Positions 1 through 27,228 of a stretch of 27,228 nt of DNA are shown here, in pieces (the first letter of the stretch is position 1; every line of letters starts with the position of its first letter). A program made the translations under genes and the position numbers. Source of the DNA: a virus; IMG/VR virus record IMGVR_UViG_3300005663_000956, positions 1-27,228 of that record; one strand, 5' to 3'. The notes below the pieces were generated by a model. That model was not told the origin of the DNA, searched no databases, and was given only the letters and a program-made list of their open reading frames with translations.

Positions 1-173
1 GACACGACAACACCTGCCGTCAAAGCGGTGGCGGTGCTGGCCCTTGCCAGCCGATACTTCCTGCCGTCCGGCAGGATCATTAGTTGCCCCAAGCCTATCC
101 CCCCAGGCGAGGCGGAGAAAGTAGACTTTTCGTCTCCATGATCACCGTAGATAACGTTTGGGAAGCTGCCCAT
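1..173 (-). CDS. Small virion-associated protein, 3' end outside window
   Basis: This is the start of a minus-strand gene directly downstream of the major capsid gene; 57 codons are inside the window. The ATG at 173 is preceded by a strong AAAGGAGG site five bases upstream, which fixes the start. The visible protein starts MGSFPNVIYGDHG and contains MILPDGRKYRLARAS, followed by a small-residue stretch rich in Ala and Thr. I do not recognise a family from this fragment. Genes right after the capsid gene in such operons often encode decoration or head-completion proteins, so a virion role is an inference from position only. Confidence 0.7.
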   Translation of the reverse strand, partial: MGSFPNVIYGDHGDEKSTFSASPGGIGLGQLMILPDGRKYRLARASTATALTAGVVV

Positions 174-255
174 CGCTACCTCCTTTACTTAGTTTGGGGG
201 CGGTTTTTCTAGAGTTACTACCCTTCTCGCAAACTCTGCTTGCCTTTGCCTTACT

Positions 256-1137
256 TTAGGCAGGAGCGGTTGCATCGGCAAAGAGTTCCACAATCCAGCC
301 TGGGAGATACTCACCGACACCATAGCGCCCCACATAGTTTAGCTCCCAGCCTCTCAAAGAGGCATCCCGCTCAGGCTCCACGCTTGGCTCCCGGGCACTG
401 ACATAAATCAGCCCGCCGCGTTTGCCCGAAGCGAACACACCACCCTTTGCAGCCACGGCCGTAAGCGCCATGTTGCCATCCGCTATCACGGGTATATCGA
501 ACACCCGCCCAACGGAATACCGGCGCAGCACCTCATCGGCGATTCCACCCGCAACCCCACCGACTACGCTGGACACGCTGGGCACTAAGGGGGTAAGGAT
601 GTCCACGATGTCCAATTCCTGGTAGGGGTGGATAACACAGGCATAGGGTGTCGGCGCTGGCCCACCGGCAGTCGTTGCATTCCCCATAAGGGTAGCTCTG
701 GCTGCGGCGATATGCCCCAGGGTAAGGGCGTTGGCAGAAGCAGCCAGGGAGGTGGTAGCATCGTCAAGCTGCCCCAATAGGTCTTGGTCACGCTTCTTCT
801 CAAACCCATCACCCAGCAGGACTCCCGCTGCCCGTTTCAGGTCTTCGTTGTCGTCCTCAAGGACATTGTCGGTGAGGATTATCTTCAGACCCACCTCGTA
901 GGGCACAATCTGGACATTGGTATCCTGCATGGTCTGGCTGGCAGTCATGTCCACGGCCTCAGTTAACTGGCTAGCCGTAGCCTCATTGAAATATGGCACA
1001 TTGACATTCGTGCCTTTGCCCTTGCGGATGTTCCAGGCTAAGGCCCGCATGATGGCCTTGTGTTGGGCCGTGAACATCGCCTCCTCGATAACCGTAGGGA
1101 TGGTATCCCCAAGTTCTGCTAAAGTTGTAACTCCCAC
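256..1137 (-). CDS. Major capsid protein, HK97-fold type
   Basis: This is the probable coat protein, 293 residues, forming the icosahedral shell. It starts at a GTG (1137) preceded by AAGGAGGAGATAA. The early part (MGVTTLAELGDTIPTVIEEAM) resembles the N-arm of HK97-type coats that open with a target-to-membrane-like helix. It is followed by the usual mix of beta-rich segments (VQIVPYEVGLKIILTDN) and a helical stretch about residues 95-120, the expected E-loop/spine-helix pattern. The C-terminal half has HPYQELDIVDILTPL, typical of P-domain and A-domain strands. It lies 14 bases after the scaffold-like gene, the usual scaffold-capsid order. No protease gene lies beside it, which fits assembly with a separate scaffold rather than a cleaved delta domain. 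The family is assigned by pattern and position, not by a database search. Confidence 0.85.
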   Translation of the reverse strand: MGVTTLAELGDTIPTVIEEAMFTAQHKAIMRALAWNIRKGKGTNVNVPYFNEATASQLTEAVDMTASQTMQDTNVQIVPYEVGLKIILTDNVLEDDNEDLKRAAGVLLGDGFEKKRDQDLLGQLDDATTSLAASANALTLGHIAAARATLMGNATTAGGPAPTPYACVIHPYQELDIVDILTPLVPSVSSVVGGVAGGIADEVLRRYSVGRVFDIPVIADGNMALTAVAAKGGVFASGKRGGLIYVSAREPSVEPERDASLRGWELNYVGRYGVGEYLPGWIVELFADATAPA

Positions 1138-1151
1138 TTATCTCCTCCTTG

Positions 1152-1886
1152 TCAAATCCCCCGTGCTCTCCGTGCTTCTACATAAGCGGCGTAAGCGCCC
1201 GGGTCATTCGGGTTTTTCATCCATGCATCCCTGATTCCTTCGTAGCTTGATGCTCCACCTCCCGTAGATGGCGTTGTGTCCCTTTGGCCTTGCTCTGCTT
1301 TACGCTCCGCATCGGCCTGCTTCGCCTTTGCCTCTTTATCGGCTGTGGTTTGCTTGTCTGTCCTCATCTTCGCCAGTCCCGCTTTCCACACCTTAACCGC
1401 ACCATCTGGCTTGTCAGAGTAGTAGAGGTTGGCTAACTCGTCTATTACTCCACTCAACTCCACAGGGGGGTTGGCGTAGTCCACGCCATACTCATCAGCC
1501 AGGGTTTGCAGCCTGATGGTCGTGTCACGCTGTGCTTGTGTTACCTGCTGAGTGGGTTGGGGGCTATCGGCCTTATCCCCGGCAGCCAGTTCCCTTTGCC
1601 AACGCTGATACTCAGTCTCTACGGGTTCATCTTCTTCTCCGAAGGTTCGGCGGGCTAAGGGCTGAATGGCCCTTTTTAAGGTATCAATCTCTTTTGCCAG
1701 CCTCGCATTGCCCCTATCCTTATCGGCTACTTCTTTGGTGTATTTGCCCTCTAAAGCAGTCAACTGAGTCTTTAACTCCTCTACGGTAGGGCCTGTTGGC
1801 GTCAGGACTTCGGGCTGTAAGTCGCCCTCTGGTTCCGCCTCTCCCGTTACCTGCTGATTCGTATCGACTTCAGCTTGTTCTACCAA
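1152..1886 (-). CDS. Scaffold-like capsid assembly protein
   Basis: The 244-residue protein is acidic at the N-terminus (EQAEVDTNQQ, EAEPEGDLQPE) and has a coiled-coil-like helix at about residues 33-70 (LKTQLTALEGKYTKEVADKD). A long helical, Lys/Glu/Gln-rich C-terminal half ends in a basic tail, EARRARGI. Low-complexity charged helices with a basic tail immediately upstream of the coat gene are the hallmark of scaffolding proteins, which template procapsid assembly and bind the coat through that tail. The start is a TTG at 1886. The nearby ATG at 1891 is out of frame and stops after three codons, while the SD at 1892-1898 sits five bases before the TTG. A 12-bp hairpin (1913-1954) lies just upstream in the mRNA, so translation may be controlled. 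Confidence 0.75.
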   Translation of the reverse strand: MVEQAEVDTNQQVTGEAEPEGDLQPEVLTPTGPTVEELKTQLTALEGKYTKEVADKDRGNARLAKEIDTLKRAIQPLARRTFGEEDEPVETEYQRWQRELAAGDKADSPQPTQQVTQAQRDTTIRLQTLADEYGVDYANPPVELSGVIDELANLYYSDKPDGAVKVWKAGLAKMRTDKQTTADKEAKAKQADAERKAEQGQRDTTPSTGGGASSYEGIRDAWMKNPNDPGAYAAYVEARRARGI

Positions 1887-1891
1887 AACAT

Positions 1892-1898
1892 CCTCCTT
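1892..1898 (-). promoter_or_regulatory. Shine-Dalgarno site that selects a TTG start
   Basis: On the minus strand this reads AAGGAGG. Five bases downstream is the in-frame TTG of the scaffold-like gene (1886). An ATG begins at 1891, immediately after the SD, but it is too close and opens only ATG-TTT-TGG-TAG. The site is flanked by TTTGC and GCAAA (1909-1913 and 1896-1900 in plus coordinates), which could form a small hairpin beside the SD. Confidence 0.7.
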
Positions 1899-1912
1899 TG
1901 CTTGAAATGCAA

Positions 1913-1954
1913 AGAGGCCAGTTTAAGGGTGCTTAACCTCAAAAACTGGCCTCT
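1913..1954 (-). promoter_or_regulatory. 12-bp perfect hairpin between the com-like and scaffold genes
   Basis: The arms 1913-1924 and 1943-1954 are perfect inverted repeats (AGAGGCCAGTTT on the plus strand) with an 18-base loop. In the minus-strand mRNA the hairpin lies after the Com-like stop codon and 15 bases before the scaffold SD. The following bases (TTTGCATTT) are only a weak U-run. It could be a leaky intrinsic terminator or attenuator, an mRNA processing site, or a binding site for an RNA-binding protein. Nothing here decides between these. Confidence 0.65.
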
Positions 1955-1975
1955 GGGGGCGCTAATATTTAGTTG

Positions 1976-2164
1976 TTAAAACGAAGCGGTTCTTGCCGTC
2001 TGTATCTCCTGTAACTGTCCACAGTGTTTGCACTTCAGGGTGATTCGCCCATCGAGCTTCTCACCGATAATGCTATTACACTGGCAACACCGAACCGTCT
2101 CTAGTTCCTGATGTAGGTAACTTATGGTTACATTAGAAAGTTGTCTTAACATAAGTCTTACCAT
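1976..2164 (-). CDS. Com-like zinc-ribbon protein
   Basis: This 62-residue protein carries two CxxC knuckles (C26-C29 within VRCCQCN, C45-C48 within KCKHC) 15 residues apart. Spacing and surrounding residues (ETVRC..CNSIIGE, ITLKC..CGQ) match the zinc-ribbon of phage Mu Com and its relatives. Mu Com is an RNA-binding protein that opens a stem-loop to allow translation of mom, a DNA-modification gene. The start at 2164 has GGAG eight bases upstream; an internal ATG five codons in is also possible. It lies 15 bases after the B12-type radical SAM gene and just before the hairpin and scaffold gene. Family membership rests on the Cys pattern and flanking residues. What this protein regulates here, if anything, is not known. 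Confidence 0.7.
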   Translation of the reverse strand: MVRLMLRQLSNVTISYLHQELETVRCCQCNSIIGEKLDGRITLKCKHCGQLQEIQTARTASF

Positions 2165-2179
2165 AGACTGCTCCGTTTG

Positions 2180-3466
2180 TCAAGTTTTAAGTATTTTAAG
2201 AGCGGCTCTTATCTGTTCTACTGTGAGTGTATTGCCCCCGCTAGAAGTTCCAGCAAGAGCATAAAATCTCTCTATTGTCTGCCACTTCAACATCCCTTTT
2301 ATATGCTCTACAGCCCCGTCCCCAAACTTTCGCCCAATCTTCTTTAGATATTCTGGCCGTGAGAAGTATTGCTTAAATGCCTCCCGCCTGAAATCAATGG
2401 CCTTCCTGCTGCCATACATATTGGGATTAAACTGCCCAAACCTCTCCCATTTAGTGGGTTTGCGTTTCAAACTATACCACCATGGAGAGCCAGGGTAGGG
2501 TAGGGCTATACTCAGGTTCAACCATTCAAAGTTCCGCTTCATGGCGTAGTCGAGGCTCGCCTGCATATCCCCCAACTTCTCCCCAGGCAGGCCAAACATA
2601 AAGTTTGCTATGATGCTAAGGCCCGATTCCTGAGTCACCTGGACAGCCCAATCGGATTGTTTGAACTTCTTATCGCCGGTGCTTTCAAACCCGTAGGCTA
2701 TCCACCTGATGCCAGCTCTCCACATCCTGGATAGCATCACGGGATCAACGGAATCTAATCTGCCATAAGCCCACATATTGAAGTCGTAGCCCTGGCTGAT
2801 TATGTAATCGCATATCTCCCTCACCCTCTGGGTGTTCAGGGTGAAACACTCATCCCATATCTTGATATTCCTGATGCCCTTGGCTGCGAAGTAATCCAGC
2901 TCCTGTTTCACCTTTTCCATAGGGCGGTAACGCACCGTATGGCCGCCGTAGAGGGCGTGTATGTTGCAGTAGTGGCAGCTAAAAGGACAATTCAGGGAAG
3001 TGTAGAGGACTGCGTATGGGCTGCGCCTATCCAGGTCGTCAAGGCAATGCCAGTTGTGGGCGCGGTATTTGGAGAGGTCGAACATCTCCCAGGGAACGGA
3101 AGGTGTGCCCTTGAGTTCTCCCCAGTCCCTCGGATGTTTCATGGCCATCGGGTGAAGCCCTGCTACCATAGCTGTAGGCAACCGCTTCAGCAACCTTCCG
3201 GCCACTGGCCACTTCGGGGTTGACGATACGGAAGGGTTATTGCCCATCACAACCAGGAGTATGTCTTTGGTATTATATTCCTCCACTCGCTTCACCGTCT
3301 GCTCTATGGTCAAGTTTTCTGCCTCGGCATCCAGGATTCTAAGGTCTGGGTCGCCCCTGCCGACATAGTTCCCTGCTATCAGCCCTAGCCACAGCGGGGG
3401 TTCTACCGCAGCGAAGGGGACTTGAAGCCGCCCATTGGGATTCACTAGCACGAGGTCAGTGGTCAT
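2180..3466 (-). CDS. Radical SAM enzyme with N-terminal B12-binding-like domain
   Basis: The 428-residue protein has the two-part build of cobalamin-dependent radical SAM enzymes. Residues 1 to about 130 form a Rossmann-like domain (LVLVNPN, PPLWLGLIAGNY, DLRILDAEAENL) typical of the B12-binding module, though no DxHxxG cobalamin-ligand motif is visible. The radical SAM barrel carries the cluster motif C160-x3-C164-x2-C167 in SLNCPFSCHYCNIH, then IWDECFTLN. These enzymes cleave S-adenosylmethionine to start radical chemistry, often methylating unreactive carbons or rearranging cofactors. The C-terminal third is unassigned. Its ATG overlaps the nucleotidyltransferase stop by four bases (ATGA), implying coupled translation. 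Reaction and substrate cannot be read from sequence. Confidence 0.88.
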   Translation of the reverse strand: MTTDLVLVNPNGRLQVPFAAVEPPLWLGLIAGNYVGRGDPDLRILDAEAENLTIEQTVKRVEEYNTKDILLVVMGNNPSVSSTPKWPVAGRLLKRLPTAMVAGLHPMAMKHPRDWGELKGTPSVPWEMFDLSKYRAHNWHCLDDLDRRSPYAVLYTSLNCPFSCHYCNIHALYGGHTVRYRPMEKVKQELDYFAAKGIRNIKIWDECFTLNTQRVREICDYIISQGYDFNMWAYGRLDSVDPVMLSRMWRAGIRWIAYGFESTGDKKFKQSDWAVQVTQESGLSIIANFMFGLPGEKLGDMQASLDYAMKRNFEWLNLSIALPYPGSPWWYSLKRKPTKWERFGQFNPNMYGSRKAIDFRREAFKQYFSRPEYLKKIGRKFGDGAVEHIKGMLKWQTIERFYALAGTSSGGNTLTVEQIRAALKILKT

Positions 3467-3891
3467 ACCACCATCCTTGCTCCATGCCGGTCATGTTCCA
3501 ATACGGCATGGCGTATCTCAATCCCCAGTTCATCACATACCTGCCGTTCCTCTGGGGGCATATCCTCTATCGTCTTATCACCACCCCTAAAGAATACAGC
3601 AGGCTTTAACACTCGTAAAGCCTCGGCCACCAGCGTTGTTTCTTTATCCCACTGGTTCACCACCACCACATTCAATACCCGCATACCCTCCAGGATAAGC
3701 CTCACAATGTTACTTCTCCCTCGCTGGGGGATATTCACATTCCCCTTCTTCATCATGAGTTGGGCATCACTGGAGACTACGCAGAGTATTGCATCTCCAT
3801 GCGCTATCGCCTGTTTCAGATAGCTAAGGTGTCCGTCATGCAGCGGGTCGAAGTGACCACTTACCATGACGATTACGGGAAACTTAGGCAT
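3463..3891 (-). CDS. Nucleotidyltransferase, HldE C-terminal/RfaE2 type
   Basis: The 142-residue protein is a single cytidylyltransferase-fold domain. The nucleotide-binding motif GHFDPLHDGH (residues 12-21) is the GxFDxxHxGH signature, and FRGGDKTIEDM near residue 100 parallels the KGGD segment of heptose-1-phosphate adenylyltransferases (HldE C-terminal domain, RfaE2). Family members join NTP and a sugar-phosphate or alcohol-phosphate to give an activated NDP product. I chose the ATG at 3891 because GGAGG lies seven bases upstream; a start further upstream would bury it in the preceding gene. It overlaps the SPASM-like radical SAM gene by 19 bases and the next radical SAM gene by four. The substrate is unknown; an activated sugar is the best guess from the family. 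Confidence 0.85.
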   Translation of the reverse strand: MPKFPVIVMVSGHFDPLHDGHLSYLKQAIAHGDAILCVVSSDAQLMMKKGNVNIPQRGRSNIVRLILEGMRVLNVVVVNQWDKETTLVAEALRVLKPAVFFRGGDKTIEDMPPEERQVCDELGIEIRHAVLEHDRHGARMVV

Positions 3892-4985
3892 AACCTGTCC
3901 TCCATGACCACCTCCGATATTTGGCGATGATATTCCCCGAATGTGCAACGAGAGCACCCATTGATGTCCGCGCTCTGCATCATATCCCGGTGGGCATCGC
4001 TGCCCCACCATTCCAGGATTTGCTTAGGATTGGGGTATGCAGAGCCGAGCCTGTATTTGGCCTCCATTTTATGGTCAACACACAAGTAGCCATTGCCATC
4101 AGTCAATATGGGCAGCAGCAATGGCGTTGCCATGCATTTCTTGAATCGGTGGGCTACATGGAAGTTCTCGTCAAACTTGTGGGTAGTAGTATAGACTTTG
4201 AAGTCTGAGGTCTCCTCCTCGTGGCATCTCTCAAACTGCTCCTTCACGGCCTCCACATCTATCGGCAACTTCCTGTGCCCCTCGATATCACAACGCTCAA
4301 AGTCCACGGGCCTGACACGGAACACCTGGGCACCCGATTCCTTCGCCACCTTGCATTGCTCATGGAGGGAATACAGGTTCTCCGGCAGCACCAGGGAGCA
4401 CCAGGTCAGCATGACTTCGTAGATGTCCTGACGGAAGTTTGCCAGCTTCTTTATATTGGCCACTACCTGGTCAAACTTGTCCCTACCCTTGACCCTCTCG
4501 TATGTTTCCCTATCGCCAGCATCTACGGAGATGGTTATCCATTGGCACTTCATAACCTCATGCATCAGCCTATCGCTGATATTGACGGCGTTGGTGAACA
4601 GGCTTACTTTCATGCCCCTGCCATCGGCGTGATTGAGAATCTCTGGCGTGGCCTCATGTAAGCTCGCCTCACCCCCACCTGAAACGCATAAGCCCTTCAC
4701 ACCCCAATCAGCCAGGAAGTCAACCAGCCGGTGCATATACCCAGCGGGGAGCTTCCGCATCTCCCCCACCTCTGCCCGATGGTGTTTCAGATACCGTTGG
4801 GTAATGCAGAAGTAGCACGATATGTTACACTCGGCGTAGGGGTCGAGGTTGACCTCGATAGGTGGGGGTAGGGGATTCTTGTCGTCAAGCCAGCCTACAA
4901 TCTTCTTGTAATGCTCATAGTAAGCTAACCCCTTGAAGCTGTTGAAACTGTTATACTTGTTCTCAGGAAGCCATTCAGTGGCCAT
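3873..4985 (-). CDS. Radical SAM enzyme with SPASM-like C-terminus
   Basis: The 370-residue protein has the radical SAM cluster motif C53-x3-C57-x2-C60 (AECNISCYFCITQ) and the SAM-binding VSGGGEASLH at 102-110. It also has SLFTN and ITISVDAG strands typical of the partial TIM barrel. The C-terminal region has C284, C302, C344 and C347 (the last two as GCSRC), a layout resembling SPASM or twitch domains that hold extra iron-sulfur clusters. Relatives act on peptides, sugars and cofactors. The ATG at 4985 is preceded by GGAGATGGGGGAAT and overlaps the E1 beta-like stop by 11 bases. It sits second among the core enzymes of the cassette. The substrate is not known. Confidence 0.9.
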   Translation of the reverse strand: MATEWLPENKYNSFNSFKGLAYYEHYKKIVGWLDDKNPLPPPIEVNLDPYAECNISCYFCITQRYLKHHRAEVGEMRKLPAGYMHRLVDFLADWGVKGLCVSGGGEASLHEATPEILNHADGRGMKVSLFTNAVNISDRLMHEVMKCQWITISVDAGDRETYERVKGRDKFDQVVANIKKLANFRQDIYEVMLTWCSLVLPENLYSLHEQCKVAKESGAQVFRVRPVDFERCDIEGHRKLPIDVEAVKEQFERCHEEETSDFKVYTTTHKFDENFHVAHRFKKCMATPLLLPILTDGNGYLCVDHKMEAKYRLGSAYPNPKQILEWWGSDAHRDMMQSADINGCSRCTFGEYHRQISEVVMEDRLCLSFP

Positions 4986-5502
4986 ATTCCCCCATCTCCT
5001 CTACGACTACATAGCTTCCAGGATAGCAATACACATCATCATAGGTTGCCATCACTCGCTCTGTATTGGTAATTCGGACAATCCCTACATTCTTTAGCAT
5101 TGCCCTTAATCCTCTCGTATAGTCCCCGCAATGCTGGACACCAGGATTAAGTGGCTCTGTAGAGCCTACGCCCACCCTGATAATGACCTTCGCCTTATAC
5201 TGGCCGTGGGTGAACTCCTCCAACTTGTCCAGGTGGTTGACCAGTTGGTTCATAGCACACATCAGGAAGTCCATGCGGGGGAAGATGGAGATAACCACCT
5301 TGCCCGTTAAGGCCATGCCTATACTTGCCCCTAACTGGAAGTCCTCTGCTACCGGGAACTCGATACGCTGCTCCATCGGCACGCCTTCCAGAGTGGCGAA
5401 CATGGCGTTGCCAGGATACCGCACCTGCTGGCCGATGAATATGGTATCGGGTTGCTGGCCCAGCCAGGTCATGGCATTCTTGATTTCGCTAAAATATGAC
5501 AT
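4975..5502 (-). CDS. Minimal thiamine-diphosphate E1 beta/transketolase Pyr-domain subunit
   Basis: The 175-residue protein corresponds to the pyrimidine-binding (Pyr) domain of E1 beta subunits and transketolases. RIEFPVAEDFQLGASIGMAL matches the family pattern in which the Glu of P[IV]AE (here E53) activates the thiamine ring. It is followed by ISIFPRMDFLMCAMNQLVNHLDKL, a good match to the E1 beta core helix. Typical E1 beta proteins have about 330 residues; this one lacks the C-terminal transketolase_C domain and ends EEMGEYGH. The ATG at 5502 overlaps the alpha-like gene by 14 bases. With that gene it should form a complete TPP active site at the subunit interface. Acceptor and donor substrates are unknown. 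Confidence 0.82.
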   Translation of the reverse strand: MSYFSEIKNAMTWLGQQPDTIFIGQQVRYPGNAMFATLEGVPMEQRIEFPVAEDFQLGASIGMALTGKVVISIFPRMDFLMCAMNQLVNHLDKLEEFTHGQYKAKVIIRVGVGSTEPLNPGVQHCGDYTRGLRAMLKNVGIVRITNTERVMATYDDVYCYPGSYVVVEEMGEYGH

Positions 5503-6061
5503 TCTTCCCCGTGCTCTGGTGAGGCCAGGTTGGGTTATACTGATAATACTCATCTTCATCAACCACTGAAGGGACGCTCCCCCATACTTCCCTTGTAGGC
5601 GTCTGGACTGATAGCCCGTTATCTTCAACTACAAACTTAATCGGCAGGCCATGCCCTCTAGCATATTTCAAGCACTCATTGAATACCCCCGTCTCTGCCG
5701 CCATGTCTCCCACAAAGCACCATACCCTCTGTCCCGTCATAGCAACCCCTACAGCGATAGGTAATATGCCGCCCACGATAGCTGAGGTGAAGAAGTGATA
5801 TTCGGCATTGTTGAGGGTGATGCTGTGCCCTGCGATTATCTCTGCCTTTAGCCACTCCCTAGGGATGCCCTTCAAGAGGGCATGGTGGTGGCTGCGGTGG
5901 GTGCTGAATACCCAGTCGTCTGGCTTCACCTGCTGGAATATGCGGATAAGGGCATCTTCGTTGCCCCCTGACAGGTGGACCGGCGCTTTTATCTTGCCCA
6001 CCTCAAACAGTTCTGCTATTTCTGCTTCAAAGTCTATCAGGTCTTGTTTGGTTGTAGTCAT
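5489..6061 (-). CDS. Minimal thiamine-diphosphate E1 alpha/transketolase PP-domain subunit
   Basis: The 190-residue protein matches the diphosphate-binding (PP) domain of E1 alpha subunits. WVFSTHRSHHHALLKG resembles the YRxHGHxLAKG segment, then SAIVGGILPIAVGVAM and the cofactor motif GDM...(about 25 residues)...VVEDN, equivalent to GDG-x(24-27)-NN. The third residue of the GDG motif is Met, which is unusual. Full-length E1 alpha has about 320-360 residues, so this is a reduced version. The start at 6061 is chosen because the previous gene ends in a four-base ATGA overlap; an upstream ATG at 6091 lacks an SD. It probably pairs with the following beta-like subunit to make or transfer a two-carbon or ketol unit. 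Confidence 0.82.
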   Translation of the reverse strand: MTTTKQDLIDFEAEIAELFEVGKIKAPVHLSGGNEDALIRIFQQVKPDDWVFSTHRSHHHALLKGIPREWLKAEIIAGHSITLNNAEYHFFTSAIVGGILPIAVGVAMTGQRVWCFVGDMAAETGVFNECLKYARGHGLPIKFVVEDNGLSVQTPTREVWGSVPSVVDEDEYYQYNPTWPHQSTGKNVIF

Positions 6062-6426
6062 GTGGTATGGCAACCCCCTCCCCCTGGCCATGAAGCGTTA
6101 TAAGAACGAACACCTTTAAAAGGGATACTCTCTCCTTTTCCTGAATCCATCCAACAAGATTCATCTTTAACCTTTCCATCATGCGTCAATCCGCACCGTG
6201 AGCACTTTTTAACCGAATAAGTATAATGATGCCATATGCTAAAATACCCTTGCCGATAGAAATGTCTAGATTCCAGATACTCCCAAAACCTTCTATGAAT
6301 AATCACACAATTCAGCCACTTAGTGATGGTATGGGGAAGAATCATCACCCATGTAATGGGCTTGAGGATTTTAAGTATTACCCTGCCCCAAAGAAACCAA
6401 TCGCTCTTGGTTTCTTCTTTGATCAA
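6058..6426 (-). CDS. Membrane-associated protein with CxxC, first gene of the cassette
   Basis: The 122-residue protein starts at TTG (6426), coupled by a TTGA overlap to the stop of the polyvalent protein. Residues about 12-45 are hydrophobic and aromatic (FLWGRVILKILKPITWVMIL) and could insert in a membrane. A KKCSRCGL zinc-type knuckle near residue 75 and further Cys at about 91 and 119 follow. The tail is glycine-rich (PGGGGCHTT). I do not recognise a family. It ends in an ATGA overlap with the E1 alpha-like gene, so it is probably made together with the cassette enzymes. Confidence 0.65.
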   Translation of the reverse strand: MIKEETKSDWFLWGRVILKILKPITWVMILPHTITKWLNCVIIHRRFWEYLESRHFYRQGYFSIWHHYTYSVKKCSRCGLTHDGKVKDESCWMDSGKGESIPFKGVRSYNASWPGGGGCHTT

Positions 6427-9400
6427 CGGCCACCCGCTACAGCCAGTTCCCTTGCCCTCTGTATCTGCTGCCTTCTGTTTACGGGGCTGACGGGGTTCTT
6501 ATAATAGCCCCACTCCACCAGCAGTCGGTCAACCTCGGCATCTCGCATTCGGATAAGTTTGCGGTTTTGCTGCATCCTCTTGACATAAGGCCCCAGCCTA
6601 TATTGGGTTGCAAGCCTCTTGGCAGTTATTGTGTCTCCATCGTTCTCGGCTATAGTCACCTGATTCAGCCAATATTCAAAGTTTATGCCAGTCTGCTTCG
6701 CCAACTTATCCCGTAAAGCCTGGTCGGGATCCCAGTAACGCTCCTCAATTACCCTCTTATCAAGACGAAACTGCCGTGCCTTCGGCGTGTCGTTGGCCCC
6801 GATTTCGTTCTCAATATACTTTACCTGAGCTGGCGTGAGCTTGCTCATATAATCTTCCAAGAATCTGTCCACTTTGGCTGAGTCAAAGCTCTCAGGGGTC
6901 ATCTTCCCTGTGGCTTCATCCAGCCTGTCATAGTAGCCAAAAAGGGCTTTCTCATTCTCATTCTTGGGCTTCCTCTTGGGGAACTCCCCGAACCACCGCT
7001 GGTATGCCTCAGACTCAATCATGGCTTCACGTTGTATCCCGTAGTGGGCATCCCTCCATTGCTTCTTTGAAAATGGCCGTGGGTTGCCGTTATCATCCAG
7101 CATGGGCGAGCCATCGGGATTGACCATCTGCCCTGCATCCACCCATCGGTCAATACCCAGGTGGCGGTCAAAGCGGTCTTGGCGTGCTTCTCTACCTATC
7201 TGCCCTTGTGTTTGTCCAGCAGCGGCAAAGAAACTCCTGGCTTCTGGCAATAGTTCAAGCTGACGTCTTTCGGGTCGTGTCAACCCATCCCAAGTCCCAT
7301 CCCACGGTTCTTTGCCCTCAGCCAACCGCTTCTCATTTATACCCTCTTTTTCCCCCAATCTCACAATAAAGTCACGGGTTCTCTCGGCCCTCAGATTGAC
7401 TCCTGTAGCCTGCACAGCCAAGCCCATCAACCCCAAGCGGGTTTCTTCTGGCGGTATAGCCTCTTCTGCCCCAGGAATAAGTTGCCTGGCAGCCTCAGTA
7501 GCTATGCCCCCTATACCGATAGGGGCAAACAGGTCTCGTGCCAACTGTGCCGTCCTGGATACCACACCCCCAGGTCCGACCTTATCAATGGGCAGGTCAA
7601 AGAAGTTAGTGCCGTTTTTCTGGTTAAGTATCGCCCTTAAAGGCACGCTTTCCCTAGACTCCACGAAGTTCTGGGGGTTAAGCACTCTCAGGGCCGTGTC
7701 CATCTGTCCCGCCAAATCCAGCGTCACCTCTGCCCCTTCTTTGCCCTTAATCGGTATGGTGGGGGCAGCAAAGCGGGTATTGTAACTAAATGGCAACGGC
7801 CCCCAATTATCCTTAGCTATGGGAATAAACCGCTCTGCTGGCAGATGTTCACCTGTTGACGCATAGTGGATAACCTCAGCAGTCGAGACAAGGAATAGGT
7901 ATGTTCCTATCCAATGTCTGCGCCAGTATGCCGCCTGTGGCCCCTTGATAGCCCCTGCCGCCTGTCGCAGCAAACCCTCCGATTCGTTGACTGAGAAGAA
8001 TACCCGCCGCAAGGTCTCACGCAGGACACGGTTCTGTATGACGCTCTGGGAAGCGGGTATCGTGGAGTATTTTACATTGGCTATCTTGGCTATCATACCA
8101 TTCAGTTGGGCATCGTTGAGGCGGGGATAGAGTCTGGCTGCCACAGGTGCAATATTGCGTTGTATATCTGTGATAATGGCAGCCCGATAGACACCCTCAA
8201 AAAGCCCTCGGCGCATAGCCAGTTCTGCTTCTTTGACAGCCCCAAACGCCTTCTTAATTGCTCCTGTATCCTTAGCCATTTGCAGGATTTCATCACCCGC
8301 AGCAGCACCTTTAAACATAGTTACATCTGTGGTAGACAGGCCAGCTTTGCTTATGCCGTTCAAATTCACCCCTGGCCGTCCCTGGATAAGTGGCTCGGTG
8401 CTGTCAAGTTGCTTCGCCAGGTTCAATCGGGTAGTAGGACTAAAGTTGGACTTGAGGATTTGCCCTGCGCTTTTGGGGTAAAGGGCTAGAGCCTTCACCG
8501 CTTGTAACGGCTTCCCTGCCTGAAGGGAGTCGACCATCATAGACCAGGCTCCCGCACCACTACGGTTAAGGAAGTCCATCTGCTGAAAGAACGAGCCAAA
8601 TAGCTTTGCCCGTTTCGGCACAAAGGTCAGCCAGTCTATAATCGCCAATGGATCAAAGGACTTTCCGCCGATACCTATTCTGCCCAGATTGGGGCGTTTG
8701 CCATGCATATTCTCCAGCATGTTGGCCACTGAATCAGTGGTTATCCACCGCCTGGTAAACATGGACTGGGGATTGCCCTGAGCGTCTAAAGTAGAAAAAG
8801 GTTTGCCTTCAAAGGCAGGGCCAACCTCCGGCACTCGCCAACCGGCAGGGATAGGCCCACCTTCGTGGGGCTTTATCAGGTCATCCCCCATACCCTTCAG
8901 GTGTTCCACCAACTCCATCTGCTCCCTGTATTTGACTCCCTGCATACGAGAGATAGCCCACTGCTGATAGGGGTTAAAGGACAGTGGTTCAAACCCCAGA
9001 TCTCTCATTTCCTGATATGTAGCGTCAACACGAGGTTTCTTGAAGGCGGGGGTTCTGACCAACGGCCTACCTTGAGTCACCCCAGTAGGAAACATGTCTT
9101 TAGGAGGTTTCCAACCTCGATAGAAGTAATCCGCTACCGTAGCCATCTCTGGGTCAAAGTCCAACCTCGCTACCGTCTCCCAATCGGTAAGTTCCCGTAG
9201 TTCCTTGTAAATGTCATCCATGCCCTGTGGTATTTTAACTTCGCCAGAAGCCACCTTGCTAGGGTTATGCAGGGCATTATAGAGTTCATCTAGTTTCGGT
9301 ATATCCTGCTCTCTGGCAACTGTCTGGCCCTGCTTTGTAGTCCCTATCCCCGTTGCCTTCAGTTTATCCCCACCTGTTCGGACAGTGATATTGACTACCC

Positions 9401-11612
9401 TTTGGGCATCACTAATTGCACCCTCATGGAGTCTTAGAAGGGTCTGGTCAGGGCGTTCTTTCCCTACGGCCTTTTCAGAGATTTCGTGGAGTATATCAGA
9501 AGGCTCTTTGGCGGGTTGGGTTGGTTTTGCCCCCACTCTGGGGGGCTTACGGGGTGGTTGACCACCCGCATCAGGTGCAGCCGTTTCAACATGGGCAACC
9601 TTAGCCTCTGCCGGTGCTACACTGGTAGGTTGCTCTACGGCCTTCTGCTGGACTGCCCGAACACGCTGAGTGGTCTGCTGCGGGGCTGTAACGGGTTGTG
9701 CCTTCGTAATCGCCGCAGGAGCCGCAACAGGGGGCTTGACCGCTTGGGCTGGGGGTATCGCTGCCGCCGCAGGGGGCAGGGCTTCTGTCCCTAGCGGGGC
9801 AACTATGTCCTCTGTAATTGACTTCTGTTTGACAATACTTATGTTGTCAGTGTCAAACACTATGAACTGTCGTTGTTTGCCTAAAAGTTCACCCGAATCC
9901 GCCATTGTCCTCACTACTATACCGTCATACCCCATACCCTTCAGGGTTTCAGGAGCAGAGGTAAAACGGGTTCGCAGACCTTCCTGCTTAAAACTTTGCC
10001 ATTTAGAGAACAACTCGGACGACCTATCTTTCCACATCTGCTGAATTACTGCATCGTCGGTCACGCCATGGGCTTTTGCAAACGAGGAGAAGTTTCCGGG
10101 GTTGTATCCCTTCGGTTTCTGCTTGGCCAAGAACTGCACAACTGAGAACTTATCCTCGGACTCGTTGAACACCTTAGCAAAGCCAGGAAAAGCCGTATCC
10201 AGTTTGGCAACTACATCGGGTGAAAGAGTATCAAGGTTGAGAGGGTTTCGCAAGTTCAAGCGGGCCGTGTATAAGGTAGGATTGCGGCTCTTAGAAAAGG
10301 CGCCAAATTTAGAGAATCCGAAAGCAGCCACAGTCGCTATATCTGGATTTTCAGTGAAAAAGGTTCCGAGCCTGGCCGTAGAAGCGCCAGTGCTCCCAGC
10401 TAAGTCCTCAGGACTGGTTAAAAACTGCTTGATGTCTGCCGTGCCGCTCCCGTGGTAGACAACATCTGGCACAGCGGCAGGCCCAACCCCTACCGCTTCG
10501 GGGGCTGCCTGTTTAGGCCGAATGGCCTTTACTTTACCTAGAAATTCATCCCATAGGACTTGTTTTGCAGCCTTAGCTTGAGCGGTAGTTGCAAAATCTT
10601 CAGGGCTAAAAGTTCTTAGATTTTTATATTTCAGAAGGGATTCCCAAGCCGCAGTAGTATCTAACCCTTTTAACTCAAGTTTTTCAAACTCTTGGGCAAT
10701 AAGCTCGTGAGGCCCCCCTCTGACATTCCTAATCCTGTTTATCTTATCGTGAGCGTTCTGTAAAAGGGGCTTGATTTCAACTACTTCACGGCGTATGGCA
10801 GCTACTTCCCCCGCCCTTGCCACGCCCGCAGGGGGGACAGGCTCAACGCCCGCTCGGGGGACACGAATGCCGCCCATTTCCAAATCGGGAATTGCTTTAT
10901 ATTTCCCAGCTAGTGCCTTCCTGACCCCTTCCAAAACTTTTAAGTTTTCTTTACCCAGGCCAGCTAATTTCACTGGTAGTCTAGGCCAACCTATAGCCGG
11001 AAGAAGTATTAGAGGGTCAAAAAACTCCTCGCTAATATCCCTCTCCCATTCAGGCACGGCTTCCCTATATGCTGGCACAAGGGACTCAAGGTCGCCTTTT
11101 CGTAGCGCCTCCCTGATGTCAATACCTTCTTTCAAAGACCATGCCACAGCCGTCAAAGGTTCAAGGATATTGGCCTTTCGCCACGCAAATCCCTTTTGAA
11201 ACCCCGCCTCTGCCTTTTTCAATGCTGGCTTGTAGGGGATTACATCTTCAATGGGCTTTTGTAGAAATTCCCCGGCAGTTTCAAATGGAGACGGCCTATC
11301 CAAGAAGCTCCTTACCGCTCCTGTGCCACGCTCCAAGAGTGAAGGCCCAGGCGTCACTTCCCCTTCCTCGAACTGCTCGCCTCTAGTGGCAAACGGGGCC
11401 ACGGGCTGTCTGCCCACTGTCGGCTGCTGCCCTCCCCTGAACGCTGCTATGCCCGTAGGGGTGAATGGCGGCTCCACAGGTGGCTGTGGTGGCTCTACAG
11501 GGGGTTCCCCACCTCCACCGCCATTCCCAGCATCCAGCATGGCCTTTAGCAGATTCAGCCGTTCTCGTTGCTTATGGCCGGGTGGAGCGAAACCCCAAAA
11601 CTTTACTGCCAA
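6423..11612 (-). CDS. Giant polyvalent virion protein with ADP-ribosyltransferase-like domain
   Basis: The 1729-residue protein lies between head genes and capsid genes. Residues 33-52 are Gly/Pro-rich (a repeat of EPPxPPVEPP type) and linker regions rich in Ala, Pro and Gln occur around 255-270 and 610-690. Residues about 385-596 resemble ART-PolyVal domains: VVYHGSG (H387), LGTFFTENPDIATVAAF, YTARLNLRNPLNL, then GYDGIVV and QFIVFDTDNISIVK. Such domains occur in large phage and plasmid proteins thought to travel with the DNA and modify host targets. The remaining 1000 residues are mostly helical with some hydrophobic stretches (HWIGTYLFLVSTAEVI) and lack a domain I can name. The start is a TTG at 11612, one base after the stop of the 31-residue peptide; the next ATG is residue 25. 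An ejected internal head protein is the most likely role. Confidence 0.8.
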   Translation of the reverse strand: MAVKFWGFAPPGHKQRERLNLLKAMLDAGNGGGGGEPPVEPPQPPVEPPFTPTGIAAFRGGQQPTVGRQPVAPFATRGEQFEEGEVTPGPSLLERGTGAVRSFLDRPSPFETAGEFLQKPIEDVIPYKPALKKAEAGFQKGFAWRKANILEPLTAVAWSLKEGIDIREALRKGDLESLVPAYREAVPEWERDISEEFFDPLILLPAIGWPRLPVKLAGLGKENLKVLEGVRKALAGKYKAIPDLEMGGIRVPRAGVEPVPPAGVARAGEVAAIRREVVEIKPLLQNAHDKINRIRNVRGGPHELIAQEFEKLELKGLDTTAAWESLLKYKNLRTFSPEDFATTAQAKAAKQVLWDEFLGKVKAIRPKQAAPEAVGVGPAAVPDVVYHGSGTADIKQFLTSPEDLAGSTGASTARLGTFFTENPDIATVAAFGFSKFGAFSKSRNPTLYTARLNLRNPLNLDTLSPDVVAKLDTAFPGFAKVFNESEDKFSVVQFLAKQKPKGYNPGNFSSFAKAHGVTDDAVIQQMWKDRSSELFSKWQSFKQEGLRTRFTSAPETLKGMGYDGIVVRTMADSGELLGKQRQFIVFDTDNISIVKQKSITEDIVAPLGTEALPPAAAAIPPAQAVKPPVAAPAAITKAQPVTAPQQTTQRVRAVQQKAVEQPTSVAPAEAKVAHVETAAPDAGGQPPRKPPRVGAKPTQPAKEPSDILHEISEKAVGKERPDQTLLRLHEGAISDAQRVVNITVRTGGDKLKATGIGTTKQGQTVAREQDIPKLDELYNALHNPSKVASGEVKIPQGMDDIYKELRELTDWETVARLDFDPEMATVADYFYRGWKPPKDMFPTGVTQGRPLVRTPAFKKPRVDATYQEMRDLGFEPLSFNPYQQWAISRMQGVKYREQMELVEHLKGMGDDLIKPHEGGPIPAGWRVPEVGPAFEGKPFSTLDAQGNPQSMFTRRWITTDSVANMLENMHGKRPNLGRIGIGGKSFDPLAIIDWLTFVPKRAKLFGSFFQQMDFLNRSGAGAWSMMVDSLQAGKPLQAVKALALYPKSAGQILKSNFSPTTRLNLAKQLDSTEPLIQGRPGVNLNGISKAGLSTTDVTMFKGAAAGDEILQMAKDTGAIKKAFGAVKEAELAMRRGLFEGVYRAAIITDIQRNIAPVAARLYPRLNDAQLNGMIAKIANVKYSTIPASQSVIQNRVLRETLRRVFFSVNESEGLLRQAAGAIKGPQAAYWRRHWIGTYLFLVSTAEVIHYASTGEHLPAERFIPIAKDNWGPLPFSYNTRFAAPTIPIKGKEGAEVTLDLAGQMDTALRVLNPQNFVESRESVPLRAILNQKNGTNFFDLPIDKVGPGGVVSRTAQLARDLFAPIGIGGIATEAARQLIPGAEEAIPPEETRLGLMGLAVQATGVNLRAERTRDFIVRLGEKEGINEKRLAEGKEPWDGTWDGLTRPERRQLELLPEARSFFAAAGQTQGQIGREARQDRFDRHLGIDRWVDAGQMVNPDGSPMLDDNGNPRPFSKKQWRDAHYGIQREAMIESEAYQRWFGEFPKRKPKNENEKALFGYYDRLDEATGKMTPESFDSAKVDRFLEDYMSKLTPAQVKYIENEIGANDTPKARQFRLDKRVIEERYWDPDQALRDKLAKQTGINFEYWLNQVTIAENDGDTITAKRLATQYRLGPYVKRMQQNRKLIRMRDAEVDRLLVEWGYYKNPVSPVNRRQQIQRARELAVAGGR

Positions 11613-11613
11613 C

Positions 11614-11709
11614 TTACTTACCCTTACCTTCTTGCCGTTGCTTCAGTTCGGCCTTGCGTTGCGCCTTGTTACGCTTCCCCTGTTGTTTCTTTTTCTTATT
11701 CGCTCCCAT
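11614..11709 (-). CDS. 31-residue lysine-rich peptide
   Basis: This short ORF opens with ATG at 11709, three bases after the stop of the coiled-coil gene and with AGAGG just upstream. It ends TAA at 11614, one base before the TTG of the giant protein. The peptide begins MGANKKKKQQGKRNKAQ and is more than a third Lys and Arg. Tight fit between two genes and codon-like content support it. A DNA- or RNA-binding role is only suggested by charge. Confidence 0.6.
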   Translation of the reverse strand: MGANKKKKQQGKRNKAQRKAELKQRQEGKGK

Positions 11710-11712
11710 GGC

Positions 11713-13290
11713 TTACCTCTGAAAGAAGGGTCTGCGTCTGCGCTCTTTAGCTATCACTTGGGCATATCCAGGTGTTCTCTGAAATGCTGCGGCTGCGCCT
11801 AGCCCCCGTTGCAAACTCTCCTCTTCCTCAATTCTTGTCAGTTGCTGCCTCAGCCCCGACACGTCCTGGCCCTTCTTAAAAGCAAAGGCTATTCGTGACC
11901 GTTGCGTAGCCACTTGGTCGCCACCAAAGGACATTGGCCTACGGAGGTTGAGGGTGGCTGATGGTAGTCTTAATGCTTCCTCAACATCACCTGACACACC
12001 TGGCACAGTTGACTTGAACCCAGCCCTTATAGCTTGGGCAAATTCAGGTTCTCTCCTCGGCGTGCCTGGAAGCCCTGGGGTGCCCACAGCGCCTGCCTGT
12101 AGTCTCACTCCTGCCAGGTTCGCCAACGGGCTACCTGGCAATGGCCTTTCTGGAATCTGGACAGATGGCACTCCAATATCAAGTTGTCCTGTGCGTTCAA
12201 GGCGGTTTATCTCCTCTTGAGGCACACCCATATTAGCCAGGATTTCCTTTGGCTGGAATCCCGCCCTTCTCAACTCATTAAAGACAGTCAGTCTGCCACC
12301 AAGCGATTGATAAAGAGGTTGGTCTCCTGACTCTCTGCCTGATGGGGTGGCGGTGAATGGATCGCCGGTCACAGTCCTGCCACCCTGTATCATGTCACGG
12401 ACTGTCCTCAGCCGTTCCTCGGTCTGTATTTTCTCCTTCGTCTCATTCAGTTTCCGCTCTGCCAGGTCAAGCGCCCTATCCCCTTGAGCCAACTCCCTCG
12501 ATGTCTTAGCTGCACTCAGTCCGAACACCTTTTCCCGATAGGCCCTGTCCGCCTCTTTGTCGCCAGTGGCCCGTGAGAACACCCGTTCCCACTGGTCGGC
12601 TTGTGTAGCATCCAAACCCGTCAATCTATCCAGGCTGACCCGCCACTTCTCATCTGCCGAGTCCAGTTCCCGACTCCTAATGTCAATGGTGGCTTTGGCA
12701 GTCTCCATGTTGGCCTTGATTTGGGCTATTTGGGTTTGGAGTAGAGTTTTTCTTTCGGGGTTTATCTCCTTCTCAAATTTTATCTGTAGGTCTAGTAGTT
12801 CCTTCTGGCTTGCCCGATACTCGCTGGTGCTCTTGTTGACTTCCCTCTGGAGGGCATTGCGTTCCTTCTGGATAGTGGAAGCATCCGCTTGTGCGGCGGT
12901 GAGGACATCGGGGATACCAGGGAGGACATACGAGGGTTGGGGTGTCCCTTGCTCGTCAACATCGACAAAGTTCCCCTGGCCGTCAATGCGGAACATGGCA
13001 TTGACAACTTTACCTGTTTCGGGGTCTTTCCAGGGGAGTGTTTCTCGACTAACTTTCCCTGGCTGAACCTTTATAAGTTCCCACGAGAATACATCACCGT
13101 TCCAATCCCACTCCTGGCCTTCAGGTGGTGGAAAAGGGGGAACCTTTGTGGGATCGTGAAGACGGGGGTCTCTAGCGTCTATCGGGTCGCCATCATCTTC
13201 TCCCCCAATGCCCAAAGTGGTCGGTGGGTTATCTATAGGGTCACGAAACAGGTAACTGCTGGCTCTAAATCCTTCTCTTGTGGGACTCAC
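11713..13290 (-). CDS. Coiled-coil structural protein
   Basis: The 525-residue protein starts at GTG (13290) with AAAGGAGGG ten bases upstream, inside the end of the preceding gene (26-base overlap). The N-terminus is acidic and proline-rich (DDGDPIDARDPR, PPFPPPEGQEWDW). Residues about 130-310 form long charged helices (QKERNALQREVNKSTSEYRA, LLDLQIKFEKEINPE) predicted as coiled coil. A Pro/Gly-rich region follows and the C-terminus is strongly basic (KERRRRPFFQR). It sits between portal-type and ejected-type genes, so it is probably a head-internal or portal-associated protein. I do not recognise a named family. Confidence 0.7.
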   Translation of the reverse strand: MSPTREGFRASSYLFRDPIDNPPTTLGIGGEDDGDPIDARDPRLHDPTKVPPFPPPEGQEWDWNGDVFSWELIKVQPGKVSRETLPWKDPETGKVVNAMFRIDGQGNFVDVDEQGTPQPSYVLPGIPDVLTAAQADASTIQKERNALQREVNKSTSEYRASQKELLDLQIKFEKEINPERKTLLQTQIAQIKANMETAKATIDIRSRELDSADEKWRVSLDRLTGLDATQADQWERVFSRATGDKEADRAYREKVFGLSAAKTSRELAQGDRALDLAERKLNETKEKIQTEERLRTVRDMIQGGRTVTGDPFTATPSGRESGDQPLYQSLGGRLTVFNELRRAGFQPKEILANMGVPQEEINRLERTGQLDIGVPSVQIPERPLPGSPLANLAGVRLQAGAVGTPGLPGTPRREPEFAQAIRAGFKSTVPGVSGDVEEALRLPSATLNLRRPMSFGGDQVATQRSRIAFAFKKGQDVSGLRQQLTRIEEEESLQRGLGAAAAFQRTPGYAQVIAKERRRRPFFQR

Positions 13291-13528
13291 TGATGTTCTC
13301 CCTCCTTTCCATCTCCCTCTGGAAGTCTGCCGTTTCCTCCACGCCCTGCTCGCCCGTCAACTTTGCCCAGAGTTCTGGTGTCATGTCTTTATATGCCATC
13401 ATCTGCTCCTGGGGCGACTTCTTCTCTTTTATCGGCCCCAGGAACTCGGCCATAGACTTGCCCTGCTCCCTCACTCTGTCTTTTATCCCGTCTATCAGGA
13501 ATCGGAGAACTCCTTTATCCTCGGCCAT
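13265..13528 (-). CDS. Small charged protein downstream of portal
   Basis: The 87-residue, highly charged protein starts at an ATG sharing one base with the portal stop (TGATG), so it is probably translated by re-initiation. The sequence is mostly helical (MAEDKGVLRFLIDGIKDRVR, then a Met/Gln/Glu stretch) with no Cys. Family not recognised. Its place between portal and coiled-coil protein suggests a head or connector accessory. Confidence 0.7.
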   Translation of the reverse strand: MAEDKGVLRFLIDGIKDRVREQGKSMAEFLGPIKEKKSPQEQMMAYKDMTPELWAKLTGEQGVEETADFQREMERRENISESHKRRI

Positions 13529-15318
13529 CAGCCACCCCCTAGAGAAGCCACGGCTTCTCTAGCAGCATTAAAATCTTCCTGAGACTGTGGCTCGGGTATA
13601 GGTGGAGGGCCTGCTACGCCTGCCTCGCCCCTGGTGGGGCTACCGCCCACCACCCGTCCGCCGCTCCTTGTGGCCTTTCCCTCAACCGCTTCTCTCCGTT
13701 TCGCCTCAGCCTCCAACTCTGCTACCTCTTTCTCCAACCCCAACTCTTGCACAACCTGCTTCTCCACCAGTTGCCATACGAGGGAACCTGGGGTGTCGCG
13801 CATAAGTTCATACATACGGTCAAGGTCAAGTTGTCTATTGAACTCGGTAGCGTTTTCCTCACCCAGGAAGTCCTCTACGGCTCTGTCTCTGGGGTAGTCC
13901 AGCTTAAGGTCTTTATACATTAGCATCCGCCTGGTCTGTTCCTCCGGGTTGCCAGGTTTGATGTCCACCTCTATCCTGTAATACCCCTCTATGTCCTCTT
14001 TAGCTATGGACTTCTCGTTTATCTTCACTGGCACGCCCATATTCTCCACAATCTTCAGTGTCGTGGATAGGGCGTTCGCTATCACATGCTTCAGGGTTAT
14101 CTTCAATGGCTCCCACTTCTGCAACCCCAGCCCCACTCTCTGGCTCTGGCCTACGGCAGTCTCACCAGCTTGCCCTTTGCCCCGCAGCAGCATGGGATCG
14201 AACTCCTCCATCAACCTTTCGTTCAACTCTATCTGTTGAACTAACGATGACGGTATCGAAGGTGGAGGCTGTATCTTCAGCTCTTTTACCCCTTTCACCT
14301 CGGTATAGACATGCCCTGGGGCTATTGTCAAATCAGCATCGCTTAACGGGTAGGATGCATCAGACACTATCCAACTTGTTATCGGCGCTGCCCAATAGTT
14401 GGTGATGGTGTCTATCTTGCTCCTGTCCCGTGAGTCCTGCACGATGACATCACCCATTGGTCTCAGGAAGCCGAATATCAACTTGGTCAGATCTCCGTCA
14501 TACGGCCATATCCCCAACGGGCTGAAGCCCCGTATATAGGGGACTACTCCTGCGGGGTTATTAGCCGCTTCTTCGCCGCCTAGGGGTATGGCGTGCCATG
14601 ATGTTCCTGTTACACCCCCTTGCCCTGCAAAATAGCCTCTAGTGGTAGGTGTCCACCACTCGACCAGGAATACATCTCTGTGCGAGTCAATGCCTTTAGG
14701 CATGGAGGTTTTGCCTTTGTTCCATTGCTTCATCAGTCGCTCGACATGCTCGTAGGTGTGAACTTTCTCCTCGAAGAGCAATAGTGGCCTTGAGTAGGAG
14801 TCCATATCAAGTGTTGCATACACCATCCGGCTATCGGGGACACTCCACTTGAAGGGTATGCCGTCATATTCGTCCGGGTTCTTGACATAGTTCCAGTCTG
14901 CATCAACCTTTAGGTAGACCTCACCCCTCAATGGGTTCTGCAATGCCGCCATACGCAGGTAATAGGGCTGTAGCATGGCCTGCCAGTCCAACAACGCCTG
15001 ACACCATGTCTCTTTGAGGTTGGCCTGGTCTTTTGCCTTCTGCGTCTCCTCGCCACTGGGTTTTGCCTTCGGGGGTATATGGCACACGACTTTATCCATC
15101 GAAAGCCAATCAGCGGGGCCGTCTACAATCCGCCTGCCCCTGGGGGGTTTCACTTTGTGAGTGATATAGGGGTGACTCGCATCTTCATTGGGGAACGGGT
15201 TGAAAGTTTGCAGATAGTAGGTCTCTTCGGTATCCTGCAACTTCCTCAGCCCGGAGTATTTCTCATTCTTCTGGTATAGATACGCTGCTATAGCTTCCTT
15301 TACACTCATGTTTGCCAT
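13528..15318 (-). CDS. Portal protein
   Basis: The 596-residue protein follows the large terminase directly (stop TAA, then ATG). Portals form a dodecameric ring at one capsid vertex through which DNA is packed and released, and the length fits the usual 450-750 range. Visible features are a helical N-terminal stem region and mixed alpha/beta body (GEVYLKVDADWNYV, FKWSVPDSRMVYATLDMDS). A Gly/Gln-rich segment (RGKGQAGETAVGQSQRVGLG) before a helix at about 385-430 resembles the tunnel-loop and wing region of podovirus-like portals. The charged C-terminus (LEKEVAELEAEAKRRE) is probably the crown or barrel helix, followed by a Pro/Gly-rich tail. Assignment is by position and overall pattern, without a decisive motif. 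Confidence 0.78.
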   Translation of the reverse strand: MANMSVKEAIAAYLYQKNEKYSGLRKLQDTEETYYLQTFNPFPNEDASHPYITHKVKPPRGRRIVDGPADWLSMDKVVCHIPPKAKPSGEETQKAKDQANLKETWCQALLDWQAMLQPYYLRMAALQNPLRGEVYLKVDADWNYVKNPDEYDGIPFKWSVPDSRMVYATLDMDSYSRPLLLFEEKVHTYEHVERLMKQWNKGKTSMPKGIDSHRDVFLVEWWTPTTRGYFAGQGGVTGTSWHAIPLGGEEAANNPAGVVPYIRGFSPLGIWPYDGDLTKLIFGFLRPMGDVIVQDSRDRSKIDTITNYWAAPITSWIVSDASYPLSDADLTIAPGHVYTEVKGVKELKIQPPPSIPSSLVQQIELNERLMEEFDPMLLRGKGQAGETAVGQSQRVGLGLQKWEPLKITLKHVIANALSTTLKIVENMGVPVKINEKSIAKEDIEGYYRIEVDIKPGNPEEQTRRMLMYKDLKLDYPRDRAVEDFLGEENATEFNRQLDLDRMYELMRDTPGSLVWQLVEKQVVQELGLEKEVAELEAEAKRREAVEGKATRSGGRVVGGSPTRGEAGVAGPPPIPEPQSQEDFNAAREAVASLGGG

Positions 15319-16740
15319 TTATAACCTCGCATAGGCGTGAGTCTCCGCCTTCTTGTTGACTACAACCTGTTTCGCCACCCATGCCGCCCCCGCCATCGCC
15401 ATTACCCTATCATCCTTTGCCCCTCCTGCGGCTTCTGGGTGTCCCTTATCCGTCTGTAGAAAACTAAAACACTCCTTCACGGCTTGCTTAGAGTGGACTA
15501 TCGTTGACCCCTGCCGTATCCCTTCGGCCAGGTCAATCAGTATCCGCCATCGGAAGTCCCTGCTGGTGGGCACTCCCAACTTCTCATTATTCGCTCCATG
15601 TTTGCATAGCTTATCCATCGGATATCCCAGGGCCTTGATAATGTCTATCATCGCTTCCCCTACCCCATTGGACTCTATGCCTAGTAGGGGGAACTTGAAT
15701 AACCCCAATATACAGTGTGCCCCCTCAGCAAACAGGTCTCGAGGCAGGTTATTGGTAAAATCTACCACCATCTCCCCCATCTGGCAGTCCATGATTTGCA
15801 GGCTGTGGTTGTCCTTTCCTTGCCCTGCGGGATCAATCCACGCTGCATACCGTCTGGCGATAACTGGTTGCCTATATATCCCGGCAACTTCTTCTCTTGC
15901 CACCTCTAGTAATTGCTTCAGGGCTTCAACATCAAAATAGCATAGCCCCTGTGATGGGGCCAGGGCTTCCTCGGCGGTGGTGGGATACTCCTGCTCCCAT
16001 AGGGCAATATTGGGATAGCCACGTTTGGTATCATTATACCATGCCTGGTCACGCCCAGGTCTCACACCCCAGTTGAAAAACATCTGATGAAATCCCGACT
16101 CACTCCCCCTTCTCCACATCTGCTTGAAAAAGGTGTTTATCTTTTGCTTATCCACCGTTGAGACGCCTATGAACTTGCCCCCGGCGTCTATGGTCGGCTT
16201 AACGGCTGCATAGTTCAATTCGGCATAGGGGTGGAAGTCCCACTCATCACATATAACCAAACTTGCCGTCTCTGTGCGTCCTGCGGTCTCGGTAGCGGGC
16301 AAGGCCCGTATTTTGCTATCCATTGCGGGGAAGGTCATTACACTTGCTCCCCCAGGGCCTAGTGACTGCTTTAACCACTCAGGCAACTCCCGATATATCA
16401 AGGCGCACCGGGCCAACATCTCCTTAGCCTCATCCTCTCCCTTGCTCAATAACAGGACATTTGCCCCTTCGTTAAACATCGCGTAGTGCGTTGCATAACC
16501 GGATAAGAACCAAGTTATCCCTACTTGCCTGGCCTTCAACACCTGCAAGAGGCGATGGGCCTCGATAGCTATATGTAGTTCTCTAAGGTGTTCCCAGGGT
16601 TGGAAAGGGATTATCCCCTTCCCTATCGGCGGCGGGTCATTTATCTTGACCGTCTCCACCATCCAGGCCCAGGAGTCGGCTGCCAGCCTCAGCCATTCGC
16701 TTTTTAGCTTCTCGGAACTCTCTGGCCATGTCGTCTGCAT
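15319..16740 (-). CDS. terL: Terminase large subunit (packaging motor)
   Basis: The 473-residue protein pumps DNA into the procapsid using an N-terminal ATPase and cuts it with a C-terminal nuclease. The ATPase has the phage-type Walker A KARQVGIT (69-76), and Walker B LVICDEWDF with the catalytic acid pair D165/E166. The RNase H-like nuclease has WIDPAGQGKD (D303), GIESNG (E356) and AKDDR (D443/D444). The start at ATG 16740 lies 104 bases inside the small-terminase gene; the next in-frame ATG is at 16662. A weak GGTAGG precedes the first ATG. The length is normal for TerL, so no intein or truncation is seen. Confidence 0.95.
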   Translation of the reverse strand: MQTTWPESSEKLKSEWLRLAADSWAWMVETVKINDPPPIGKGIIPFQPWEHLRELHIAIEAHRLLQVLKARQVGITWFLSGYATHYAMFNEGANVLLLSKGEDEAKEMLARCALIYRELPEWLKQSLGPGGASVMTFPAMDSKIRALPATETAGRTETASLVICDEWDFHPYAELNYAAVKPTIDAGGKFIGVSTVDKQKINTFFKQMWRRGSESGFHQMFFNWGVRPGRDQAWYNDTKRGYPNIALWEQEYPTTAEEALAPSQGLCYFDVEALKQLLEVAREEVAGIYRQPVIARRYAAWIDPAGQGKDNHSLQIMDCQMGEMVVDFTNNLPRDLFAEGAHCILGLFKFPLLGIESNGVGEAMIDIIKALGYPMDKLCKHGANNEKLGVPTSRDFRWRILIDLAEGIRQGSTIVHSKQAVKECFSFLQTDKGHPEAAGGAKDDRVMAMAGAAWVAKQVVVNKKAETHAYARL

Positions 16741-17197
16741 TAAATATACCTACCATCCCCTTTACTGAGACTTCTTGGTTTCTAGTAAAGACTCCACGTC
16801 CATGGAGTCGGGCCAAAAAGGACTTTAACTTGATATTCTCATCAGGCGACTTCCCTAATGCTATTAAACCGTCTATGGCTTCAGGTAGCGACCCATCCGC
16901 CCTACCCTCTGCATACTCTACGGCCACCACCCTCGCCTCCTGCACCCTGGCCTGGAACGCTTTATCCTTGTTCATCCAGAGCTTCAGGGCGTTCCCACTT
17001 ATCCCTATGACCGCCGCTGCTTCTTCCAGTGTTCCCCCCAGCCTCGTCTCATTCACGACTATCTTCTGCTCCTGCTGGTATCGGGTCTGCTTCCGCTTCG
17101 TCCGCTCCCTGACTTTCCTGCCAGTAGCCCCTGCCTGCTGCTGCTTCTCGTAGTGCGCTCGGCCTGTCTTGAGGGTGGCGGGTGATAGAGTGGTCAC
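16637..17197 (-). CDS. terS: Terminase small subunit
   Basis: The 186-residue protein lies immediately upstream of TerL and recognises the packaging site. After a basic N-terminus (GRKVRERTKRKQTR) comes a helix-turn-helix (GGTLEEAAAVIGISGNALKL, about residues 54-74), the usual DNA-binding element of TerS. A helical oligomerisation region follows. The GTG start (17197) has GGAGG seven bases upstream and overlaps the previous small gene's stop (GTGA). Its 3' end overlaps TerL by 104 bases, an unusually long out-of-frame overlap. Confidence 0.85.
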   Translation of the reverse strand: MTTLSPATLKTGRAHYEKQQQAGATGRKVRERTKRKQTRYQQEQKIVVNETRLGGTLEEAAAVIGISGNALKLWMNKDKAFQARVQEARVVAVEYAEGRADGSLPEAIDGLIALGKSPDENIKLKSFLARLHGRGVFTRNQEVSVKGMVGIFNADDMAREFREAKKRMAEAGSRLLGLDGGDGQDK

Positions 17198-17355
17198 TCC
17201 CCCACCTCCACCCGCCCCAGTTCTGCCTCCTGCGCTTCCCGGAGACGGAGGGTTGAAATATCATCGGGGTCAGCAAGGAAAAGTGTCAACCACCTGCTAT
17301 CTACGGTGAGATTGGTATTACCAAAGCCTGTTTCGACATACCCACCTGTTACCAT
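17194..17355 (-). CDS. 53-residue protein upstream of terS
   Basis: The ORF runs from ATG 17355 (AAAGGGGGG just upstream) to a TGA sharing bases with the TerS GTG. The protein begins MVTGGYVETGFGNTNLTVDS and ends in a charged helix with REAQEAELGRVEVGE. The good SD and the GTGA coupling support it. No family recognised. Confidence 0.65.
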   Translation of the reverse strand: MVTGGYVETGFGNTNLTVDSRWLTLFLADPDDISTLRLREAQEAELGRVEVGE

Positions 17356-17384
17356 CTGCCCCCCTTTCGGTTCAGCCCTATGCT

Positions 17385-17513
17385 TTAGGTCGCATTACTT
17401 GAGACTGCAGGCTTCGACGGGGTGCAGGAAGGACACAATGTTGGATGAACGCAAGCGTTGGCATCAAATAGCGGTCTCTTTTTCCCGCACCTCATACATA
17501 TAGCAACACTCAT
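17385..17513 (-). CDS. 42-residue zinc-knuckle protein
   Basis: ATG at 17513 follows GGTAGGACTAGGGG and lies nine bases after the previous stop; stop TAA at 17385. The protein begins MSVAICMRCGKKRPLF and has C6-x2-C9 and C27-x2-C30 (LCPSC), a compact zinc ribbon, then a short Ser/Pro tail. Real coding is supported by spacing and motif. Function unknown. Confidence 0.6.
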   Translation of the reverse strand: MSVAICMRCGKKRPLFDANACVHPTLCPSCTPSKPAVSSNAT

Positions 17514-17522
17514 CCCCTAGTC

Positions 17523-17654
17523 CTACCTGTAGTTGGTGACGGATAGGTTAGGTCTTATCTCCACTGTGATGGTCGGCACCGTCCCCCCTAAGCCCACAGT
17601 GACTGCCGATGCCGTCCCTTTAATATCCCAGATTACCATTTCATTAGCGGCCAT
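17523..17654 (-). CDS. 43-residue hypothetical protein
   Basis: ATG 17654 is preceded by CGGAGGAGTAGACA, one of the best SD sites in the window. The protein (MAANEMVIWDIKGTASAVTV, then VPTITVEIRPNLSV) is short, Thr/Val-rich and beta-like. No family recognised. It lies 16 bases after the 81-residue gene. Confidence 0.6.
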   Translation of the reverse strand: MAANEMVIWDIKGTASAVTVGLGGTVPTITVEIRPNLSVTNYR

Positions 17655-17670
17655 TGTCTACTCCTCCGGT

Positions 17671-17916
17671 TCACACTATTTGAGTCGTCCCAGCCTCCAC
17701 AAGCTCCTTCTCTATCGCAACATCAATTGCTTCTCTGATTGAGGGTTGCCAGTCTACAGCTTCTACAAAGAAAAGGGTGGAAATAGCTATAGCTTCATCT
17801 GCATTGGGAACATTTTGCATACCGCCAGACGAGATCGCCCATCGGCCAGCATCATCAGAAATAAGCGCCTCACCATCTCGCTTCTCTAACCAATCCAACC
17901 GCTCTTTATCGCCCAT
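17671..17916 (-). CDS. 81-residue hypothetical phage protein
   Basis: The protein opens MGDKERLDWLEKRDGEALIS and contains DEAIAISTLFF and PSIREAIDVAIEKE. The 'DKERLDWLEK' opening occurs in many small phage proteins of unknown role. ATG 17916 was chosen over an upstream GTG (17961) because the upstream part overlaps another small ORF and has no SD. Translation may be coupled to the 20-residue ORF that ends 11 bases inside it. Confidence 0.65.
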   Translation of the reverse strand: MGDKERLDWLEKRDGEALISDDAGRWAISSGGMQNVPNADEAIAISTLFFVEAVDWQPSIREAIDVAIEKELVEAGTTQIV

Positions 17917-17968
17917 GTTCTGCCTGTTCCTCGGGCGTTCTCCACTCTCTGGGCTTGCCACAGGGCAT
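17906..17968 (-). CDS. Possible 20-residue leader-type ORF
   Basis: ATG 17968 has GGGAGG six bases upstream, much better than the start site of the gene that follows. It reads MPCGKPREWRTPEEQAEHGR and stops 11 bases inside the next gene. It may act as a coupling ORF that delivers ribosomes to the 81-residue gene. It could also be a chance ORF. Confidence 0.4.
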   Translation of the reverse strand: MPCGKPREWRTPEEQAEHGR

Positions 17969-17970
17969 TG

Positions 17971-18156
17971 TTAGCCTCCCTTCATCTCAGCCCCTTCCAG
18001 GCTGTGGCCTAGCTCCCAGACCCTGGTTACCGGAGTGCCATCAACAAGGTCACTACCTGAGTCGAAATGCACTCCTGCAGCGTTCAGGTGGTCTTGGGCT
18101 AGGGACAAGTGGTCTTGCTGTTCCCTACTGGTTATCGGTATCCGTAGCTGTGTCAA
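17971..18156 (-). CDS. 61-residue hypothetical protein, TTG start
   Basis: TTG at 18156 follows CAGGAGGTCTC and overlaps the previous TGA (TTGA). The protein (MTQLRIPITSREQQDHLSLA, then GVHFDSGSDLVDGTPVTRVW) reads as a compact alpha/beta domain. No family recognised. Confidence 0.6.
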   Translation of the reverse strand: MTQLRIPITSREQQDHLSLAQDHLNAAGVHFDSGSDLVDGTPVTRVWELGHSLEGAEMKGG

Positions 18157-18314
18157 GAGACCTCCTGTTCGGCCAAGTCAAACACCGTTCCGGGGGGCTT
18201 GGGCCTATAAGTGAGCCTCCACCAAAAGCTGTATCGGTTCACCTGAGACACAGCCCAACCCTTTTCCAGGGTTCCCTCAGCCCTCGCCCGCACCGCTTGC
18301 CTACCCAGGGCCAC
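18153..18314 (-). CDS. 53-residue hypothetical protein, probable first gene of the late operon
   Basis: The frame is open from 18314 (GTG) to a TGA overlapping the next TTG. It encodes a basic N-terminal helix (LGRQAVRARAEGTLEKGWAV) followed by NRYSFWWRLTYRPKPPGTVF and an acidic end. Start choice is uncertain: a GTG at about residue 9 has a better-placed TAGG, and the same frame stays open upstream without a start codon. Coupling to the next gene supports it. Confidence 0.5.
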   Translation of the reverse strand: MALGRQAVRARAEGTLEKGWAVSQVNRYSFWWRLTYRPKPPGTVFDLAEQEVS

Positions 18315-18414
18315 ACATGCGCTAGCCCATTCGAGCCATCCTAAACACGATTTCCCCTGGGACGCTTGAAAAACCTGCGTCTATTACTTCCGCCACAGGC
18401 AAGCCGCTGGTAAT

Positions 18415-18443
18415 CCTGGGGCAGTTTTACCTCATGCCCCAGG
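18415..18443. repeat. 9-bp inverted repeat (hairpin or operator)
   Basis: CCTGGGGCA (18415-18423) and TGCCCCAGG (18435-18443) are perfect inverted copies with an 11-base loop. No U-run follows on either strand, so a simple intrinsic terminator is unlikely. It lies in the probable leader of the minus-strand late transcript. Confidence 0.6.
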
Positions 18444-18466
18444 AGGTTCGTTTGCCGACCACTTAT

Positions 18467-18498
18467 ATTATAACCCTTCTGTCAACCCTGGGCCTCAA
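18467..18498 (-). promoter_or_regulatory. Possible late-operon promoter (weak -35)
   Basis: A perfect TATAAT lies on the minus strand at 18472-18467, followed six bases later by GG, as at the other promoters here. The best -35 is TTGAGG (18498-18493), 20 bases away, which is long. A TTGACA at 18485-18480 is only seven bases from the -10 and cannot serve it. A phage activator may be needed. Confidence 0.35.
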
Positions 18499-18597
18499 GG
18501 AATACATGGACTGACCAAAACCAAGTAAAAGTTGACCGATTTATTGACCTGCCCAGCTTCCCCCAGATACGATTTTGAAACAGTTGGCCCAAACCCC

Positions 18598-18627
18598 TTG
18601 ACAACCTACACTACACTGTGCTACACT
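18598..18627 (+). promoter_or_regulatory. Early-type sigma-70 promoter (twin of the one at 23083)
   Basis: The -35 TTGACA (18598-18603) and -10 TACACT (18622-18627) are separated by 18 bases and followed by AGCTAAGG. The spacer itself has repeated CTACACT units. The same -35, spacer length, -10 and following bases recur at 23083. It should drive the four small plus-strand genes that begin at 18677. Confidence 0.75.
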
Positions 18628-18633
18628 AGCTAA

Positions 18634-18650
18634 GGTGGCAGCGAGCCACC
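18634..18650 (+). promoter_or_regulatory. 5'-terminal hairpin of the transcript
   Basis: GGTGGC (18634-18639) pairs with GCCACC (18645-18650) around a five-base loop. It begins seven bases after the -10 box, at the expected transcription start, so the mRNA would open with a stem. Such 5' stems protect mRNA from decay in bacteria. Confidence 0.6.
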
Positions 18651-18676
18651 GAATAATGAAACAGGAGGACAGGACA

Positions 18677-18841
18677 ATGCCACAATGCTCAGGAGGGCTG
18701 GTAGATTGTGAGGACGAAGCTACCTGGCGGAACGATAATGGCGTGGAGGTATGCGAACACCATAAACTTCTTATAGACGCCTTTGGATGGGAGAGACGAA
18801 ATACAAGGGTCTGGACTCAGTTACAGCCCGCCAGCTCTTAG
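18677..18841 (+). CDS. Small zinc-binding protein, 54 residues
   Basis: ATG 18677 follows CAGGAGGACAGGACA, which fixes this start over an upstream in-frame ATG near the hairpin. The protein begins MPQCSGGLVDCEDEATW and has C4, C11 and VCEHH, a Cys/His set resembling small zinc fingers and similar in pattern to the protein at 24335-24589. First gene of this operon. Function unknown. Confidence 0.65.
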   Translation: MPQCSGGLVDCEDEATWRNDNGVEVCEHHKLLIDAFGWERRNTRVWTQLQPASS

Positions 18842-18867
18842 GGAGCGGGGCAGAAAGGAGAACGGTT

Positions 18868-19029
18868 TTGAAATGCACCCCCTGGATCAACAGAGAAGGC
18901 TGGACAATTAACCTGACTCCAAGAGAAGTAGAGAGGTTTCGCCTCCTTCTCTCTAAGGCTCGGCGTCTCGGAGGGAAGGCTGATAATCTGACCATGAGGG
19001 TAGAGATTCAGGATGCCCCCCATGCCTAA
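18868..19029 (+). CDS. 53-residue hypothetical protein, TTG start
   Basis: The TTG at 18868 has AAAGGAG nine bases upstream; the longer frame from 18787 overlaps the preceding gene and has no SD. The protein (MKCTPWINREGWTINLTPRE, then VERFRLLLSKARRLG) has a likely helix at its centre. It overlaps the next gene by eight bases. No family recognised. Confidence 0.6.
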   Translation: MKCTPWINREGWTINLTPREVERFRLLLSKARRLGGKADNLTMRVEIQDAPHA

Positions 19030-19165
19030 CCCCATCCCCTGCCCCGAGTGCGGCACCCCCATGGCCCGCAACGGAAGGCCCCGCACAGGCCGGAAGCGAA
19101 AGCAGCGTTGGCTCTGTCGTAACTGTGGCCGGACACGGATAACGAAATTGGAGGAGGAAACATGA
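19022..19165 (+). CDS. 47-residue zinc-ribbon protein
   Basis: ATG 19022 overlaps the end of the previous gene; the stop forms an ATGA overlap with the next ATG. It encodes a clear zinc ribbon, C7-x2-C10 (IPCPECGT) and C32-x2-C35 (LCRNCGRTR), separated by a basic segment RPRTGRKRKQRW. This resembles the DNA-binding zinc ribbons of IS1 InsA-like and phage regulatory proteins. A DNA- or RNA-binding role is likely; the target is unknown. Confidence 0.65.
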   Translation: MPNPIPCPECGTPMARNGRPRTGRKRKQRWLCRNCGRTRITKLEEET

Positions 19166-19371
19166 AAGCACGAATCGAAGTCGGATTTACCAGAAGTGAC
19201 CTTTCACATTATCGCCATTTTAGAAGGGAATACCTTGAAGGGGCGGATGCTACTTTCAAAGATGGTGTAGGCAATGTGGTAGAGGTAAGTATCAGGACTC
19301 ATGGCTACCGAATTACCCTCAATGGCCAAGACCTTAATGTGTCCCTTAACCAAGAGCCCCCCACCTCCTGA
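19162..19371 (+). CDS. 69-residue hypothetical protein
   Basis: ATG 19162 has GGAGGAGGAAAC upstream and overlaps the zinc-ribbon stop (ATGA). The protein (MKARIEVGFTRSDLSHYRHF, then VVEVSIRTHGYRITLNG) looks alpha/beta. Last gene before the hairpin at 19375. No family recognised. Confidence 0.65.
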   Translation: MKARIEVGFTRSDLSHYRHFRREYLEGADATFKDGVGNVVEVSIRTHGYRITLNGQDLNVSLNQEPPTS

Positions 19372-19374
19372 GCC

Positions 19375-19437
19375 CCCCCATAGCCCTGAAGCCCCCTGGT
19401 TTTCGTAGCTGTTGACTGGGGGGTTTCCCTATGGGGG
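19375..19437. terminator. GC-rich hairpin between convergent operons
   Basis: CCCCCATAG (19375-19383) and CTATGGGGG (19429-19437) are perfect inverted repeats. Inside them a second C-run and G-run (about 19392-19396 and 19418-19423) can pair. It lies four bases after the plus-strand stop and upstream of the convergent ATPase stop at 19579, the expected place for a two-way terminator. No U-run follows, so termination efficiency is uncertain. Confidence 0.5.
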
Positions 19438-19468
19438 AAGGGGGGATGGGGAAAGGTCGGGGAAGGTT

Positions 19469-19579
19469 TATCTACAGTAGATAACTACAACAATCTACAG
19501 TAGTATCTACCTACAAGGGGGGTATATATAATATACCCTTGTAGATACTGGATGTAGACCAAGGATTTATGTAGATACT
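19469..19579. repeat. AT-rich iteron and palindrome cluster, candidate origin
   Basis: Repeated ATCTAC/GTAGAT words fill this stretch. There is a perfect 15-bp palindrome TATCTACAGTAGATA (19469-19483), a second ATCTACAGTAGT (19493-19504) and a 46-base imperfect palindrome (19503-19548) centred on TATATAATATA. TGTAGATACT occurs at 19540-19549 and again at 19570-19579, 30 bases apart. The cluster sits beside the replication ATPase gene. Iterons plus an AT-rich core fit an origin of replication; an operator for a regulator is the alternative. Confidence 0.5.
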
Positions 19580-20832
19580 CAATAGCTATCAGTTTCCTTA
19601 GAGAGTAAGGCCCATCTAGATTCTTTTAGTTGTGGATCAAGAGAAGTAAAGATTCTACCCTTACCCCGCCACAGAGATTGAGAGATTGACTTAGGTTTTA
19701 CATTAAGAGCTTCCGCCAACTCAGCTACTTTAATGCCCGATGGTTGCAGCTTTATTGCGTTAATTATCCTGCTAGTTATACTCATTCGTTCCGCCAGTTC
19801 TGGGACGGATCGAACATCCAGGCTCTCAATTGTAGTGCCCAAATCAGATTCAGCTACATGAAAGCCTATGGGGTAACGGTTACGGAGAAGAGAAGGGGGG
19901 AGGTTAGACTTGTGCTTATATAGAGCGATTTTTATTTCATCCTCAGAGTCCATAACCGACCGGGCCTCAAGAACATGGCGGGCGCGGTTGACAAAGAATA
20001 CATCACCATAAGGTGACTTGACCTTCTGCTCCGGGTCCTTACTCTGGTGGCTAATGATAAGACTTGTTGCCCCCGGCATAGATCGCAGAGCCTGGAATAA
20101 GGGCTCAGAGTTTTCCTTCGCCTCTTTTGCCCCACCAAGCGCGGGGATGGCGGAATCAACGATAATGAGTTTAATGTCCCTGTCAATTACGATTTTATGA
20201 ATCTCCTGAATTTCTGTGTCTAATGCCCGGTGACAATAGCGATAGGCTATGTTGGGAGAGAAGTCTAGTTCCATGCCTGCCTCGATAGATTTCAACCGCT
20301 CGTTGTGCTCCTCCCATCCCCATTCCCAATCCAGATACAGCACATTACCCGCCTCCGGCGTAAGTCCTAGACCACTCCAGCCATGCTGGACAGACAAAGC
20401 AAAGCACAAAGCCAGCATGGACTTGCCTGTGCCCCCGGCGCCGAACATTATCGTAATATCCCCCTCTGGGATTATCCCTTCCAACCTCCACCGGGGAGTG
20501 TGGCGCTTGGGTATCTGTCCTATCTCAATTACTGGTTCGCCCTTTCGGTGAGCCACTATAACCGCTTGGGATACCCCCTCGATTATCGTGTCCCAATTCA
20601 ATGAGTTAATTTGCTTTGCCAGGTGAGATGCCAGGCTACGCTTTTTAGCTGTATCGAGTAGCGATAGCCGTGCGGTGTGGATGTGGTCGCCAGCCGTGTT
20701 CTCAATCGTGACCTCTCCCGATATGCTGTCCCCCCGCTCATGTATGCGGTCAAGCCGGATGCGAAGCCCAAGCTCAGATAAATCAAAGGTATAAATGCCG
20801 AATTTGGACTCGCATTCAAGCTTTTCAGGCAT
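19579..20832 (-). CDS. RecA-fold replicative ATPase (RepA/DnaB-C-like)
   Basis: The 417-residue protein is a probable helicase or helicase-loader ATPase. It has Walker A GAGGTGKS (131-138), an aromatic-acidic VLYLDWEWGWEEHNERL segment and Walker B KLIIVDS (221-227). SLIISHQSKD corresponds to the motif 3 Gln/His of RepA/DnaB-type enzymes. The C-terminus contains a winged-helix-like ELAEALNVKPKSISQSLWRG. ATG 20832 is preceded by AAGGCGGGAA and overlaps the DnaB-N stop by eight bases; the longer frame from 20892 lacks support. With the preceding gene it could rebuild the two halves of a DnaB-type helicase. RepA-like plasmid helicases and RecA-like recombinases are alternatives. Confidence 0.82.
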   Translation of the reverse strand: MPEKLECESKFGIYTFDLSELGLRIRLDRIHERGDSISGEVTIENTAGDHIHTARLSLLDTAKKRSLASHLAKQINSLNWDTIIEGVSQAVIVAHRKGEPVIEIGQIPKRHTPRWRLEGIIPEGDITIMFGAGGTGKSMLALCFALSVQHGWSGLGLTPEAGNVLYLDWEWGWEEHNERLKSIEAGMELDFSPNIAYRYCHRALDTEIQEIHKIVIDRDIKLIIVDSAIPALGGAKEAKENSEPLFQALRSMPGATSLIISHQSKDPEQKVKSPYGDVFFVNRARHVLEARSVMDSEDEIKIALYKHKSNLPPSLLRNRYPIGFHVAESDLGTTIESLDVRSVPELAERMSITSRIINAIKLQPSGIKVAELAEALNVKPKSISQSLWRGKGRIFTSLDPQLKESRWALLSKETDSY

Positions 20833-21292
20833 TTCCCGCCTTCTTATAACCTGGTAGCGTAGGTTGGCTGGGACTCGGTGGCCCCCCCTCATACGCCTGC
20901 CTCACCATCTGCTGGCCCCGGCTGATAGCTTGTCGCCGGTCCGCGCAGTCCTTCACTATCCCCGCATAATGTTTCAGGTGATAGCAGGTAGCCACAGCCG
21001 CCAGGCAGTGTATCAAATATGCTGGCCCGCCCACTGCCTCAAGTTTATCGTGGACGGCCAGCCAGTGGGCCAGGATGAGCTGGTCAGGGGGTGTCCCTTG
21101 AAGGGAGAGGGCCAAGATACCCTCGTATATCCACCCGTTCTTGTCCCGAAAGAAATCAGAGGGCTTTAGTTCCACTATCCCCGCCATCTGCTCCGCCATC
21201 TCCTCACGGTTGCCAGTGGCAAACAGCATGATAGACCCCAGGATCGCCGATTCAGCCTGGGTGTCGTGCGGTGGTAGCTTTTCTTCAGGCAT
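20825..21292 (-). CDS. Stand-alone DnaB N-terminal-domain protein
   Basis: The 155-residue protein starts LPPHDTQAESAILGSIML, the signature opening of the DnaB N-terminal (primase-contact) domain. It continues with DFFRDKNGWIYEGILAL, GTPPDQLILAHWL, AVGGPAYL and HYAGIVKDCADRRQ, all matching that domain in order. The ATPase half of DnaB is absent; the protein ends in a Pro-rich tail. ATG 21292 shares eight bases with the previous stop (ATGCCTGA). The RecA-fold ATPase follows with an eight-base overlap, so both are probably made in similar amounts. It may be the collar or loader of a split helicase. Confidence 0.85.
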   Translation of the reverse strand: MPEEKLPPHDTQAESAILGSIMLFATGNREEMAEQMAGIVELKPSDFFRDKNGWIYEGILALSLQGTPPDQLILAHWLAVHDKLEAVGGPAYLIHCLAAVATCYHLKHYAGIVKDCADRRQAISRGQQMVRQAYEGGPPSPSQPTLPGYKKAGNA

Positions 21293-21410
21293 AAGTTCTA
21301 TCCCGCAACACCCGCTGTAGTCTTTTCTCCTGCTCAAGTATAAAGAAATACCATAGCAAGAGTTGCCAGAAATCTACCTTGCGAGGCACTTCGTAGGTGG
21401 TTTCATCCAT
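21285..21410 (-). CDS. 41-residue hydrophobic/helical protein
   Basis: ATG 21410 follows AAAGGGGGCGTG; the stop overlaps the DnaB-N start. The protein (MDETTYEVPRKVDFWQLLLW, then YFFILEQEKRLQRVLRD) has one short hydrophobic helix then a charged one. Start, SD and coupling support it. It also confirms the start chosen for the DnaB-N gene. Function unknown. Confidence 0.6.
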   Translation of the reverse strand: MDETTYEVPRKVDFWQLLLWYFFILEQEKRLQRVLRDRTYA

Positions 21411-21422
21411 CACGCCCCCTTT

Positions 21423-21635
21423 CTATGTTTCCCGCCCATCTTTATCACCCTCGCGATGCTCCATGAAGCAGTCGCCGCATAGCATCTCCTCATGGCCTGG
21501 AATGAGGGTCAGAGGATACCAGCCATAAGGCCATACATCCGCCTCCCGTTCTTCCTCGCGCCCACACCAGGTGCAGCGTATTACCCCTGCGGCACCCTTC
21601 AGCGCTATTTTGCCTTTACCCCACGGTCTACCCAT
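21423..21635 (-). CDS. 70-residue zinc-binding protein
   Basis: ATG 21635 shares one base with the previous stop (TGATG) and follows AAGGAGGCGTG. The protein has RCTWCGREEE and LCGDC pairs, a compact zinc finger with a WPYGWYPL segment between. Conserved Cys pairs suggest nucleic-acid or protein binding; function unknown. Confidence 0.65.
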   Translation of the reverse strand: MGRPWGKGKIALKGAAGVIRCTWCGREEEREADVWPYGWYPLTLIPGHEEMLCGDCFMEHREGDKDGRET

Positions 21636-21868
21636 CACGCCTCCTTCGACAAGCTCAGGACATCGCCCTTGTCCGCCATGAAGTCGTCATGGGCCAGGAG
21701 GCAGGCCGGGCAGAGGGTAGCGGCTTTGTTGAAGGAGCTATCGGCCCAGTATAGAACCAGCCTCTGCCAATCATCAGGTAGGGTTTTCACCCCTTCCCCT
21801 TCCCGCACCACCTTAGCCGGGCACCTGTCGCATTCTGTTACCGTCTCCGTGTAGGTGGTCTGCCCCAT
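21635..21868 (-). CDS. 77-residue zinc-binding protein
   Basis: ATG 21868 is preceded by AAAGGAGGCGTCTA. CDRC near residue 13 and LCPACLLAHDDF near 52 form a four-Cys zinc site. The last residues (VLSLSKEA) and the SD of the next gene are encoded by a repeat-like motif (21643-21662), which suggests the C-terminus was changed by insertion of that motif. Confidence 0.65.
   Translation of the reverse strand: MGQTTYTETVTECDRCPAKVVREGEGVKTLPDDWQRLVLYWADSSFNKAATLCPACLLAHDDFMADKGDVLSLSKEA
21643..21662. repeat. Copy of a widespread extragenic palindrome-like motif
   Basis: CCTTCGACAAGCTCAGGACA matches from memory a dispersed element (TTCGACAAGCTCAGGA) common in many bacterial genomes, usually between genes. 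Here it lies inside the end of a coding sequence and its CTCCTT edge forms part of the next SD. Only one copy was noticed in the window. Confidence 0.5.
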
Positions 21869-21881
21869 TAGACGCCTCCTT

Positions 21882-22109
21882 TTAACAAATGCTATTCACG
21901 CATTCGGATTTAAATTCTTTGAGTTGCTTGCGACAACATGCTTCTGGGGTAGCCCCATCCTTTGGGATATTCCAAAAGCTGGGGAATCCAGTATGTTCCC
22001 AAAGGATATAACCTGCTTCGTCATCGTTGCTGTCAGGGAAATACTCCCTGACCAGCTCTAAACATGTCAGGCCCTTCCCCCTTCTTGTTTTCCTAGCTTT
22101 CTTAGCCAT
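21882..22109 (-). CDS. 75-residue hypothetical protein with Lys/Arg N-terminus
   Basis: ATG 22109 follows GAAGGAGAGAAAGC. The protein begins MAKKARKTRRGKGLTCLELV, then EYFPDSNDDEAGYILWEHTG and a Cys-containing end. An upstream in-frame start (22220) would run through the neighbouring gene, so it is rejected. No family recognised. Confidence 0.65.
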   Translation of the reverse strand: MAKKARKTRRGKGLTCLELVREYFPDSNDDEAGYILWEHTGFPSFWNIPKDGATPEACCRKQLKEFKSECVNSIC

Positions 22110-22311
22110 GCTTTCTCTCCTTCCCGAATAGTCTGTAGTCCTGGCTCCGCTGGAAGCGTGGGTCAGTGGGCCAGCCGCCGTTCTGAGGATTCTCACGGGA
22201 CGGACAGTTCCCCTTAGCATCCAGTGGCGCTTCGCACCCCAGGCAACTGTGCAGCCCCGCCGTCACGCAGCCGGTGTCTCGGGGGTGCTCATTCCTGCCT
22301 TTACCTGGCAT
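22102..22311 (-). CDS. 69-residue Cys-rich hypothetical protein
   Basis: ATG 22311 overlaps the end of the preceding gene by 11 bases, with GAG seven bases upstream. LHSCLGCEAPLDAKGNCPSR holds three Cys; the rest is polar. It ends eight bases inside the next gene. Likely a small zinc protein, unassigned. Confidence 0.6.
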   Translation of the reverse strand: MPGKGRNEHPRDTGCVTAGLHSCLGCEAPLDAKGNCPSRENPQNGGWPTDPRFQRSQDYRLFGKERKHG

Positions 22312-22765
22312 GGGCTATCTCGACCCGTTTTGTGTGCAGGGCATGGTTTATTACTCCAAGATTTATACCTAGTAAGCGGGATAAGCGGATAGCACCCCAG
22401 CCTGTCCTTATATGCTCTGACCAAATGGCTTCATAATCATGCTTTCTACGTCTGCCAGTTTTTTTATTTACCCCCAGCCATCTACCGTGACACCTCTGGC
22501 CACAAAACTGATGGCCACCCATGCGTAATATCTGCGCTCTCATTCGCAATACCAAATCCCCACACACCTCACACTTAACCGGTATCTGCCTACAGGACGA
22601 GCAGTATTGCTTGTAAAAATCAATTTCTGCCCCACAACTTTTGCACCGGCGCGCAGGCTTAGATGGCAGCAGTCCTTTCCTGCCCAAGAGAGCTTTCGGG
22701 TCCTGACCGAATATCGCCGCCAACAGTGTGTTGTAGCCAATGCACGGGGACTGAGTATTCGGCAT
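22301..22765 (-). CDS. Multi-zinc-knuckle protein with C-terminal helix-turn-helix
   Basis: The 154-residue protein has RCKSC (41-44), YCSSC (55-58), KCEVC (65-68) and FCGQRC (88-92), four Cys pairs able to hold two zinc ions. A C-terminal segment (EAIWSEHIRTGWGAIRLSRL, then LGINLGVINHALH) looks like a helix-turn-helix. The two modules suggest a DNA-binding regulator, and it is the best visible regulator candidate near the operator repeats at 22974-23096. There is no clear SD; it may depend on coupling to the preceding gene, which ends three bases upstream. Confidence 0.65.
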   Translation of the reverse strand: MPNTQSPCIGYNTLLAAIFGQDPKALLGRKGLLPSKPARRCKSCGAEIDFYKQYCSSCRQIPVKCEVCGDLVLRMRAQILRMGGHQFCGQRCHGRWLGVNKKTGRRRKHDYEAIWSEHIRTGWGAIRLSRLLGINLGVINHALHTKRVEIAHAR

Positions 22766-22768
22766 GGG

Positions 22769-22948
22769 CTAGGGCTGCGCAGTGACGGTAGCTGGCTGCT
22801 TGGGTCTTCCCCTGCCTATACTCTGCCCGGACTTTACCCTCGCTAGACGGCGGCAGGCGTCACAGTATTTCCGCCGGGCAAGGTTAGGCGGCACGGCGGA
22901 AGGCTGCCCACAGGACTGGCAATAGACAATCGTATCTGGTGTATTCAT
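22769..22948 (-). CDS. 59-residue zinc-finger protein, probably leaderless
   Basis: The protein begins MNTPDTIVYCQSCGQPSAV and has a second pair YCDACRRL, forming a zinc ribbon, then a basic tail with AT-hook-like RGRPKQP. ATG 22948 lies nine bases after the TATAAT of the promoter at 22958-22987. The longer frame up to 22996 would start inside the -35 element and is rejected. First gene of the replication operon. A DNA-binding role is suggested by the zinc ribbon and RGRP. Confidence 0.65.
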   Translation of the reverse strand: MNTPDTIVYCQSCGQPSAVPPNLARRKYCDACRRLARVKSGQSIGRGRPKQPATVTAQP

Positions 22949-22957
22949 AGCGCCTAC

Positions 22958-22987
22958 ATTATAATCATAGATTTTAGCTCCTGTCAA
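22958..22987 (-). promoter_or_regulatory. Promoter of the replication operon, near-leaderless
   Basis: On the minus strand TTGACA (22987-22982), an 18-base spacer and a perfect TATAAT (22963-22958). Nine bases later comes the ATG of the first gene, so the expected transcription start falls within about three bases of the start codon and no SD fits. The -35 overlaps one copy of the 13-bp operator-like repeat. Confidence 0.75.
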
Positions 22988-23096
22988 TACCTCCATTAGC
23001 TCCTGTCAGCCGTGCGGGGTGGTCACCGTAGCTTTGCCCAGATACGGTCTTAAAATTCTTGGGGAAACTTCCCCTAAAGGACTTGACAGGAGCTAA
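22974..23096. repeat. Three copies of a 13-bp operator-like repeat (TGACAGGAGCTAA)
   Basis: Copies lie at 22974-22986 and 22996-23008 (both reading TGACAGGAGCTAA on the minus strand, 22 bases apart) and at 23084-23096 (plus strand). The first and third begin one base inside TTGACA boxes of the divergent promoters. The first two are about two helical turns apart. This is the classic layout for a repressor that shuts off both directions. Confidence 0.75.
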
Positions 23097-23112
23097 TCCA
23101 TTATGATACACT
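23083..23112 (+). promoter_or_regulatory. Early-type sigma-70 promoter for the HNH operon
   Basis: TTGACA (23083-23088), 18-base spacer, TACACT (23107-23112), then AGCTGAGG. Same design as the promoter at 18598. An alternative -10 TATGAT (23102-23107) is only 13 bases from the -35. Its -35 overlaps an operator-like repeat. Confidence 0.75.
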
Positions 23113-23118
23113 AGCTGA

Positions 23119-23142
23119 GGTCGGGAAACTTCATGCCCGGCC
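23119..23142 (+). promoter_or_regulatory. 5'-terminal hairpin of the transcript
   Basis: GGTCGGG (23119-23125) pairs with CCCGGCC (23136-23142), seven pairs with one G-U. The stem begins seven bases after the -10 box, the same offset as the hairpin at 18634. A further GC-rich inverted repeat (CCGGCC...GCCGG) follows at about 23138-23156. Confidence 0.6.
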
Positions 23143-23186
23143 AGCATAGTGCCGGCCCTGGTCGAGTGAAAGACTAAGGGAGGAAA

Positions 23187-23597
23187 ATGATAACAGCTTT
23201 TGAGCGATTCTTGGCAAAGATAGATATTGTAGACGATTGTTGGGTATGGACAGGAAGTAAACGAGGTCGAGGTTATGGGGGGTTTTGGTTCAATAGGCAT
23301 CAGGTATATGTGCATCGTTTTGCATACCAGGTTTATATTGGCCCAATCCCCGAAGGTTTACAGATAGACCATCTTTGCAGGAATCTAGTATGTATAAACC
23401 CTCAGCATCTCGAAGTGGTGACTCAGAAGGAAAACATATTTAGGGGAGAGAATTTCACAGCTATAAATGCTGCTAAGACACACTGTCCCCAGGGACATCC
23501 CTACGATTTATTCAACACTTACTTTAGTCTTGAAGGTGAACGCAAATGTCGTATCTGCCGGAGAGACTTTGAGCGTCTCCGTTATCACCGAGTATAG
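23187..23597 (+). CDS. HNH endonuclease
   Basis: The 136-residue protein has the phage HNH_3-type layout: DCWVWTGSKRGRGYGGF, VYVHRFAYQVY (H43), IDHLCRNLVCINPQHLE (D61, H62, N71, H74) and TQKENIFRG. A C-terminal Cys/His set (THCPQGHPYD, RKCRICRRDFERLR) adds zinc binding. These enzymes nick or cut DNA and may act in homing, packaging or recombination. ATG 23187 follows AAGGGAGGAAA. It is the first gene after the promoter at 23083, so it should be made early. Confidence 0.88.
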   Translation: MITAFERFLAKIDIVDDCWVWTGSKRGRGYGGFWFNRHQVYVHRFAYQVYIGPIPEGLQIDHLCRNLVCINPQHLEVVTQKENIFRGENFTAINAAKTHCPQGHPYDLFNTYFSLEGERKCRICRRDFERLRYHRV

Positions 23598-23650
23598 GCA
23601 GGCTGACCCAAAGCCCCACCAGGGCCACCATTAAAAGGAAGGAGAACACG

Positions 23651-23884
23651 ATGGCAGTAGCAACAGATATAATGACACAGGAAGAGATTACAGACCAGAC
23701 GGCTAAAGCTGAGGCCCTGATGAAGTGTATTGGGGAAACCCTTGAAGATAGCCAGGGGAGAGGAGTAAGGCAAGGGATGAGAGTGAGGGGGTTGAGTGGG
23801 TTTGATTGGGGATGTATTGCCGATTGGTCAGCCCAGTTGCGCCATATAGCCGTCCAGTTGCGGAACGAATATACCAGGAGGTGA
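23651..23884 (+). CDS. 77-residue hypothetical protein
   Basis: ATG 23651 follows AAGGAAGGAGAACACG. The protein (MAVATDIMTQEEITDQTAKA, then EALMKCIGETLEDSQGRG) is mostly helical and ends IAVQLRNEYTRR. No family recognised. Confidence 0.65.
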   Translation: MAVATDIMTQEEITDQTAKAEALMKCIGETLEDSQGRGVRQGMRVRGLSGFDWGCIADWSAQLRHIAVQLRNEYTRR

Positions 23885-23919
23885 GCCATGCGTCGCCCCA
23901 GGTAGGTTAGCCCCTGACC

Positions 23920-23967
23920 GGGCGGGCATGATTGTGGAATGTCAGACCACTTTCAATCATCCCGCCC
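23920..23967 (+). terminator. Long hairpin between genes (attenuator or processing site)
   Basis: GGGCGGGCATGATTG (23920-23934) pairs with CAATCATCCCGCCC (23954-23967) with one bulged base; the loop is 19 bases. No U-run follows, so it may be a processing site or weak attenuator rather than a strong terminator. It fills the 120-base gap before the next gene. Confidence 0.5.
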
Positions 23968-24004
23968 CATGAGCGGCTTAACAAGGTGTTAATAAGGGGG
24001 CAGC

Positions 24005-24280
24005 ATGAAAAGACTAGTTGACCTGGAATGGACGATTACGGAACTAAATAAGGAGGAGATTCAGCTTGCCATTCATGCCGAACAATATGACAGGGAAGGC
24101 TTAACCACAGAGTCAAATCATGTCCTGGAAATGTCCCATGAAGTGTGGGCGAAGCGAAAAGGTCTGGAACGGGAACTGGCCGAACTAGGCCAACTCGAGG
24201 CCCTGATACGGGAAATAGCCCGTGAGGAGATTGATAAACAGTTAGAAGCTGAGAGGGAGATACACTTTTTCAGGGGGTGA
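24005..24280 (+). CDS. 91-residue coiled-coil protein
   Basis: ATG 24005 follows AATAAGGGGGCAGC. The protein is nearly all charged helix (MKRLVDLEWTITELNKEEIQ, WAKRKGLERELAELG, IREIAREEIDKQLEAERE), consistent with a coiled coil. Function unknown. Confidence 0.65.
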   Translation: MKRLVDLEWTITELNKEEIQLAIHAEQYDREGLTTESNHVLEMSHEVWAKRKGLERELAELGQLEALIREIAREEIDKQLEAEREIHFFRG

Positions 24281-24282
24281 CT

Positions 24283-24357
24283 GTGAGCATATCCAGGCTA
24301 TCCAGGCCCTGGGACTGGAACGAAAAGGGGTGGTATGAAGATAATCCGAGACAATGA
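24283..24357 (+). CDS. Possible 24-residue ORF
   Basis: GTG 24283 follows AGGGGGTGACT, two bases after the previous stop. It reads MSISRLSRPWDWNEKGWYED then NPRQ and overlaps the next gene by 23 bases in another frame. The SD and Trp-rich content give modest support; it may only relay ribosomes. Confidence 0.35.
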   Translation: MSISRLSRPWDWNEKGWYEDNPRQ

Positions 24358-24589
24358 ACCATACAGTATCAATATGTTAGCTTTGCTTATTAACTGGGGC
24401 ATCCACCGATGTAACTATAGGGGTTGCACTAACTTCCCGACCACTATCATCTCTCAGGTCGAGGGCTGTGATATGTTTGGCTTATGTGAGGAGCATTATC
24501 AACTATGCAATACCCCAGGTGGAGGGAAGCTGAACTTAGTATGGGACAACTTTGACGCATTCAGGCAAGTTGAGAAGGTGCAACCATGA
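24335..24589 (+). CDS. 84-residue Cys-rich zinc-binding protein
   Basis: ATG 24335 follows AAAAGGGGTGGT. HRCNYRGCTNFP (C26, C31) and GLCEEHYQLC (C51, H54, C58) resemble the small zinc finger of the 18677-18841 protein, suggesting related folds on two operons. Function unknown. Confidence 0.65.
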   Translation: MKIIRDNEPYSINMLALLINWGIHRCNYRGCTNFPTTIISQVEGCDMFGLCEEHYQLCNTPGGGKLNLVWDNFDAFRQVEKVQP

Positions 24590-24795
24590 ACCGCCCCACC
24601 GATCCCCGCATTGCCGCCGCCATGGAGAAGCTAAAGTGTTCGGGATGGATATGCCCCACGCTAGCAGCCGAGATGGAGACAGAGAGAATCCTGACCGAGA
24701 TGCTTGTAGAGGAGATAGCCCACGGCTTGAACCTCACCTGGCGCACCGTGGGGGCACTGAGAGAGCTAAGGCCAGGGGGGAGGATTCAGCTATGA
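24586..24795 (+). CDS. 69-residue hypothetical protein
   Basis: ATG 24586 follows GAAGGTGCAACC and overlaps the previous stop by four bases. The protein (MNRPTDPRIAAAMEKLKCSG, TERILTEMLVEEIAHG) is helical. It ends by an ATGA overlap with the next gene. No family recognised. Confidence 0.6.
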   Translation: MNRPTDPRIAAAMEKLKCSGWICPTLAAEMETERILTEMLVEEIAHGLNLTWRTVGALRELRPGGRIQL

Positions 24796-25040
24796 GCCGA
24801 GTCACTTCATCCGGTGCTCGTGGGTTCCGTTGCGGATATATCAGCTATGACACATGGAGAATAACATGGGTGATGGACTTTTACTACGCATGGTCTCCAC
24901 TGCGTTGGCCCCGTGGATTCAGCCGGATAACAGACCTGGCGGGAGCCAAGCTATTCTGTAAAAAACATGGCTTGCCTGCCCCCGTAATAGTATCTGACCA
25001 AACGGCATCCTACCAAGAGGATGACGGAACGCCGAATTAA
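24792..25040 (+). CDS. 82-residue hypothetical protein
   Basis: ATG 24792 follows GGGGAGGATTCAGCT and is coupled by ATGA. A longer frame from 24552 is rejected because its first 80 residues run against the gene at 24586. The protein (MSRVTSSGARGFRCGYISYD, WVMDFYYAWSPLRWPRGF) is aromatic-rich. No family recognised. Confidence 0.6.
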   Translation: MSRVTSSGARGFRCGYISYDTWRITWVMDFYYAWSPLRWPRGFSRITDLAGAKLFCKKHGLPAPVIVSDQTASYQEDDGTPN

Positions 25041-25051
25041 GGAGGTGAGCC

Positions 25052-25357
25052 ATGGCTGAGAAGCGAATCAAAACGACATGGGATGAGGAGATAGCGGAGC
25101 TTGAGGAAATAAAAGGCATCGCCTTTTCTGCGATGGAATTAGCACACCCCGAAGGCTTAAAGGCTTTGTCTTTTCTAGCCGAGGGCTACCGCCGGGGTGT
25201 GCTGGCCGAGCGGGAGCGGACGAGTGGGGTGGTGGAGATAGCTAGGCTATTGAGAATGAATCATGAAGGCATTCTGAGTGGTTACTTTAAGGAGCAAACA
25301 GAGAGCCTGCTAAACCGCTTAGACGCAGCCCTGGCCGGGCTGGAGGAGGGGGGATGA
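25052..25357 (+). CDS. 101-residue helical hypothetical protein
   Basis: ATG 25052 follows TTAAGGAGGTGAGCC, a strong site. The protein (TTWDEEIAELEEIKGIAF, LAEGYRRGVLAERERTSG, LLNRLDAALAGLEEGG) is charged helices throughout. No family recognised. It overlaps the next gene by four bases. Confidence 0.65.
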   Translation: MAEKRIKTTWDEEIAELEEIKGIAFSAMELAHPEGLKALSFLAEGYRRGVLAERERTSGVVEIARLLRMNHEGILSGYFKEQTESLLNRLDAALAGLEEGG

Positions 25358-25605
25358 AAGTAGATAGCGCAAAGATTATCAAGGAATATCTGGGTGCTGT
25401 GGCCGAAGCTAAAGGGCAGGAAATGGCCGACAAAACTGAACTCTATTATGAGCGAGGCTGGTTCTGGTATAATCCTGCCGTGAAATACCCGGATGGTTCA
25501 ATCGGGCCAAGAGGGTGGCCTTACGGCCAGAGGTCAAAGGATATTATAGTCTTGACCAATTTCTACTTGGGGGTTGCAAGGAAGAATAGGGAAGGCAGGC
25601 CATGA
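25354..25605 (+). CDS. 83-residue hypothetical protein
   Basis: ATG 25354 overlaps the previous stop (ATGA) and follows GGAGGGGGG. The protein (MKVDSAKIIKEYLGAVAEAK, ELYYERGWFWYNPAVKYPDG, SKDIIVLTNFYLGVARKN) has an aromatic core. No family recognised. Confidence 0.62.
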   Translation: MKVDSAKIIKEYLGAVAEAKGQEMADKTELYYERGWFWYNPAVKYPDGSIGPRGWPYGQRSKDIIVLTNFYLGVARKNREGRP

Positions 25606-25841
25606 CCAGCCCCCTACCTGACGGCTTCACCCCTGCCGGTGAGCCATGCCCTCGATGTAGTGGGTCGGTGCAGGAGTCATGGGGCGAGCTGACCTGCCTA
25701 AACTGTGGCTACTACCCACCGGGGCCGGACAGCATCGGGGGCATGAGCGGGGAGGCCCCACTGAACAACCATCTGAGCACGATTAAGCGTGAACCCTACC
25801 AGGGGCGGAGGGCCAGGCGAGCATCAATAAGGAGTGAATGA
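25602..25841 (+). CDS. 79-residue zinc-ribbon protein
   Basis: ATG 25602 overlaps the previous stop (ATGA). PCPRCSGSV (C16-C19) and LTCLNCGYY (C32-C35) form a clear zinc ribbon. The C-terminus is basic (RRARRASIRS). Likely nucleic-acid binding; function unknown. Confidence 0.68.
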   Translation: MTSPLPDGFTPAGEPCPRCSGSVQESWGELTCLNCGYYPPGPDSIGGMSGEAPLNNHLSTIKREPYQGRRARRASIRSE

Positions 25842-26032
25842 TGACCACCCTAACTAAACCAGTCTATCATGTTTGGAGGGGCGAATATCGGCCCCAGGGG
25901 ACACCTGAGAGGCCCTATGCCTATACCGAGCAGTATATCCTAGTCCGGGGGCAAAGGGTAGTCCTGACGGCCCAGGTGAAGGCCCGTATAGAGGCCCAGG
26001 GCGGAACGCTGTATTATCCAGTGAGGGGGTAG
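25841..26032 (+). CDS. 63-residue hypothetical protein
   Basis: Tandem ATG codons lie at 25838 and 25841; the second is preferred because it sits six bases after AAGGAG. The protein (YHVWRGEYRPQGTPERPYAY, YILVRGQRVVLTAQVKARIE) looks beta-rich. No family recognised. Confidence 0.58.
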   Translation: MTTLTKPVYHVWRGEYRPQGTPERPYAYTEQYILVRGQRVVLTAQVKARIEAQGGTLYYPVRG

Positions 26033-26035
26033 CCA

Positions 26036-26278
26036 ATGGCGACTGAGGCCCAACTCCAGGCCCAGATAGCCCTCAACCGGGAGCGGGACAGGCTCGTGGA
26101 GCTGGCCCGAACCAACATCTGTTACTGCGATGGCGAACTGGTGGTGGCCTGGATCGGTGGGGAGTATGTCCTACGCTGTGGGAAGGATAAGAGCCACGAA
26201 GGTATAAAACCGAAAAGCGAGCACCACAGAATGATAGAAAGACAGGAGCGAGAAGATGCCAATTCAAGGAATATCTGA
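26036..26278 (+). CDS. 80-residue Cys-containing hypothetical protein
   Basis: ATG 26036 follows GAGGGGGTAGCCA. NICYCDGELVV and VLRCGKDKSHEG hold three Cys and a His that could bind zinc, between charged helices. It overlaps the next gene by 23 bases. Confidence 0.62.
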   Translation: MATEAQLQAQIALNRERDRLVELARTNICYCDGELVVAWIGGEYVLRCGKDKSHEGIKPKSEHHRMIERQEREDANSRNI

Positions 26279-27228
26279 AATCAGGCGGTTGCCCCGCCTG
26301 GGTAAAATCAGGCTTGGGGTGAAGGTGGACTCACCTGGCAAAAGCCCCTACCCTAAAGCGGTGGATTACTTCGTCTGCCCCCCAGAGGTCGAGGCAGTCC
26401 ACGGGGAGAAACCCAAAACCCTGAACATCATGTTCCCCGTAGAGGATGAGGCGGTATTCGCCCAACAGTGGTATCGGGGCTACTCCATGACCCGAGGCCT
26501 GGTATGCAAGGGGGATGGTTGCAAAGCTGACCGTATTATAGACAAAGCAACTGGGGCATTGGTCAACCGGAACAGCAAAGATGTGGAATGGCGGGAGACG
26601 GCCTGTCAAGGTGAAGGCTGCCCGGAGTATCAAAGTAAGCAATGCAGACGGGTGATGAACCTTCAGTTTCTTTTGCCCGATGTTCCCGGCCTGGGGATAT
26701 GGCAACTCGACACTTCATCCTTCCACTCTATCGTCAACATCAACTCTGCTATCGAGCTAATCCGGGGACTGTGTGGGCGGATAAGGATGATTCCCTTGAT
26801 TCTCTCTGTAGAGCCGAGGGATGTCACGCCAGAAGGGATAACCAAAAAGACTATTCATGTCCTACAATTGAGGAGCGACCTCAGCCTGGCAGGTATCCGC
26901 CAACTGGCCCATGAGCCAGCCGTCCAGATTCAGGCGGGGCAGATGCCAGCACCGGAACCGCCAGAGAATGAAGAACGACCCGAGGACCTTATCCCCGATG
27001 AAGTGCTGGCTAAGGCTGAGGCAGAGCAGGTCAACCGCCCCGTAGGGCAGGCTCAGGCTGTAACGAAAAGCGGGGATAGCCCAGACCCTATCGAGGAGCT
27101 ATGGCCTGATGATGAAAAGCAAGGGGCAGAGGATACGCCGCCACCGATGGCCACCGACCCCCAGTTGGAGGAGATACGGGGGTTCCTGGCCAGGGGCCGC
27201 CGCCCAGAGGATGATATGGATAAAACTC
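26256..27228 (+). CDS. Recombination directionality factor-like protein (3' end outside window)
   Basis: An open frame of 324 codons runs from ATG 26256 (AGGAG seven bases upstream) past the window end. The first 215 residues (RLPRLGKIRLGVKVDS, PKAVDYFVCPPEVEAVHGEK, NIMFPVEDEAVFAQQWY) resemble phage proteins annotated as recombination directionality factor-like. Cys at 84, 89, 117, 122 and 130 (VCKGDGCK, CQGEGCPEYQSKQC) suggest a zinc-stabilised core. The remainder is acidic and Pro-rich. RDFs switch serine integrases from integration to excision. No integrase gene is in the window, so the role is inferred from similarity remembered, not searched. Confidence 0.6.
   Translation, partial: MPIQGISEIRRLPRLGKIRLGVKVDSPGKSPYPKAVDYFVCPPEVEAVHGEKPKTLNIMFPVEDEAVFAQQWYRGYSMTRGLVCKGDGCKADRIIDKATGALVNRNSKDVEWRETACQGEGCPEYQSKQCRRVMNLQFLLPDVPGLGIWQLDTSSFHSIVNINSAIELIRGLCGRIRMIPLILSVEPRDVTPEGITKKTIHVLQLRSDLSLAGIRQLAHEPAVQIQAGQMPAPEPPENEERPEDLIPDEVLAKAEAEQVNRPVGQAQAVTKSGDSPDPIEELWPDDEKQGAEDTPPPMATDPQLEEIRGFLARGRRPEDDMDKT

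Follow-up and report, generated by a model that had tools for sequence, protein, structure and literature searches.

The question raised by this locus is why a small phage should carry a run of enzyme genes in the midst of those for its virion, and what those enzymes would make. The window, the whole stretch of 27,228 nucleotides that was analysed, corresponds in reversed orientation, with two mismatches, to the first 27,228 bases of the 44.6-kb virus contig G001. A block of six minus-strand ORFs lies in it between virion genes, at the position and on the strand that had been predicted. A giant virion-region protein of 1729 aa (6423..11612, minus strand) precedes the cassette, and a scaffold-like protein (1152..1886, minus strand, assigned by position) and the major capsid protein (256..1137, minus strand), by which the lineage of the virus is defined, stand on the other side. 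The answer to which we give an even chance of being correct is that the cassette is a captured sugar-nucleotide pathway, predicted to combine addition of a two-carbon (C2) unit by an E1-like enzyme, radical SAM C-H chemistry, and transfer by a GT2 glycosyltransferase, most likely to a virion protein.

The first ORF of the block (6058..6426, minus strand) encodes 122 aa, overlaps the gene of the 1729-aa protein by 4 bases, and matched no family in Pfam or profile searches; its proposed identity as a membrane/zinc protein is unproven. When the starts of E1a, E1b, and the nucleotidyltransferase NT were placed at 6061, 5502, and 3891, as chosen from conservation and translational coupling, the successive overlaps came to 4, 4, 14, 11, 19, and 4 bases, which reproduces the range of 4 to 19 bases originally claimed. 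Throughout, the contigs are metagenomic and gene presence was judged from profile matches on mechanically called ORFs, such that the absence of a gene from a contig may stem from contig incompleteness.

Judged by sequence, E1a and E1b are the ThDP core domains of a PDH-E1-like enzyme, carried on separate chains. E1a (5489..6061, minus strand; 190 aa from its likely start), the ThDP-binding (PP) chain, matches E1_dh (1.7e-10) and the TIGR03182 model of PDH E1-alpha (1e-21), aligns to human PDH E1-alpha (1ni4_A, 3e-16), and carries the GD...N and R-x-H motifs, with G128, D129, N158, R66, and H68 invariant among 28 viral sequences. E1b (4975..5502, minus strand; 175 aa from its likely start), the pyrimidine-binding (PYR) chain, matches Transket_pyr (2.9e-4) and PHROG 34187 (2.8e-28) and aligns to 1ni4_B (3e-12) with the E and QH positions conserved; E52 and H123 are invariant in an alignment of 25 viral sequences, and we take the catalytic roles of the conserved Glu and the substrate-side His to be those known from PDH E1. 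Since E1b consists of the PYR domain only, with no transketolase C domain detected by Pfam, and no E2 or E3 gene was found in the cassette neighbourhood, an oxidative PDH role for the pair is unlikely.

The company kept by such pairs is of sugar-type genes. A scan with E1a confirmed 162 IMG/VR stretches, and E1b is present in 69 of the 75 viral loci in which E1a was called, where the usual neighbours are RmlC-like, SDR, and DegT genes. A second viral group clusters radical SAM, NT, PfkB kinase, GmhA-like SIS, E1a, and E1b genes, and in the one example tested its kinase and SIS genes were HldE- and GmhA-like by family models. The 53 cellular E1a/E1b loci have SDR, RmlC, GHMP kinase, and SIS genes for company. 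Production of sedoheptulose 7-phosphate for GmhA was considered as a general role of the pair and dropped, as an acetolactate-synthase (ALS)-type enzyme occupies the slot in G812 and L194. In diverse bacteria (L156, L158, L159, L161, L163, L165, L166, and L168) a fused E1a-E1b of about 400 aa, the type represented by PHROG 34187, precedes a PfkB/HldE-like kinase; L163, from a MAG titled Bifidobacterium breve, has NT, cupin, alcohol dehydrogenase, fused E1ab, and PfkB genes consecutively, which probably reflects a wrong name or a contaminant contig.

Two radical SAM enzymes accompany the pair. rSAM1 (3873..4985, minus strand) matches Radical_SAM (3.5e-16), and among ten sequences its CxxxCxxC motif and C284, C302, C344, and C347 are invariant and C366 is nearly so; on these auxiliary-cluster cysteines in its C-terminal part, together with homology, it is assigned to the twitch/SPASM-type enzymes. 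Its solved relatives include SkfB, the best PDB match, and BlsE and DesII; SkfB is a peptide maturase, and the other two act on sugars. rSAM2 (2180..3466, minus strand) likewise matches Radical_SAM (1.5e-10), with a CxxxCxxC motif invariant in the alignment. Its nearest solved relative is AprD4, a radical SAM sugar diol dehydratase, which is the best match both in sequence (1.5e-29) and in fold (1.1e-17), although identity in the structural alignment is only 18%. The structure model used (pLDDT 83.6), which replaced a three-sequence model discarded as too poor (pLDDT 57.6), shows a Rossmann-like N-terminal domain. rSAM2 had been described as B12-type, which holds by class only, as Pfam detects no B12 domain in it and AprD4 is its nearest relative. 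The window virus has a second radical SAM locus, encoding a PHROG 9298 protein (G001:37331-38350, or L100:17331-18350) on the opposite strand and away from the cassette, with a relative in G028.

The remaining enzyme, NT (3463..3891, minus strand; 142 aa from its likely start), is an HldE-C/RfaE2-like nucleotidyltransferase that matches CTP_transf_like (4.9e-11) and RfaE domain II (2.9e-16) and contains the HxGH signature as HDGH; its score against the RfaE2 family, 59.6 bits, is below the cut-off of 181.5. The activity of the window NT is uncertain, since the C-terminal S/T-S/T-x-I motif of its relatives is absent from it; apart from this motif, the key residues of the cassette enzymes are intact. 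The NT of the related locus L200 is 52% identical. An HddA-like kinase occurs in six relatives, with heptose-7-phosphate kinase as the best NCBIfam match in both of the two tested, and one relative also has a GmhA-like SIS gene. The predicted activation of a sugar phosphate fits the RfaE2-like NT here and the HddA-like kinase of the relatives.

Beyond rSAM2 lies a Com-like zinc ribbon (1976..2164, minus strand), and between it and the scaffold gene a strong hairpin (1890..1975, minus strand), with a z of -3.7 in the window and -4.0 in L200. The ribbon had been named com; its Pfam match to Com reaches 17.3 bits, under the curated cut-off of 22.9 bits, and a similar ribbon at the same place in L200 does not match Com, both of which argue against the name. 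Hairpins stand upstream of the scaffold gene in five relatives (L200, L229, G813, G028, and G002), most of them followed by a T-run in the manner of a terminator. In the window, the cassette is probably the last part of the packaging-gene transcript and not the start of the capsid transcript. It had been proposed that the cassette is translated with the virion genes, and its overlaps do place it in the late-strand series, but the hairpin upstream of the scaffold gene makes cotranscription with the capsid doubtful.

The co-occurrence of rSAM1 and rSAM2 in seven other viral contigs argues that the cassette is more than a chance assembly. Both enzymes and one GT2 family are found in all eight contigs of the set, namely, the window contig G001, G002, G028, G811, G812, G813, G810, and that of L229; the last five of these were reached through alignment searches, and G811, G812, G813, and G810 contain L200, L201, L218, and L198, respectively. 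The TPP slot is filled by E1a/E1b in four contigs, by a split transketolase in G813 and G810, and by an ALS-type enzyme in G812, these replacements being confirmed by Pfam, and thus 7/8 retain some TPP enzyme; in the available sequence of L229, rSAM1, rSAM2, and GT2 stand alone. L200, with a capsid 67% identical to that of the window, has the same gene order except that an HddA-like kinase lies between NT and rSAM2, so that NT and kinase are both present. G002 and G028 (capsids 61-63% identical) have the core of E1a, E1b, rSAM1, and rSAM2 in common with the window, but an HddA-like kinase and a cupin replace NT and the gene orders and places differ. The cassette does not adjoin the capsid in G002, G028, or G813. 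The cassette genes are not scattered, and a chimeric contig is unlikely because L200, from a different sample, shares the window's order; as a block, the predicted cassette recurs in content and, in L200, in order, whereas order and neighbours vary in the others. Compared with L200, the cassette genes have pN/pS values of 0.28-0.48, the capsid gene 0.27, and the scaffold gene 0.74, which can be read as a rough sign of constraint, the synonymous sites being saturated and dN/dS unusable.

The reach of the searches differed. When the entire cassette was used for a DNA search of phage sequences, nothing matched, and single-sequence viral scans with rSAM2 or the capsid returned the window virus only, whereas the rSAM2 alignment reached further; in scans of genomes, the rSAM1 alignment returned nothing and the E1a alignment succeeded. 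Among the contigs recovered, G028 (L110-L113; 66 kb) holds two capsid modules and two large virion-region proteins from related phages, either as tandem prophages or as a joined contig, and the ALS-type TPP gene at L201:3819-5511 is read as two ORFs of 176 and 390 aa that overlap, which may reflect a split gene, a frameshift, or an assembly error.

The GT2 gene of the window virus lies just beyond the window edge, outside the view on which the original prediction was made, and it points to glycan transfer. In the window virus, G002, G028, G811, G813, and L229, it comes after the genes of the capsid and a second virion protein; the family was assigned by Pfam in G002 (4e-11), with a weak match in L200 (0.003), and also occurs on short contigs with no visible cassette. 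A copy at G810:C1:45551-46312 contains one in-frame TGA. After GT2, several relatives (L093:1954-3540, V28_7, L218:1269-2855, and L236:4605-7000) carry a 528-aa B12-binding radical SAM protein with a zinc-ribbon-like C-terminal stretch, which is located elsewhere on the contig of L200 and is absent from the window virus.

Cellular relatives place the same core among surface-glycan genes. In the archaeal locus L122, rSAM1, E1a, E1b, and rSAM2 lie next to a polysaccharide flippase and glycosyltransferases; in archaeal L194, rSAM1 adjoins rSAM2 and is accompanied by an ALS-type TPP enzyme; and in L129 (Methanophagales), E1a-E1b-rSAM2 is joined to GmhA, GmhB, HddA, and HddC of the GDP-heptose pathway. 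Phage rSAM2 sequences form a single clade (98/96), sister to L126/L129 (100/99). This grouping and the gene content of L122, L129, and L194 suggest that the phage cassette was probably captured from cellular surface-glycan clusters, a direction that we infer with a tree that has no outgroup root. The persistence of gene content through changes of order and neighbours and through replacement of the TPP enzyme by unrelated classes, together with the archaeal core, supports the view that the cassette genes form one functional unit, as the prediction of a single pathway had held.

From the gene content, the conserved residues, the recurrence of the set, and the cellular glycan clusters, we infer a substrate, an order of steps, a product, and an acceptor. 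A sugar phosphate, most likely heptose-derived in view of the RfaE2-like NT, the HddA-like kinase, the SIS gene, and the L129 cluster, would be activated by NT, the kinase step being carried out by the HddA-like enzyme in relatives and necessarily supplied by the host in the window virus. The two-chain E1-like enzyme would then put a two-carbon unit on the sugar carbonyl, in the manner of Plm8/Plm9 in paulomycin biosynthesis, where E1-like pairs join a pyruvate-derived two-carbon chain to deoxysugars, similar mechanisms being reported for kosinostatin, yersiniose, and avilamycin (PMC4802897). The exchange of the TPP class for two others suggests C2 transfer as the common step, although the donors may differ. 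rSAM1 and rSAM2 may carry out additional reactions at C-H bonds, for example a deoxygenation or an epimerisation, and GT2 would move the finished sugar, most likely onto a virion protein, the acceptor of first choice because the cassette sits in the virion module. The product of this late-expressed pathway would be an NDP-activated modified sugar, probably heptose-derived and C2-branched or deoxygenated. Several observations tell against this reading: L229, with only rSAM1, rSAM2, and GT2 in the available sequence, indicates that the set need not include sugar synthesis; SkfB, to which rSAM1 is also matched, is a peptide maturase; the missing C-terminal motif puts the activity of the window NT in doubt; GT2 is also seen on short contigs with no visible cassette; the cassettes of G002, G028, and G813 make adjacency to the capsid weak evidence for a virion target; and no gene for the supply of an NDP-4-keto sugar, the type of C2 acceptor in paulomycin, is among those identified in the window virus.

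In the leading alternative, which we consider rather unlikely, the same sugar pathway would deliver its product to a host surface glycan, blocking superinfection or changing a receptor, a role that has been suggested for the LPS-type genes of cyanophages and pelagimyophages. The widespread viral clusters of E1a/E1b with RmlC-like, SDR, and DegT genes and the surface-glycan clusters of the cellular homologues are in keeping with it, as are SAR11 phages with rfaE, radical SAM cassettes, and glycosyltransferases, for which a change of the O-chain has been argued (PMC7029224). The window cassette, however, is in the packaging/capsid/tail region and not in a host-recognition island, and in most contigs GT2 comes behind the capsid gene and that of a second virion protein.

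Two other explanations were weighed. That the radical SAM enzymes mature a virion or other protein directly, with the sugar enzymes separate or secondary, would account for SkfB as the best solved relative of rSAM1 and for L229, where rSAM1, rSAM2, and GT2 are kept without TPP enzyme, kinase, or NT in the available sequence; it is improbable given the TPP enzyme in seven of the eight contigs, the glycan clusters of the cellular homologues, and the matches of rSAM2 to AprD4 and of rSAM1 to BlsE and DesII as well. In phage Mu, Com regulates Mom, and the Com-like zinc ribbon after rSAM2, with its counterpart in L200, recalls an arrangement in which the product would be placed on virion DNA as a hypermodified base under Com-like regulation. 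Phage glycosyltransferases can act on DNA (PMC12619734), but the Com match is under threshold, the ribbon in L200 has no Com match, and no base- or DNA-modifying enzyme was found among the window-virus proteins scanned, which are a part of its ORFs, and we regard this outcome as very improbable. The original prediction is partly supported: a single pathway and the activation of a sugar phosphate agree with the evidence, while support is weak for DNA modification and partial for joint expression.

Known systems share parts of this arrangement. The Plm8/Plm9 pairs are likewise PDH E1 alpha/beta-like pairs within a sugar gene cluster; the phage pair has no E2/E3 alongside, and differs from them in the short E1b, which lacks the transketolase C domain, and in the accompanying radical SAM enzymes and heptose-type activation. 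The GDP- and ADP-heptose pathways (GmhA, HddA or HldE, GmhB, and HddC) are represented in full in L129 and, in the phage lineage, by NT, kinase, and SIS parts, whereas the full pathway is in no virus of the lineage and has no counterpart of the TPP and radical SAM enzymes. Cyanophages and pelagimyophages also carry sugar-nucleotide genes of LPS type, among them rfaE and genes for radical SAM and transketolase-like enzymes, but those described are large and T4-like, with the genes often in the host-recognition region, whereas the window virus is a small phage that has its genes in the virion module, together with a constant pairing of rSAM1 and rSAM2 and a GT2 shared across the lineage. Virion glycans occur in mycobacteriophages, where, according to PMC11256854, which cites Freeman 2023, phage glycosyltransferases are linked to capsid glycans (Che8 and Rita); mycobacteriophage Maravista has its glycosyltransferase genes close to the 3' end of the genome, whereas the present GT2 lies near the capsid.

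The literature searched, which left most subscription journals and preprints outside its coverage, contained no description of this gene set. We tentatively propose, as a possibility somewhat short of probable, an undescribed phage system: a function-defined set, conserved in one lineage, whose radical SAM and interchangeable TPP enzymes would make a novel heptose-type sugar, C2-branched or deoxygenated, for attachment to the virion. If this holds, small phages bring a route of their own to a rare sugar, which may arise by TPP carboligation and radical reactions and is used late in infection. The set would then also provide a compact group of enzymes for the synthesis of unusual sugars, and a way into the question of how phages disguise or tune their particles. 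The exchange of three unrelated TPP enzymes in a single slot amounts to a natural experiment that indicates the chemistry of the step and makes it testable. As to the host, 18 of 400 Chloroflexota genomes have capsid homologues, but these, at about 42% identity, are too distant for a host to be claimed, and the stretches read of three genomes contain no cassette. The homologues (L195-L197) lie with tail-like genes, one per genome, as would be seen for a conserved prophage or a domesticated element.
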